From positions 1,240,001-1,304,000 of the forward strand of contig CP079215.1 of the NCBI GenBank assembly GCA_019316985.1: 64,000 bases of DNA, read 5' to 3'. Under the pieces are notes generated by a model that saw nothing but the letters and a program-made list of their open reading frames with translations, ran no database searches and was not told where the DNA came from. Position numbers and translations under genes: made by a program. Below, piece after piece: positions 1-64,000 of the stretch. Source of the stretch: Paraniabella defluvii (GTDB lineage: Bacteria; Bacteroidota; Bacteroidia; Chitinophagales; Chitinophagaceae). Each line of letters starts with the position of its first letter. The stretch's first letter is position 1.

Positions 1-1070
1 GTATTCAGCTTCTGGGGGCATTTGCGGATCCAGGAAACGCTTCCCTATTCATCTCTGATAACAGAAGAAATACCCATTATTGCCAGCAACGAAATTGAAA
101 AAGGCATTCGTGCCACTCCTAATGTAAAAGCTGTATATCCGTTTGCCACGCGATATGCTATCCTTAAAACCAAAGACGACCTGCAGGGTATATTGGTAAA
201 AGGGCTCGATAAAACCTATGATTTTAATAACCTTCGGCAATTTATAGTACAGGAGATCCTATCCGGTTTAATGACACTACCTACAGCCGCGATATTATGA
301 TCTCCAGGAAAACGGCTCAGGAGCTTCATCTCAACCTTAACGACAGGGTATCTATTTATTTTATAAGGCCCGACGGGTCTAAAAGACGCGATAAGCTTAC
401 CATCAGGGGCATCTTCAAAACAGATATCGGCGATTTTGACAACTCTTTTGCAATTGGCGATATTCAGTTGATACGCAGGTTAAACAACTGGCAAGCTAAC
501 CAGATAGGCGGGTATGAAATAGTTTTAAATGATTTCAGGAAGACCGACTCCACGATGCACCAGCTAGCCCAGTTACCCGGCTTTGATGAGAGCTGGAACG
601 TACAGAATATCAAGGATTATATTCCCAATATATTTGACTGGCTCAATATGCAGGATACCACCCGAAATGTGCTGATTGGTATTATGATAGTAGTTGCGGT
701 TATTAATTTAATTACCTGCCTGATTATTCTGGTGCTGGAACGCATGCGTATGGTAGGCGTGCTAAAAGCTATCGGCGCCACCGACTGGGCGGTACAAAAG
801 ATCTTCCTGCGTCACAGCCTCATTATTGCACTACGCGGCATCCTGATTGGCGCAGCTATTGGCCTGGGTATCTTATATGCCCAAATAAAAACCGGGTTTA
901 TAAAACTGGATGAAGAAGCTTATTACATGGACAGGGCAGCAGTAGATATAACAGCCTGGGAAGTTATTGCCATCTGCGGGGCAACGTTTTTGATCTGCAT
1001 GCTGGTATTACTAATTCCTTCCTATATTGTTAAAAAGATCCAGCCGGTTAAAGCCATCCAATTCAGATAA
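1..1070 (+). CDS. FtsX-family ABC transporter permease, C-terminal part, frameshifted
   Basis: Inner-membrane permease of the LolC/LolE/MacB type, which works with an ATPase on lipoprotein release or export; the substrate here is unknown. The gene enters from before the window: frame 1 is open from base 1 and gives a periplasmic domain. Around base 252 the frame changes; adding one G in CAGGAG joins both halves (FIVQ-GDPIRFND). The last 150 residues hold three hydrophobic segments separated by the charged ERMRMVGVLKAIGA loop, typical of the FtsX C-terminus, and the protein ends PVKAIQFR. The N-terminal membrane segment lies outside the window. The indel is probably a sequencing error. Family assignment is firm, substrate is not. 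Confidence 0.8.
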
Positions 1071-1142
1071 ATAATGGATGAAAAACCAGTTTACAATGCC
1101 GGCCCTTTTATCACGCACAAACCTTTACGCCATATTCACCGT

Positions 1143-1873
1143 TTACCCTCTCAGGTGAGAAAGAATAATACCGGTGGCTACCGCCGCATTTAATGACTCG
1201 GCCCCGCCCCATTTTTCTATCGTTATTTTTTTGTAACCCTGCTCATCACATCCGGCCGTATTCCCTTCGACTCATTACCAATAACTATCAGCCCGTTGGA
1301 TATAGAAGGTATATCTTTTAAAGCAACACCATCAAGGGCTGCGCCATAAAGGGCTGTTCCTGCTGCTGATCAAGCCATTCATTAAGATCGGTATACAAAA
1401 GCTGTACCCTGAAAATACTCCCCATGGTGGATTGCACCACTTTGGAATTATAAGCATCAGCGCAGTCTTTGCTGCAAATAATTTGCTGTACGCCAAACCA
1501 GTCGGCGATCCTTATAATGGTACCCAGGTTGCCCGGATCCTGTATCCCATCCAGCACCAGGCCAGGCTGATCTGTCCGGAATCTGAAATCCAGGCGCGGC
1601 ATCTCTACAACAGCCAATACCTGGTTGGGGTTTTGAGCTGAGAGATCTTTTCCAGCTCAAATTCAGCCACAATTTCGCTGTCCGCACTTTTGCATAATTC
1701 GGCATTCAATACCAGCCACTCCTTTAACGCGTAAATCTTTCTCACCACCTGCCCTTTCGCAGCCAAAGCCTCTTGCACTATTTTGGGCCCTTCCACCAGG
1801 TAAACCCCTTCTTCATCCCTGAATTTTTTTGGCTTAAACTTTGAATATATTTGACCTCAGATTTATTAAGCAT
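1143..1873 (-). CDS. SpoU/TrmH-family rRNA 2'-O-methyltransferase, frameshifted
   Basis: Transfers a methyl group from S-adenosylmethionine to a ribose 2'-OH of rRNA or tRNA through a knotted SPOUT fold. Visible SpoU motifs are GLVLDGIQDPGNLGTIIR, GLIVIGNESKGI and GGAESLNAAVATGI, in the right order, after an N-terminal substrate-binding part (YLVEGPKIVQEAL). The ATG at 1873 gives MLNKSEVKYIQSLS, a usual start for this family. Four one-base losses interrupt it, near 1828 (A run), 1628 (G run), 1342 (G run) and 1225 (A run). Restored length is about 243 residues, normal for the family. It is divergent from the following TamL-like gene. Exact target nucleotide cannot be told. Confidence 0.8.
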
Positions 1874-1894
1874 CCTTTTAATATAATTCATCCA

Positions 1895-4274
1895 TTGAAT
1901 AATAACATTCAATCATACAAAAATATACATCTTCTTTTTTACCCCTTATAATGGTGTTTGTTTTTTCTTCCTGTACATTATTTACGGTGGTCAGGAACGA
2001 GCCCCGAACAAACCTTATATCTTTCAAACATCCATCAATATAAAAGACAATAGCCTTAAAAAAGACGAAAGATCTAAACTGGAAGAAGGTTTATACGAAC
2101 AGCTGGATGATAGCATAGCAGCCAGGAAGCTCGACAAAGTATTCTGGGAGGTATTGAAAAATCCCCAACCTCTCGACACGGGCCTGATCGGCCGGTCGCT
2201 TGAATTCATGAACAATTATATGATCGCAGAAGGGTATTTTCACGATTCCATCAACTTCACCACAGCGATAAAAGAAGTGGGCAACCAGCAAAGAGCTTTT
2301 ATCGACTTTAATGTATGGCCGGGGAAAGTTACCCGTATCGATTCGCTGGGTTATGATTTGCAAAACGACAGCCTGCAGGACCTTACCATCAAAAATTTGC
2401 AGGATGCGATGATTAAAAAGGTGATCCATTTGCCCAGGCACCTATTTCTATGGAATTAGACCGCCTGGTGGAACTCTATAGAAACCATGGTTACCTGCTT
2501 TTCACCCGCAATAACCTTTATGCGCTTTGGGATACGCTTGACCTTGATTTGCTTCAACCCGCGCTCGATCCGCTGGAACAGGTTGCACAACTTCAAAAAC
2601 TCCAGGAGCGAAAAGAGAACCCTACTGCAAACCTCGAAATAAGGCAGAAACAAGTGACGGATACCACCAGCCTGCGGAAATACTATGTAGGCAACGTGAC
2701 GGTGTACCCCGATGTACGCACCGATACCACAAACGGGGCGGAAAAAGTTACTACGATCCGTAATGTTACGGTTATACAAAGATCAGACAAGTTCAAGCCT
2801 AAAATATTTCCTCAATATATTTATCTAACACGCGGTGAGCTTTACCGGCAAAGCCGTTACATGCGTACCATGAACCGGTTCAATAATCTGGGAACCTGGC
2901 GCCTGGTGGACATACAACAGATTCCGCGGGACCATACCGATACGGTAGACTTTGTAATGAGACTTACGCCTGCACCCAAATATAATTTTACCACCAACCT
3001 GGAAGGTAGCTTCAGCCAGAGTGTGATCAGCGGCAATTTTGTAGGTTTAGGTATTAACGTGGGATTGCAAAACAGGAATTTTTAAAGGGCGCTAACCTGT
3101 TTAATACCAACGTACGCTATGGTATTGAGCTGGGAGGGCTCAACTCCGGCCAGTTTATCCAAACACAGCAATTAAGTCTCAGCAATTCGCTTATTTTTCC
3201 CCGGTATGTGTTCCCGGGCATGAACAGTTTCCGGCAGTCTTTCAGGGCAATATCCAGTCGGTGTTAAGCCTGAACGCCGCCAATACCGAAAGGAGATACC
3301 TGTTTAATCTTACCAGCTTTAATACCTCCTGGGGTATGAATTTGGCTGGCGATCAAGGGAGTATGCGCTTACTAACCGAAGCTTCAATTTAGGTATCAAG
3401 ATCCCCAATATTGAATACTCCTATATCCGTAAAAGAGATAGCCTTTTATCATTGATCCGCGAAAACCCTTCCATACAAAATCTTTTCTCTGACGGTTTGA
3501 TTACGTCTGTGATCACTAATTTCTCCATGCCCTGGAACAGTGCTAACAAAAAAGCATAAATGTTTTAAGAATGAACCTGGAAGCATCGGGTTTGCTGACG
3601 GGCCTGGTACGAAACAGCTTTATTGATGAACAGTTATACCGCTTTGTTAAACTGGATGCGGAATATGCAAAGCTTTTAAAACTTACTCAAAAACAGGGCT
3701 GGTGGTGAGGGGATTTGCGGGCGTTGGCTATGAATTAGATGCTACAGCCAACCCGTTAAAAAGATCGCAACTTCCATTTTTCAAACAGTATTACAGTGGC
3801 GGGCCTAACAGTATGCGGGCCTGGCAATTACGCAGACTAGGACCCGGGTCTACCATTAAATACTATGAAAATGACGAATCTATTGAAGGAGAATTTATTG
3901 TACCCGATAGGTTTGGCGATGTGCAGCTGGAAGCTAATATAGAATACCGGCTCCCTTTGTTCAATATTGCAGGCCTGCCTATCAATGGCGCTATATTTAC
4001 TGATATCGGAAATATCTGGTACCTTAAAAAAGATGCCGGGCTTGAAGAGGAGCGGTTTAAATTATCACGTCTTGGTAAGGACATTGCTATTGGCTCCGGA
4101 GCGGGTATAAGAGCAGATTTCAGCTTCTTTGTCATTCGCCTGGACTATGCCTACAAAGTAAAAGACCCAAGCCCTGATGGCCGGTATGCTGCCTATCAGA
4201 ACAAATTCTTTGCCTATCCTTTCTTTAAAGGCAGTCAATTGCAAATAGGTATCGGATACCCGTTTATTTTCTGA
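1895..4274 (+). CDS. TamL/BamA-family outer-membrane assembly lipoprotein, heavily frameshifted
   Basis: Omp85-superfamily protein that helps insert or translocate proteins at the outer membrane; in Bacteroidota the lipid-anchored form is called TamL. A lipobox-like FSSCT lies at about 1957-1980, followed by POTRA-like sequence (NIKDNSLKKDERSKLEEGLY) and a C-terminal bacterial surface antigen barrel containing FFKQYYSGGPNSMRAW and ending IGIGYPFIF, an aromatic last residue as expected for a barrel. At least seven frame changes are needed, near 1940, 2000, 2430, 3080, 3235, 3355, 3560 and 3690. The exact start is uncertain because of the indel at 1940. About 790 restored residues fit the family. 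Confidence 0.78.
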
Positions 4275-4277
4275 TGT

Positions 4278-5031
4278 TTATTTCTTCTCAAAAAGCCAGG
4301 GTAAGCGCCTGCGTCTTTTTATTTTATAATTGGTAGTGATGTATTTGCTGATGTGATCCATGGCCTCATCTATATCATCTGTAAGCAATACGAGGTCAAG
4401 ATCTTCCGGAGAAATCGTTCCTTTTTCTGCCATATCTTCAATGGCTACCATAAGGTCTGCATAGAAGTCTTTTCAAAAATCACAATCGGGAACTGCGCGA
4501 TGGTCTTGGTTTGAATGAGCGTCAGGGTTTCGAAAAACTCGTCCATAGTACCAAAACCTCCGGGCATAATAATAAAGGCGTAGCTATACTTAATCAACAA
4601 TGTTTTCCGGATAAAAAAATGTTCAAAAGTTACGGCCTTTGTAAGGTATTTATTATAGTGCTGCTCAAAAGGCAGTTTTATATTACACCCCACTGATGCT
4701 CCCCTGCTTCAAACGCACCGCGGTTGGCCGCTTCCATAATGCCGGGGCCTCCTCCTGTCATGGTTGTAAAGCCGGTACCCGCTATCCTTTTGCCAAACTC
4801 TCTCGCCTTTTCGTAGTAAATGTCGCCTTCTTTAAAACGGGCGGATCCGAATACGGTTACACAAGGTCCTATAAAATGCAGGTTTCTTAAACCTTTGAAA
4901 AATTCCCAGGCCACTTTAAAAAGAAACACAAACTCATATCCCCTGCTCTTAGGTCCCTCCAGGTACACATGTTCTTTAGCAGGTATAATTGGCTCAGCAA
5001 TTTTCTTTGCAATTTTCTCTTTTTCTTTCAT
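4278..5031 (-). CDS. LOG-family (TIGR00730) Rossmann-fold protein, frameshifted
   Basis: The family hydrolyses nucleoside monophosphates to base and ribose phosphate (cytokinin-activating LOG in plants and some bacteria); the bacterial role here is unproven. Motifs are VTVFGSARF, TGGGPGIMEAANRGAFEAG and the diagnostic PGGFGTMDEFFE. Missing single bases near 4681 (G run) and 4466 (A run) break the frame; restoring them gives AGGASVGCNIKLPFEQ and IVIFEKDFYADLM. I chose ATG 5031 (MKEKEKIAKKI); an upstream ATG at 5103 would add 24 residues without family support. The C-terminus is very basic (KIKRRRRLPWLFEKK). It converges on the TamL-like gene with 3 bases between stops. Confidence 0.82.
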
Positions 5032-5146
5032 GTTGCATAGTCGTTTTCCCGTTATCACACAGGCATTGTCTCTGGCGAATATAAATTTAAAAATCATAAA
5101 CACGCAACATCTTATTTTTGTTCCTCACATACTTTAAGTAAATTTT

Positions 5147-5914
5147 ATGCGTATTATCAGCTACAACGTAAATGGCATCCGGGCCGCGATAAAAAGGGTT
5201 TACTGGATTGGATGCAGACAGATCCTGCAGATATTATCTGCCTCCAGGAAACCAAGGCAGAAAAAGACAATATCGACTGTGCCCCTTTAATGAACTGGGT
5301 TATCACGACTACTGGTTTTCTGCACAAAAAAAAAGGATATAGCGGCGTAGCTGTTTTTACCAGGATCAAGCCTGATAATGTTACTTACGGAACAGGCCAC
5401 CAGGTAAGTGACGATGAAGGCCGCGTTATACAACTCGATTTTGGCGATATACGGCTTATAAACGCTTACTTCCCGTCTGGCACCAGCGGAGACCTAAGAC
5501 AGGCTTTTAAATACATGTGGCTGGATGAGTTTTACATGTATTTAAACGAGTTGAAAAGAACGCATCCCCAACTCATTATCTGCGGCGATTACAATATTGC
5601 GCATAAAGAAATAGATATTCACGACCCAAAAGGCAACAAAAAGTCGTCGGGCTTTTTACCGGAAAGAGAGCCTGGATGGACAAATTTGTTACCGGCGGAT
5701 ACAATGATACTTTCCGTCTTATTCACCCTGAAGCAGCGCACCAGTATAGCTGGTGGAGCCAGCGTTTCCCGAGCGTACGTCTTAATAATAAAGGCTGGCG
5801 GATTGACTATATTACTGTTACCGATCCGCTTAAAACAAGGTTTCCGATGCTGAAATCTTTCCCGATGTCAAGCACAGCGACCACTGCCCTATTTACGTTA
5901 AACTGGATTTATAA
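5147..5914 (+). CDS. xth: Exodeoxyribonuclease III (AP endonuclease), frameshifted
   Basis: Cuts DNA at abasic sites and degrades 3' ends in base excision repair. The start gives MRIISYNVNGIRAA, the classical first motif; later come DIICLQETKAEK with the metal-binding Glu, YFPSG, ICGDYNIAHKEID and, after a frame change, DVKHSDHCPIYVKLDL with the catalytic Asp-His. Errors lie near 5190 (A/G run), at 5287 (a loss) compensated by an extra A in the 9-A run at 5325-5333, and near 5670 and 5848. This is one of few insertions seen in the window. Length of about 255 residues is normal. Its stop overlaps the next start by one base, so the two are probably cotranscribed. Confidence 0.86.
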
Positions 5915-6232
5915 TGGAAACGAGTACAGCTCTTATATACAATGTTACCAATAAGGTGTCTCATCATATACATAAAGACTGGTTAACCTGGATGCGTCAT
6001 CACCATATACCCGCAGTGTTAGCCACAGGCTGCTTTTTTAAAGCTGTTTTGTTACGGCTAAAAGGAGTAGACGATGAGGAAGGTCCCACTTATGCTATTC
6101 AATACCATGCCGCCGGCGAAATGATTATGAGCGCTACCTGTCGGACTTTGCCGCTCCGTTAAGACAGGAAACCCTCGACAAATGGGGGATCAGTTTATGG
6201 CTTTCCGTACGGTAATGGAGGTTGTGGATTGA
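5914..6232 (+). CDS. DUF4286 family protein, frameshifted
   Basis: Small Bacteroidota protein of unknown function. It begins at the ATG that overlaps the xth stop (TAATG) and reads METSTALIYNVTNKV, with VLATGCFFKAVLLRL and YAIQYHA typical of the DUF4286 family as I know it. Single losses near 6119 (A run) and 6185 (G run) end the frame early; restoring them gives YERYLSDFAAPLRQETLDKW and a stop at 6230-6232, for about 107 residues. The overlap suggests translational coupling with xth, but no functional link is known. Confidence 0.7.
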
Positions 6233-6527
6233 ATGTGAATAAGATTTTATTTAGGTTTCGCAGATTCAAAAAAAAATGTATATTACTCTAGAACCCTTTA
6301 CTGGCCTGCATTTCAGCACAACAAGTCTAAAACCCTTTACTGTAGCTGGTTTCAGACAATTTCATTAATCTTCTTTTGCTTCTTGATTTTACTGGGTATA
6401 GCTGCAATGCTTGTCCCGCCTGCATTGTAGCGTATTACCCCATGCCTAATTATAACAAAATATTTTGTTGGTATGAATGAAAAGCATCTAAATTTGTTGC
6501 CAATTAAAACTCATTAAAATATTAACT
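6233..6527. other. Gene-free stretch upstream of HU with a direct repeat and a palindrome
   Basis: No coding signal is visible. The 12-mer AACCCTTTACTG occurs twice, at about 6291 and 6332. At 6454-6469 there is a perfect 16-bp palindrome, AACAAAATATTTTGTT, which overlaps the -33 element of the promoter proposed for the HU gene. Confidence 0.5.
6468..6496 (+). promoter_or_regulatory. Bacteroidota-type promoter of the HU gene
   Basis: TTG at 6468-6470 and TAAATTTG at 6489-6496, 18 bases apart, match the Bacteroidota primary-sigma consensus TTG...TAnnTTTG. The HU start codon is 31 bases downstream. Confidence 0.6.
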
Positions 6528-6797
6528 ATGAACAAAGCAGAATTGATTGAAAAGCTTTCTAAAGATGCTGGTATTACAAAAACTCAGGCTAATGCCACTT
6601 TAGACTCTTTCGTAGAGGCTGTAACCAAAACCTTGAAAAAAGGCGATAAAGTAACTTTAGTTGGCTTTGGTACTTTTTCTGTAACAAAAAGGGCTGCGCG
6701 TAATGGCCGTAACCCGCAAACAGGTGCTGTTATTAAAATTAAAGCTAAAAAAGTGGCTCGTTTTAAAGCAGGCAAAGAGCTTTCTTCTAAAATCTAA
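6528..6797 (+). CDS. HU-family DNA-binding protein
   Basis: Histone-like nucleoid protein that binds and bends DNA as a dimer. The 89-residue frame is intact: MNKAELIEKLSKDAGITKTQA, then the signature KKGDKVTLVGFGTFSV and the basic beta-arm RAARNGRNPQTGAVIKI with the conserved RNP, ending GKELSSKI. Length and every motif match HU. It stands alone with its own promoter upstream and a hairpin terminator at 6822-6849. A second, divergent HU/IHF-like gene is at 40914-41236. Confidence 0.95.
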   Translation: MNKAELIEKLSKDAGITKTQANATLDSFVEAVTKTLKKGDKVTLVGFGTFSVTKRAARNGRNPQTGAVIKIKAKKVARFKAGKELSSKI

Positions 6798-6821
6798 CAG
6801 TAACAAATCAAACTCTTACAA

Positions 6822-6849
6822 TGCCCTGCTGCTCTGCGGGGCATTTTTG
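6822..6849 (+). terminator. Rho-independent terminator after HU
   Basis: TGCCCTGC, loop TGCTCT, GCGGGGCA, then TTTTT; 8-bp stem with one G-U pair, 24 bases after the HU stop codon. Confidence 0.75.
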
Positions 6850-7015
6850 GGTGTATTCCCAATTGCCGCTATCATCGTTCCGTCCGTAGCGGCCACCCGT
6901 GCCGGTATGGGCGGGGAGTATCTCGTGAATATAAAGGAGACCCTCGGCTTCGATCGGGGTGACGTATGATAAGGGTATTTGTTGGGGGCGACAATTTGGA
7001 ATGCACCCGGCATTT
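6850..7015. other. Intergenic stretch, possible copy of a dispersed repeat
   Basis: GC-richer than its surroundings. On the minus strand it contains GTCACCCCGATCGAAGCC followed by GAGGGTCTC and, after 20 bases, GAGATACTCC. The wording resembles noncoding dispersed elements I have seen in Sphingobacteria genomes. Reading frames across it have no recognisable protein. Confidence 0.3.
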
Positions 7016-7049
7016 TTGTGGCCGATATAGCCATTTTTTTGTACGTTTG
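7016..7049 (+). promoter_or_regulatory. Probable promoter of the THX gene
   Basis: TACGTTTG at 7042-7049 fits the -7 consensus TAnnTTTG exactly; a TTG at 7016-7018 lies 23 bases upstream, at the long end of the accepted spacing. The start codon is 16 bases below the box, so the leader would be very short. Confidence 0.5.
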
Positions 7050-7064
7050 CAAAAATTTTTAATT

Positions 7065-7193
7065 ATGGGAAGAGGCGATAAAAAAACCGCAAAGGGAAAA
7101 CGTTTTAAAGGGTCTTATGGCAAAAGCCGCCCTGCTATTTCTCCTGAGGTAAAGAAGAAATTAGCGGCCAAGAAAGAAGAAGCAGCTAAGTAA
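7065..7193 (+). CDS. 30S ribosomal protein THX
   Basis: A 42-residue, lysine-rich protein, MGRGDKKTAKGKRFKGSYGK followed by SRPAISPEVKKKLAAKK. THX (bTHX) sits in the head of the small subunit and stabilises 16S rRNA; the GDKKT-KGKR-FKGSYG-SRP pattern is diagnostic of the Bacteroidota form. The frame is intact. It has its own promoter box and a strong terminator, hence a single-gene unit. Confidence 0.92.
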   Translation: MGRGDKKTAKGKRFKGSYGKSRPAISPEVKKKLAAKKEEAAK

Positions 7194-7220
7194 TTTAATA
7201 CTCAGGAACGAAAATTATAT

Positions 7221-7249
7221 AACAGGAACTTTTAGGTTCCTGTTTTTTT
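7221..7249 (+). terminator. Terminator after THX
   Basis: AACAGGAAC, loop TTTTAG, GTTCCTGTT, then a T run: a perfect 9-bp stem. Its T run overlaps the stop codon of the converging gene at 7248. Confidence 0.85.
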
Positions 7250-7574
7250 ATCTAAACAAACAAAGCAGCTCCTGAGCCTTTTTCTCGCTATCGGCCTCTT
7301 CGAGGGCCTTATAGAGCATTGCTAACTCACCCGGGGTCAATATAAGCTGCACCTCCTGCGAAGGGGTAGCGATCATTATGATCTTTGAATCCTGGTTTAC
7401 ATGAGAATAGGATTGTAAAGCCCTGTATTTTACCTGCTTACAAAAAACAAAGAAATCTGCTTCATTTAAGGTAAGCATCGTTGAAATAAAAGCTACCTGG
7501 TAGTGGCCGCACTGCCTGCAGCGTACCACATATCCTTCTTCACCGTAATAGAGCGATTGAAAATCACAGGTCAT
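7248..7574 (-). CDS. Conserved hypothetical protein, possible zinc-binding (DUF6686-like)
   Basis: About 108 residues with an intact frame, starting MTCDFQSLYYGEEGYVVRC. An upstream ATG at 7613 would add a hydrophobic 13-residue extension that I consider less likely. A CRQCG pair of cysteines, with further cysteines in MTC and FVFCK, suggests metal binding. The second half (VQLILTPGELAMLYKALEEA) is helical. It resembles the Bacteroidota family DUF6686, recalled from memory only. No function is known. It converges on THX. Confidence 0.6.
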   Translation of the reverse strand: MTCDFQSLYYGEEGYVVRCRQCGHYQVAFISTMLTLNEADFFVFCKQVKYRALQSYSHVNQDSKIIMIATPSQEVQLILTPGELAMLYKALEEADSEKKAQELLCLFR

Positions 7575-7671
7575 ATTCAATAGTTTTTGAAATACAAAAA
7601 TGGCATTTGCCACACACTATTGCATGCCGCATCGGGAAATTTGTTTTACGAGATCGGGAATTTTATTACTA

Positions 7672-7698
7672 GTTGAACAGTTGACTGGTTTACAAATT
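7672..7698 (+). repeat. Degenerate octad array, left arm
   Basis: GTT at 7672, 7680 and 7688 and ATT at 7696, each 8 bases apart, within the units GTTGAACA, GTTGACTG, GTTTACAA, ATTAACTG. It faces the array at 7928-7970, which carries the complementary AAC form. Confidence 0.55.
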
Positions 7699-7927
7699 AA
7701 CTGGGGTTATTTGTAAAAATGATATTTGATCTTACAACTTAACCTATTGCCGGCTTTAGCATTGCGCTGCGAATAAACAATTTTTAAACGGCATCATATA
7801 CTGATGATGAAATTGTAGGGTTATATATCATAAACAGAAGCTACCATTTCCTCAACGGAAAATTGCACTTCATCCTATACAACTGCATTACCTGGAAAGC
7901 ACTTCCCTATCGACCTATAAATTTATC

Positions 7928-7970
7928 AACTATTCAACCTTCAAACCAGTTAACCGACCAACCTGTCAAC
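7928..7970 (-). repeat. Degenerate octad array, right arm
   Basis: AAC occurs at 7928, 7936, 7944, 7952, 7960 and 7968, a strict 8-base period; the other five positions of each unit vary. Read on the minus strand the units are GTTGACAG, GTTGGTCG, GTTAACTG, GTTTGAAG, GTTGAATA. The array lies directly after the pdxH stop. Confidence 0.65.
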
Positions 7971-7974
7971 CCTG

Positions 7975-8614
7975 TCAGGGCGATAGTCTTTCTATTTTCC
8001 ACCCCCATCTGCCTGCAGTGTATAAAGCAACCGGTCGTGTAACCGGTTAGGCGGCCCTGCCAGAATTCAATGCTCAGCGGCTGTACCCTGTACCCGCCCC
8101 AATATCCGGGCTTGCCAACGGGCTTACCGGCATTAGCTTCTGATTGCAACTTATTTAACCTGTCGACAAGGTATTCCCTACTGGGCAATACGCTGCTTTG
8201 TTTAGAGGCCCAGGCGCCTAACTGGCTGCCCAGGGGACGTGAAAAAAATAAGCTTCACTTTCTTCTTTGGTAACTTTTGATACAGTGCCGGTTATTCTCA
8301 CCTGCCGCTCCAACTCTTTCCAGAAAAAATACCAGGCAAGCCCGCGGGTTCTGAGCCAGCTCCTGCCCTTTCTTACTTTCATAGTTAGTAAAAAAGGTGA
8401 AGCCCTTGGAAGAAAAATCTTTTAATAATACAATACGGGCGTCAGGAACTCCGTCGGCCGAAGCGGTAGCCAGGGTCATGGCATTAACCTCCGTAAGTTC
8501 GGCATGCGTAGCCTCATTCCACCATTGTTGAAACTGGTTAATAGCATCGGGGAGCGCATCGGCTTCCAGCAGGCTTTTTAATGAATACTGTGTACGGATA
8601 TCTGCAATAGACAT
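7975..8614 (-). CDS. pdxH: Pyridoxamine 5'-phosphate oxidase, frameshifted
   Basis: FMN enzyme that oxidises pyridoxine/pyridoxamine 5'-phosphate to pyridoxal phosphate. Start MSIADIRTQYSLKSLLEADA; then NAMTLATASADGVPDARIVLLK, the FMN-binding GFTFFTNYESKKG, and after a frame change SQLGAWASKQSSVL and PGYWGGYRVQPLSIEFWQG, which is the substrate-binding C-terminus. Losses near 8310 and 8002 (G run) break the frame; the restored end is GGWKIERLSP. About 214 residues, normal size. pdxA of the same cofactor pathway is at 54979. ATG 8620 is an alternative start. Confidence 0.9.
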
Positions 8615-8739
8615 AACCAATGAGTTTTAATTATGAAAGCTGTAAGAAACAATTAAAAATCATTTAAACCCTGCATATTGAAAATGATCGTACCCGTAAA
8701 AAAGCCTGATCATGATCAGTTCCGCTCCTGTTGCAGGAC

Positions 8740-9449
8740 TTAGCTGATTAATGTACCTACATCTTCTCCTAAAGCCACCCGGGCCAGGTTACCAGGCCGG
8801 TTCATATCGAAAACGATAATAGGAAGATTGTTTTCCATACAAAGAGTAAATGCAGTCATATCCATTATGCGGAGGTTATTGGTTAAGCACTCCTGGTAAG
8901 AAACTGTTTTATAACGCGTAGCCGTTGAGTCTTTCTCCGGGTCGGCTGTGTATACGCCGTCTACACGGGTACCTTTTAAGATAACATCTGCTTTTATTTC
9001 TATAGCCCTTAATGAGCCTGCCGTATCTGTTGTAAAATACGGATTGCCGGTGCCGGCGCCAAAAATCACCACGCGGTCCTTCTCCAAATGCCTGATGGCC
9101 CTGCGGCGGATATAAGGCTCTGCAATCTGCTCCATATTAATGGCGCTTTGCAAACGGGTAAACATACCAGCCTTTTCAAGGCCCGCCTGTAACGCCATTC
9201 CGTTAATTACGGTGGCCAGCATTCCCATATAATCGCCATGCGCACGCTCAATACCGGTTTGAGCTTCGTTCATTCCGCGATAAATATTACCGCCGCCTAT
9301 TACAATAGCAACCTGCACACCCAAATCAACCACAGACTTAATTTCCTGGGCATATTGCGTTATTACATCCGCATCCATACCGAAATTTTTATTTCCCATT
9401 AAAGACTCCCGGAAAGTTTTAACAGAATCCTTTTGTATTTAGGCTGCAT
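8740..9449 (-). CDS. pyrH: UMP kinase, frameshifted near the start
   Basis: Phosphorylates UMP to UDP in pyrimidine synthesis; hexameric amino-acid-kinase fold, unlike eukaryotic UMP kinases. [51 protein letters not shown] and [18 protein letters not shown] are all present. The first residues [19 protein letters not shown] appear only after one G is restored in TCCGGGAG near 9407, so the true start is ATG 9449, not the internal ATG at 9399. Otherwise intact, about 236 residues. Confidence 0.93.
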
Positions 9450-9678
9450 CTCTTTTATTTTTTAGTTAATTGTTCCAATTTGCCCGGCGAAGATAGGGAA
9501 CAGTTAAAAAGTTTATAAGTTTATCATCCAAAAGTTTTCGAACGCAGCCGGCAACCCGGCCCGGATTTTTGTTGTTACTCTTAAAAAGATGTAAAAAAAT
9601 AACTTACTGATCGGCAAGGTTGTTGAGCGTTACAAAGTGATCATTATAAAAGAACTTTTAAATTAAAAATATTAAAAG

Positions 9679-10662
9679 ATGAAAAGAAAATTAGGCAGCA
9701 GCGATGTATCAGTTACTCCCATTACCATGGGCGCATGGGCGATCGGCGGCTTTATGTGGGGTGGTAATGAAGAAAAAGACTCTATTGCTGCCATACAGGC
9801 TTATATAGACAATGGCGTCACTTCTATTGATACTGCCCCCATTTATGGTTTTGGATACAGCGAGGAGCTCGTTGGTAAAGCCATCAGGAACTACGATCGC
9901 AGCAAAATTGAGATATTGACCAAGTTTGGAATGGTGTGGGATATTGAAAAAGGAGATTTTGCTTTTGAGGGGAAGAATAACCAGGGAGCATTAAAGAAAA
10001 TATACCGTTATGGCGGCTACGACCGGGCTATCAGTGATGTAGAACTCAGTCTTAAAAGATTACAAACGGATTATATTGACCTGATACAGCTGCACTGGCC
10101 CGACACTACCACACCAATAGATGAAACCATGCGGGCCATGGAAAAATTGTTGCAGGATGGCAAAGTGAGGGCAGTAGGGGTATGTAACTACAGCGCAGCG
10201 CAGCTGGAAGAAGCAGAAAAAACCGTGAAGCTGGCAAGTAACCAGGTACCCTACAGTATGCTAAAACGCGATATTGAAACAGAAGTGGTTCCTTATGCAT
10301 TGAAAAACAATTTATCTGTTATTGCGTACAGCCCTATGGAGCGGGGACTCCTGACAGGGAAATATGAGAATATGTCGGCTTTGTCGGCAGAAGACCATCG
10401 TAATAATTATTTTAAAAAATTTGATTTTGCGGCAGTAAAGATCCTTACCGACCACCTGGCAGACCTGTCAACCAAGTATAACGCTACTATAGCGCAGCTA
10501 GTATTGGCCTGGACCTACCATCAACCGTCTGTTGCAACAGCCCTCGCAGGCGCACGTAATGCCCGGCAGGCAGAAGAAAATTCCCGGGCGCTGCATATAA
10601 AGATAAGCGCGGAAGACCTGAGCCTAATAGACGGATGGCTTGACAACAAATTCCTCATTTAA
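9679..10662 (+). CDS. Aldo/keto reductase
   Basis: NAD(P)H-dependent oxidoreductase with a TIM-barrel fold. Intact, 327 residues: MKRKLGSSDVSVTPITMGAW, catalytic DTAPIYGFGYSEELVG (Asp, Tyr), LTKFG with the catalytic Lys, IDLIQLHWPD with the catalytic His, and the cofactor-binding end YHQPSVATALAGARN. It belongs to the YajO/YghZ-like group of bacterial reductases. Substrate is unknown. A PfkB sugar kinase follows 81 bases later on the same strand and may be cotranscribed, which hints at sugar or polyol metabolism. Confidence 0.9.
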   Translation: MKRKLGSSDVSVTPITMGAWAIGGFMWGGNEEKDSIAAIQAYIDNGVTSIDTAPIYGFGYSEELVGKAIRNYDRSKIEILTKFGMVWDIEKGDFAFEGKNNQGALKKIYRYGGYDRAISDVELSLKRLQTDYIDLIQLHWPDTTTPIDETMRAMEKLLQDGKVRAVGVCNYSAAQLEEAEKTVKLASNQVPYSMLKRDIETEVVPYALKNNLSVIAYSPMERGLLTGKYENMSALSAEDHRNNYFKKFDFAAVKILTDHLADLSTKYNATIAQLVLAWTYHQPSVATALAGARNARQAEENSRALHIKISAEDLSLIDGWLDNKFLI

Positions 10663-10743
10663 CAACTCAAAGCAGCCGGTGGAGAGCCCGGTTAGCTCCA
10701 TATCGGGCTGCGGGCTTTCAGGCTTACTACTTAAATTAGATAT

Positions 10744-11613
10744 ATGAATACGATTTGCTTTGGTGAAATTCTTTGGGATATATTACCGCATGAAAAAGTA
10801 CCGGGCGGCGCTCCTATGAATGTTTGCTATCATTTAAACCAGTTAGGGCTGGCAGCGGCCATTATTTCAAAAACAGGTAAGGATGAAAACGGGAAAAGGT
10901 TGCTGGAGTTTTTACAGCAACACCAGGTGGATACTTCATTAGTGCAGGCAGATGAGCAGCATGCTACTGGTAGTGTAATCGCCACTCAGAAAGGTAACGA
11001 AATGGAGTACGATATTGTGCAACCCGTAGCCTGGGACTTTATAGATATAACAGAACAATTGACTGAAAAGGTTTCGCAGGCTTCGTATTTTGTTTGTGGC
11101 AGCCTTGCAGCCCGGGGCGGTAGATCCAGAACTACTTTATATCGCCTGCTCGAAGCGGCTCAAACAAAAGTGGTTGATATTAACCTCCGGCCACCTCATT
11201 TTGAAAAGGGTACTTTAGAGCATCTCCTGAAACAAGCAGATATTTTAAAGCTCAACGACCATGAACTGGCTTTGATTTCAGGCTGGTATATTAATGAAAC
11301 AAGCTTTGAAAAGCAAGTAACGTTTTTAAGCAATCAATTTTCTATACCCACTATTATCATAACAAAAGGAGCCAGCGGCGCGGCACTATATTATAATAAT
11401 GATTTCTTTTATCATAAGGGATATAAAGTAACTGTTGCTGACACTATCGGCAGCGGAGATGCTTTCCTGGCAGGATTCTTATCACGACACATCAATAATA
11501 ACCTGCCGGAGGCATCCCTTGAATTTGCCTGTAAGCTGGGCGCTTTTGTGGCTTCGCAGAAAGGAGCCTGCCCACCTTATGATGTAAGTGAGGTTGAAAG
11601 GTTGACCAGCTGA
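10744..11613 (+). CDS. PfkB-family carbohydrate kinase (fructokinase-like)
   Basis: Intact 289-residue ribokinase-fold kinase. It opens MNTICFGEILWDILPHEKVPGGAPMN, with the sugar-binding GGAP-N motif, and carries the PfkB signature DTIGSGDAFLAGFLSRH whose Asp is the catalytic base. KVVDINLRPPHF and IIITKGASGAALYY are typical. The GEILWDILP opening is seen in bacterial fructokinases, so fructose 6-phosphorylation is the best guess. Same strand and close to the aldo/keto reductase. Confidence 0.88.
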   Translation: MNTICFGEILWDILPHEKVPGGAPMNVCYHLNQLGLAAAIISKTGKDENGKRLLEFLQQHQVDTSLVQADEQHATGSVIATQKGNEMEYDIVQPVAWDFIDITEQLTEKVSQASYFVCGSLAARGGRSRTTLYRLLEAAQTKVVDINLRPPHFEKGTLEHLLKQADILKLNDHELALISGWYINETSFEKQVTFLSNQFSIPTIIITKGASGAALYYNNDFFYHKGYKVTVADTIGSGDAFLAGFLSRHINNNLPEASLEFACKLGAFVASQKGACPPYDVSEVERLTS

Positions 11614-11728
11614 TTAGATTACAGGACTTTCTAAAAGATCAGATCCCCGGGAACCGCTCCAATTTCAGCACATACAATAACAAGTCTTAATAAACAAACA
11701 GGCACGCACCTCTATTAAAATTCAAAAC

Positions 11729-12014
11729 ATGAATATCGAAGATTTTAACAACACATTGAATAATACCGAGCCCCATCACATTTTTCAGATCTTCAAAAGG
11801 TCTCTGGCATGCTGCCAAAGGCGACTGGGAAACGGCGCATAATATAGCCCAGGCGCATGAAGGGTCGAAAGACTTTGATCATTTGCATGCTCATTTACAT
11901 CGTGTAGAAGGCGATGAATGGAATGCAGGTTACTGGTATAGAAGGGCCGGGGCGCCCATACCATCAAAACCAGTAAACGGGGAGCTAAAAGACCTGATTG
12001 AAAAGTGGACTTAA
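11729..12014 (+). CDS. Conserved hypothetical protein, about 95 residues, frameshifted
   Basis: Starts MNIEDFNNTLNNTEP, then after one or two indels between 11771 and 11795 continues LWHAAKGDWETAHNIAQAHE, HLHAHLHRVEGDEWNAGYWY and RRAGAPIPSKPV. The pattern of a helix pair followed by HLHR-EGD-WNA-YWYRRA is a small conserved family I have seen in many Bacteroidota and Proteobacteria, never with a function. It converges on the HEAT-repeat gene across a shared terminator. Confidence 0.65.
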
Positions 12015-12055
12015 AAAACGGCCCGTTCATATAAGATCTAAAAGTGCATAAAGTC

Positions 12056-12085
12056 AAAAAAAGCGCCTGGTCAGGCGCTTTTTAT
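12056..12085. terminator. Bidirectional terminator
   Basis: AAAAAGCGCCTG, GT, CAGGCGCTTTTT is a perfect 12-bp inverted repeat with A and T tracts on both sides, between converging genes ending at 12014 and 12098. Confidence 0.9.
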
Positions 12086-12097
12086 TTGCATTGAAGC

Positions 12098-12558
12098 TTA
12101 CTTAATCATTCGCTGGGCCTGCGCCTTCAGCTCTTCCGGAAGTGATTTCTGAACTGCTTTTAGCTCTTTAACCAAACTTTTACCCAGTTTTTTTCTCCTA
12201 TCGAACGCATGGTAACTTTTACTACCCCATGGTCATAATCGCCCAGCAGGCGGCCTAAAATTGTTTTTGCCGTATCCGCGTCCTGGCTGGCAGCGCCATA
12301 GGCAGCCGCTATACGCACTGTGGTAAACTTATTTCCCGCTGCGGCCACCAACGCCGTTTTCGCAGTTTCATCATTAATATACCCTAACAGGTATGCCGCT
12401 TTTGTCGCCAGGTTTTCATCACCGCCTTCTGTTATTTCCTGCAAAAAAGGTACAGCTGCTGCACCAAACTTTTGAGCCGCCCCGGGGTAGTCCAGTTCAT
12501 CCTGCCTTAAAAAGGCAAGAATATCTTCATTCATATTTGTATTTGTAGCTTTTGCCAT
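12098..12558 (-). CDS. HEAT-repeat protein, frameshifted at the C-terminus
   Basis: Helical-repeat protein of about 153 restored residues. Two or three HEAT-like helix pairs are visible: AVPFLQEITEGGDENLATKAAYLLGYI, then TAKTALVAAAGNKFTTVRIAAAYGAA, then TAKTILGRLLGDYDHGVVKVTMRSI. A lost A near 12186 produces a false stop; restoring it gives KKLGKSLVKELKAVQKSL and a stop at 12098. It starts 22 bases after the end of the LGFP-protease gene on the same strand, so the pair is probably one operon. Both proteins begin MAKA. It may bind the protease or its target; that is inference. Confidence 0.7.
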
Positions 12559-12579
12559 GATTTCAGTTTTATTAATTAT

Positions 12580-13842
12580 TTAAATAGGTCTGGATAGCCC
12601 GCTGTTCAGCAAAGTAGTTACCTCTGTGCTCACCAGGTCTGGCGGCGGATTAGTAATATTAAAGGTTCCATTGCCTGTCATAAGCCTGTTGTTATTATTA
12701 ACATGATGTATACCCAGTACATGCCCAAATTCATGTCCAAGCGTCCAGCGCGATGCCGTTCTCACCACCACACAGCCGGGCCTGCCTGAAGGATGGGCAG
12801 CACAACCATTGTAACCAGGTACGGTACTCCTGACATAGTAAACCACCAGGTCGTTGGTACCAACAAAATTACGGTTGCCAAACAGCGTAATTTGTTCAGC
12901 CGTAACGCTGCCCATTGTGCAGCCACCTACATCTACGTCTTCGAGCGTAGAAAGACTCAGGTTTTCAGTAGTAGACCAATCAACCCTTATACCGGCGGTA
13001 GCATAAACATCCTGCATGGCAGCAAATTGCTCATTCAACGTAAACGATGTAGGAGCTACCAGCAGCTTTACATGTACGCGTACAAACTCCTGAGCACGCG
13101 CGCACCCTGCGTGGGACTCCAGTAAATGCTGCCTTTCTGAAAATGTGATATACGGCCGGCGCCTCCAAAAACTACCTGCTCATTAGATACAGGGTATCCT
13201 AAAGCACTTCGCTCCCAGCCCAGCGATGCCCAATGATCTCTTATGGCGCCGTGTACCTCCCAGGCTCCGGTACTGGGGTGCCAATAGATACTTCCTCCCT
13301 GAAAGTGATTGTAACGGCCTACTCCGTCGGGTGTTTTCGTTTCGTTGGTTAAGGGGTAACCGAGAAAACTTTTTCCCAACCCAGAGAAGCCCAGCGGTTT
13401 CTTATAGCCCCATGCACTTCCCAGGCCCCGGTGCTGGGGTGCCAATAGATACTGCCCCCTGAAAATGATTATAACGGCCTACTCCATCCGGTGTTTGGGT
13501 TTCGTCTGTTATCGGATACCCCAGCAGGCTACGCTCCCATCCCATGGATGACCAGCGTGCCCTGATCAATCCATGTACTTCATGAGCGCCTGTAGCCTGA
13601 TGCCAGTAAATACTGCCATTTACATAATGCTGGTACTTGCCTGCGCCATCGGGACAGGTTAATATACCGGTAGTGTTAGTACCCAACCAACCGGAAGCGC
13701 CTCCAAGAGACCAATACTTAACCGTAATGGGATGTATCTGTAAAATGGTATTTGCTGCAGCACTACTTACAGTAGTACTGATTGCCGGATTGGTAAGTGT
13801 AGGACCGGGCTTTTCTTTTGGTGCTTTTCGAGCTTTTGCCAT
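12580..13842 (-). CDS. LGFP-repeat protein with C-terminal metzincin-type metalloprotease, frameshifted
   Basis: Four LGFP repeats occupy the first two thirds (for example [45 protein letters not shown], each followed by [19 protein letters not shown] or a variant). The last 150 residues are a zinc protease: [13 protein letters not shown] gives the three-His site and RLMTGNG the Met-turn. LGFP repeats are best known from cell-wall proteins of Actinobacteria. The N-terminus [16 protein letters not shown] has no signal peptide, lipobox or membrane segment, and no type IX C-terminal domain is seen, so export is unexplained. Indels near 13455 and 13085 are probable errors. Likely operon with the HEAT gene. 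Confidence 0.78.
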
Positions 13843-13981
13843 AGTAGATGTTTTAAGGGTTGATGCAATTATTTATACAGCTAAACCGTTTGAGGTATTT
13901 ATGGCCCGCTGTTATTAAATATCGCAATGCAATGTTACAATCAATCGTTGCCTGCTGCAATACCTAAAAACACGGTACCAT

Positions 13982-14012
13982 AAAAAAGCGCTTCATTACT
14001 GAAGCGCTTTTT
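13982..14012. terminator. Terminator of the rplM-rpsI-rpsB-tsf operon
   Basis: AAAAAGCGCTTC, loop ATTACT, GAAGCGCTTTTT: a perfect 12-bp stem, 22 bases after the tsf stop on the minus strand. It would also work on plus. Confidence 0.9.
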
Positions 14013-14033
14013 AAACTTATTAATTAAAGCTTA

Positions 14034-14864
14034 TTAGCCTAAGGCCACTCTTTTGAACTCTAAAACCTTCACGCCGTTCTCTTTCAGATAGTCTCCAACA
14101 GATTTGCTACCATCTTTAACGAAAGCCTGCGCTGTTAAAGTTTGCTCTTTGAAGAAAGCGCCTAATTTACCTTCAGCGATCTTAGCGATCATTTCTTCAG
14201 GTTTACCAGCCATCTTAGGATCTTCTTTCATAATGTCCATGATCACCGCTTTTTCACGAGCTACTACATCCGCAGGAACGCTGTCGGCGTCTACTGCTAC
14301 AGGGCTTAAAGCAGCAACCTGCATAGCCACATCTTTACCGGCCTCAGCAGCTTCTTTATCCAAAGCAACCAGTACACCTATACGGTTAGCGCCATGAATA
14401 TAAGAGGCTACATAGGGAGCATTTACTTTTTCAAACTTAGTGATGCCGATTTTTTCTCCTATTGAAGCCAGTTTATCATTGATCAGCTCAGAAACTTTAG
14501 TTCCGTTCACAGAAACTTCGTTCAGTTCTTCAGCAGAGTTCACATTGCTTTCGATAGCCGCATCAGCGATGCTTTTTACGAATGCAATAAAGTCTTCGTT
14601 CTTGGAAACGAAGTCGGTTTCACAACTTACACATACAACGATACCTGTTTTTTTATCAGCGGTAGTTTGTGCGATCACCACACCTTCTTTAGCTTCACGG
14701 TCGCTGCGTTTGGCAGCCACTTTCTGACCTTGCTTGCGTAACCAGTCGATAGCTGCTTCAAAATCACCATTGGTTTCTGTAAGTGCTTTACGACAATCTA
14801 ACATACCCGCACCAGTAGCCTGGCGCAGTTTATTAATCTCTTGTGCTGTAGGCGAATAAGACAT
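14034..14864 (-). CDS. tsf: Elongation factor Ts
   Basis: Nucleotide exchange factor that removes GDP from EF-Tu. Intact, 276 residues: MSYSPTAQEINKLRQATGAG, MLDCRKALTETNGDFEAAI with the UBA-like domain, the core CVSCETDFVSKNEDF that contacts EF-Tu, and GANRIGVLV. It is the last gene of the minus-strand ribosomal operon, after rpsB as in most bacteria. It is one of few large genes here without an indel. Confidence 0.96.
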   Translation of the reverse strand: MSYSPTAQEINKLRQATGAGMLDCRKALTETNGDFEAAIDWLRKQGQKVAAKRSDREAKEGVVIAQTTADKKTGIVVCVSCETDFVSKNEDFIAFVKSIADAAIESNVNSAEELNEVSVNGTKVSELINDKLASIGEKIGITKFEKVNAPYVASYIHGANRIGVLVALDKEAAEAGKDVAMQVAALSPVAVDADSVPADVVAREKAVIMDIMKEDPKMAGKPEEMIAKIAEGKLGAFFKEQTLTAQAFVKDGSKSVGDYLKENGVKVLEFKRVALG

Positions 14865-15016
14865 ATAATTTATTTAATTTTTAAGGTTTATGGCCTGAGG
14901 TTATTTTCAAACATAAACCAAACTGTAGTAATGTAATCTTATTTTATTATTAAGCCAGCAGGGAATATTTTACACTAATAACCGGCGAAACATATTCGCC
15001 TGTTGGCAATAAAAAA

Positions 15017-15067
15017 GTTCATAGTTCATGGTTCATAGCAATGAACAATCAACCATGAACTATTAAC
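15017..15067. repeat. Inverted heptad arrays in the rpsB-tsf spacer
   Basis: Left arm: three 7-mers GTTCATA, GTTCATG, GTTCATA from 15017 to 15037. Right arm: AAC at 15044, 15051, 15058 and 15065, exactly 7 bases apart. ATAGTTCATGGTT (15021-15033) pairs perfectly with AACCATGAACTAT (15051-15063), so the transcript would form a 13-bp hairpin with a 17-base loop. Confidence 0.75.
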
Positions 15068-15077
15068 TCAATGCGAA

Positions 15078-15959
15078 TTATCTTCTTGGAGCTCCGCTTC
15101 TTGCGCCGCCGCTGCCGCCAGTGCTTCTTCTGCGCTGACCGCCTTGTGCGCCACCACGTCCGCCACGACCACGGCCAGCTTCAGCTTCAGCTTCAGCCTG
15201 GATCTTAGCCGCCTGCTTTTCGTTCTCGTCAGCAAAGTTATCTTCTACATCCTCGTCTTTAGCAGCTTGTCTTTCAGCAAGGCCTTCTTCGATTGCAGCA
15301 GTGATATAGTTTACGATAATAGCGATAGATTTTGTAGCATCGTCGTTTGCCGGAATTGCAAAATCAACTTTATTAGGATCGCAATTGGTATCCACCACAC
15401 CAAAAGTGCTGATGCCAAGGCGCTTTGATTCGGCCAATGCGATATGCTCATGACCGATATCAACAATGAATAAAGCAGCAGGTACACGGCCCAGTTGAGC
15501 GATACCGCCTAATACTTTTTCCATTTTTTCTTTATCGCGCGTTAAAGTCAAACGCTCTTTTTAGTAATGCTGTCGAAAGAACCGTCGCCCAGCATTTTTT
15601 CAATGCTCTGCATTTTCTTAACGCTCTTACGTACTGTGTTGAAGTTAGTCAACATACCGCCCAACCAACGCTCAGTAACATAAGGCATGCCTACTTTCTG
15701 TGCGCATTCTGTAACGATATCTTTTGCCTGTTTTTAGTACCAACAAACAGTATTTTTTTACCGCTGCGCGCAATTTGTTTCATTGCAGCTGCAGTTTCCT
15801 GCAGGCACTCAACAGTTTTGTTAAGATCAATAATGTGGATACCTTTTTCTCAGCAAAAATGTAAGGCAACATTTTAGGGTTCCATTTCTTTTTTAAGTGA
15901 CCGAAATGTACACCCGCTTCCAGAAGCTGCTGTTGTAATGATGTATTATTATTTTCCAT
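15078..15959 (-). CDS. rpsB: 30S ribosomal protein S2, frameshifted
   Basis: Binds the 30S head-body junction and is needed for translation. Starts [20 protein letters not shown], continues [42 protein letters not shown] and [16 protein letters not shown]. Single-base losses near 15848 (T run), 15735 (T run) and 15553 break the frame; each corrected reading is consensus S2. The acidic then Gly/Arg-rich tail ([17 protein letters not shown] and on) is common in Bacteroidota S2. An essential gene with three frame breaks is strong evidence for sequence error. Confidence 0.93.
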
Positions 15960-15963
15960 TTAA

Positions 15964-16048
15964 AGTATAAGTTTAAAGTTTGAAGTAAAAAGTTTAAAGT
16001 TTGCCTAAGGATGCTAACCTTAAACTTTAAACATTTAAACAAATTAAC
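15964..16048. repeat. Inverted heptad arrays in the rpsI-rpsB spacer
   Basis: Left arm: AGTTTAA, AGTTTGA, AGTAAAA, AGTTTAA, AGTTTGC with G at 15971, 15978, 15985, 15992 and 15999, a strict 7-base period. Right arm: AAAC/TAAC units ending at 16025, 16032, 16040 and 16048. The arms are complementary (TTTAAAGTTT against AAACTTTAAA). The right arm runs into the rpsI stop codon. Confidence 0.72.
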
Positions 16049-16432
16049 GTTTAGAGAACTGGTAGCTCTTTCTTGCTTTTTTATGACCGAATTTCTTACG
16101 CTCAACAGAACGCGGATCGCGTTTTAATAAACCTGCAGCTTTTAAAGCCGGGCGATATTCGGGGTTAACATCTACCAACGCACGGGCAATACCCAGCATA
16201 GCAGCTTCAGCCTGGCCTTTAACACCACCACCTGCGGCATTGATCTTTACATCAAATTTATCGGCAGCTTCAACTGTTTTTAAAGGACGCTCCACCTGGT
16301 TTTGAAGATATACCAGTGAAAAATAATTTTATAATCTTTATCGTTTACAGTAATGGTACCGGTACCCCTGCTGATGAAAATACGGGTTACTGCTTCTTTA
16401 CGGCGACCAACTGCATTTTTTTGTTTTTCCAT
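16044..16432 (-). CDS. rpsI: 30S ribosomal protein S9, frameshifted
   Basis: Small-subunit protein whose C-terminal tail reaches the P-site tRNA. Starts [20 protein letters not shown] with [12 protein letters not shown]; after a lost base near 16325 it continues [40 protein letters not shown] and ends [19 protein letters not shown], the canonical SKR terminus. About 129 residues. Second gene of the rplM-rpsI-rpsB-tsf operon. Confidence 0.94.
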
Positions 16433-16445
16433 TTATTTGAAGATT

Positions 16446-16530
16446 TTAGTAGTTAGTAATTAGTAATTAGATATTAGACATTGTTGGATGGGCATCTAAA
16501 TACTAAGGCGCTAAATACTTGTACTAATTA
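16446..16530. repeat. Inverted heptad arrays in the rplM-rpsI spacer
   Basis: Left arm: five contiguous 7-mers TTAGTAG, TTAGTAA, TTAGTAA, TTAGATA, TTAGACA (16446-16480). Right arm: CTAAATA (16496), CTAAGGCG (16503), CTAAATA (16511), CTTGTA (16518), CTAATTA (16524), the complementary motif. The right arm covers the rplM stop codon. Confidence 0.75.
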
Positions 16531-16970
16531 AAATTTAAGTTCTTTAGGTTGTTGTGCAGTGTGGGGATGGTTACCACCAGCGTATACAAATAATTTTTGT
16601 ACATTTTACGACCTAAACGGTTTTTAGGTAACATACCTTTTACCGCTCTTTCGATAATTACTTCAGGGCGGCGTTTTTGTAAATCGCTGGCCACTTCTTC
16701 TTTACGGCCACCTGGGTATCCGCTGAAAGTATCATATACTTTCTGGTCCATTTTATTACCGCTTAATTTAACTTTCTCACAGTTAACTACGATAATATAA
16801 TCGCCGGTGTCAACGTGTGGAGTGTAAGACGCTTTGTGTTTACCGCGTAAAATAGCGGCAATACGGGAACACATACGACCTACGGTTTGATTAGTACCGT
16901 CTACAACGTACCAGTTACGCTGCACAGTAGCCTCGTTCGCATGCTTCGTGGTGAAATGTTGTTTGCTCAT
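16528..16970 (-). CDS. rplM: 50S ribosomal protein L13, frameshifted at the C-terminus
   Basis: Early-assembly protein of the large subunit. MSKQHFTTKHANEATVQRNW is followed by YVVDGTNQTVGRMCSRIAAI, LRGKHKASYTPHVDTGDYII and AVKGMLPKNRLGRKM, all consensus. One A is missing near 16592; restoring it gives YKKLFVYAGGNHPHTAQQPK and a stop at 16528, the usual L13 end. First gene of the operon; a hairpin with a U tract lies in its leader (16995-17014). Confidence 0.94.
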
Positions 16971-16994
16971 TTTTTTAAAATTCTATTTGTTATT

Positions 16995-17014
16995 AAAAAC
17001 CGGGCTATCCCCGG
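16995..17014 (-). promoter_or_regulatory. Terminator-like hairpin in the rplM leader
   Basis: On the minus strand CCGGG, loop GATAG, CCCGG, TTTTT lies 24 bases before the L13 start codon and after the proposed transcription start. A terminator inside a ribosomal-protein leader suggests attenuation or autogenous control. An upstream segment CCGGTTTTGTCGG (about 17020-17032) could form a competing structure. Confidence 0.5.
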
Positions 17015-17044
17015 CCCCTTCCGACAAAACCGGAATTGGGAGTG

Positions 17045-17078
17045 CAAAAGTAGGCAGTATATTGCTAGAAAGGAACAA
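17045..17078 (-). promoter_or_regulatory. Promoter of the rplM operon
   Basis: TACTTTTG on minus (plus coordinates 17045-17052) matches TAnnTTTG, with TTG at 17076-17078, 23 bases upstream. Transcription would start near 17038, about 68 bases before the rplM ATG. Confidence 0.5.
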
Positions 17079-17339
17079 AAAAAGGCGCTATTTTTAATAG
17101 CACCTTTACAAATGATTGATTTTCAATAAAAATTTTGACAGTAATTTAAATCCTTATTTGGAAACAGGGTCTTAAAAAGACCTTTGATCATCAATCTGCG
17201 TAAAATAGAACGCAAATAAACAGGAAGAATGCTATTATACCGAGAGCATCAGACTGCCTAAATAAATAATACCTTTTTGTATCCTGCAGGTTCAACAATT
17301 TATGTGTCTGCACCTAAATTGCCCTGCCAATAATTAGGC
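17079..17339. other. Gene-free stretch
   Basis: AT-rich spacer between the rplM promoter and the Uma2 remnant. I see no coding sequence or RNA. Confidence 0.5.
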
Positions 17340-17611
17340 GTATCTTTATAGCATGAGCGGCGCATACCTCGTCTTCGCCCCTTCACTGGTAGAAATTTTA
17401 TCACCTACCGCACTGAAAAACCGCAATACCAAGTATCAGTTGTACGAGCAAATTAAATAGTACTTAATTATTGACACTGATACCGCGAGATAGAAATCCA
17501 GGAACTTAAAGACCATAATATGCATTGCAGGCCTTTAGTACCCCGTACCATTTCGAACTTTCTACCGACAGCAACATTGCTTTAGAACTAAGAAATATTT
17601 TTACTGACTAA
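17340..17611 (+). pseudogene. Remnant of a Uma2-family endonuclease gene
   Basis: In plus-strand frame from ATG 17353 one reads FAPSLVEILSPTALKNRN followed by TKYQLYEQIK, then an in-frame stop and YLIIDTDT. PSLV-EILSP-T-KYQLYEQ-YLIID is the core of Uma2 (PD-(D/E)XK) proteins. Farther on, after frame changes, HFEL and a short end ALELRNIFTD are visible up to 17611. The N-terminal third is missing and the lesion at 17456-17461 is not a simple homopolymer loss, so this looks like genuine decay, unlike the other broken genes. Uma2 genes are often mobile and multicopy. Confidence 0.55.
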
Positions 17612-17633
17612 GGTGGAAACATTTTCGATAAGT

Positions 17634-17662
17634 AAAAAGGCCGCTTTGCAGCAGCCTTTTAA
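17634..17662 (-). terminator. Terminator of the sus operon
   Basis: AAAAGGC and GCCTTTT flank an inner GCT/AGC stem around TTGC. It lies 20 bases past the susF-like stop, on the minus strand. Confidence 0.65.
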
Positions 17663-17681
17663 TGTATCGTTTCGGATTATA

Positions 17682-19087
17682 CTATTGAATCGTGTAGGTA
17701 TACTTTAAGGGATTACTTAAATTGAGTGTAATAGTTCTGCTTCCCGTAGCTAACGGTATATTGGATGGGCTATTCAGTTGCAGCGTACCAGAGCTGCTAC
17801 CCATTCCGAAATTAATATCCCAGCTGTTATTAGCTCAAACTTAAATTCGCCGGTTGAAGCAGCAATTGTAACCTTCCAGGTACCGCTTGCAGCATCGTAA
17901 GCCATGGGAGTTGAGTTATCCCAGCCGCCAGGCGTTGCGCTGCCAATCACTCCCCAGTCGGTTCGGGTTACACTCAGCGCTAGCGTACTCATGTTTACCT
18001 TAACCAGATAATAAGCTCCGGCAGCCGGCCATTTTAAATTGTCGTTGCCAGTTTGGGGATTGTTCACCGAAGCCGAACTGATTAGCCCTGCACCTCCATA
18101 ACCATAATTAGGCCCGTTCCAGTTTGCCTGCGATGCAATTTTGTATTCTCCCGAACCGCCGGCAGGTACCCACACATAGCCTTCGTAGTTAATTCCATCT
18201 GTTGAGGCCAGCCGCGGCGCAGCCGCCGGGTTCCATCCCTGGTAATCTCCGGGCAGGTACATATACAGGGTCATTTCCACCGGCTTAATAGTTAGTGTAA
18301 GAGTATTGGAGTAAGATATTTGATTCGTACCTGCAATTACAGCTTTAATTCTCACATCAACTTTGCCGGAAGTACCCATCGGCACACCGGAGGTATTCGC
18401 CATCTGGTATAGCTCCATCCCTGTTAAACTTTTGTCCATTTTTCCTGCTGCTATTACAATTGTTTTAGGATTGCTAAAACCAGCTCCATTCAAAACATAT
18501 TCCAGCACATAACTAAGTGTAGCAGCACCATAGTCGGGAGCGCCCCAGGTGAGCTTTGCCAACTCATTATCTTTTGTGGCAATGGTAGGCTCAAAAGGTC
18601 CTGACGCATTTGCTGTTACTGTAAACGGCACAGCATAAGCGCTGGCAGTGAGCGCAATAACATTGGAAACCTTTTGATCATTGTTATTTCGGTACGAAGA
18701 TATACAACGGGCTTCCAGCTGGGTAGCTGCACCATAATTGGCGCCCAGCTTCACCAGGTAATTATTAATGTCAGCGCCCTTTACGGAAAGTTGTTGTACC
18801 CCATAAACCGTGTAAAATATCGGGTTGGCAAAACTGCTTCCCTTGGGCGCAACTTCTATTATATACTTTTGATTAGCTGAATCTGTAGCCATTGCCGCAT
18901 CTGTCCATGAAAATGTAACTACATTTTGGTTGGCATTGGCAGCCGTCACGTTAATAGTACTTGCCGAAGCAGAAAGTTGGGTAACAGTACTCTCCTTGTA
19001 ATGCGGCAGGTCTTCTGTTTTTTCGCAGGACGCTAAAAACAATAACGCCCCCAATATGCATACAGAAAATGGAAAAATATTTTTCAT
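17682..19087 (-). CDS. SusF/SusE-type starch-binding outer-membrane lipoprotein, frameshifted at the end
   Basis: Surface lipoprotein that binds alpha-glucan for the SusC/D transporter. Signal peptide and lipobox MKNIFPFSVCILGALLFLASC; then an Ig-like SusE N-terminal domain (NQNVVTFSWTDA, NQKYIIEVAPKG) repeated once (LAKLTWGAPDYGA), followed by two carbohydrate-binding beta domains with MYLPGDYQGWNPAAAPRLAS and IGSATPGGWDNSTPM. A lost base near 17828 shifts the last 50 residues; restored they read WDINFGMGSSSGTLQL and end YTYTIQ. About 468 residues. Last gene of the sus operon. Confidence 0.86.
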
Positions 19088-19109
19088 ACTAAGTAATTTA
19101 TGAGTGGGG

Positions 19110-19920
19110 TTATTGTTTTACTACGGTGTATCTGCCGGTTTTGAAATTTACAGTGATCTTATACGTGCCGTTACTTGCAATCGGAATTGCATCCGGATCA
19201 CTTCCACCGCCCAAATTATATGCTAACGTACCTGCATCAGCAGTTGAACCACCATATTGCGGCTGCCAGTTACCGGGCTTACTTACAAATTTGATGTATT
19301 TATCTCCGCCCATAAGAGTCAAAGTAATGGTGTACTCCGTTTTACTAACCTGAGTCATTTTTTGTGATTCAGGCGGACTATTTGTCCAGTCGCTGGCGGT
19401 AGCGTTGCCGGTCACATACAGGGTTCCTGATTCAGGTACCGGTACTACTACATCCAAATAGGGCGTTATTTTTAGCGACAATGAATTAGATAAAAGCGGA
19501 GCTGCTGTAGCACCCAGCGTACTTTTGATCCTAAATTCCAAATTATGTGAAACATTGTCCTCCAAATCCATCTTAGTTAAAATGGCGTTCAGGTCCTGAA
19601 CTGTGAAATTCCTGGACAATTCTGAAAGGATGCTTACTTCCTGCAGCAGCGGACTGGAAAAATTTCCTCCAGCCTTATCAACTTGCAGCAGATAACTCAC
19701 GTTCTGAGAACTCAGTCCTGTGTTCAGGAGTAATTCGGATTTGTCCATGAAAACTTAACGGCATCATTACGTTTTTCTTCTTCTTTAAGTATAAGGGGGT
19801 AGATACATTAGCAGATAATACCGGAGCCGTTCCTCCCTCCAATACTACTAACTTGTCTTCTTTGGTACAGCCTGCAACAAACAGCCAGGCCAGGCAAACG
19901 AATTTTACAATATTCTTCAT
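19110..19920 (-). CDS. SusE-like outer-membrane lipoprotein, frameshifted
   Basis: Starts MKNIVKFVCLAWLFVAGC with a clear lipobox. A SusE-type domain (NFSSPLLQEVSILSEL, NLEFRIKSTLGATAAPLLSN) is followed by one beta-sandwich glycan-binding domain (SGTLYVTGNATASDW, GGDKYIKFVSKPGNWQPQYG). Several one-base losses around 19740-19790 confuse the join; FSWTNP is recognisable there. About 270 residues, shorter than the SusF-like neighbour because it has one binding domain fewer. Lies between susD and the susF-like gene with 13- and 22-base gaps. Confidence 0.82.
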
Positions 19921-19933
19921 ATCAGTACGTTTT

Positions 19934-21522
19934 TTAATAGCCAGGGTTTTGAATTAATGATGGGTTAGAAGATCTGTCGATTGCCGGAATGGGGTATACG
20001 TTATATTTATCATCAACAGCAGTTCCGTTTCGAACATTCCCTTTCCAGTCCCATAAGTACTTACCCGTTGTAAACATTCCAAATCTTATCAAATCGGTTC
20101 TCCTGTGCCCTTCCCAGAACAACTCACGTCCTCTCTCATCTATCAAATAGTTTTCAGTAAGCGTTGGCACAGTTGAGGCAGACGGGTCTCCGGGCCTGGC
20201 TCTCCTGGCAAGGGCCTGTAAATATCCCAGCGCAGTTGTATTGTCGCCGCCAGCTCCTCCCCGCCATACTGCTTCGGCATAGTTCAGGTATACTTCAGCT
20301 AACCTGAACACAGGAAAGTCGATGTCCACAAAAGTGCCGCCCGCATCAGTATTAGGCCCGGGAGCGCCCGTGCGCGTCAGGTTCCTGAATTTGCTGGAGG
20401 AATAGCCCGCTGTAGGGTCTCCCAATAAGCTAGCTACAGACTTTGTTTGACCGGTAGTCCAGAACTGACCCCTTATATCAGCCGCATTAAACTTATCCAC
20501 AAAATCTTCTGTAATACGGATACAGTTCCACGTACCATTGGTACCAGACACATTGCCTGGCACACCCGAAGGGCCGTGCACCAAAAAATGGTACCGCTGT
20601 AAGACTGCGTGTTAGTACCATCAAAGCGGATCGTCCAGATGAACTCGTTGGCCAGCGTGTGGTTATCGGCCAGCATCAACTGTGTGTAATTATTGTGTAA
20701 TGTATAGCCTGCATCTATTACTTTTTTAGAAGCAGCAACAGACTCTGTATATTTCGGACTACCGGTATAAACATTGGCGTTTAAATATAGCCGGGATAAC
20801 AATGCCCAGGCAGCGGCTTTATCTACCCTGCCTAACTCATTGGCTCTGGGTGCTGCCAGTTCTGCATCAATAGCGTTCAGCTCTGATTCAACAAAGCTAA
20901 AGATCTCCTGCCTGGATAATTGTTTGGGAGACACACCAGAGCCAATCACATAGCTTTCATCCGTAAAAGGAACAGCTCCGAAGTGATCTAACAATATACT
21001 ATAACTATATGCTCTTAAAAACCGTGCTTCAGCCCTGTAGCGTTTGATCGTTTCTGCATCAGCACCGCTAAAACCGCGCTGCGAGAGCTTTGCATCAGAA
21101 GATTCATTGATAAAGTTGTTCGCCAGGGTGATAATGTAGTAGCAACGGAAATATAATCCTGCTACCACATAGCTATTGGCATTCCAGTTCATCTCATGCA
21201 TGTTTACAGGGTCTGTGTTACCACTCCAGGTCCAAAGCCCCTCATCGGTAGTTAAAGATTGCAGGTACCAAAGCTGTCTTAAAAAACCGGTATTGCCCTC
21301 ATCGGCTACAATTTCTGCCGGTATATCTCTCCCATTTGTTCCTGTGACCGCGAACGATACATATAGCTTTGCCAGCGCATTGGTATAGCCTTGTACATTA
21401 TTAAAAACTTTGTCTGCCGTTAAATCATTTGTGGGAAACCTGTCAAGGTCCTTATGACAGCCGCTTACCACAAGCATCAGAGCAACCGCCAACAGGTATA
21501 TATAACTTTTAAAATATTTCAT
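19934..21522 (-). CDS. SusD/RagB-family nutrient-binding outer-membrane lipoprotein, frameshifted
   Basis: Lid of the SusCD glycan importer. Lipoprotein signal MKYFKSYIYLLAVALMLVVSGC, then RFPTNDLTADKVFNNVQGY, TPR-like helices with RAEARFLRAYSYSILLDHFG, LGRVDKAAAWALLSRLYLNA, and the C-terminal DFPVFRLAEVYLNYAEAVWR and DERGRELFWEGHRRTDLIRFG. One T/A-run loss near 20584 is the only break. About 530 residues. Paired with susC 18 bases upstream, as always in this family. Confidence 0.93.
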
Positions 21523-21540
21523 ACATGCTCGTTTTTTAGA

Positions 21541-24474
21541 TTAGAAATCAAAATTTAAACCCAGTGAAAAAATCCGTGGCCTCGGATAGATATTATTATC
21601 TATACCATTATTTACCTCTGGATCCAGCCCTTTGTACTTAGTTATAATAAAGGCATTTTGTACACTGGCAACTGCTCTGAAAGAACTGATGTATTTCGTA
21701 AGGCTTCCGAAATTGTAACCCACAAAAATGTTATCCATCCTGATAAAGGATGCATTCTCCACCCACATATCGCTCATTGCTGAGATTCCCGTTCCTGGGT
21801 AAACCCTGTATTGTAGTAGTTATTGATGCCGTTGCCCAAATGTATAGGCGCCGGTAATTGCGGTACGCGTGCTCCTGTCGGCAAATACATTGTTATATAC
21901 AAAATTATTCAGCGTAGCCCTGGCCACAAATCCTCCGCTCCATTTATTAACAGCCAGGTTAGAGCTCAATCCAAACATATGGTTGCCCACCGCACTGTGA
22001 TTTAAATATTTGTCATCATTATTAACCAGGCCGTCCCTGTTTCTATCCACAAACAGCCCCTCTATCGCTTTACCATTGTTATCATACACCTGTTGATATA
22101 GATAAAACGTGTTTCTGGGATGGCCTACAGCATGAAGCTGGGTATTGCCGTTGCTTTGCGTTGCGCCGGTAGGAATTCCCAGGTAAGTAGGATCATCGGG
22201 TATAACCGTAAGGTTGGTAATTTCATTTTTGTTATAGGTGTAGTTGAAATTTACATCAAGACTTACCTTCTCTGTAGCTACCGGTTGCGTGTTTAAAGTA
22301 AACTCAACCCCTGAGTTACGCAAGGTTCCAACATTTGCCAACACATAAGCACTGAAGTTAGTACCTGCGGCCTGCGGTATTGCATTTAAAAGATCTTTAG
22401 ATTCCCTGACGTAAAAGTCGATGCTACCATTGATGCGATTACGCAGAAAGCCAAAATCAAGGGCTACGTTATAAGAAGAGAGCTCTTCCCACTTTAAATT
22501 GTAATTATAGCCAAAAGGGCCATAGGCATTGTAAAACGTATTATCAAACTGATAGGCAGCACTTAATCCTCCTACGCCATATCTTGCCAGGTAATCGTAA
22601 TTACCAATACCATCCTGCTGCCCGGTAAGTCCATATCCAAATCTTAATTTTAACTCGGAAAGATCTGCGGTATTTTTAAAGAGTTCATTTTTCAGACTCC
22701 AGGCCAATCCCACCGAAGGGAACCAGCCCCACCTGTTTTCAGGAGCGAAACGCGAAGAGCCGTCTCTTCGTAAACTGGCTGTAAGAAAGTATTTACTGTT
22801 ATAATTGTATAATAACCTTCCCCAGTAAGAGATCAATGTGTTTTCGGGGATGTCAAACGGATATACAGGAGCGGTGGTACCGGCTATGGTGTCTTTGTTG
22901 GCATTTAAAGCTCTGAAAGAATAATTTTTCGTTCTGAAATTATTGTAAGAATGTCCTACTGTGACATCTATTCTGTGTTTGGCAATATCTTTTGCATAGT
23001 TGAGGTAAAAATCAAAAACAGAATTAAACCGGTTCTGCTTGCCTTGTTCAAACCGGCCGCCATCCAGGAAGTTAGTAGCCGCATTAGCAGGTATAAATTT
23101 GGTTCCTTCATTACTGGAAGCATCATAACCCAGGTTAACGTTGGCTCTTAATTCGGGCAGGAAATGAAATTTGTAATCCAGCTGCAAATTACCAATGCTC
23201 CTCATAGGCTTTTGTTTATCAAAGGTCTGCTCTAACATGCCCAACGGGTTATTAGCCCTGTTTAGTACCAGTGTGCCGTTTGCTTCCGTCCATTGGAAAT
23301 AGCCGCCGTAGGTTGGGTCATCCATATAAACCGGCTGGGTAGGATCGAAACTGATTGCAGCGCCTACTGCCCCGTCGTTAGCAAACCTTGTGTTTTGAAC
23401 AGAGCCTTTTAAATTCAGATCGACTTTTAAATGGTTGTTGAAGAAAGTTGGATTTAAAGCAAGGCCAACAGAAGTACGTTTTAAATTATCGGTACGTAAC
23501 AACCCATCCTGGTTCAGATATCCCAGTGAAATACGATAGGTATTTGCCTGATGCCTCCGGTAATGGTTACATTATTGTCCGATGCAAAAGCCGGCCGGTA
23601 AATAACATCCTGCCAATTGGTATTCGCACTTCCAACCTGCCCCTTATGAAGATTAGTTCCGTATTGGCTAACTATTTCCCTGACCTGGTCTCCTGTCAAT
23701 ACATCCAGCTTTTTTGCAAGGGTAGACAGCGAATTATTGGTGCTGTAAGAAACCCTGATCTTTCCGGCCTTTCCCTTTTTAGTGGTGATAATAATTACCC
23801 CGTTATTGGCTCTCGATCCATAGATAGCCGAAGCGGAAGCATCTTAATACTGTAAAGCTTTCAATATCGTTTGGATTAATAAAACTTAACGGATTGGCCG
23901 CCCCGCTTATTGTTCCGTTATCAACGGGTACCCCGTCGATAACAATTAACGGATCGTTACTGGCATTTAAAGAAGAGCCGCCCCTTATACGAATGGTACT
24001 CCCCTGCCCCGGGCGACCACCATTAGATGTAATAGCTACACCCGAAACCTTGCCTGCGATTAACTGGTCGGGCGTTGTTATATTTCCTTTCTGGAAATCT
24101 TTTGCAGAAACGGTAGCCACAGCACCAGTCAGATCTTTTTTCCTGGCAGTACCATAACCGATCACTACCACACTTTCCATGGAACCCGTGGTATGTACCA
24201 AAACGGCATTTACAATATTTCCTGTTACAGGCAACTCGAGGCTGGCGTATCCTACAAAAGAGAATACCAGGGTGCCACTTCCTTCGGGAACCGTTAACCG
24301 GTAATTTCCTGCCGAATCGGTAACCGTTGCATAGTTCGTTCCCTTTACTTCAACAGTAGCTCCCGAAACGGGAAGGTTGGATACATCTTCGGTAACCTTG
24401 CCGGTTACTTGCCGGGTTTGCGCAAAAACAGTTAGCACGCAAATCACCATTAGTAGCGTTAAAAACGCACGCAA
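21541..24474 (-). CDS. SusC/RagA-family TonB-dependent glycan transporter, frameshifted
   Basis: Outer-membrane barrel that imports oligosaccharides with SusD, powered by TonB. MRAFLTLLMVICVLTVFAQT signal, carboxypeptidase-like domain (VTGKVTEDVSNLPVSGATVE), TonB-box region ESVVVIGYGTARKKDLTGAV, plug (IRIRGGSSLNASNDPLIVID, then after an indel DASASAIYGSRANNGVIIIT) and a long barrel ending FSLGLNFDF. Indels near 23845, 23550 and 21800. About 978 residues. First structural gene of the operon; two NrtR-type palindromes and a TACCTTTG box lie just upstream. Confidence 0.93.
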
Positions 24475-24520
24475 TCTTTACTTTGCATAGACAAACAATG
24501 TTAATTTTCTCAGGTAATTA

Positions 24521-24537
24521 TGTGTACAAAGTACACA
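24521..24537. promoter_or_regulatory. NrtR-type operator, site 1 (susC leader)
   Basis: TGTGTACAAAGTACACA, a perfect palindrome of two 7-base arms around AAA, 47 bases before the susC start and downstream of the proposed susC promoter. It matches three other copies near this locus. Confidence 0.75.
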
Positions 24538-24557
24538 ATAAATTTTCGATACAAAAA

Positions 24558-24565
24558 CAAAGGTA
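24558..24565 (-). promoter_or_regulatory. -7 box of the susC promoter
   Basis: TACCTTTG on minus fits TAnnTTTG. It sits between the two palindromes at 24521-24537 and 24576-24592, so binding at either would affect it. No clear -33 TTG at normal spacing. Confidence 0.45.
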
Positions 24566-24575
24566 GGGATACTTA

Positions 24576-24592
24576 TGTGTATTAAGTACACA
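24576..24592. promoter_or_regulatory. NrtR-type operator, site 2
   Basis: TGTGTATTAAGTACACA, one mismatch between arms. It lies upstream of the susC -7 box and overlaps the stop codon of the regulator gene (24582-24584). Confidence 0.75.
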
Positions 24593-25319
24593 TAGTCAAA
24601 AAAAAATTTTTATCCTTTTTTGAAACAGAAGATTTTACGGCTTTCGTCTTGAATTTGTGCAACTTACCCGGGCGGTGGGTTACATCTTCCTCCAGCTCAT
24701 CCAGCTCCACTAACCAGCTCTTTAATGCAATCTTTTTCCTGAAGTTCCTGCGGTCGAGCGGTGTTCCCAAAATGGCTTCATACAGTTCCTGTAAGGCACG
24801 CAACGAAAATTTCTCCGGTAGCAGGTTGTGTACAATAGGGTGCTCCATAATCTGCTCACGCAACATTTTCACACAGGTCTCTATGATCTGCTTATGGTCG
24901 AAGGCCAGCTTTTTAATGCCTTTAACAGCATGCCAATGCAAATCATTACTATCGATATTCAGCTTATGACTGTTGATGTCTACCAGCGAATAATAGGCGG
25001 TGCTTACAACCCTACCGGAAGGGTGACGATTTACACTTCCAAACGTATGTACCTGCTGCAAAAACACATCATCAAGCCCCGTACGATCTTTCAACACGCG
25101 GTAAGAAGCGGCATCCAGGTCCTCATCCGGTTTTACCAGGTCGCCCAATAAAGAATACAAACCCGAAAATTCCTCCAGGTCAGACTGTATCAACAATACC
25201 TTCAACTCCTTATCTTCGTAACCGAAAATCACACAGTCTACCGACACCGCAATATTAAAATACTCCAGGTGGCTGCTCTTCTCTACTGCTGCACTTTTTA
25301 ACAGGGGATTACTCGTCAT
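24582..25319 (-). CDS. NUDIX/NrtR-type transcriptional regulator of the sus locus
   Basis: Intact, about 245 residues. The N-terminal NUDIX-like domain (IAVSVDCVIFGYEDKELKVL, then YSLLGDLVKPDEDLDAASYR) has lost the catalytic REUXEE pattern, as in NrtR regulators that only sense a ligand. The C-terminus (FSLRALQELYEAILGTPLDR then RNFRKKI) is the winged helix of the NrtR family. A Bacteroides member of this family controls arabinose use, so sugar sensing is plausible. I chose ATG 25319; a GTG at 25346 lies inside an operator. It sits between susC and a divergent amylase, and palindromes flank all three genes. Confidence 0.85.
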   Translation of the reverse strand: MTSNPLLKSAAVEKSSHLEYFNIAVSVDCVIFGYEDKELKVLLIQSDLEEFSGLYSLLGDLVKPDEDLDAASYRVLKDRTGLDDVFLQQVHTFGSVNRHPSGRVVSTAYYSLVDINSHKLNIDSNDLHWHAVKGIKKLAFDHKQIIETCVKMLREQIMEHPIVHNLLPEKFSLRALQELYEAILGTPLDRRNFRKKIALKSWLVELDELEEDVTHRPGKLHKFKTKAVKSSVSKKDKNFFLTMCT

Positions 25320-25330
25320 GGCTTTTACAA

Positions 25331-25347
25331 TGTGTTCTATATACACA
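25331..25347. promoter_or_regulatory. NrtR-type operator, site 3 (regulator gene)
   Basis: TGTGTTCTATATACACA, 12 bases before the regulator's ATG. Its last bases overlap the TAGGTTTG -7 box on minus (25346-25353), predicting autorepression. Confidence 0.7.
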
Positions 25348-25353
25348 AACCTA
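25346..25353 (-). promoter_or_regulatory. -7 box of the regulator gene
   Basis: TAGGTTTG on minus; its final TG is the first TG of operator site 3. The same overlap occurs at the amylase promoter. Confidence 0.5.
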
Positions 25354-25431
25354 ATATAATTTTCCTAATAAGGCAAACATCGCAAAAATTCTTTTCAACG
25401 AAAAATTAACGGGCACATTCAAAAACCTCTT

Positions 25432-25439
25432 TATATTTG
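25432..25439 (+). promoter_or_regulatory. -7 box of the amylase gene
   Basis: TATATTTG, exact TAnnTTTG match; its final TG begins operator site 4. The start codon is 117 bases downstream. Confidence 0.55.
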
Positions 25440-25454
25440 TGTATTGAGTACACA
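25438..25454. promoter_or_regulatory. NrtR-type operator, site 4 (amylase promoter)
   Basis: TGTGTATTGAGTACACA, identical to site 2 except for one central base, placed over the expected transcription start. Confidence 0.78.
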
Positions 25455-25556
25455 TTAAAGAATAGACAATAATTGCTGCCTTGCTGCATCCATTATTTCA
25501 ACTGATAATTTCTGTTTTATAAAAATTATTGCTTCGAGTAACCACAAAATATACAG

Positions 25557-28137
25557 ATGAAACGATTTCTATTGCCTATAATCCTTTTAGCAATCAGCCT
25601 CGGCTGTAAAAAAACAAATCCCAGCGAACCACCCGAGCCACAGCCGCCTGTAGTAACGCCTGTTACACAAACAGGACTTATAACTACCGACAAAAATTTC
25701 CCACAGGCAAACGAACCGGTAACGCTCTATTTCAACCCCGCTAAAGGAAATGCCCTGCTAAATGGTTTTACGGGTGAAGTGTACGTTCACTGGGGCGTAG
25801 TAACCAATAGCAGTAATGGTAGCTGGAAATATACCAAAAGCAACACTTTCAACACACCGGATCCCGCATCAAAGATGACGCGCCAATCAAACGGCACTTA
25901 CTCTATTACTATTACGCCTCAAACTTTTTTGGTGTTCCGGCAGGTGAACAGATACAAAAAAATAGCTATGGTTTTCAGAAATGCTGACGGCACACTGGTT
26001 GGCCGTAACCCTGATGGAAGTGATATTTATCTGCCAGTTTATACCAGCGGATTAAGTGTTCGCTTTTTGCGGCCTGAGCTAAACCCTACCTATACCCCTA
26101 CCCCAGCTGCGGCCACTATAACAATAGGCCAGCAAATAGACATAAGCGGAGTGGCATCTCAGTCTGCCAGTTTAAAGCTCACTTTAAACGATGTGGAATT
26201 TGCCACCGCTAGCAATGCCACACAAATTACAGGCAAGGCTACCATTACAATGATCGGCGAACAGGTTATAAAACTTATTGCCAACGGCTCAGTTCAGGAA
26301 TCGTTTAAGCTAACGGCCAACGGCGCCGTAACTACGGCAGCCTGCCGGCAGGTGCCAAACCCAATGGAGTGACCTTTTTAAATAACGGCAGTTCGGCCAT
26401 ACTGGCTTTGTATGCCCCGCAAAAAAACTATGTATACGCTATTGGTGATTTTAATAACTGGACAGCTACCGCTAACGCCTACATGAAACGTACGCCCGAT
26501 GGGAATACCTGGTGGGTACAACTAGACGGGCTTAACCCGGGCACGGAATACGCCTACCAGTTTTGGGTGGATGGAACAATTAAAGTTGCTGATCCTTATA
26601 CCGAAAAAGTGCTGGATCCCGGTAACGACCAATATATACCTGCTGCCAATTATGCTGGTTTCGGTATTTATCCTGCAGGAAAAACAACAGGCATCGTAAG
26701 CACAATGAAGGCCGGACAGGCTACTTATAACTGGACCCATCCGTCTATTTCCAGGCCGGCCAAAAACGATCTCGTGATTTACGAACTACTGCTTCGCGAT
26801 TTCCTGGCTGCTAATAACTATCAGACTTTAAAAGACACCATCAGCTACTTAAGCACCCTCGGCGTTAACGCTATAGAGCTGCTGCCCGTTAACGAATTTG
26901 AAGGCAATATCAGCTGGGGATATAACCCATCCTTTTATTTTGCGCCCGACAAATACTACGGCAGTAAGCAAGCGCTGCAAGCCCTTATAGATGCCTGCCA
27001 TGCGAAAGGTATTGCGGTGATACTGGACGTAGTATTCAACCATGCTGAAGGACAATCGCCCATGGTACAATTATATTGGGACGCTGCTAATAAACGGCCG
27101 GCGGCCGATAATCCCTGGTTTAATACACAGGCGCCTCATGCTGCATTGACATTTGGAAACGATTTTAATCATGAAAGTGCGGCCACCCGCGCGTTTGTCA
27201 AAGATGTACTGAAATTCTGGCTTCAGGAATACAAGATAGACGGCTTTCGTTTTGATTTTACCAAAGGATTTACACAGAAAGCTACCACTACAATGGACGC
27301 GTTGAGCGCCAAAGACCCCAGCAGGATAGCAATACTGAAAGATTATAACAGCCACATAAAGTCGATTGATCCTACAGCATATGTAATACTGGAGCATTTA
27401 TGTTATGATGAAGAGGAAAAAGAGCTGGCCGCCGATGGCATGATGCTTTGGAATAACCTTAACCACAATTTTAACGAGGCCAGTATGGGCTGGCTGAACA
27501 ATAACGGTTCTGATCTTAAACGGGCCGATTATAAAACACATGGATTTGCGCAACCCGATGGATTAATTACTTACATGGAAAGCCACGATGAAGAACGCAT
27601 GATGTACAAAAACCTGCAATACGGAAATGCAGCGGGGAGCTATAATATAAAAGACCTGAACACGGCTTTGAAGAGACAAGAATTATGTGCGGCATTTTTC
27701 TTTGCACTGCCGGGCCCTAAAATGATCTGGCAATTTGGCGAGTTAGGGTATGATATTTCTATTGAGCAGAATGGACGTACCGGTGAGAAGCCCGTTCTAT
27801 GGAATTATAATACACAGGCTGGCCGGCTGGCATTAAAAATGCTTTTTCAGGATTGATCAGGCTCAAGAAGAACAATTCCCTATTTGCTACCAGCAGCTTT
27901 ATCTATAATTTGAGCGGGGCTGTTAAATACCTGAGACTACAGGATGGTACGAATACCGTGGTGGTAGTAGGCAACTTTGACGTTGTTACCCAAACAGCGT
28001 CGATTGATGTGGGTGCTGCAGGCGTATGGTATGATGCGGTCAATAACAATAACATAGTGTCATTGCCCGGCAATACTTACAATGTAAGCCTTGCTCCCGG
28101 CGAATATCATATCCTCTCTAAAAACATTTTGCAATAA
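25557..28137 (+). CDS. Lipoprotein alpha-amylase, GH13, frameshifted
   Basis: Surface or periplasmic alpha-glucan hydrolase, the SusG-like enzyme of this locus. Lipobox in LLAISLGC (residue 17), a proline-rich linker, a roughly 200-residue beta N-terminal domain, a CBM48-like domain (YVYAIGDFNNWTATANA), the GH13 barrel and a C-terminal beta domain ending LAPGEYHILSKNILQ. Catalytic regions are DVVFNHAEG, GFRFDFTKG (nucleophile Asp), VILEHL (acid Glu) and YMESHDEERM. Lost bases near 26345 and 27853 break the frame. About 860 residues. Divergent from the regulator, with operator site 4 at its promoter. Confidence 0.9.
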
Positions 28138-28157
28138 ACAACCCGTATCCTATCAGT

Positions 28158-28182
28158 AATGCGCCTGTTCCCGGCGCATTTT
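28158..28182 (+). terminator. Terminator after the amylase gene
   Basis: AATGCGCC, loop TGTTCCC, GGCGCATT, then TTC. Strong 8-bp stem but a short T tract; 20 bases after the stop. Confidence 0.6.
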
Positions 28183-28329
28183 CTTTGCCCATCCATCGGC
28201 ACAAGATTGAGTATTCATGGATCGCATTTTGACAGGATATTAACACCCGCTATTTCCTAATAATAAGTTAAAAGAATTACGAAACATTCGTAGACCGTTT
28301 GAAGATATTATCTTGCCGCAAAATAGTTT

Positions 28330-29579
28330 ATGAGAATATTGACCTGGGTTATTTGCCTGGCCTTATGTCCCATGTGTTTGCGGGCGCAGGACAAAGCCTT
28401 ATATCTGAATCCTGAAAATGCACTGGGGCTCAAAGCTTCTGTAATATTTTCTGACGCTGAACTGATACCGCTTGAAACTACAAAAGCAAGTAGTTTTAAT
28501 AATGTTCAGAATTTTTTAGTAACACCCAATCACTTTGTCCTCCTCGACAACATAGCTAATGCAGTACTTATATTTGACAAGCAGGAAAATTTCTGCACAA
28601 ATACAAAAAAAAGAAATACCGGATAACAGGTGTTCAATATGTTGGCTCCAAAAACGCACTCTTTATAAAAGCGGTCAATAAAAACTATACCATTCCCGAG
28701 CTGAAGGCACAGCAAATGGTTGAACAATCTGCCAAAACAGATTTCTCCAAATACACCAGCCTGGAGTTGCTGCACCTGGACAAAGCAAACCACTACAGTA
28801 TTGAAAAACTACCCACACCCCGCTATGCCCTGAATAACATTTTTTACTTAAACGGTTATTATTTGTCAGTAAATGGCCGGTACAATAAATATTTAAAAGA
28901 CACCATTGATTATCACCTCGACATTATTAAAGGCGATAAGATCATTAAATCTTATTTTCCTTTCATTAACCTTCCCAAGCTACCACCTTATTATGCCAAT
29001 GTCAGCTTCTCTGTTAACAATACACTTGATGAAACAGCGCTCTTAGTTCAAAAGCAGTTCGACAATACTATTTATGCGCTTACCGCCGACTCGCTCTACC
29101 AGAAATACAAATTTGTTTTCCCTGCCGACCAGACGATGACCGGCGATTTCCAGTCAACCATGTTCAGGAGTAATATCGAATATAATACAGCTGTAAATAA
29201 AAACAACAAAGTTATATCGGGCTTCAACAACCTGGTGGAGCATCAACACCTGCTATTTTTTACCACAAGAGCGGTTAACTATGCCCAAAAGAATTTTCTG
29301 TTCAATTCCGTGGACAATAAGTTATACGACCTTGGTAAAATAACTACTGATAGCACGGTACACTTCCTGCCTCCGAAAATTTTCTCGTCGATTACGGAAC
29401 AGGATAAGGAGTATGTTTATACCCGCATATCGAGTGTTGATTTACTTAGGGAAAAAGAAAAGCTGATTGCGCAAAACAAGAATCTTCCTGAAAAAATGAA
29501 AGAGCTTTTGGCAAAGCTTGACAAGTTCGACAATGCCATTGTTATTAAATTAAAAATAAAACCATCAACTGCCAAATAA
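28330..29579 (+). CDS. Secreted beta-propeller-like protein (6-bladed type), frameshifted
   Basis: Signal peptide MRILTWVICLALCPMCLRAQ. The rest, about 415 residues, has the wording of Bacteroidota 6-bladed beta-propeller proteins: ALGLKASVIFSDAELIPLET, HFVLLDNIANAVLIFDKQG, RYALNNIFYLNGYYLSVNG, FRSNIEYNTAVNKNNKVISG. An indel near 28593 (KQGKFLHKYKKKKYRITG restored) interrupts it. It ends in a charged helix (LLAKLDKFDNAIVIKLKIK). Its stop overlaps the next start (TAATG), so it is coupled to the outer-membrane barrel gene. Ligand unknown. Confidence 0.65.
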
Positions 29580-32466
29580 TGAGAACGTTCTTACTGCTAT
29601 GCCTGATAGCGCTGGCCCCATCCGCATTGATGGCTCAGAAAAATATTGGAGGAGTAAAAGGTATTATTTATGACTCCATTAATGATTACGCCTTACAATC
29701 TGCGTCTGTTTCTGTTTTTAAGCAGTCGGATTCGAGTATCGTAGAGTTCCAGCTCAGTAATGAGTCAGGCGAATTTGATATCAAAAACCTGCCCTCCAAA
29801 GTTCCGCTGTATATGGTTGTATCGCACACGGGATACCGGCCACTGGTTAAGAACATCCTGCTTGACAGCCTGAACCTGGTTACCGATTTCAAAAAGCTTT
29901 TCATGTACCAGAAAACAGACAACGAGATGGATGAGGTGGTAGTAAAAGCAGTACAGCCTATAAGAATGAACGGCGACACACTGGAAATAAATCCCGATGC
30001 ATTTAAGCTGGACTCAAACGCAGTGGTAGAGGATATGCTCATGCGTGTACCGGGGCTAACCGTTTGGGGCGACGGAACGATCACTATGAATGGCCGCAAG
30101 CTGGAAAAAGTGTATGTGGATGGAAAGCCTTTCTTTGGTGGGGCCGCTCAAACCGCTACTCAGAACCTGCCTAAAAATGCTATTGATAAAATTCAATTGT
30201 ACCAGGAAAAAGACCTGTCAAAAGTACAGCAGTCTGAAGAGAAAACGGATTCCCTTTATGCCATGAACATTAAGCTGAAAGCCGATAAGAAAAAAAGGTA
30301 TGTTTGGCAAAATAGGTGCAGGCTATGGAACCGATGACAGATATACAGGCGATGGCGTGATGCAGTTTTATAATAAACGAACGCAGGCAGGCATTGCAGC
30401 GGGTATCAATAATATCAATAAAGAGGAAGGAACAGGCGAAAATGCATTCCTGGAAAATACCTTTAAATCAAACTTCAGGGTATTTTTGGAGGTCGCGGCG
30501 GCGGAGCCGATGGTATTACCAGGCGAACTTATGCCAACGCCAAAATACAACACAGCTTTTCTGAATCGGATAACTCTCAATTCTATAACCGCATGTCGGC
30601 AGACTACGGCTACCTGAATACTTTGAGAAATGTTATAACTAATACCACCAATATTCAAAATATCACTCAAAACAATAGCAGCTATAAATTATCGAACATT
30701 GGTGAAAGCCGGGGCATGAACAATAATGCCAGTAATAACGTAAAGTTCATGTATGAGAACCGCAAACAATTTGGCAATTTTGTAAACCTCACAGCTAACT
30801 ATACCAACCAGTTTACAAGCAGTGAAAATGAATCAACTACTAATGTTTTCAAAAATGACTCAACAGCAATAAGTACCGCCATTAATCGCAACAGATCTAC
30901 CACCGTGAGCGACAACCTGAATATGTTTGGTTTTATACGCTCTAACGATGCTGGACAATTGCAGGATCCCAGGAAAAATTTTATGCTGTTTTTCAATGGA
31001 GGTTATAATAATTCAAGTAGCAACAGCAATACAGTAAGCCGTTTCCTGTCTTATATTGATACCATTCCTTCAGACCTGATCGACAGAAGGTACAACACGC
31101 TTAACAGGAATTACAATGCCAGCCTGACCCTCAACTATGATGGGTTCAAAAGCCTGATATTCGGCATTTATAATTTCTTCAATATAGATGTATCCCTGGC
31201 TAACGACATCAGCATCAGCAGAAGCGAACTGGATTCGAGGGTTGCTGATCTGGATACCCTCAACAACTTATACAGCACAAATGATTTGCTGACCAATAAC
31301 AATATACTCACTAACTTCTTTTATAAACCAGGTTTAACCTTCAGGAAATCTATCAATAAATCGGTATGGGAAAAATACAACTATTGGTTCTCCATAGGCG
31401 TAGAATTAAAATACCAGTTCTTGAACCAAAAAAATGAGTCGAGCTTTTTGTTTCGTAATATCGACAGGAACTTCACAGCATTTACTCCAAACCTGAACAT
31501 GAATTTTAGTTACAACAAGAATAATGCGTATAGGATCAACTCTTACCTCTGGGCCAACATGCAGCAAACGCCCGCATCTATTGATCAGCTGTATCCCCTG
31601 GTAGACAGTACCAACCGGTATAATATCATAGCGGGTAATCCTAATCTTAAAGCCTCAACCAATACGTATAGTAACTGGAATTTTGATATCAGCCGCGCCA
31701 AAATGAACACAAAAAGCAATTACAGCGCGAGCATAGGCATCAATTATAATAATACAGCCAACGCGGTAAGTGACAATCTTGTTTATGATAGTTCCGGGAG
31801 AAGCATTCGTTACCTGATCAATGTAGATAATCAAAGAGCCGTCAGCGGGAACTTTAGCACCCGGTTCTCTACCAATCTCACCAAATTAAGTAACCTTAAT
31901 TTCTCTTACAGGTTGAATCTTTCTACTAATGAACGCCCCGGATTTATTAATTCTGTGAGCTCTACCTCTACCAACAATTCTATATCCAATAACCTGAGCG
32001 CAACCTATAGCCTGATCGATAAATTCAATATCACAATCGGGGAAACTATTGCTACCAACAGGAGTGAACAGCGAAGCTCCAGCCGTATCAGCTCCGTTAT
32101 ACGCAATTACACCACCTCGGGAAATATTAACTATTTCATTACCAAAGAACTTACATTAAATACATCGCTTAACTACCAGAATAACATTGCGGCGAATGGT
32201 AATTCAGTAAAAGTAAATATATGGAATGCCAATGCCGTTTATCGTTTTATGCAGCAAAAAGCAGAACTTAAATTATCAGCATTCGATTTATTAAGGCAGA
32301 ATAAAAATATTACCAACTTTGTTCGGGAAAACGCTGCAACCACCACCATTACGAATGGCTTGCAACAGTATTTCATGGTAACCTTTTCATACTACCCAAG
32401 GAAATTTGGCGGGGTAACCGCCCCAGCCCACCGCCATCGGGTGGCGCCATTATGATTGTTCGCTAA
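29579..32466 (+). CDS. TonB-receptor-like outer-membrane beta-barrel protein, frameshifted
   Basis: Signal peptide to ALMAQ, then a carboxypeptidase-like domain (VKGIIYDSINDYALQSASVS), a plug-like domain (VEDMLMRVPGLTVWGDGTIT, VYVDGKPFFGG) and a long Asn/Ser-rich barrel (NNASNNVKFMYENRKQFGNF, GNFSTRFSTNLTKLSNLNFS) of the outer-membrane beta-barrel family 14905. Frame breaks near 30293 and 30490, and a lost G near 32413 that, restored, gives NRPSPPPSGGAIMIVR and a stop at 32466. About 960 residues. Coupled to the propeller gene. Possible transporter or adhesin; cargo unknown. Confidence 0.75.
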
Positions 32467-32473
32467 AATTTTC

Positions 32474-32503
32474 AAAAGCCGTCTTATACAGGACGGCTTT
32501 TTT
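32474..32503 (+). terminator. Terminator after the barrel gene
   Basis: AAAAGCCGTC, loop TTATACAG, GACGGCTTTT plus further T. Perfect 10-bp stem just after the stop. Confidence 0.88.
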
Positions 32504-32547
32504 ATGCTGTAAAAACTTTACTTTTAATCGCTTTTTTATCCGTTTAT

Positions 32548-34660
32548 ATGTACAGCAAAGAAAATACAATAGCCTTGCAGGAAAATACGCAGGCGCTCTT
32601 AAAAGAAAATCCTGAAACGCTTGCATCTCAGGAAAGTACAGAACTGCTGCGCCAGGCATTGCGTTTTCACGAATACCGTTATTATGTTTTAAGCGACCCG
32701 TTGATAGCCGACGGAGAATACGACCAGCTATTTAAATTACTGGAAAGAACAGAACAGGCTCATAAAGACTGGATCACCAAAGACTCCCCACACAAAGAGT
32801 AGCTAAAGAACTAACCGGCAACTTTGTAACGGTACCGCACCTGGTTCCAATGCTGTCACTGGATAACTCTTACAACGAAGCAGACCTGAAAGACTTTGAC
32901 CGCAAAGCCAGGCAATTGTCTAAGCTGGACATAATTACTTATTGCGTTGAACCAAAATTTGATGGCGGAAGCATCTCGCTTATTTATGAAAACGATTTAC
33001 TGGCACGCGGCGCCACACGCGGCAATGGCGTAGCAGGAGATGATGTAACCATCAATATAAAGCAAATACGCACTTTACCTCTTTCAGCGCGCTTCAGCAA
33101 TTATGGATTGCAACAGGTAGAAATACGCGGCGAAGTGCTGATGAATAAAAACAGCTTTAAAAAATATAATGATGCCCTGGTGGAAAAAGGCCTGGCGCCT
33201 TTGGCCAATCCACGTAACGCCGCAGCCGGTACACTTCGGATAAAAGATCCGGCAGAAGTAAGAAGGAGAAGCCTCGAAGCTTTTGTTTACCATATCAGCG
33301 ATTATACACTGCTCCCGGGAAAAGAAGTGCCTGAAGAGCTGACAACACATGCCGGCTCTTTAAAGCTCTTGTGGGACCTGGGCTTCAGAAGCCCGGTTAA
33401 AGAAATGCGTGTATTTGATGGCATAGATGCGGTAATACAGTATTGCCTCGAATTTGAAGAGAAAAGAGACGACCTGCCTTATGAAATTGACGGTATGGTG
33501 ATCAAAGTAAACAATTTTGATTTACAGGACCGGTTGGGCATGACCTCACATCACCCCGCTGGGCCATGGCATTTAAGTTTAAAGCAAGGCAGGGTACCAG
33601 CAAACTACTCAATGTAGATTTCCAGGTAGGCCGCACAGGTTCTATCACTCCTGTTGCCAAAATTGAGCCTGTTTATATCGGGGCGTTACGGTAAGCTCTA
33701 TTTCTTTATTTAATGAAGATGTGATCCGCGAGAAAGACCTCATGATTGGCGATACCGTATTGGTAGAAAGAGCCGGCGATGTTATTCCGTATATCGTTAA
33801 ACCATTGGCGGAGCTACGCACCGGAACGGAAACTAAAATAGAATTTCCGGAGGAATGCCCTGTTTGTTCCAGCAGGCTGTTTAAGGAAGAAGGTGAAGCT
33901 GCCTGGCGTTGCGTAAATATTGAATGCCCGGCACAGGTGGTAGAACGTATGATACATTATGTAAGCAAAGACGCGCTGGATATAAAAGGATTCGGAGAAG
34001 CTAACATTAAAAAGTTTTATGACCTGGGTTTATTAAAAGACATCCCGGGTATTTACAAGCTGGACTTTGAAGCCATTAGCAAGCTGGAAGGGTTTGGCGC
34101 CAAATCGATCGAGAAGCTTAAAGAAGCCATACAGCAAAGTAAACAACAGCCCCTGCACAGGCTGATCTTTGCCCTGGGAATCAGGTTTGTAGGTGAAACC
34201 ACTGCCAAAGTTCTGGCTCAGAAGGTTCATCACTTACTCGATCTTAAAAAATTCTCTCAGGAAGAACTACAGACGCTGGAAGATATCGGTCCGAAAGTAG
34301 CGGGCAGCATTGTTCACTTTTTTAGCAGTGAAGACAATATTAAAATGCTGCAGGAGCTGGAAAATGAGCTTGGCATTACGATGACCAATAACAGTAAGCA
34401 AATGCACGGCGGAGGAGAGCTGGACGGCGTAACATTTCTTTTACCGGAACACTTCCCACACTTAAAAGAAGCGAGGCCGAAGAAATGGCAGAAGCGAGAG
34501 GAGGAAAAATACTAAGCGGCGTAAGTGCAAAGCTCAATTACCTGGTAGTAGGTGAAGACGCAGGCAGCAAGCTTGATAAAGCCAAAAACTAAATACCGTA
34601 AAAATTATCAGCGAAGGCGAGTTTTTAAAGATGATCGCTACCGAAAGCACCGGTTTGTAA
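32548..34660 (+). CDS. ligA: NAD+-dependent DNA ligase, frameshifted
   Basis: Seals nicks in replication and repair. N-terminal Ia domain ([29 protein letters not shown]), [14 protein letters not shown], the adenylation motif [11 protein letters not shown] with the catalytic Lys, [13 protein letters not shown], the OB domain, four zinc cysteines in CPVCSSRLF...[11 protein letters not shown], helix-hairpin-helix repeats and a C-terminal BRCT domain ([38 protein letters not shown]). Frame breaks near 32797, 33555, 33690, 34445, 34460 and 34590. About 704 residues. Essential, so the breaks must be errors. Confidence 0.93.
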
Positions 34661-34684
34661 GAACCGGTTACTGATCTAATACCT

Positions 34685-35137
34685 TTACGCTTCTCGAAAA
34701 CTTTCCTCCAGCGATATAAAGGTTTCGGTTCGCTCAATACCTTTTATCTTCTGCAGTTTTTCGTGCAATACATCTCTTAACTCAGATATATCCTTACAAA
34801 CAATTTCAGCAAACATGCTGTAATTTCCTGTTGTATAATTCAGGCGTACAATTTCTTTTATTTTATGCAGCTCTTTGGCAACCGAATCGTATAAGGAGCT
34901 TTCCCGCAGGTAAATACCAATAAACGCAATTACATCGTATCCTAAAAGCTTCAGGTCGGGGTTAAGGCGGGTTCCTTTCACAACACCGTCCTTCTGCAGC
35001 TTCTTAATACGCACATGTATAGTACCGCCGGATACAAATAATTTCTTTCCCAGGTCGGCATACGATATCTCGGCATCATCCATCATGTGCTCAATGATCT
35101 GCAGATCCAGCTTATCAAGATTTAATTTAGAATTCAT
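34685..35137 (-). CDS. Lrp/AsnC-family transcriptional regulator
   Basis: Intact, 150 residues. The N-terminal winged helix (LDLQIIEHMMDDAEISYADLG, VSGGTIHVRIKKLQKDGVVK) binds DNA; the C-terminal RAM domain (YDVIAFIGIYLRESSLYDSV, VRLNYTTGNYSMFAEIVCK) binds a small effector, usually an amino acid. The palindrome TTGATAT-N6-ATATCAA lies 17-37 bases before its start, a likely autoregulatory site. Divergent from a short RNA unit at 35263. Confidence 0.92.
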   Translation of the reverse strand: MNSKLNLDKLDLQIIEHMMDDAEISYADLGKKLFVSGGTIHVRIKKLQKDGVVKGTRLNPDLKLLGYDVIAFIGIYLRESSLYDSVAKELHKIKEIVRLNYTTGNYSMFAEIVCKDISELRDVLHEKLQKIKGIERTETFISLEESFREA

Positions 35138-35154
35138 ATTTAAGCAGCTTTAAT

Positions 35155-35174
35155 TTGATATAATCTAATATCAA
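35155..35174. promoter_or_regulatory. Palindrome upstream of the Lrp-type gene
   Basis: TTGATAT, AATCTA, ATATCAA: perfect 7-base arms in AT-rich DNA before the Lrp start codon. A related inverted repeat (ATTATATCA / TGATATAAT) is at 37721-37758. Confidence 0.5.
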
Positions 35175-35224
35175 TTGCAATTTATTGAATAATTACTATA
35201 TTTTAAAAAATATTCTTAAAATAT

Positions 35225-35256
35225 TTGGAACGAACGACCATTTATCTTTATTTTTG
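35225..35256 (+). promoter_or_regulatory. Promoter of the tRNA-like RNA unit
   Basis: TTG at 35225-35227 and TATTTTTG at 35249-35256, 21 bases apart, match the Bacteroidota consensus; transcription would begin near 35263 with no protein-coding frame below it. Confidence 0.6.
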
Positions 35257-35297
35257 TTCTAACAAAGCCTGATAATACAGGCAAAGTTCTTAAAAAT

Positions 35298-35457
35298 TGT
35301 GGGGTGATGAAACTTTTGGCAGACATGCCCTCTTGTCTCGAGGGTGAGGATCACGGGATAAACACAACATAGAGCCGACCGTCAGGCCGACCAGGATTGA
35401 CCACTAACTTTGTGTTGCGGCTAACCGCCTCGTGGAGGTTCGACCCCTCCCCTACAG
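35298..35457 (+). ncRNA. tRNA-Leu-like RNA with a large structured insertion in the variable arm
   Basis: Acceptor-like 35298-35304 pairs with 35450-35456. D-stem ATG/CAT (35307-35309, 35324-35326) encloses a class II Leu-type D-loop with GG and AGA. A perfect anticodon-like stem CCCTC/GAGGG (35328-35332, 35340-35344) holds loop TTGTCTC. A T-arm GGAGG-TTCGACC-CCTCC is at 35434-35450. Between the last two lies about 85 bases: CACG (35352) pairs with CGTG (35431), AACACAA (35361) with TTGTGTT (35410), and GCGG-CTAA-CCGC forms a hairpin at 35417. No CCA is encoded and the loop gives no Leu anticodon. One or two lost bases may blur the acceptor. It could be a modified tRNA, a pseudo-tRNA or a new RNA class. 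Confidence 0.5.
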
Positions 35458-35465
35458 CATTATTA

Positions 35466-35493
35466 AACCTTCGCTCCCGGCGGAGGTTTTTTT
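35466..35493 (+). terminator. Terminator of the tRNA-like RNA unit
   Basis: AACCTTCGC, loop TCCCG, GCGGAGGTT (one G-U), then TTTTT; 9-bp stem. It closes a transcript of about 230 bases starting at the promoter at 35225-35256. Confidence 0.8.
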
Positions 35494-35659
35494 GTCAACT
35501 TTCTGAGGATGAAGATGCTGCCGGCATCTTTGTTCATAAAGCGTTCAATTTGGCTTAGCTGTAATAGTCGCTGTATTTTTGCTTATCCCCTGCACCTTAT
35601 TACACCACAGTAGCCAAATATAAAATTAATTTCCTACAAACCTTTAAGCATTAGATACT

Positions 35660-35667
35660 TATTTTTG
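35660..35667 (+). promoter_or_regulatory. -7 box of the DUF3078 gene
   Basis: TATTTTTG, exact TAnnTTTG match, 20 bases before the start codon. No clear -33 TTG. Confidence 0.4.
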
Positions 35668-35686
35668 TAGCCAATACCAAACAAAT

Positions 35687-36615
35687 ATGAAAAAGATACT
35701 ATTTGTAGTTGCTTTCTTGAGCAGCTTAACCGTACTGGCTCAGGATGAAACAGTTAAAAATTTAAAAAAGGATTCTGAAAGGCAAATAAAGAAGGACCCG
35801 AATGACACTACTGCTAAAGTATGGAAAACAGGAGGATTTGTAGGATTGAATGCCGCGCAGGGTTCATTGAGTAACTGGGCCGCCGGGGTGATAAATTCTC
35901 CTGGCTATAAACGGAAACCTTAGCACCTACGCTTTTTATAAGAAAAACAAACACTCCTGGGATAATACACTCGATCTTAACATTGGCTACATAAATACCA
36001 CCTCGCTTGGAAGCAGGAAGAACGACGACCGTATCGACCTGGTATCAAAATACGGATATGCAATAGGTGAAAAAATGGAACGTAGGCGCATTGTTCAACT
36101 TCAGATCGCAGCTATTTAAAGGGTATACCTATGACAATGACGGCAACCGGACGTTTAGCTCTAACTTCCTGTCTCCGGCATATGTGCTCCTCAGCCCGGG
36201 CCTTGAGTGGAAACCCAATAAAGAGTTCTCTGCATTTATGTCTCCCGCTACGGTAAGATGGACGATAGTAAAAAATGACTCCCTTTCATCTGTTGGTGCT
36301 TACGGAGTAGATCCCGGCAGGCACTCCAAAACCGAATTTGGGGCTTTTGCTTCGCTGAATTATTTCAAAGAGATCAATAAAATGTTCTCCTACAAGAGCC
36401 GGCTGGATTTGTACTCCAACTACCTGGAAAAGCCTAAGAACGTAGATCTGTACTGGACCAATCTTATCAATATGAAGCTCACTAAATATCTTACGCTTAC
36501 TTACAGCCTGGATATGATATATGACGATGACGTCAGATTGTTTGGCGCGAACAATGAATCACCTGCCGCACAAATAAAATCGATGCTCGGTTTGGGCTTT
36601 CTGGTAAAATTCTAG
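35687..36615 (+). CDS. DUF3078 family outer-membrane protein, frameshifted
   Basis: Signal peptide MKKILFVVAFLSSLTVLAQ. Then WKTGGFVGLNAAQGSLSNWA, the typical opening of DUF3078 proteins, followed by beta-strand-rich sequence (TYAFYKKNKHSWDNTLDLNI, YIYFKEINKMFSYKSRLDLY type) and a final strand SMLGLGFLVKF with an aromatic end. Frame breaks near 35905 and 36075. About 311 residues. Predicted barrel of unknown function. Its TAG stop shares three bases with the stop of the converging glycosyltransferase. Confidence 0.75.
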
Positions 36616-37708
36616 CGCCGACGCCCGCAGTCCTGCAAAAAAGCCTAATGGCTTTTTGCAGCAGCGCCGGGTTGGTTTCGATAAACCCGTCGTAGGGGAA
36701 GGTAGCGGCCTTTTCAATAACCTGCTGTAATTCAAAATTGTGCTGATCGGCACTTATTGCAAATCTTTGCTCCATAAGGTATTGAGCCAGGTACTCCTGT
36801 TCGGTTTGGCCGGGTGTGGGCACGAGAACAGATTTTTGCCTCAGGGCGTTAATATCCATTACCGAGCTATAACCGCTTCTGCATACAATTAAAGCGGCCG
36901 ATCGCATTACCTCCTGCATTTCCTTTGCCGGCAAATGATTATAAAGAATGGCATTATTAACCGATGGCAAATTCTGCAAAAGTGGTGTGCCGCGTATTAT
37001 TACAACCGGCTGCGTCAGGCCCTTCAGCTGCTTAAAAACTTCCTGTTCAAAAATGCTCCGCTGAGGCTCAGGCCCCGAAAAGATAAAAACGATCTGATCT
37101 CCTTTACGCCCCGGCCCTTCACCATTCACCCTGGTTAAAGCTCCTACATAAGAAACTTCTGCGGCAGGCAGGCGGGAACTGTGAGATAACATACCCGCCA
37201 GGTTTCGGGGCCTTCAAAATCGGGCACCCAAACACGGCTAAAACGGTTGATATACCGGTAATTGAATGTCTGTGATACCCAATCAACCCGGTTACCCAGG
37301 CCTGTTTTAATCCGCAACTGATGGGTAATAAAAACACAAGGCACTTTTTTACTAAAAAGGCCAAAACGATTATCGCTTATGACACCATCTATTCGTTCCT
37401 GTACGATAACCTCCTGAAGCCACCTGTTTTCCCTTTTTACAACTGAGGCGATGCGGGAAGTTGCTGCATCATTTTCAACAAAAATCCCTTTCTTTTACGG
37501 CTATACACAACGCCATATCCTCGAGCGGCAAAAAAGTACAACCGGGAAATTCAGCCAGCAATACGCTTTCCTGAACTTTATTGCCGGCGATAACCACTTC
37601 AACTCCTTCTTTCTGCAACGCATCGATAACCGGTATACACCGGGTTGTATGCCCCAGTCCCCAATCCAGCGGAGCTATCAGTATTCTTAATTTTCGAGGA
37701 AAAGGCAT
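36612..37708 (-). CDS. Glycosyltransferase, MurG/GT28-like, frameshifted
   Basis: Transfers a sugar from a nucleotide donor; acceptor unknown. MPFPRKLRILIAPLDWGLGH is followed by TTRCIPVIDALQKEGVEVVI, the standard N-terminal Rossmann start. The C-terminal half has IVFIFSGPEPQRS, LYNHLPAKEMQEVMRSAALI and VCRSGYSSVMDINALRQKSV then LVPTPGQTEQEYLAQ, the donor-binding loop of this family. Breaks near 37490, 37190 and in the T run near 36645; restoring the last gives a TAG at 36612. About 367 residues. Converges on DUF3078 with overlapping stops. Confidence 0.75.
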
Positions 37709-37720
37709 AGATATTGCTAA

Positions 37721-37758
37721 AATTATATCAGAACTTAAACCTTTTAGTTGATATAATT
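37721..37758. promoter_or_regulatory. Inverted repeat in a divergent promoter region
   Basis: AATTATATCA (37721-37730) and TGATATAATT (37749-37758) are exact complements, 18 bases apart, between the divergent glycosyltransferase and the small gene at 37805. The half-site TTGATATAAT also occurs in the palindrome before the Lrp gene. Confidence 0.45.
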
Positions 37759-37804
37759 GTAAAATAAAGTAAATTTACTACTACGCATTTCAGTTTGCCA
37801 CAAA

Positions 37805-38014
37805 ATGAATAAATATCGCAGAGATATCATCTTAGTCATTAAAGATGACGCCGTTTACCCCGATTCGATAGATACTCAGGTAGAGTGCCTGAATTATGTT
37901 ATTGCGTGTGTAGACAATAAGGAAGGTTTTTGCAGGGCTCATGAGCTGGTAAACAGGAACTGCATCACTTCTAATAAAAACAAAATTCTTGCAGCTGTAC
38001 AAAAGAACGCTTAA
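37805..38014 (+). CDS. Small hypothetical protein, 69 residues
   Basis: Intact frame MNKYRRDIILVIKDDAVYPD followed by SIDTQVECLNYVIACVDNKE and a basic C-terminus. Mixed alpha/beta prediction, no signal peptide, two cysteines. I do not recognise the family. It has its own terminator at 38044-38069 and an inverted repeat upstream, so it looks like a real single-gene unit. Confidence 0.6.
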   Translation: MNKYRRDIILVIKDDAVYPDSIDTQVECLNYVIACVDNKEGFCRAHELVNRNCITSNKNKILAAVQKNA

Positions 38015-38043
38015 AACCTTTCCGGTTTTACTGAATAAAAATT

Positions 38044-38069
38044 AAAAAGCTCCGATGTCGGAGCTTTTT
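38044..38069. terminator. Bidirectional terminator
   Basis: AAAAAGCTCCGA, TG, TCGGAGCTTTTT: perfect 12-bp stem between converging genes at 38014 and 38073. Confidence 0.92.
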
Positions 38070-38072
38070 AAT

Positions 38073-39614
38073 TTAAAACTTGATTTCTTCGTCGTTCGAG
38101 TCGAAAAAATGATATTCGGTCAGCTGGTAGGCAGTATCTTTTTCCAATCTGGTTTTCTGGCCAAATTTCTTGTTCCACTTCGACAGCTTGCTACTCCACC
38201 AAAGTCCCTTTGTAAGATAGGCGTGCATAATAGGATGCACAATGAGCTTCAGGTTTTTATGCTTGTGCGTAATAAGGTAGTTAAGGTTCTTTTCGATCTC
38301 ATCTTCCAGCACTAATGTGGATGTTATCTTACCACTTCCGTTACAGCTGGGGCAAACTTCCTGGGTGTTAATATTCACCTCAGGGCGCATACGCTGACGC
38401 GTAATTTGCATCAACCCGAATTTGGAGATCGGCAACACAGAATGTTTCGCCCTGTCGGCAGTCATTACCTCCTCCATCGTGTCAAAAAGCTTTTTCTTGT
38501 TCTCTGCAAGCTTCATATCAATAAAGTCCACCACAATGATTCCGCCAATATCCCTCAGCCTCAGTTGCCGGGCAATTTCAGCAGCCGCCTCCAGGTTGGT
38601 TTCAGGGCATTTTGCTCCTGGTTATTCCCTACGTTTTTATACCCGCTGTTTACATCAATAACATGTAATGCTTCCGTGTGCTCTATAATAAGATAGGCGC
38701 CGCTGTTTAAGGTAACCGTTTTGCCAAACGAACCTTTAACCTGCTTGGTAATACCTAAAATATCAAAAACATTACCCTGCGCCTGGTTTACGATTTCTGC
38801 TTTTTCGGGCGCTATTTTCTGGATATAGTTCTTGGTTTCATTATAGATATTCTTATCGTTGGTAACAATACGGTTATAATCGGCACTTAAAAGGTCTCTT
38901 AAAATGCTGTTGGTTTTGTTCTGCTCGCTAAAAATTTTTGTAGGCGCTACAGCACCTCTCAGGTTTTGCTGAACAGTGTTCCAGATATTCACCAGGTTTC
39001 CCAGGTCTTCGTAGAGTTCCGCAGTATTTTTCCCTTCAGCCGCTGTTCTCACAATAACGCCAAAATTTTTGGGCTTAACTGCCTCAATTATTTTCTGCAG
39101 CCTTTTTCTTTCTTCAGATGAATGAATCTTCTTGGATACTGCTACAATATTATTGAAAGGTGTGATAACAACAAACCTGCCCGGCAAAGAAAGCTCGCAA
39201 CTCAGGCGGGGCCTTTTGCAGCGATAGGTTCTTTTAAAATCTGCACCAATACATGAGGCTTCCCCCAGCACTTCGCTGATCTTTCCTGTTTTTACGATTT
39301 CAGGTTCTACGTCAAACTTAGAAAAGTCTATCGGGTTGGCATCTGTGGCTGCCATGGCCATATTGGTAAACTTCAATAACGATTTTGCATAAGGGCTTAA
39401 ATCGGTATAATGCAAAAATGCGTCTTTTTCAAAGCCTACATCTATAAACGCGGCGTTTAAGCCGGGCATCAGCCTTTAACTTTGCCCAGGTATAAATCAC
39501 CTACAGCAAAGCGGCCGTCGCTTTTTCGCTATGCAACTCCACCAGCTTCTTATCTTCTAACAAAGCAATTTCAACACCAGTGGGAGCGGCATTAATTACA
39601 ATTTCTTTATTCAT
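38073..39614 (-). CDS. rng: Ribonuclease G/E family, frameshifted
   Basis: Endoribonuclease that trims rRNA and starts mRNA decay. Start MNKEIVINAAPTGVEIALLE; S1 domain (GDLYLGKVKRLMPGLNAAFI, FEKDAFLHYTDLSPY); RNase H-like and catalytic DNase I-like region with IGGIIVVDFIDM (catalytic Asp) and LMQITRQRMRP; zinc-link CPSCNGSG. The C-terminus is short, so it is RNase G rather than a scaffold-bearing RNase E. Breaks near 39475, 39260, 39215 and 38595. About 514 residues. A tiny basic-protein gene lies upstream on the same strand. Confidence 0.9.
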
Positions 39615-39809
39615 TGCATATGAACGTGTGCTATGCCTTAAAAGTAAATCTGACCAGCTTTATCTGTTATACATGCAGGCAGAAAAGTATATGGCATTAA
39701 AGGATGGAAATGCATATAACGATAAAGCAGATGAAAACAAATATATACATAAAACCCCGCAAATAGACTACGGGGTTATATGTAGAATATATTTTAGTAA
39801 AAGAAATGC
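39615..39809. other. Spacer with a hairpin upstream of rng
   Basis: Contains AACCCCG (39753-39759) and CGGGGTT (39771-39777), a 7-bp stem with an 11-base loop between the small basic-protein gene and rng. No T tract on the minus side. No other feature seen. Confidence 0.4.
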
Positions 39810-39897
39810 TTATTTCTTTTTATGGCGGTTTTTTCTAAGTCTTTTTTGCGCTTATGAGTTGCAATTTTATGACGTTTTTTTTTTTACCACAAGGCAT
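39810..39897 (-). CDS. 29-residue lysine/arginine-rich small protein, two homopolymer losses
   Basis: From ATG 39897 on minus: MPCGKKKKRHKIATHKRKK, then DLEKNRHKKK and stop at 39810. Two single A losses (an 11-A run at 39875-39885, where 12 are needed, and a 6-A run near 39830, where 7 are needed) hide the frame. The same pattern, MP-GKKRKRH-ATHKRKKR, is a recurring tiny ORF in Bacteroidota, in my memory next to RNase G and HU genes as here. Composition and size match a ribosomal or RNA-binding peptide; a Bacteroidota-specific ribosomal protein (bL38) has been described and could be this, which I cannot verify. Confidence 0.6.
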
Positions 39898-39943
39898 AGT
39901 TAAATAATTTTAATATTGTTAATATAATAGTTAATTCTGCTTT

Positions 39944-40810
39944 TTAAAGCATCAATCCTTTTTGAAGCTCAGCCCTCATTTCCGTATGCTCTTTAGCCAG
40001 CGGTAATGCTTTCTGATAATATGTTATTGCATCCTGTTTTTTATCCTGCTTCTCGTAAATATCTGCCAACAGCAATAATGCCTGCAAATTTTTAGAGTCC
40101 AGCCGGATGATGGTTTCAAGACGCTCTTTGGCTTTATCTGTCTGGCCGCTCATAATCGACCCCATTGCCAATGTCATTTGTGCATATAAATTGGTGCTGT
40201 CTTTGCAACTACTTCCCGGATTTTCGCGATTCCTTCCATGGGGCATTAGAAATACCTCCAAACATGTAGGTTGATCCCAATCCCACCTTCGCAGAATCAT
40301 TATCCGGATTCAGCTTTAAAGACCTTTCGAACAAATCCTTTGCCTGCAATGCCATCCACTTGGCCATCTCTCCGTTCTCAACATTCTGCAGGTTGTTCAA
40401 AAACAAATGGCCTGCAAAATTGAGGTTTTTTTCTGAATTTTCCAACCTTGCACCTTCAGCTATATACCAGGCATACGGAATAAAGGCTTTTACACTGTCT
40501 TTCCAATACTGTGAAAGCTGGTGAAACGCGTGGAGTTTTTGCTCCCGATCTGCCCCGCTTTTACTAGTAGCTTCCAGTGCAGCCAACCTGGCAGCGCCGG
40601 CGGGCAAAAGCGTCCCCTTGCAGAGTTCAGTGCGCTATCTATTGAAAAAGAAGAGGTTGAAACAGATCCGGCGGCAGGTTGCCCGGCATCATCGTGTTGA
40701 TGGCCTTCATGCGAATGAGCCTGAGCACCGGGTTTTATGTTACCAAAGGCCCATAGCAAAACCAATGCAGCAATAGCAACAAAAATGGTAATATATTGAG
40801 GTTTCTTCAC
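39944..40810 (-). CDS. Tetratricopeptide-repeat protein with N-terminal membrane anchor, frameshifted
   Basis: Begins (GTG 40810) with KKPQYITIFVAIAALVLLWA, a membrane segment, then a His-rich stretch (AHSHEGHQHDD). The rest is TPR: AKDLFERSLKLNPDNDSAKV, AKERLETIIRLDSKNLQALL, DAITYYQKALPLAKEHTEMR. Breaks near 40608 and 40245. About 290 residues. An ATG at 40885 would add 25 residues of no clear family support. Likely protein-protein adaptor at the membrane; it lies downstream of an HU/IHF-like gene on the same strand. Confidence 0.75.
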
Positions 40811-40913
40811 AATCAAAAAAATTTGGATTGCAAAGTTAACCCCAATATTATATAAATTGTTTAAAAAAGAGTGGATAAACCTCAATGGCAGCTATGTTCC
40901 CGTGTTGAACGTA

Positions 40914-41236
40914 CTAATCGTCGCCATCTTCGCCGGGGCCGTCATCTGGTTTAGGCTCCTTCAGCTTCTTTACTTCGATGCTAAACTCTTTCGCTGGTTT
41001 AAATGCAGGAATATAATGCTCGGGTATATGCACCGCTACATTTTTCTTAATATTGCGGCCAATTTTGCGGCCCGCTTTTTTGTAATAAAGCTGCCAAAAC
41101 CACGAATGTAAATGTTTTCGCCAGAAGCCAAAGTGTCTTTAACCTCTTTAAACATAGTTTCGAGTGTTACCAGCACATCTACTTTAGGAATGCCGGTTTT
41201 GTCAGATATCTTGTTTACCAAGTCCGCTTTTCGCAT
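40914..41236 (-). CDS. HU/IHF-family DNA-binding protein with acidic tail, frameshifted
   Basis: MRKADLVNKISDKTGIPKVD, then VLVTLETMFKEVKDTLASGE and the signature NIYIRGFGSFITKKRAAK; after one A restored near 41062 it continues IGRNIKKNVAVHIPEHYIPA, FKPAKEF and an added acidic end ..PKPDDGPGEDGDD. The GRNI-VHIPEH-PAFKP arm is the IHF-like type found next to RNase G in Bacteroidota. About 107 residues. Distinct from the housekeeping HU at 6528. Confidence 0.88.
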
Positions 41237-41361
41237 AGAATAGAATTAATATTATTTTAACGATTCAATGAAATTGTAAAACAGCTTTTTATGCTTAATA
41301 CTTCTAAGATATAAACAATTATTAATCCAATTTTTTTCTTTGAAAAAATAAATAAGATCTT

Positions 41362-42460
41362 TTGAGCAATTTAACACATAAATACCTGGAAGTCAGCAAT
41401 TTTTCAAAATTGTTGTTAAAGTGGCATCAACACGACAATAATAGGCAAATGCCCTGGAAAGGAGAAAAAATGCCTATAAGATATGGCTGAGCGAGATTAT
41501 TTTACAACAAACACGTGTTGAACAAGGCCTCGGCTATTACAATAATTTCATTTTAAATTTTCCAACGGTTGCAGATTTAGCCGCTGCAGATGAAAAAAAG
41601 GTATTTAAACTATGGGAAGGTTTGGGCTACTATTCCCGCTGCCGCAACCTGATCGCTACAGCTAAACTCATTAATAATGAATATGCCGGCATCTTTCCCA
41701 ACACCTATGAAAGTATATTACAGCTTAAAGGAATTGGCCCCTACACCGCATCGGCTATAGCCTCATTTGCTTTTAACCTGCCGCATGCGGTGGTTGATGG
41801 CAACGTATTCAGGGTTTTAGCAAGAATTTTCGGAATTACCGATGCCATCGACAGTACAACCGGCAAAAAAAAGTTTAACCTGCTTGCCTATGAGCTGCTG
41901 GATAAGAAGCATCCGGGTAAATACAACCAGGCCATAATGGATTTTGGCGCTACCGTATGCAAGCCGGTTCTCCCGCTATGCTCCACCTGTATTTTTCAAA
42001 AACACTGTGTGGCTTATACGCAAAACAAAGTAAACCAGTTGCCTGTAAAAGAAAAGAAGATCAGGCAGCGCAGCCGTTTTTTTATTTTTTCATTATACAG
42101 CATGGCAGTAAAGTAGCCGTCAGAGAGCGGGTAGAAAAAGATATCTGGCAACATTTACACGAATTCCCGTTGATTGAATTGAACGAGGCTGCGCTTACAA
42201 AAGAGGCAGTTACCCGGGCCCGGAACATGGGTTGGGTGGGCAAAGACACACAGGTAAGGGTTCATCCGGCAATTTATCGTCAAAAACTGACACACCAGGG
42301 CATTACAGCAATATTTCTAACGGCTACCGTTAGCGGGCAGCCTGCTTCGCTAAAGCACTACGAATGGATAGAAGCCAATAGTTTGCCGGCTTACTCTTTT
42401 CCAAAAATCATCAACGACTATTTGAGAAGCCAGTTAACAACCGATGTATTGGCGGATTAA
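41362..42460 (+). CDS. mutY: A/G-specific adenine glycosylase, frameshifted
   Basis: Removes adenine mispaired with 8-oxoguanine. RQMPWKGEKNAYKIWLSEII and LQQTRVEQGLGYY, helix-hairpin-helix LKGIGPYTASAIASFAF, the catalytic Asp in AVVDGNVFRVLAR, and the 4Fe-4S cysteines CKPVLPLCSTCIFQKHC; the C-terminal NUDIX-like 8-oxoG domain follows a frame break near 42085. Another break near 41470. The TTG at 41362 is the only start compatible with the N-terminus and is tentative. About 367 residues. ssb and gldE follow, a conserved Bacteroidota order. Confidence 0.9.
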
Positions 42461-42585
42461 TTAAAATTCATTTAATATTAAAAAAATATAAGCTGCAGGT
42501 ATTAATTTTTCCGAATGGTTAAAAAAATTAATTTTAGTGTACTATAGCTTAATACATACTTACGTAAGAAAATTTAATAATTAAT

Positions 42586-43003
42586 ATGAGAGGTGTTAAT
42601 CGTGTAATGCTAATCGGCAATTTAGGTAAAGACCCCGAAGTACAGCTGCTTGAAGGGAATATTGCAGTTGCCAAATTTCCTTTAGCAACTACCGAGACTT
42701 TTAAAGACAGATCAGGAAAACTGGTTTCTCAAACCGAATGGCATACCGTTGTGTTGTGGCGCGGTCTTGCAGACCTGGCCCAGAAATTTCTACACAAATC
42801 AAGCCTGGTTTATATAGAGGAAGACTGCGTACGAGAAGCTGGGAAGATAAGGATGGTGTAAAAAAATATATCACCGAAGTAGTGGGCGAAAACCTCATCA
42901 TGCTTGATAAAAAGCAGAGGGTTTGGCACATGAACATGATGATCCTGCATCTGGCGGGCCGGCCTCCGCTGAAGAAGGGGAACCTGATGCCATTAACTTT
43001 TAA
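42586..43003 (+). CDS. ssb: Single-stranded DNA-binding protein, frameshifted
   Basis: Coats ssDNA in replication and repair. OB-fold start MRGVNRVMLIGNLGKDPEVQ, FPLATTETFKDRSGKLVSQT, EWHTVVLWRGLADLAQKFL; after lost bases near 42820 and 42840 LVYIEGRLRTRSWEDKDGVK and KYITEVVGENLIMLDKK; acidic tip EEGEPDAINF in place of the usual DDDLPF-like end. At least three indels. About 140 residues, on the short side. Between mutY and gldE. Confidence 0.9.
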
Positions 43004-43063
43004 TATGTGGCTACGCAACCAGGTTATTCTAAATAGATAGCACACTCACTAATAATATTTGTT

Positions 43064-44405
43064 TTGTATACGCAGTATATTACTAATTTACTATTTATTG
43101 ATTTGTTGCAGATAGAACTGCAGGCTACTACGCAAAGCAGTACTGTTTTGGTAGTGGTTTTACTACTGCTGGTATTTTTATCTTTTTCGATATCCGGTTC
43201 GCAGGCAGCTATTTTTTCATTGAATGAAAAAGATATTGATGTATTAAAAACCAAGCAGCAACCTGCAGCCCGGAGAATTATAGACCTGCTCGATGAACCG
43301 AAAGAAGTATACACTTCGATGATCATTTCTAAAACCGTTTTGAATATCTGCCTAATCATTCTCTCCAACTACCTGATTAACCAATATACGCCACCAGAAT
43401 ACCTTCATAGCGGGTACTCCATTGGTTTAAAATGGTTGCTTATTGCATTCTTAATAATTTTTCCCCTGGAGATTTTCCCGAGGGTTTGGGCAAGGCAAAA
43501 CAGTTTAAGATTTGCCTATGAGTGGCCTGTGCTCCTGTTTATCGTAGAAATGATCCATTATGTTTTAAGACGGATGAGCAAGGGAATTGTATCGGTTGCT
43601 GATGGTTTGGGCAAAACACTGGGAACAGATAATGCAGAAGCCAATAGCCTGCAGGAGTTTGATGAAGCCATAGATGTTCAGACCGACGAAGAAGCTTCGC
43701 CCGAAGAGAAGAACATTATGAAAAGCATTGTGAAATTCGGAAAGATATCGGTAAAAAAGTGATGCGAAGCCGATTATACGTAAATGGTATTGAGTATAAC
43801 ACTACGTTCACCGACCTGGTTGAAAAAATAAAGGAACTGCAATACCACGCCTGCCGGTATATAAAGGAGATCTCGATGAAATAGAGGGAATATTAAATAC
43901 CAAAGACCTTATACCTCACTTATACGAAGAAAATTTCGATTGGCATTCGGTGATAAGACCTCCTTATTTTGTGCCGGATTCTAAACTAATAGAAGACCTT
44001 CTTTTGGAATTTCAGAAAAAGCGGATGCATTTTGCTGTTGTAGTGGATGAGTTTGGGGGTACCAGCGGCATTGTGACTATGGAAGATATTCAGGAAGAAG
44101 TAATTGGAGATATAAAAGACGAGTTTGATGTAGAAGAAATCGACAATAAAAAAGTAGATGACAATACTTATATTTTTGAAGGAGTACCATGTTGCGCGAT
44201 GTTTGCAAAGTGCTGCAACTTCCTGTAAATACATTCGACGAAGTAAGAGGCGACAATGAATCTTTAGGGGACTGATCAATGAAATTTCGGGCGAATTACC
44301 GAAAGAAGGAGATGTTGTAAGCTCAGGAGACTTCGAATTTACCGTGCTTGAGGTAGAAAGGAACAGGGTAAAAAAGCCCGGATTGTAATTAAACAAGCAC
44401 AATAG
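43064..44405 (+). CDS. gldE: GldE-like CNNM/HlyC-CorC membrane protein, frameshifted
   Basis: Inner-membrane protein tied to gliding motility and type IX secretion in Flavobacteria. Three to four membrane segments (SSTVLVVVLLLLVFLSFSIS, IGLKWLLIAFLIIFPLEIFP), a CNNM core, two CBS domains (TRLPVYKGDLDEIEGILNTK, MHFAVVVDEFGGTSGIVTME) and a CorC_HlyC end (ISGELPKEGDVVSSGDFEFT). Breaks near 43735, 43850, 44190 and 44265, 44370. About 449 residues. The mutY-ssb-gldE order is as in gliding Bacteroidota; gldD is not visible next to it. Metal efflux activity is an alternative role. Confidence 0.78.
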
Positions 44406-44441
44406 CCAGCGGCTTCCCGCAAGGTGTTGTACTTTTGCAGA

Positions 44442-45031
44442 ATGATCATAATCGAAAATAAAATAATAAGCGATGATGTGGCAGAGGCGCAATTTGTTTG
44501 CGACCTTACAAAATGTAAAGGAGGATGTTGTGAAGACGGTGACGCAGGAGCGCCCCTTACCAAAGAGGAGCTCGATGAAGTAAATAACGCCTACGAAATT
44601 ATAAAGCCTTACATGACCAAAGATGCCATTGAGCAGGTTGAAAAAAAGGCAAATACCAGTATGATGAGGAATTTGGCTGGGTAACACCCACACTACCCAG
44701 CGATAACGAGATATGTGTTTATGCATACCGGGAAAATAACGGTCTTATCAAATGCGCATTTGAGCAGGCTTATAATGACGGAAAAATAAAATGGAAAAAA
44801 CCTATCAGCTGCCATCTGTACCCTATTATTGCCTACCAGGGCAAACATGGCGATTACGAGCGGCTGAATTATGAGCCCCGTAAAAAACTGTGCAGTCCGG
44901 CTTGTAAGCTGGGAGAGAAACTAAAAGTCCCGGTTTACCAGTTCTTAAAGGAGCCTTTAATAAGAAAATACGGAGAAGAATTTTATGAAGTACTGGAGCA
45001 GGCTGTAAAAGCTCATAACCACAGCGAATAG
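44442..45031 (+). CDS. DUF3109 family cysteine-rich protein, frameshifted
   Basis: MIIIENKIISDDVAEAQFVC then DLTKCKGGCCEDGDAGAPLT: the CDL-KCKG-CC cluster with later KCAFEQAY, PISCHLYPI and KLCSPACKLG defines DUF3109, a Bacteroidota zinc or iron-sulfur protein. One indel near 44662 (YQYDEEFGWVTPT restored). About 197 residues. The ATG at 44442 is preferred over 44424 by family alignment. Function unknown; ordering next to gldE and lutB gives no clear hint. Confidence 0.78.
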
Positions 45032-45074
45032 TATTTCATTGATCAACATCTAATATTAACAGCCTAGTTCAAGC

Positions 45075-46451
45075 ATGTCTCAAACAGCCACCTTATTTAA
45101 TAAAAAAGTAAAGAAAAAGCCGCGGACAGGGATCATCGCCAGGTGATCAATTTTAACATCGGCCGATATAATGCCCAGGTACCAGCGGGGAAAACACAAT
45201 TTTCGGATGTTGCCCTTGCCAGAGAAAGAGCTAAAAACCTCAAATGGAAGGCTATTGAAACGCTGGATACGCAACTGGAAAATTTTGAAGCCCAGGTAAC
45301 CCGGCGTGGTGCCAAAGTGATCTGGTGCGAAGATGCCCGGCAGGCTATTGATGCCATCGTTAATATCTGTAAAGAGAAGCAGTGCCGTACTCTGGTAAAG
45401 AGCAAAAGCATGGTTACCGAAGAGATCCATCTTAACAAACACCTGGAAGCACATGGCATAGAGAGTATTGAAACCGACCTGGGCGAATACATTCAACAGC
45501 TTGACGGAGAGGCCCCTTATCATATTGTAACACCTGCCATGCATAAAAGCAAAGATGATATTGCACGGCTGTTTGCCGATAAGCTGGGAACCGATCCTTC
45601 ATTAAGCGCTGAACAACTTACGCTTATTGCAAGAGATAAGTTAAGGCAAAAGTATGCGGAAGCCGAAGTAGGTGTAACAGGCGCTAATTTTATTATTTCA
45701 GATATTGGGGCATTGCTATTACAGAGAATGAAGGTAATGCCAGGCTTAGCTGCTCGATGCCTAAAACACATATTGTTATTGCCGGTATAGAGAAAGTAAT
45801 TCCGTCGATGACCGACCTGGCGCTGTTCTGGCCGCTTTTAGCCACCTTTGGTACTGGTCAGCGCATTACTTCTTACAGCACTATTATAACCGGCCCCAAG
45901 CAGCCGGGTGAAACAGATGGCCCTGAAGAAATGTATGTGCTGTTGCTGGATAACGGCCGTACCAATATGCTGGCCAACGAAAAAACAAGAGAAGCCTTAT
46001 ACTGTATCCGTTGCGGAGCCTGCTTAAATGCCTGCCCGGTGTATAAAAATATTGGCGGGCATACTTATAATACTACTTACAGCGGCCCTATTGGGTCGGT
46101 GATCACGCCTCATTTGAAGCCGATGAAAGAATGGAAGCATTTGAGCCATGCTTCGTCTCTTTGTGGTAACTGCACAGAAGTATGTGCGGTTAAGATTAAC
46201 CTGCATGAATTACTACTCGAAAACCGGCACGAAGCCCAGCAGGCAGGCTATGCGCCTTTACCGAAACTGTAGCCTGGAAAATGTGGAAAACAGCCATGCT
46301 GAAGCGCAGTTGGATGAATATGGGCAACGGAAATATGAAAACCACGCTGATTAACAGTATTGCCGGTGCGTGGACCAAAGAGCGCAGCAAGCTGGAGTTT
46401 CCTAAAAAGTCGTTTAATGAGCTGTGGGCAGAGCGGAGAAAAGGGCAATAA
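45075..46451 (+). CDS. lutB: LutB/LldF-family iron-sulfur protein (lactate utilisation), frameshifted
   Basis: Subunit of the LutABC L-lactate oxidase. Conserved ALARERAKNLKWKAIETLD, ADKLGTDPSLSAEQLTLIA, AEVGVTGANFIISDIGALL, two 4Fe-4S motifs CIRCGACLNACPVYK and CGNCTEVCAVKINLHELL, and a C-terminal SFNELWAERRKGQ. Breaks near 45118, 45755 and 46263. About 459 residues. lutA and lutC are not next to it: upstream is DUF3109 and downstream an opposing peptidase, so partners must lie elsewhere. Confidence 0.85.
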
Positions 46452-46469
46452 AGACCATCATAAAATAAT

Positions 46470-46505
46470 CATAAGAAAGGCGGGATTTTATCACCGCCTT
46501 TCTTA
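46470..46505 (+). terminator. Terminator after lutB
   Basis: AAGAAAGGCGG, loop GATTTTATCA, CCGCCTTTCTT then ATTTT. 11-bp stem, also usable by the converging peptidase gene. Confidence 0.75.
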
Positions 46506-46518
46506 TTTTACCCTATCG

Positions 46519-48689
46519 CTATTTAGCGCCCGGCGGGCAATATTGCCTCAGGTAGTTGGTATACAAAGTTTGTAAATGCGCTGAAGTGCCTTCACCTTCG
46601 GAGATACTGTGGCTTCTGTTGGGGTAGCTCATCATCTGGAACTGCCGGTTATATTTAATGAGTTCATTAAACAGCATCTCTGCATTATTATAATGTACAT
46701 TATCATCTCCTGTGCCATGTATATACAGCAGGTTGCCTTTTAAATTCTTAGCGTGTGTAACAGGAGAGCCTTTAATGTAAGGTGTTTCATCCTGTTGAGG
46801 AATACCTGAATAGCGTTCCTGGTATATATTATCATAAGTGCGCTGGTTACCTACTGCCGCTACCGCTATACCCGTTTTATAGATTTCAGGGAACTGGAAC
46901 ATGAGGTTTAAAGTAGTAGAGCCGCCGCCACTCCATCCCCATACAGCGGTACGCTCACTGTCCAGGTAGGCGTACTGTTTCAACAACGCTTTCGCGGCCA
47001 TCGCCTGGTCGCGGATATTCAGAATACCAATGTTTTTATATAATGCCTTGCGCCAGGTTCTTCCTTTCGGCACAGGCGTTCCACGGCTGTCTATAGATAT
47101 GTATACGTAGCCATCTTTGGCCATATCTCCCCTGTAAAGAAAATTACGCCCTGCACCGTAACTGTCTTTTACGGTTTGCCCCCAGGGTTCGGTATATACA
47201 TAAAAACAACCGGGTATTTTTTTGATGCGTCAAAATTGGCAGGTTTCGCCATCCAGGCATCCATCTGCACACCTTCTTCTGTAGTTACAGTAATAAATTC
47301 AACATTTGACTGCGCTTTAGCAGCTGCATCGGTTTTAATTCTTCCCCGATGGCTTTATGATCGGCCACGGTAATCCACCTTGGAAGGGCGGGTATAATAA
47401 TTAGAGAAATTATGCACTGCGTATTTGGCGCCCGGCGAAAGATCGTAGCTGTTCGTTCCGGGGTAGTCTGCAGGGGTAAGACGCTCTGCATTGCCGGTTC
47501 CGTTTAATTTAGTACGATACAGGTATTTCTGTGTGGCATTTTCGGGCGAAGCATGAAAATAAAGGTATCCTCCCCGTTCGTCAACGGCTGCAATATCCAT
47601 CACATCATACCTGCCCTTTGTTATCAATGTTTCCTTTTTACCATCCCTGCTGATACGATATAAATGACGCCAGCCATCTTTTTCTGCCGCCCATAAAAAC
47701 TCTTTGCCCCCATTTAGCCAATCCCAGCCGCCATTAGCATAGTCCTGGTCCCAGTTGGCAACAATATCAATCCAGGCACTGTCTTTTTCGGTATAAATAG
47801 TATGCACCGCTCCTGATGCAGCATTGCACACCATCAGGTTGCTTTCATTTTGCCTTCTGTTTAAATGTTGTACAATCAGTTCGCTGTTATTGTCAGCCCA
47901 TTCCATACGCGGCGCATAAGAGCCCCAAACCGCATCATCGGCAATATTCATCCATTTCGTTTGTGCATTATCCAGCGACACAACACCTATTTTAAACACA
48001 GAGGGCTTTTCGCCGGCTACCGGGTATTCTATCGGTATAAGCTTAGGATATATGGAGTCGGTATTATTTACCATATTATACACTTTGGTATCGCCGGCAG
48101 TAATGTTCCAGTAAGCAATCTTTTTACTATCCGGCGCCCAACGAAATCCATCCCTGCAGAAAAACTCCTCTTCATACGCCCAGTCGAATGTTCCGTTGAT
48201 ATTTTGCGGTTGCCGCCTTTGGTTAATGCCGTTATAGCCCCTGAGGCCAGATCTTCTACATATAAGTTATATTCACTTACATAAGCCACTTTGGTATTAT
48301 CGGGTGATAATTTGGCAAACATCAGGAAGCTTCCGGTTTGCCCCCTTGCCTAATTGGCGCAGGTTGCCCGAAACCAGGTCCAGCACCCAGTAGTCGCCTC
48401 GCGTGTCTTCCCGCCATACCTGCCTGGTGTTGTTGTAGATCAGGGCTTTTGACTCATCTTTACTGATTACAAAGCTTCTGATCTCAATGGGCCTGGTGCT
48501 ACCTGCCGGCTTCAGCTTTTCGGCAGCAACCAAAACAGTTTTGGTATGCTGTGGCAGGGTAAATTTTACAATAGCTCCTTCCTCAAATTTATAATAACTA
48601 TTTCCATCAGCGCTCCAGTTTACGGATTGTGCACTTGCGGCAGCAAAGCTCAGCACCATTAAGCAAAAGCAAAAGATTTTCCTGAACAT
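46519..48689 (-). CDS. S9-family peptidase, dipeptidyl peptidase IV-like, frameshifted
   Basis: Secreted serine peptidase that removes dipeptides from proline-containing peptides. Signal peptide MFRKIFCFCLMVLSFAAASAQ; beta-propeller N-terminal domain (VNWSADGNSYYKFEEG, GYLYFHASPENATQKYLYRT); alpha/beta-hydrolase end with the nucleophile in VWGWSGGGSTT, Asp in HGTGDDNVH and His in YPNRSHSISEG. Breaks near 48345, 48210, 48090, 47350 and 47200. About 724 residues. Divergent from a LacI-type gene. Confidence 0.85.
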
Positions 48690-48833
48690 GTATTGGTTGT
48701 TTTTTTAAAAGAGATCAACGAATGTACTGATTGCTTTATAAAACACGCTGTATAAAATGATAAACGGAAATCCATCCGTGAAGAATGCGGTTGCCGGCAT
48801 CTTAATCCGAAATGTTACATTACATTTGTTAGC

Positions 48834-49854
48834 ATGCCGCAAAAAAATCAGGTAAAATATCTTTGAAAGATATCGCACGGGAAGTGGGTGTTTCCGTTGC
48901 ACTGGTTTCTTATGTTTTAAATAACCGTTTTGAAAACCGCATCAATAAGGATGTTGCTGAGAAAATAAGGAACACTGCGCAGAAACTCCAATATCGCCCC
49001 AACCAGATCGCGAAAAGCCTCAAGACCAATAAAACATTCACCATCGGGTTGATAGTGGCGGATATTTCCAATCCTTTTTCCTCCAGCCTGGCAAGAATTA
49101 TTGAAGATGAAGGCGCCAAGTACGGGTATACGGTGATTTTTGGAAGCTCAGACGAGGATCTGGCCAAATTCGAGGCCTTAACCAATGCCTTTATCAACCG
49201 GCAGGTAGACGGGCTGATTCTGCTGCCGCCCTCTGGCTCGGAAGCGCTCCTGCTCCGGCTAAAGGCCATGCGTTTTCCTTTTGTGATTGCAGACCGCTAT
49301 TTTCCCAAGCTGGAAGCGCATTGTGTTAATGTTGATAATTTAAAGGCAGCCTACGACGCTGTTAGCCTGTTTGTCGAACATGGTAAAAAAGCCGTAGGAC
49401 TGATCAACTATAAAACAGACCTGGCTCATTTAAACGACCGTACCAAAGGATATACACAAGCGCTGAAAGATGCCGGCGTTTCCGTTAATAAAAACTGGAT
49501 CAGAAAAGTCGACATCTCAAATGATCCGCCGGAAATAGAAAAGGCTGTAGCAGCCCTACTGTCAGCCCCTTCTGTAAATGCTATTTTTTTGCATCGAATC
49601 GTATTGCGGTGCATGCTTTGAAATATATACAGGACCAGCAAATACCTATACCCCAAACGCTGGAGCTGATTGGCTTCGATGAAAACGAGGTGTTTGACTT
49701 TATCAAACCGCAACTCTCCTTTGTTAAACAGCCCATGCTGCAACTGGGTCAGGTAGCTACCGAGCTGCTCGTAGATATCATCACACAAAATAAAAAGGAA
49801 CAGCTCATTTTTATTCCTGCCGAACTGGTAAGGCGGGGCTCTACCAATAACTAA
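48834..49854 (+). CDS. LacI-family transcriptional regulator, frameshifted
   Basis: HTH start SLKDIAREVGVSVALVSYVL with hinge PNQIAKSLKTNKTFTIGLIV; periplasmic-binding-like effector domain (DISNPFSSSLARIIEDEGAK, VDGLILLPPSGSEALL, PFVIADRYFPKLEAHCVNVD) and C-terminus ELIGFDENEVFDFIKPQLSF. Breaks at 48841-48847 (a 7-A run that needs 8) and near 49590. Start ATG 48834 gives MPQKKSGKISL. About 340 residues. A TACATTTG box ends 5 bases before this ATG, so the mRNA may be nearly leaderless. Its operon target is not obvious here. Confidence 0.88.
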
Positions 49855-49861
49855 TCCTTAT

Positions 49862-50443
49862 TTACGCATATTTGCTTATCGCAGGGGCAAACTCCACCGG
49901 CGCATCCTGGCTCATATGTAATTGGGGACTTAACAGCAGTTGTTCAATCTCTCTCCAGTTATGTACACGCATATGTTTGCCCGCATCTGCCTGCTCGTTA
50001 TGCGGCTGTGTATATAAAATGGTTTTGCCTTTAAAATGATTCAGATTTTTAAAATGATCATCAATCATTACATCTGCCTGGATAATAGTTTTAAAACCGC
50101 AAAAAACTATCTGCTGCCATTGAATAAAAGGGAAATGTTCATGTAGCCAGGCTTGCTTCTCCTGCAGTGATTGCGGAAATTCAGTGGCCGCCGAAACGAT
50201 GAACACTTCAAACCTTTCATTAAGTTTATATAAAACCTCCTGACTGTCTGCTATAACGGGCATATCCCTGAAAAAACCGGGCTGGTACACATAAGTTCTT
50301 GCCTTTTCAAACAGTTCGTCATCTGTTTTGCCGGCGCCTTCTTCCCTTGTTTTTCTTACTCCTGTATCAGCAAAATCATATCTTACAAACTGTTCAAAAC
50401 AATCGGCCAGTACGCCGTCCATATCTACTGCTATTCGTTTCAT
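49862..50443 (-). CDS. 5'(3')-deoxyribonucleotidase-type HAD phosphatase
   Basis: Dephosphorylates deoxyribonucleotides. Intact, 193 residues. HAD motif I DMDGVLADCFEQF with the nucleophile Asp, motif II VFIVSAATEFPQS, motif III/IV VMIDDHFKNLNHFKGKTILY. Belongs to the NT5C family. Converges on the LacI gene with 7 bases between stops. Confidence 0.87.
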   Translation of the reverse strand: MKRIAVDMDGVLADCFEQFVRYDFADTGVRKTREEGAGKTDDELFEKARTYVYQPGFFRDMPVIADSQEVLYKLNERFEVFIVSAATEFPQSLQEKQAWLHEHFPFIQWQQIVFCGFKTIIQADVMIDDHFKNLNHFKGKTILYTQPHNEQADAGKHMRVHNWREIEQLLLSPQLHMSQDAPVEFAPAISKYA

Positions 50444-50592
50444 AACTTTTGTTTTTGTGTAAAAAAATAATAGCCTCCATACTCCCGTAAATACATTGGC
50501 AGGCTATATCAATCATTCACTGCCTTCGCCACAGGCAAAAGCTTTCGATATGCAAAAATACACATTTGTTTAAACGATTAAACATTTTAGCC

Positions 50593-50600
50593 TACCTTTG
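50593..50600 (+). promoter_or_regulatory. -7 box of the MFS gene
   Basis: TACCTTTG, exact TAnnTTTG match, whose last TG begins a palindrome at 50599-50615, the same overlap as in the sus promoters. Confidence 0.5.
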
Positions 50601-50615
50601 TGTATTAGTAACACA
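50599..50615. promoter_or_regulatory. NrtR-like palindrome before the MFS gene
   Basis: TGTGTATTAGTAACACA: 14 of 17 bases match site 2 (24576-24592); outer arms TTGTGT/ACACAA are perfect. Possibly a fifth operator of the sus regulator, or a site for another factor. Confidence 0.45.
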
Positions 50616-50651
50616 ACATTTCTATGTTTTATTACTACAAATGAACCGTTT

Positions 50652-51817
50652 ATGAATAAGAAATTATTTTCCCTCGCCCTGGGCGGACTGGCAATAGGAA
50701 CTACCGAATTCATTATCATGGGATTAATGCAGGATGTAGCCGCCTCTTTGCAAATTACGATTCCCAGGGCCGGCTACCTGATATCCGCTTACGCCATAGG
50801 CGTTATTGTTGGAGCGCCTTTGCTGGTGGCTGCTTCCGTAAAATATAACCTAAGAAAGTGCTGATGGCGCTAATGGTGCTATTTACGGTATTTAACGGTC
50901 TTTCTGCAGCAGCACCGGCTTTTACAGCCTGCTTGTTGCACGCTTTTTTTCGGGACTCCCACATGGTGCATTCTTTGGCATCGGGGCTGTGGTAGCTTCG
51001 AGAATGGCTAAAGAAGGCAAGCAGGCGCAGGCCATATCTATGATGTTCGCTGGTCTTACAGTAGCTAACCTGGTAATGGTACCGCTTGTTACCTATCTCG
51101 GACATCAGCTGGGTTGGCGTTATGCCTTTATAGTGGTGGCATTAATAGGATTACTTACCATTCTGTTTATAAAAATGTGGCTGCCGCCTGTGCGGCTCAA
51201 CACTCAAAACAGTATTAAAGACGAATTACAGTTTTTTAAAACTCCTAAAGCATGGCTGATCATATTAATAACAGCTATTGGCTTTGGAGGTTTATTTGCC
51301 TGGTTCAGTTATATATCGCCTTTAATGACGCATGTATCCGGCTTTTCAACGCAATCTGTTTCCTATATCATGTTGGTAGCAGGCGCGGGTATGGTTGCCG
51401 GTAATCTTATCGGTGGCATCATGGCCGATAAAATGAGGCCTGAAAGAGCCGCCGCTATCCTGTTTATCGGACTGGTAGTAGCACTGACCGCAGTTTTTCT
51501 TTTTCAGAAAACCAAATCGCATCATTAGTGCTCACTTTTATCTGCGGGCTTCTGGCCATGGCTGTAGGCTCTCCCATTAATATTCTCATGATACGTGCTG
51601 CCGAAAAATCGGCTATGATGGGCGCAGCATTTATGCAGGCTGCATTTAATATGGCCAACTCTATCGGCGCCTATTTCGGAGGCCTGCCCATTGCGTTGGG
51701 GTTGGGCTATAATTACCCCGCTTTTGCAGGCGCTATTATGGCTTTTATCGGCTTCCTGCTGAGCATTACTTTTATGGTACGATACGGTAATGCGCGGGCT
51801 TCAGGATATGCTATTGA
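50652..51817 (+). CDS. Major facilitator superfamily transporter, AraJ-like, frameshifted
   Basis: Twelve-helix inner-membrane exporter or sugar transporter of the DHA1/AraJ group: MNKKLFSLALGGLAIGTTEF, IIMGLMQDVAASLQI, LISAYAIGVIVGAPLL, GLPHGAFFGIGAVVASRMAK, and later GAGMVAGNLIGGIMADKMRP and GAAFMQAAFNMANSIGAYFG. Breaks near 50860, 50915 and 51517. The end is uncertain: the frame runs on to 51953 across the opposing HIT gene, but an indel near 51800 would end it at 51817, which I prefer. About 390 residues. A palindrome like the sus operators lies at its promoter. Confidence 0.82.
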
Positions 51818-51829
51818 ACCAGCAGGCAG

Positions 51830-52219
51830 CTACAGGTTGCTGATAATGAGATTTTGGATCTCCTTCATCTCCTCCTCACTTAGTTTTAGCTTGGGCTGCA
51901 AAAAGTTCAGATCATTTGCGTCGTTTATAGGTATCAGATGTACGTGGGCGTGAGGCACTTCAATGCCTAAAACACTGATGCCACAACGGTTACAATCGAA
52001 CGATTTTTCGATAGCTTTTGCAATAGGTTTTGCAAAAACCAGCAATTCGGCCAAGTAGTTGTCGGGCACATCAAAAATCTTATCTACTTCAATTTTAGGT
52101 ACTACCAGCACATGCCCTTTACGCAGGGGCATAATATCGAGGAATGCAATGAAGTGTTCATTCTCTGCAATCTTGTAGGAGGGTATATCGCCTGCTATAA
52201 TTTTTGAAAAGATGGTCAT
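51830..52219 (-). CDS. HIT-family nucleotide-binding protein
   Basis: Histidine-triad hydrolase or phosphorylase of nucleotides, 129 residues, intact. MTIFSKIIAGDIPSYKIAEN, FLDIMPLRKGHVLVVPK and the triad HAHVHLIPI. ATG 52219 is chosen because it gives the canonical HIT N-terminus; an upstream start at 52267 adds a hydrophobic extension that overlaps the greA terminator. greA lies upstream on the same strand but a strong terminator separates them. Confidence 0.92.
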   Translation of the reverse strand: MTIFSKIIAGDIPSYKIAENEHFIAFLDIMPLRKGHVLVVPKIEVDKIFDVPDNYLAELLVFAKPIAKAIEKSFDCNRCGISVLGIEVPHAHVHLIPINDANDLNFLQPKLKLSEEEMKEIQNLIISNL

Positions 52220-52252
52220 AACAATCAGGTTAATGAGGGTTGAAAGTACAAT

Positions 52253-52278
52253 AAAAAAACCGGCCAAAGCCGGTTTTT
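52253..52278. terminator. Terminator of greA
   Basis: AAAAACCGGC, CAAA, GCCGGTTTTT: perfect 10-bp stem between greA and the HIT gene on minus. Confidence 0.9.
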
Positions 52279-52297
52279 ACTAATCAGGTAATGAATA

Positions 52298-52771
52298 TTA
52301 TAAACTGATCTCTTCTACTCTGAACTGTATCAATCCGGCGGGCGCCTGTACATCGGCAACAGCGCCGGGTTCTTTGCCCAATATGCCCTGGCCGATAGGA
52401 GAACTTACCGATATTTTACCGGCTTTTAAGTCTGCCTCCTGCTCGCTTACCAACTGGTAAGTTACCTGCTTTTTTGTTTTCAGATTAGTTAATTTCACTT
52501 TAGTTAAAATAGACACTTTGCTTGTATCAATGGTGCTTTCATCCAGTACCCGAGCAGTTGCCAACGCTCCTTCCAAAGCTGCAATTTTGGCCTCCAGGAG
52601 GCCCTGAGCCTCTTTGGCCGCATCGTATTCCGCATTTTCTTTAAGATCTCCTTTTTCACGCGCTTCCGCAATGGCCCTGCTGGCTGCAGGACGTTCTACA
52701 CCCTTGAGATGCTGTAGCTCCTCTTTCATCTGCTCCAGCGTCTCCTTAGTTACATACTGAATAGCACTCAT
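52298..52771 (-). CDS. greA: Transcription elongation factor GreA
   Basis: Rescues backtracked RNA polymerase by promoting transcript cleavage. Intact, 157 residues: coiled-coil tip AIAEAREKGDLKENAEYDAA with the essential acidic DLKENAEYDAAKE, and the FKBP-like C-terminus SPIGQGILGKEPGAVADVQA. Followed by a strong terminator. Confidence 0.96.
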   Translation of the reverse strand: MSAIQYVTKETLEQMKEELQHLKGVERPAASRAIAEAREKGDLKENAEYDAAKEAQGLLEAKIAALEGALATARVLDESTIDTSKVSILTKVKLTNLKTKKQVTYQLVSEQEADLKAGKISVSSPIGQGILGKEPGAVADVQAPAGLIQFRVEEISL

Positions 52772-52910
52772 AACTCGTCTTTTTTATATTAAAAAAAATA
52801 ACAACGCCCCGGAAGCTAACCAGAGCGTTGCTATCAATTCCTACAAATATAACAAAAAGATCAGTTCAATTTAAAAACGATTTGTTAAAGAAAAATGACA
52901 GAAAAAACCA

Positions 52911-53828
52911 TCAAAATCCTAGCTTTTGAAGCAGCACAGTAGCCATTTTCAGAAATGCTTCGTGCGTATAACCTGCAATATGGGGCGTTACTATTACACC
53001 GGGAAAAGAAAGCAATGCTGCCAGCTGTTGCCGTTCAAATTCGGTATAGGTATTCAGCTTTTCATTCTCCAGTACATCCAGGCAGGCGCCTCTTACCTGG
53101 CCATTTTTAACCCGTCTATCAGATCAGCGGTGGCGATCACTTTGCCACGGCATGCGCTGATAATCAGCGGCTGCTTTTTCAAACGGGAAAGAAAATCCTT
53201 ATTCAAAAAATGATGTGTTTCGCTGGTCAATGGTACATTGAAGCTGATGATATCGGCTTCTTCGCATACCTGCTCCAATGTAGCTTCTTTAATATAACCA
53301 TTCCCATAGCCCGTTTTGTATTTGTCGTGCGCCAACACGGTCACCTCAAACGGCTGTAACAACCTGGCAAAACTGCTACCGGTGTTTCCGTAACCAATAA
53401 TGCCTACGGTTTTGCCATATAACTCTGTACCCCGGTTCTCGTCACGCAACCAAATGCCCTGCTTTACTTCCGGTACCGCTATATTCATTTTATTGATCTG
53501 CATCAGCAATAACCCCAAAGAATGTTCGGCTACCGCATTACGGTTCCCTCGGGACTACTGGCGCATACAATGTTTTTGACCGGGCATAATCTACATCTAC
53601 CAGCTCCATGCCACTGCCTAACCGGCCGATCCATTCCAACTGGGGAAGCGCATCGATCAGTTCCTGTCTACCTTGATACGGGTGGTTAACACCAAGCCGC
53701 TAACCCCTGCCCGTCAGCTTTTATTTCTTCATAAGATATCTGGGGCTTATACGCAACATCAAACCCTTTTTCAGTTAGTGTTTGCATTAAGATGGGGTGC
53801 GCATTCCCGTTACAATTACCTTTTTCAT
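52911..53828 (-). CDS. D-2-hydroxyacid dehydrogenase (phosphoglycerate dehydrogenase-like), frameshifted
   Basis: NAD-dependent reduction of 2-keto acids. Start [39 protein letters not shown] with the substrate Arg region; the NAD-binding [48 protein letters not shown] and the catalytic His in [14 protein letters not shown]. Breaks near 53680, 53550 and 53100, among others. About 307 residues, similar in size to SerA-like short forms. It follows ksgA and a small ORF on the same strand. Confidence 0.82.
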
Positions 53829-53849
53829 TTTATATATCCTACTATATTA

Positions 53850-54018
53850 TTATCTTTTTTGCCTGCCTGCAGGGCCGGTGATTGCTAACCGGATACCTTC
53901 CGGCTGGCATACAGCCCTCCCTAATACGGCGTCCTCCCGGATGACCAGTTCGACGGTATAGAGAATGCCTAATATACGTTCTTCTGTTTGCAAAAAATTC
54001 TTATCACGGGTCTTTCAT
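53850..54018 (-). CDS. Small hypothetical protein coupled to ksgA
   Basis: Its ATG overlaps the ksgA stop (ATGA), the usual layout of a coupled gene. It starts MKDP, then an indel near 54003, then DKNFLQTEERILGILYTVEL and VIREDAVLGRAVCQPEGIRL, ending GPAGRQKR. About 56 residues. The helical ERILGILYTVELVI stretch looks like real protein. No family recognised. It ends 21 bases before the dehydrogenase start. Confidence 0.42.
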
Positions 54019-54760
54019 TTTAAAAGTGAGTGATGCGAAATCTTTACAGTTAGCTGCTCTGCACGCTGATTAAAAATAGCATCTTCAAGCTGTTGGGGTT
54101 CGAATAAAGACCGAACCGCGTTGCGCAGGGTTTTGCGTCGCTGGTTAAACGCTGTTTTTACCAGTGTAAAAAAGTGCTTCTCACTTTTCATAGGTTCTAT
54201 AGCCTGCTTTCTATACATTTTTATAACCCCGCTTTTCACTTTTGGCGGAGGGTTAAAGCAGTTTTCGTGTACATCGAACAAGTATTTTACATTGTAAAAC
54301 GCCTGTACCAAAACGCTGAGCACCCGTATACTTTATTACCTGAAGGAGCGGCAACACGCTGCGCCACTTCTTTCTGAAACATGCCCACCACTACCGGCAC
54401 CTGCTCCTTCCAATCCAGCACTTTGAAGAGGATCTGGGTAGAAATATTGTAAGGAAAATTTCCTACGATAGTAAATTCACCTTCGAAAGGCGGTAGGGTA
54501 TCCAGGAAACTCTCATGCACAATTTTGTCTTTGAGTTCGGGATAAGTGCCCGAGAGATAGGCAACTTTCTCATCATCGATCTCAATTGCCTTAAAATCAA
54601 TAGCTGGAACATCCTTTAAATACTTTGTGAGCGCCCCCCCTCCGGGTCCTACTTCCAGTAGCTTTGACAGCGGCTCCTGTTGCAGGGCTTCAACAATCTT
54701 GCGGCAAATATTTTCATCTTTAAGAAAATGCTGCCCCAAAGATTTCTTTAATGTGTACAT
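54015..54760 (-). CDS. ksgA: 16S rRNA dimethyladenosine transferase, frameshifted
   Basis: Dimethylates A1518 and A1519 of 16S rRNA. MYTLKKSLGQHFLKDENICR, LLEVGPGGGALTKYL (SAM motif I), ELKDKIVHESFL, IVGNFPYNISTQILFK with the catalytic NFPY, MFQKEVAQRVAA, and the C-terminal FNPPPKVKSGVIKMYR. One break near 54320. About 250 residues. Also called rsmA. Single-copy and nearly universal. Confidence 0.94.
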
Positions 54761-54978
54761 GCCACAAAGTTACTTGGCTGCCAACTATTTTTCGCTGAAT
54801 AATTTATTCCGTTCAATACTCCAATATGCGCCTTTATATGTACGGCATTAAATTGCAGCGGGAAATTTAATGCCGGCTGAATAGCAGTTCTAATTCAACA
54901 ATACCTGCTCATGCGGCGGGAACAATAAGCCCGACCCTGAAAAATAATACTTACATTTACAGCCTACTTTTTTTTGAT

Positions 54979-56059
54979 ATGAGCACAAACAAACCCGCTA
55001 TTGGCATTTCGTGTGGAGACATAAATGGTATTGGTATAGAACTGATTGTAAAAGCTTTTTCTGATACCAGGATTACAGAAATATGTACTCCTATCGTTTT
55101 CGCAAACAATAAAACCATTAATTTTTACCGGAAATTCGCGGGTGAAACGAACTTCAGCTTTAATAACATAAGGGATTTTACAAGAATCAACCCACGACAG
55201 GTAAACATCTTTAATTGCTGGGAAGAGGAAGTGGCAGTAACCCCGGGCGTTTTAAATGAAACCGGTGGAAAATATGCTATACTTTCTTTACAGGCTGCTG
55301 TAAAAGCCTTGCAGGAGGGCATTATTGAAGGACTGGTTACAGCTCTATCCATAAAAGTAATGTGCAGGGCGATGCATTTTCGCATACCGGCCACACGCCT
55401 TACCTGAAGGAGGTATTTGCAGCCAGGGACGTAGTAATGATGATGTGCGCACCCAATATGCGGGTTGCGCTGGTTACCGAACATGTGCCGATTAAAGATG
55501 TAGCCAGCCACATAACCACGGAAGCCATATTAAGCAAACTGAGCCTTGTACAAACTTCTTTACAAACCGACTTTGGCATCAGCAAACCCCGTATTGCGGT
55601 ATTGGGTTTAAATCCGCATGCCGGGGATGAAGGCCTGGTAGGTAAGGAAGAGGAAACTATCATCAAACCTGCAATTAAGGAAGCCCGTAACAAAAATATC
55701 CTTGCTTTTGGCCCATACAGCGCAGATGCTTTTTTGCCAGGGGCCAGTATGAAAAATTTGACGCGGTGCTGGCCATGTACCACGATCAGGGCCTTATACC
55801 GTTTAAATCGCTTGCTTTGGGTGAAGGAATTAATTACACCGCCGGATTAAAAGCCGTACGTACCTCTCCTGATCATGGAGTGGCATTTGATATTGCCGGC
55901 AAAGGCACGGCAGACCCTGCTTCGTTTTTAGAGGCGGTTTATCAATGCGTTGACATCATTCAACATCGCCGCGAATACGATGAACAGCGATCAAACCCCA
56001 TTAAAAAGGTAATGCCCGAAGTAACAGCCAAGCTTATCGACGAAAAAATTGAAGAGTAA
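54979..56059 (+). CDS. pdxA: 4-hydroxythreonine-4-phosphate dehydrogenase, frameshifted
   Basis: Step of the DXP-dependent vitamin B6 pathway. [40 protein letters not shown] restored, [10 protein letters not shown], metal ligands in [10 protein letters not shown] and [27 protein letters not shown] and [20 protein letters not shown]. Breaks near 55340 and 55750. About 361 residues. pdxH is at 7975; the two pathway genes are unlinked. Converges on the gene at 56078. Confidence 0.93.
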
Positions 56060-56077
56060 TACAGGCCTTAAGATCGC

Positions 56078-56588
56078 TTAACTAAGGATTTTTTTACCAG
56101 CGTATTTAGCCGCATTCTGGCCGGAAGCAGCTTTAAGATAGTTGCAAAGATCGGCGGTGCCATAGTTTTCTTCCTCGCTGATTAGGTGAAGAATGCTCAA
56201 AATAGCAGGGGTAATGGAGGCCATCAGAAAGTTTACAGTTCGGTTGCGTACCTGCGTTTTTTTTTGCAATTTCATCGATAGTATGCACCAGATCTACTCC
56301 AAAAATCTCCGAATTAATTCCCCGGCCCTTTTCAACAATATGAAAATCGGAGCTGAAAAGCGTAGAGAATTTTAAAATCGCACATTCTTTACCAATTTTA
56401 AAGATCTCATCTGTCTTTTTATTTTGAGCACATTGAAAATTCAGTGCGGCAATGGTGGCGTCGGTGATCAGGTTGACCGCATTTTCGATAGAAGAGAACG
56501 GTTCTTTAAAATAATTGCTGGCCGATAAAATCAGGTCCTGTTCATTGTTTAATTGCGATATGACGCGGTATTTGAAGTCCATAACCAA
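56078..56588 (-). CDS. Hypothetical protein, possibly DUF937-like, frameshifted
   Basis: About 171 restored residues. MVMDFKYRVISQLNNEQDLI, NYFKEPFSSIENAVNLITDA, FKIGKECAILKFSTLFSSDF, then after an A-run indel near 56262 KTQVRNRTVNFLMASITPAI and a Gly/Ala-rich end. The helix layout and the phrase TVNFLMASITPAILSIL resemble DUF937 domains that often accompany OmpA-like proteins; the gene lies beyond such a protein on the same strand. The match is weak. Confidence 0.5.
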
Positions 56589-56776
56589 TTCGGGTGTCGA
56601 GAAGCGCTAAAAAAGAGGGGCGAACGTTTGACCTGGAAAGGTCCCGAAGCCCACTCTAAGCCCTCTAAACCGCTGTAAAAATACCATGCGGCTAACTATA
56701 CATTCACTGATATTCGATGGATTGGCCTTTTTATAAGATGAGTTGCCCTTTTTATAGATCAAGCTTGCTTTCAAAT

Positions 56777-57679
56777 CTATAACTCAGGCAAAATGGCCCA
56801 GTAAAATACCACAACCCTTCTGCGTTCGTCGTTATCTGTGTAGTCGGTAATATTATTAAAAGGCAAAGCCTCGCCTCTTCCATAACTGGTATAGCCTATT
56901 TTCAATTGGTTATAATTTGAAAATTTGGGAGCACTGGTATGCATAATCATTTTCAGATTTCGCAATAACTCGTTTGCTCTTAAATCGGAAAGCGCCAGGT
57001 TCAGCTGTTCATTGTTGGGATCAGGCTGCCTGATATAACCTTTCAGCTCATTATATAAGGCAGTGCCGGGAGTAATAGGCGTGGCGTCGGCATAACCCAC
57101 AATTACGAGGTGCGCTGTTCTTTTAATATCGTGGTATCGATTAGAAATTGCTGACATCGAATCTATTGCCGGTTGAAACGACCGGTTCACGCTGCTAAAT
57201 GCGGAGGGAGCGATCCTGTAAATTCCCGGTTCAAAAATGCCCCCATACCATACTTTTTAAAAGCCTCCATCTTAACCGCCTCATCCAGCAGCTGGTAGAT
57301 CCGGTCTCTTGTTTTTTTCTGAAGCTGGAAAGAATCCAGCTGAACCATATAGGTTTTCACACCATTTTCGTAATGGCTGGACCTGAAGTTCTTTCTTGTT
57401 TCCAGGAAAAAGTCTACCGCATTTACTGTATTCTGTATTTTGCCAAGGTCGTTTTGCAGGGCTGATAAAAGTGAAATAATTTTTTTATTAATAGAGCTGT
57501 CGACACTTTGCTGACCCAATTTTTTCATCATTTCAGCCTGAAGGCTGCTCAATGATGCCGAATCTGTGCTAATAGACTCCCGCGCTATCTGATTTTTTTC
57601 TGAAGCGGCGGCCATTCTTTTGCGTACCGCAGGAAGTCATCAAAATTCCGATGATTAGGGAGGTATAGAAAGTTTTCAT
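56777..57679 (-). CDS. OmpA-family lipoprotein, frameshifted
   Basis: Lipoprotein start MKTFYTSLIIGILMTSCGTQ with lipobox LMTSC. A helical/coiled region (SLSSLQAEMMKKLGQQSVDS, IISLLSALQNDLGKIQNTVN) precedes an OmpA-like peptidoglycan-binding domain (AHLVIVGYADATPITPGTAL, LNLALSDLRANELLRNL, DNDERRRVVVFYWAI). Breaks near 57615 (A run) and 57195. About 301 residues. Cell-envelope anchor, last clear gene of an operon with a membrane protein and a two-component pair. Confidence 0.75.
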
Positions 57680-57690
57680 GATCGTGCAGG

Positions 57691-58092
57691 TTACTGGGGT
57701 AAGGGTTTTATAGTAAACCCATCATTATTTGCGGGTGCGGATGATATCTTCTTAATCTTATTTTTCAGCATTTTTGAATACACAAGCTTCCTCTCAGGCG
57801 ATGTGTTCGCAACATGCTCGTCATTATTTGCTCTTGCCTGCTCATCAGCGCCTCTGTTGAGGGAAATATTAATAAGGCCTACGCTTTCTCCCAATTGGAG
57901 GTCCTGCGAGGATAGTAACAGCTCATCCACGAAAATATCCCGGGGTTTCGACAGTCCGTTTTTGGAATCGGCGCTATCTGTCTCTACCCTCCAGTTATAC
58001 AGCATAATAACTAAAAGGATGCTGGCGCCAATCCATAATAACACCAGGGAAGAACCGGCACTTTTTGCATAAAAAGTATTAGTTTTTGGCAT
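57691..58092 (-). CDS. Single-pass membrane protein of unknown function
   Basis: Intact, 133 residues. One membrane segment near the start (GSSLVLLWIGASILLVIMLY), then a soluble, polar domain (RDIFVDELLLSSQDLQLGES, NDEHVANTSPERKLVYSKML). Its start overlaps the end of the hybrid kinase by 14 bases and the OmpA lipoprotein follows 11 bases later, so it is in the middle of the operon. No family recognised; a link between kinase and envelope is possible. Confidence 0.68.
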   Translation of the reverse strand: MPKTNTFYAKSAGSSLVLLWIGASILLVIMLYNWRVETDSADSKNGLSKPRDIFVDELLLSSQDLQLGESVGLINISLNRGADEQARANNDEHVANTSPERKLVYSKMLKNKIKKISSAPANNDGFTIKPLPQ

Positions 58093-60275
58093 CTTCTTTT
58101 AATGTTTTATTGATTAAGCTATCGATCTCTTCGATAAAATCATTACAATTTTCTGCCACTATGCGCTCTCCGTTATGTATCAGCCTGCCTTTACTGATGA
58201 TCACTTTATAAACCGAGTGATCGGGCCCTAAAGAAGAAAAGGTAGACTTCATTCTATGAAGCAGCCGATCAACGGCCCCTGTATCTTTCAGGTCTCTGGC
58301 TGCAGCCAGATCGGTTTTATCTTTCTGCCACTGTAGCCTCATCTCATTTTAATATTTTCGCCAGCCAGCACTGCTTTATCGTTGCCTACAATGGATATCA
58401 GAAAATCCAGGTTATCGCCGGTATTATCAGATGCAGCTGTTACTGTTTCAGATTCTGCCGGCTTTAATGATTGCTTTTCTGAATGCTTTAAATAAAAGGC
58501 CATTTTTGCACCAGCAATTCTTCATCTACCGGTTTGGCCATATAGTCTGAAAAACCTGCCTGCAGGCATTTCTGAACTTCTCCCTCCGAAACGTAAGCCG
58601 TCATTGCAATTACCGGTGTTTTCAAGTAAAGTTCTGTGCGTAAAATAGCAATAGCGGTGTATCCATCCATCACCGGCATCTGAATATCCATTAGCACCAA
58701 GTCGAATGTTTCTTTCCGAAGCAGGTTTACGGCTTCCTGCCCGTTATCTATAATACGCGGGCTGAGATCATGCTTGCTAAATATATGTTTAATAAGTACC
58801 TGGTTAGCCTTATTGTCTTCTACAACCAGTACTTTATAGTTCTCAAAGGAATAGGTAGCTGCCAAATCGCTGTTTACAGCTTCTTCTATTTTTTCTGCTT
58901 TTTCCAGTATACAGGTAAAATTAAACTCTGAGCCTTCGTTTACATGGCTGTATACCGATATAGATCCGCCCATTCGCTCCACCAGATTTTTTACAATGGT
59001 GAGCCCCAGTCCTGTTCCGCCGTGCTGACGCTGCGCTCCCTGTTCCAATTGCTCAAACCGCTCGAATATGGTTCCTATTTTATCTTTGGGAATACCAATA
59101 CCGCTGTCTTTTATTGTAAAGCTAAGTTTATAAAATTTTCGCTCCTCATCTACCCAAACAATACCGGCGCTTACTTCAATACCTCCTTCGCTGGTAAATT
59201 TAATGGCGTTACTGATAAGATTGATAAATATTTGTTGTAACCGGTCGGGGTCTCCTACTACGTGCTGCGGAATTTGTTCATCAATAAAATAGTTATAAAC
59301 CAGTCCTTTTTCCTGTATGCTTGCAGAAAACATTTTTTTAATCCTTGTAAAAAGATCGTACAAATTAAAAGGCCGGTGTGCAATTGTAAGTTTTCCGCCT
59401 CAATTTTAGAAAGATCCAGCACATCATTTACAATATATAACAGGTTATAGCCGCTGGATTTAATGATCTCCACATACTCTTTTTGTTGGGTGTTGAGCGC
59501 CGTACCATCCAGAAGATTTCCAAACCCGATGAGCGCATTCAACGGGGTACGTAATTCGTGGCTCATATTAGCCAGGAACTCATCCTTCGCATTTTTACTT
59601 TTAAGGGCAGCCAGTTCGGCCTCCTTCAACTCTTCTATCAATTTTAGCTGTTGCGACTGCCTGCGTATAATAATGGTAGCCAATAATAAAATAGCGATAA
59701 TTGAAAATACGGCCAGTATGCGGTTAAACAGCGACAATTTACTGGCTTGCTCTGTATTGGTATCCAGGGTTTTCTGAAGGTCGTCCTCAGTTCCTCCTGC
59801 AGCTGCATACAATTTTTATACACTTTATTGCCCAGATCAAGTATTCTTAAAGAATCTATATTCAGCTTCAGTTGCTCGGTATTGGAATTCTTTAAGGCTG
59901 CCAGTATCTTCTCTGAAATGTTTACCTGGGTGTCGATAATATTATTAATAGCGGCGGCTCTCGTTTGGCCTTCTGAGAAAGAGCTTAAAACATAGGCATT
60001 GTAACCTAAGTTGGTGACAGAATCCTGAATGGATTGTAGCCTGCTTTTATCGTTAAGTAGTGTATTGGCGCCTTTCAGCTTGCTCTCCAGGTCGAAAGAC
60101 AGGTTAGCGATTTCCTGTATACGGTTGTTCAGCCTGAAGGTGGATACGGCTTTCAGGTTTCCGGTGGTTAAGGCGTTGGTTGACTTGTTGGTAAAAAACT
60201 GGGTTACTACAATCAACAGCATTAACGCAAGCGCTAAGGTTACTACAGAAAAAAAAGCTACATTTTTTTATTCAT
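58079..60275 (-). CDS. Hybrid sensor histidine kinase with receiver and HPt-like domain, frameshifted
   Basis: Sensor that phosphorylates itself and relays phosphate. Two membrane segments flank a helical, CHASE3-like sensor (LKAVSTFRLNNRIQEIANLS, GQTRAAAINNIIDTQVNISE). Then HisKA (FLANMSHELRTPLNALIGFG), HATPase (INLISNAIKFTSEGG, DSGIGIPKDKIG, GGTGLGLTIVKNL), receiver (LVLMDIQMPVMDGYTAIAIL) and an HPt-like end (AVDRLLHRMKSTFSSLG). Breaks near 60262, 59795, 59385 and 58500. About 732 residues. A LytTR regulator precedes it in the same operon. Stimulus unknown. Confidence 0.87.
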
Positions 60276-60292
60276 GGTTGTGCAGAAAACCG

Positions 60293-61000
60293 TTACAGCA
60301 ATTGCAGGCTTTTCAAAAGCGCATCCTTGTACGATTCTGAAATAGGTATAGCCTGGCCATGCACATAAACAATTCTATCTTCTATATAGTCGATTTTATC
60401 AAGAGCTATAGTATAGCTTCGATGGATGCGCATAAATTTTTGGGAAGGTAGTTTATCTTCAATAGCCTTCAGGCTGCCATGAACAACGTAACTTTTTTGC
60501 GGAACATGCAGCTTTATATAATCGCCTTTAGCTTCGATCCATAAAATATCATTCATGTTCAGCTTCCTGATGACCTTATTGTCTTTTACAAAAACAAAAT
60601 CGCTGGATTCATCCTTGCCGATTTTTACATTTTCGTTACTCAGCAGCTCCTTGGCCCGCTCAATGGCATGCAATACCCTGGCCAGCGAAAAAGGTTTTAC
60701 GATATAATCTACAACGTTCAGCTCGAAGGCTTCCACTGCGTACCCTTGCTTTGCGGTAGTAAAAATAGTAAGTGGTCTTTTCTGCAACATACGCAATAGC
60801 TCAATACCTGTCAGGCCGGGCATTTCAATGTCAAGAAATAGCAGGTCAATAGCGTTGTTCTCTATGTATGTTTTAGCCTTCAATGGGTCATCAAACTCCC
60901 CAATGATATTAATACCATCTATTTTGACAAGAATTTGCTGAAGTAACAACCTGGCCACTTTGTTGTCGTCTACGATGATGCAATTTATTGGGCGATCCAT
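60293..61000 (-). CDS. LytTR-family response regulator
   Basis: Intact, 235 residues. Receiver domain (INCIIVDDNKVARLLLQQIL, phospho-Asp in LLFLDIEMPGLTGIELLRML, DYIVKPFSLARVLHAIERA) and LytTR DNA-binding domain (DILWIEAKGDYIKLHVPQKS, FMRIHRSYTIALDKIDYIED). LytTR regulators bind two direct repeats near their target promoter. It starts the operon; the hybrid kinase follows after 17 bases. Confidence 0.93.
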   Translation of the reverse strand: MDRPINCIIVDDNKVARLLLQQILVKIDGINIIGEFDDPLKAKTYIENNAIDLLFLDIEMPGLTGIELLRMLQKRPLTIFTTAKQGYAVEAFELNVVDYIVKPFSLARVLHAIERAKELLSNENVKIGKDESSDFVFVKDNKVIRKLNMNDILWIEAKGDYIKLHVPQKSYVVHGSLKAIEDKLPSQKFMRIHRSYTIALDKIDYIEDRIVYVHGQAIPISESYKDALLKSLQLL

Positions 61001-61156
61001 ATGCAGGTTTTAAGCTAATATACGTATTCCAAAATTATTAAATTTAAACATATAAGCCTTGTTCCGTAGAACAAGGCTTATTTATTTAAGAAGTATCCCT
61101 TCAGGGGTAACTCGCTATTTACACATTTTCTATCCTAAGATATTGCTCAGCAACAC

Positions 61157-62738
61157 TTAAGCCTTTTTATATTGAGGTATAATGCTGTTAGCTAATTCAA
61201 CCATTTGCTTAAGACCTTCTTCGGGCAGGTTTCCTTTCTTGAATTCAGCCATAACATCAGGCAATTTGTTTTCCATTTCCAACAGGAAGTGGTCTTCAAA
61301 TTCTCTTACCCTGTTTACCGGCACATCTTTAATTAAGCCATTGGTTCCCAGGTAAATAATAGCAACCTGTTTCTCTACGGTAAATGGAGAGTACTGTGGC
61401 TGTTTTAGTATTTCCACGTTACGGGCACCTTTGTCAATTACATTCTTCGTAGCGGCATCCAGGTCTCCACCAAATTTAGAGAACGCTTCCAGCTCGCGGT
61501 ACAGCGCCTGGTCCAGTTTCAGCGTACCCGCAACTTTCTTCATTGATTTGATCTGAGCGTTACCACCCACACGGCTTACAGAGATACCTACGTTGATCGC
61601 AGGACGGATACCAGACAGGAATAAACTTGATTCCAGGAATATCTGCCCGTCGGTAATTGAGATTACGTTCGTTGGAATGTAGGCGGATACGTCACCGGCC
61701 TGAGTTTCAATAATAGGAAGCGCTGTTAAAGAACCACCGCCTTTTACCAGGTGCTTGATAGAATCAGGAAGATCGTTCATGTTTTTAACGATCTCATCAT
61801 TATTGATCACTTTAGCAGCTCTTTCCAGCAAACGGCTATGCAGGTAGAATACATCACCCGGATAAGCCTCACGGCCCGGAGGACGACGTAATAACAAAGA
61901 AACCTCACGGTAAGCTACTGCCTGTTTGGAAAGATCATCGTAAATGATCAATGCAGGACGGCCTGTATCGCGGAAAAACTCCCCGATAGCAGCACCAGCG
62001 AAAGGAGCGTAGAACTGTAAAGGAGCCGGGTCTGAAGCAGAAGCTGCTACGATAGTAGTGTACTCCATTGCGCCGTTATCCTGTAATGTTTTCATTACAC
62101 CGGCAATAGTAGATGCTTTCTGACCGATTGCAACATAAATACAATATACAGGCTTACCTGCGGCAAAAATTCTTTCTGGTTGATAATCGTATCAACTGCA
62201 ATCGCTGTTTTACCAGTCTGGCGGTCGCCAATGATCAATTCCCTTTGTCCGCGACCTACAGGAATCATAGCATCAATTGCTTTAATACCAGTTTGTAATG
62301 GCTCTTTTACCGGCTCACGGAAAATTACCCCGGCGCTTTACGCTCTAAAGGCATTTCATACAGCTCTCCGGCAATGGGGCCTTTACCATCGATAGGATTA
62401 CCCAGGGTATTTACAACACGGCCTACCATGCCTTCACCCACTTTAATGGAGGCGATCTGCTTGGTACGACGTACTTTAGATCCTTCTTTAATTCCTTTAC
62501 CTTCACCCATCAATACCACACCCACGTTATCTTCTTCCAGGTTCAACGCAATGGCGCGAACACCATCCTCAAACTCAACAAGTTCACCATAGCGTACATT
62601 TCCTAATCCGTAAACACGGGCAATACCATCCCCTACCTGCAACACAGTACCTACTTCTTCCAAATCCGCATGGGCATTAAAATTGCTTAATTGTTCCCGC
62701 AATATGGCGCTTATTTCGTCGGGTTTAATTTCTGGCAT
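61157..62738 (-). CDS. atpA: ATP synthase subunit alpha, frameshifted
   Basis: Non-catalytic nucleotide-binding subunit of F1. [40 protein letters not shown], Walker [93 protein letters not shown]-type end. Breaks near 62330 (C run) and 62165. About 527 residues. Neither atpH (normally before it) nor atpG (normally after it) is adjacent; neighbours are DUF4920 and the LytTR operon. Confidence 0.95.
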
Positions 62739-62891
62739 ATACTTTATTTAAATATTGGTTTTATTGCGGCTATTTCAGTAGCCTTTATTTTCAGGCTGCA
62801 AAAGTAGGACATCGGTAAATTATAACAAAATAAATAGGTCTTATCCTTGGCCTAATCTGGCCTTTTACACAACGGGGCATCCTATTCACCC

Positions 62892-63359
62892 CTATTTTAC
62901 CACCAAAACACCGTCGGCCAGGAATCTCAGCTGTTTTTGCGGCTTTTATAGCGTCAATTTCGGCCTGGCTTTTTTAGCATCTTTTGCATAATGCTGTAAC
63001 TCAGCCACTGAAGTAATTTCATTAAAGGCAATTCCGTCTAAAACAATCGATTTTCCCACAATATTAGTGGGTACAAAAAGGCGTAATCCTTAAATTTTAC
63101 AAACATTTTACTTTTATCTTCCAGCTCTACCTCCATCCAGCAGCCTTTTTTGGGGCAGGACGCTACCACTTTCGCGGAAATCTTAGCTGCTACAGAGTCC
63201 TTTTTGCCAGGTTTTTAGATACCTGAGAAAGAGTATTTATTCCGTTTGCGCTTATTTTCTCTCCATAAGTATCGCCAATATTAGCAGGCCCCGCGGGTGG
63301 TTGGGCATAACCCAGCCTGGCTATGGCCACCAAAAGCAAAAAGGTGATTATTTTTTCAT
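62892..63359 (-). CDS. DUF4920 domain protein, secreted, frameshifted
   Basis: Signal peptide MKKIITFLLLVAIARLGYAQ. Then YGEKISANGINTLSQVSKNL, ISAKVVASCPKKGCWMEVEL, FVKFKDYAFFVPTNIVGKSI and the end LRFLADGVLVVK. The ASCPKKGCWM motif is characteristic of DUF4920, a small OB-like periplasmic protein common in Bacteroidota; the CxxxxC may bind a metal. Five or more single-base losses (near 63350, 63212, 63082, 62968, 62925) hide it. About 159 residues. Function unknown. Confidence 0.72.
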
Positions 63360-63396
63360 ACTCGCATAATTAAGGATGCAAATTTATAAAACTATT

Positions 63397-63404
63397 TACT
63401 TTTG
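63397..63404 (+). promoter_or_regulatory. -7 box upstream of the DUF6580-type gene
   Basis: TACTTTTG, exact TAnnTTTG match, 17 bases before the start codon. No clear -33 TTG at normal distance. Confidence 0.4.
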
Positions 63405-63421
63405 CAGTAAACAGACTCAGA

Positions 63422-64000
63422 ATGAATAAAATCAATACACGGATCGGAGTAATCGTTTTAATGATAGTGCTGGCAGCGCTGAGCAGGTTAATTGCTTCAG
63501 CCTACCATATGTATAACTTTTCTCCGCTGGTGGCTATCGCTTTGTTTGGTGGCTCGCAGTTTCGTGATAAAGGCAAGGCCTACCTGATACCCATTGCAGC
63601 CTATTTTGTGTCTGATCTGGCTTTTTATTTGGTAGGCAAAACCGGGTTTTACGGGGTGAGCCAGCTTTTTGTGTATGGAGCCATGCTATTGGTAACCGCA
63701 CTGGGCACCACCCTGCACCAACCCAAAGCAATAAAAGTATTAGGTTACTCCCTTACGGGGTCGGCTATATTCTGGATTATTTCCAACTTTGGCGTATGGA
63801 TCGGCAGCAAAATACCCGGATCTGTTGAATTTGAGCCCGGTCTTACATTAGGTGTCACCTACCTCAGAGCACTTCCTTTTTATAATAATATAAGCGCCGA
63901 AATGTTTAGAAACGCCTTTGGAGGAGATTTGCTTTATTCGGCGTTGCTATTTGGCATTTTCGCCCTAATACAAAAAAGCAATCCTGCATTACGTTACTCA
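63422..64000 (+). CDS. DUF6580-type integral membrane protein, 3' end beyond the window
   Basis: Open from ATG 63422 to the last base, at least 193 residues. MNKINTRIGVIVLMIVLAAL, then YNFSPLVAIALFGGSQFRDK, AYLIPIAAYFVSDLAFYL, YGAMLLVTALGTTL and SAIFWIISNFGVWIGSK: five to six membrane segments with the NFSP-AIALFGG and SDL patterns of DUF6580 (ECF-transporter S-component-like) proteins. Possible vitamin or cofactor transporter; the late NAFGGDLLYSALLFGIFAL fits. No partner gene is visible. Confidence 0.75.
   Translation, partial: MNKINTRIGVIVLMIVLAALSRLIASAYHMYNFSPLVAIALFGGSQFRDKGKAYLIPIAAYFVSDLAFYLVGKTGFYGVSQLFVYGAMLLVTALGTTLHQPKAIKVLGYSLTGSAIFWIISNFGVWIGSKIPGSVEFEPGLTLGVTYLRALPFYNNISAEMFRNAFGGDLLYSALLFGIFALIQKSNPALRYS

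Follow-up and report, generated by a model that had tools for sequence, protein, structure and literature searches.

A conserved class II tRNA-like RNA with an aspartate anticodon, encoded beside an AsnC-type regulator gene in Bacteroidota

The window analysed here, a stretch of 64,000 nucleotides from Paraniabella defluvii (contig CP079215.1, positions 1,240,001 to 1,304,000), belongs to an assembly composed of a single 6.13-Mb contig whose completeness is low (72%). Positions 35297-35458 of the window form a complete class II cloverleaf fold, divergent from an AsnC/Lrp-type regulator gene. The initial annotation had seen no coding frame at this place, and the open reading frames overlapping the unit indeed all have 53 aa or fewer, so that a protein-coding reading was rejected. 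The adjacent AsnC-type gene did not figure in that description of the locus. The features are as follows.

34685-35137, minus strand: AsnC/Lrp-type regulator gene, divergent from the RNA (Pfam, PDB, synteny)
35216-35227, plus strand: conserved upstream element TTAAAATATTTG, of the TTGAAWWATTTG type, including the -33 TTTG
35249-35256, plus strand: -7 element TATTTTTG (sequence)
35286-35292, plus strand: boxA-like GTTCTTA, similar to AAGTTCTTTGAAA in the 16S rRNA leaders of the same genome
35297-35458, plus strand: tRNA-like RNA unit (N-1, acceptor, D-arm, anticodon arm, long variable arm, T-arm, G73, C74)
35298-35304, plus strand: 5' side of the acceptor stem, TGTGGGG (covariation)
35307-35326, plus strand: D-arm with 3-bp stem ATG/CAT and A14; G18 G19 at 35318-35319
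35328-35344, plus strand: anticodon arm CCCTC-TTGTCTC-GAGGG; G34 U35 C36 at 35335-35337, C38 at 35339
35345-35433, plus strand: variable region, 89 nt
35346-35349, plus strand: base stem of the variable arm, GAGG, paired with CCTC at 35428-35431
35355-35362, plus strand: GG and internal-loop motif GATAAA; the GG pairs with CC at 35425-35426, the motif faces CTAA at 35421-35424
35365-35371, plus strand: 7-bp distal helix CAACATA, paired with TGTGTTG at 35411-35417, with a conserved U-G
35394-35404, plus strand: apical motif GGATTGACCAC (GGRTNGACCAC), a 9-nt loop with a G-C closing pair
35434-35450, plus strand: T-arm GGAGG-TTCGACC-CCTCC with a 5-bp stem (covariation, T-loop counts)
35451-35458, plus strand: 3' side of the acceptor, CCTACA, then G73 and C74
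35465-35493, plus strand: intrinsic terminator, an 11-bp hairpin (two G-U pairs) and a T run behind it

The flanking genes at 32548-34515 and 35687-36615 are each broken into several ORFs. The former resembles a DNA ligase by eye and the latter is without a Pfam match; loci of the same genus have longer unbroken ORFs for the latter, which, with the completeness of 72%, makes sequencing errors likely in these split genes. Within the RNA unit, the 3' strand of the acceptor (35446-35456) is one C shorter than in most relatives, a state shared with two other loci (L002 and L005) among 107 rows; the missing base is probably a homopolymer sequencing error.

A blastn search (E ≤0.01) matched the RNA in 56 of 99 genomes, its own included, and the better matches span the long insertion. 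Across 28 aligned relatives, 99.4% of the 782 structure cells are paired and 13 of the 28 pairs have changed on both sides. On each of five measures all 500 shuffles stayed below the real alignment, and slid controls were all far lower. The initial annotation had proposed such a covariation check together with a comparison with Rfam, and neither speaks against a new family: no curated Rfam 15 family matches in the window (best sub-threshold score 15.6 bits, cut-off 49.5). The single-sequence fold is just moderately better than that of shuffles (z -2.49), so that the case rests on the comparison of relatives. Among these, D-stem pairs exchange A-U, U-A and G-C at one position and U-A and C-G at another, and in the acceptor U1 and G2 occur in 250/251 and 251/251 distinct bacterial units, respectively, among the matches listed. 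The acceptor stem has 7 bp, or 8 bp if the preceding base N-1 pairs with G73, as it often could. The D-arm, anticodon arm and T-arm with TTCGACC are all present as originally described, and the acceptor, D, anticodon and T arms are accompanied by U8, A14, G18G19 and UUC; U8 and A14 are found in 103/103 and the A15-U48 pair in 100/103 distinct units. Counts over 103 distinct units derive solely from 107 rows found by blastn and the model described below. A larger set, 303 rows after removal of one cut unit, gave 280 distinct units, of which one could not be parsed and was dropped; the resulting 279 (251 bacterial and 28 viral) include units found with a sequence pattern, the genome pattern loci being those among the matches listed. 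As this pattern, used for genomes and viruses, required GTC and C38, loop counts in the pattern-found sets are conditioned on it.

The covariance model (R1), trained on 28 aligned units with the window excluded, scores the window RNA at 130.4 bits. The next match in the genome, on which ARAGORN is undecided, reaches 44.0 bits, and is followed by tRNA-Leu (40.1 and 37.0 bits) and tRNA-Ser (27.8 bits), all of them class II; the earlier likening of the fold to tRNA-Leu was fair in this sense. A scan of 395 Bacteroidota genomes, run with stricter filters through which weak matches may be lost, separated members (at least 93.9 bits) from the remainder (at most 64.1 bits) by an empty gap among the matches listed. 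General tRNA models do not recognise the unit: RF00005, which finds 46 tRNAs genome-wide, has no match to it in the window at the gathering threshold and none within 35150-35560 at E ≤10, and ARAGORN calls neither a tRNA nor a tmRNA at the window unit, nor any tRNA in 109 member loci. Searches of open-licence PMC literature gave no description of this RNA among the titles and abstract openings listed. The locus apparently encodes a conserved tRNA-like RNA family of Bacteroidota that is so far without a name.

The variable region ranges from 39 to 131 nt in the measured units found by blastn or the model and has 89 nt in the window, slightly more than the 85 or so initially given for the insertion in the variable arm; whole units measure about 110 to 210 nt, depending on the species. 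Its 4-bp base stem, nearest the body, covaries (GAGG/CCTC, GAAG/CTTC, GGAG/CTCC, GGGG/CCCC), and the following 2-bp stem, which exchanges G-C, A-U and C-G, is 100% paired across 28 rows. The internal-loop motif GATAAA/CTAA is strongly conserved in these rows and lost in some other units. For the 7-bp distal helix, held in a fixed register over 66 diverse long forms, 89.6% of cells are paired versus 71.5% with shuffled partners (maximum 75.5%), and its U-G pair is nearly invariant in long forms. The apical motif GGRTNGACCAC is present in 66/66 long forms, which were chosen by motif and length, and in 111/251 bacterial and 19/28 viral distinct units among the matches listed. The apical tip is absent from short forms, and several genomes carry a long and a short form next to each other. 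One genome (G165) has a 78-nt member (L339:838-915, minus strand) with a variable loop of class I size and anticodon AUC; this member keeps the 3' end and U35 C36 U37 C38, and ARAGORN calls it tRNA-Asp. Two pairings of the apical loop were considered and set aside. A kissing-loop dimer through GGTTGACC stays an idea, its 8-base palindrome being broken in 8/66 forms and in the window, and base pairs between the apical GAC and the GUC anticodon would number just three, judged by eye.

The anticodon loop TTGTCTC, in which the initial annotation correctly saw no Leu anticodon, contains one that it did not name, GUC, for aspartate. The portion of PMC9976931 used here gives the determinants of bacterial tRNA-Asp as G73, G10, G34, U35, C36 and C38, with G1-C72 and G2-C71 conserved. 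From this set G73, G34, U35, C36 and C38 are kept, whereas G10 (A, G or U) and G1-C72 (U1-A72) are not. U35, C36 and C38 are invariant in 103/103 distinct units and G34 occurs in 100/103, being otherwise C or U; the 3' end CAGC (G73, C74) is found in all 279 parsed distinct units, among the matches listed. U33 and a purine at position 37 are normally fixed by decoding. In the 103 distinct units position 33 is T in 77, C in 16, A in 7 and G in 3, and position 37 is T in 91, C in 8 and G in 4; U33 is thus present in 77/103 units and a purine 37 in 4/103, the window itself having U33 and U37. The strong aspartate determinants are retained except G10, and the drift at positions 33 and 37 suggests that the rules of decoding are relaxed. 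A canonical tRNA-Asp is also present in the same genome. An extra AspRS paralog was rejected as the charging enzyme: none was found to track the RNA, and PF00152 has 2-6 matches per genome, mostly three, with or without the RNA.

The promoter-like layout named in the initial annotation is confirmed by sequence: TTTG (35224-35227) is followed, after 21 bases, by TATTTTTG (35249-35256), which we take to be a -7 element of the Bacteroidota type. This -33/-7 pair occurs upstream of 46/71 linked and 8/14 unlinked first copies (54/85 together), of 0/21 second copies, of 12/60 tRNA controls and of 8/550 random stretches. The TTGAAWWATTTG-type element, scored at no more than 2 mismatches within 150 nt upstream, occurs at 55/71 linked and 9/14 unlinked first copies, at 3/21 second copies, and in 4/60 tRNA and 51/550 random control stretches. 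One of the 107 units was left out of the promoter counts for its short upstream stretch, and the linked set comprises all loci not hand-listed as unlinked, including one row (L046) without the regulator in its stretch. GTTCTTT/A, the presumed boxA-like sequence, lies upstream of 69/198 first, 4/59 second and 0/27 viral copies (284 rows, duplicates and short upstream stretches removed), and is found in 4/60 tRNA controls and 59/3310 random 60-mers. A terminator follows the unit, as had been noted, with a hairpin of 11 bp, two of them G-U, instead of the 9 bp first given.

The absence of the -33/-7 pair from all 21 second copies suggests that these are probably transcribed from the promoter of the first copy and then excised in the manner of tRNAs. 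Tandem arrangements can be extended: five copies follow one another with a period of about 151 bases in L257:311-1053, and three copies with short spacers adjoin the regulator in two loci (L085 and L086) of genomes from another class of the phylum. The promoterless tandem second copies, together with viral copies lying among tRNA genes, suggest processing of the tRNA type. The initial annotation correctly recorded that CCA is absent. This is uninformative, since 23 of 30 ordinary tRNAs of the same genome (taken from the 46 found with the RF00005 model) encode only N73-C74, the canonical tRNA-Asp among them; three encode N73-C-C and four the full CCA.

The regulator gene has its best PDB sequence match in E. 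coli AsnC (111.8 bits), the leucine-responsive protein scoring 46.5. It is divergent from the RNA in 44/48 loci (50 less two dropped for an identical unit, with one genome, G034, counted twice) and in 24/35 further loci. A pattern scan of genomes gave at least 119 stretches, 80 of which are listed by name, Chitinophaga pinensis (L176), Dyadobacter fermentans (L201) and Pedobacter zeae (L224) among them; the regulator is divergent in 81 of these 119 loci, in 80 cases within 700 bases. Wherever found it is never in the other orientation, and some of the remaining stretches end too early to show it. Among the 395 Bacteroidota genomes, 44 have an ortholog of the regulator (at least 149 bits; next matches at most 136.6), and the RNA (at least 90 bits) is found in 40, all within these 44: 40/44 genomes with the ortholog versus 0/351 without (Fisher 1e-50, shared ancestry ignored). 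Within the family the figures are 43/46 with the regulator and 0/14 without, by a Fisher test that likewise ignores shared ancestry. The 11 of 35 loci without an adjacent regulator belong to eight genomes, all of which have the ortholog elsewhere. In both sets the genomes with the RNA are a subset of those with one AsnC-type regulator ortholog, and the two genes mostly lie divergently next to each other. The RNA family and its partnership with the AsnC-type regulator can be taken as practically certain.

Four of the 44 ortholog genomes are without a full-length RNA, one of them having the shrunken version alone, as are 3/46 in the family. In three genomes (G214, G447 and G100; stretches L332, L333 and L334 upstream of the regulator) a promoter-like stretch and a tail similar to that following the RNA in relatives persist by eye, and the unit is gone. 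The shrunken copy of G165 is on another contig than the regulator. In the family, nothing was found in the place of the RNA in G043 and G045, and the regulator of G052 is at a contig end; the unfiltered model, run on the regulator stretches lacking the RNA, found nothing besides the G165 copy. Asparagine synthetases were rejected as co-travellers: AsnA exceeds the cut-off in 1/60 genomes, and AsnB-type matches are present in 53/60, whether or not the genome has the RNA.

The 14 loci listed for unlinked copies showed no gene shared by all. Three genomes from a single family (G089, G254 and G250) have a GH113 gene divergent from an unlinked copy (genes at L036:3-1076, L096:3040-4113 and L101:702-1799). 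Two genomes from a single genus (G089 and G250) have an RF-1-domain gene directly before a long RNA copy and on its strand (L036:3592-4050, plus strand, and L114:3122-3553, minus strand). These neighbours may reflect shared ancestry alone, although the RF-1-domain gene would fit a translation-linked role. In L036:1104-2381, ORFs on both sides of the first RNA copy have repeats at the protein level, which suggests DNA repeats.

The pattern also matched 36 viral contigs, of which the model confirms 34 at 75 bits or more, two units being cut by the contig end. Fourteen of the 36 viral stretches have six or more ARAGORN tRNA or tmRNA calls, and four (L309, L314, L318 and L329) have 16-26 each. A tmRNA is called in three of the 36, L309 and L314 among them, and doubtfully in a fourth, L329; a canonical tRNA-Asp lies beside the RNA in six. 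Among viral copies the apical motif is retained by long forms, most of which also have the internal-loop motif, and both motifs are absent from short forms; ARAGORN labels viral forms of 91-98 nt as tRNA-Asp. No AsnC-type gene was found in the fetched viral stretches. A 636-kb unannotated record of an uncultured phage matches one viral copy over its full length (72.8%). The matches to three Aeromonas phage records cover just 25 bases, one of three queries had no match, and plasmids gave no match to the RNA.

Comparison with known RNAs places the family near several of them. A D-arm of this layout, A14, A15-U48, G18G19 and a long arm are features of tRNA-Leu, and the RNA shares them; it differs in its GUC instead of a Leu anticodon, in G73 instead of A73 (279/279, among the matches listed), and in its variable region of 39-131 nt with an internal-loop motif. 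With tRNA-Asp it shares G34 U35 C36, C38, G73 and G2-C71, whereas the class II arm, U1-A72, A, G or U at position 10, a pyrimidine or G at 37 and the inconstant U33 set it apart. The long arm, G73 and, if N-1 pairs with G73, a 13-bp acceptor branch recall tRNA-Sec (8/5). However, tRNA-Sec has the anticodon UCA and a D-stem of 6 bp, and the D-stem here has 3 bp. As in tmRNA, calls of which also occur in some viral stretches with the RNA, a tRNA-like end belongs to a longer structured RNA, but the anticodon arm is full and covarying and no tag reading frame was called. Allo-tRNAs, as presented in the part of PMC7609411 considered here, are class II RNAs of Clostridia, Proteobacteria and Acidobacteria with G73, an 8/4 or 9/3 acceptor branch and unexpected anticodons, GUC being among the commonest, and occur in polycistrons. 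The class, G73, GUC and polycistrons are common to these and to the present RNA, whose branch is 7/5 or 8/5, the former also totalling 12; section 7 of PMC7609411 does not mention an AsnC partner.

The best reading, which we put forward tentatively, is that of a tRNA that decodes poorly or not at all, would be charged by the ordinary AspRS and would serve an AsnC circuit. Its transcript would be trimmed by tRNA-processing enzymes and provided with CCA. AspRS would then charge it with aspartate, as the invariance of U35, C36, C38 and G73 and the near invariance of G34 suggest. Decoding would be poor or absent, since U33 and purine 37 are not kept. The charged or uncharged state, or else the variable-arm domain, would take part in the response to aspartate and asparagine that the AsnC-type protein governs, and this protein probably regulates the promoter of the RNA as well. 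Confidence in these inferred steps decreases from tRNA-like processing through charging and little or no decoding to a part in the aspartate/asparagine response; the charging step, for which AspRS is the likeliest enzyme, is itself proposed with reserve from sequence features. Several observations count against this reading: G10 and G1-C72 are lost, U33 is still the commonest base (77/103) and N34 is C or U in 3/103; G73 and the long arm suit SerRS as well, and N-1/G73 could give an 8-bp stem; some regulator genomes are without the full RNA, and the fetched viral stretches gave no regulator gene; the promoter pair is found at just 54/85 first copies; and neither an AspRS paralog nor asparagine synthetase genes track the RNA. 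The broader proposal, that a tRNA has been kept outside translation across much of the phylum, aspartylated by AspRS, free of decoding, either read by an AsnC-type regulator or in its service, and acquired by phages along with tRNA sets, is more doubtful.

Retention of GUC (100/103) and U33 (77/103) could instead denote a second, class II isoacceptor of tRNA-Asp that decodes GAC/GAU, perhaps slowly or conditionally. The viral copies fit a translation-linked role and keep this weak decoder alive, given the 14/36 stretches with six or more tRNA or tmRNA calls, the tmRNA in three and doubtfully a fourth, and the 91-98-nt forms that pass for tRNA-Asp with ARAGORN; the translation-related RF-1-domain gene before a copy in two genomes of one genus points the same way. 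Such an isoacceptor is nevertheless unlikely, because U33 and purine 37 are not kept, the genome itself and six viral stretches also have a canonical tRNA-Asp, and being bound to one regulator would be odd for a decoding tRNA. It is equally unlikely that the RNA is an uncharged mimic, a regulatory RNA whose tRNA fold would serve processing and stability and which would act through its variable-arm loop (GGRTNGACCAC) or its anticodon loop, with the AsnC-type protein or mRNAs as examples of targets. The variable-arm domain common to bacterial and viral copies, the constant regulator partnership and the looseness of positions 33 and 37 favour such a mimic, but short forms have no apical motif and one relative has no arm, and the 3' end, U35, C36 and C38 never vary, which suggests that the acceptor and anticodon loop matter rather than the arm.

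A further candidate is a serine-charged allo-tRNA-like RNA that would mistranslate Asp codons or donate serine: G73 and the length of the variable arm are features of SerRS substrates, and the part of PMC7609411 considered places GUC with the most frequent anticodons of allo-tRNAs. This is improbable: C72 is replaced by A72, the acceptor/T stem is 7/5 or 8/5 and not 8/4 or 9/3, one relative lacks the long arm and, since SerRS ignores the anticodon, the constancy of U35, C36 and C38 (103/103) would be left without explanation. The initial annotation also considered a tRNA interrupted by an element, to which a decayed pseudogene may be added. The missing ARAGORN call and the length of the insertion agree with this, but relatives from several families, and viral contigs too, share the insertion with covarying pairs, and the acceptor pairing is kept through double changes; covariation and distribution rule out a pseudogene as well as a tRNA split by mobile or intron-like DNA, for which the likelihood is negligible. 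The other two descriptions first offered, an uncommon tRNA and a tRNA-derived regulatory RNA, may each still apply to the family.

This RNA family is widespread and has seemingly been overlooked so far, probably owing to a variable arm that tRNA-finding programs do not accept (ARAGORN, 0/109 loci). Should it be charged without decoding, it would represent a tRNA that serves as sensor or donor of an amino acid and is tied to one amino-acid regulator across distant Bacteroidota, and what AsnC-type proteins sense in this phylum would become testable. The viral copies give another route to the function of the RNA.
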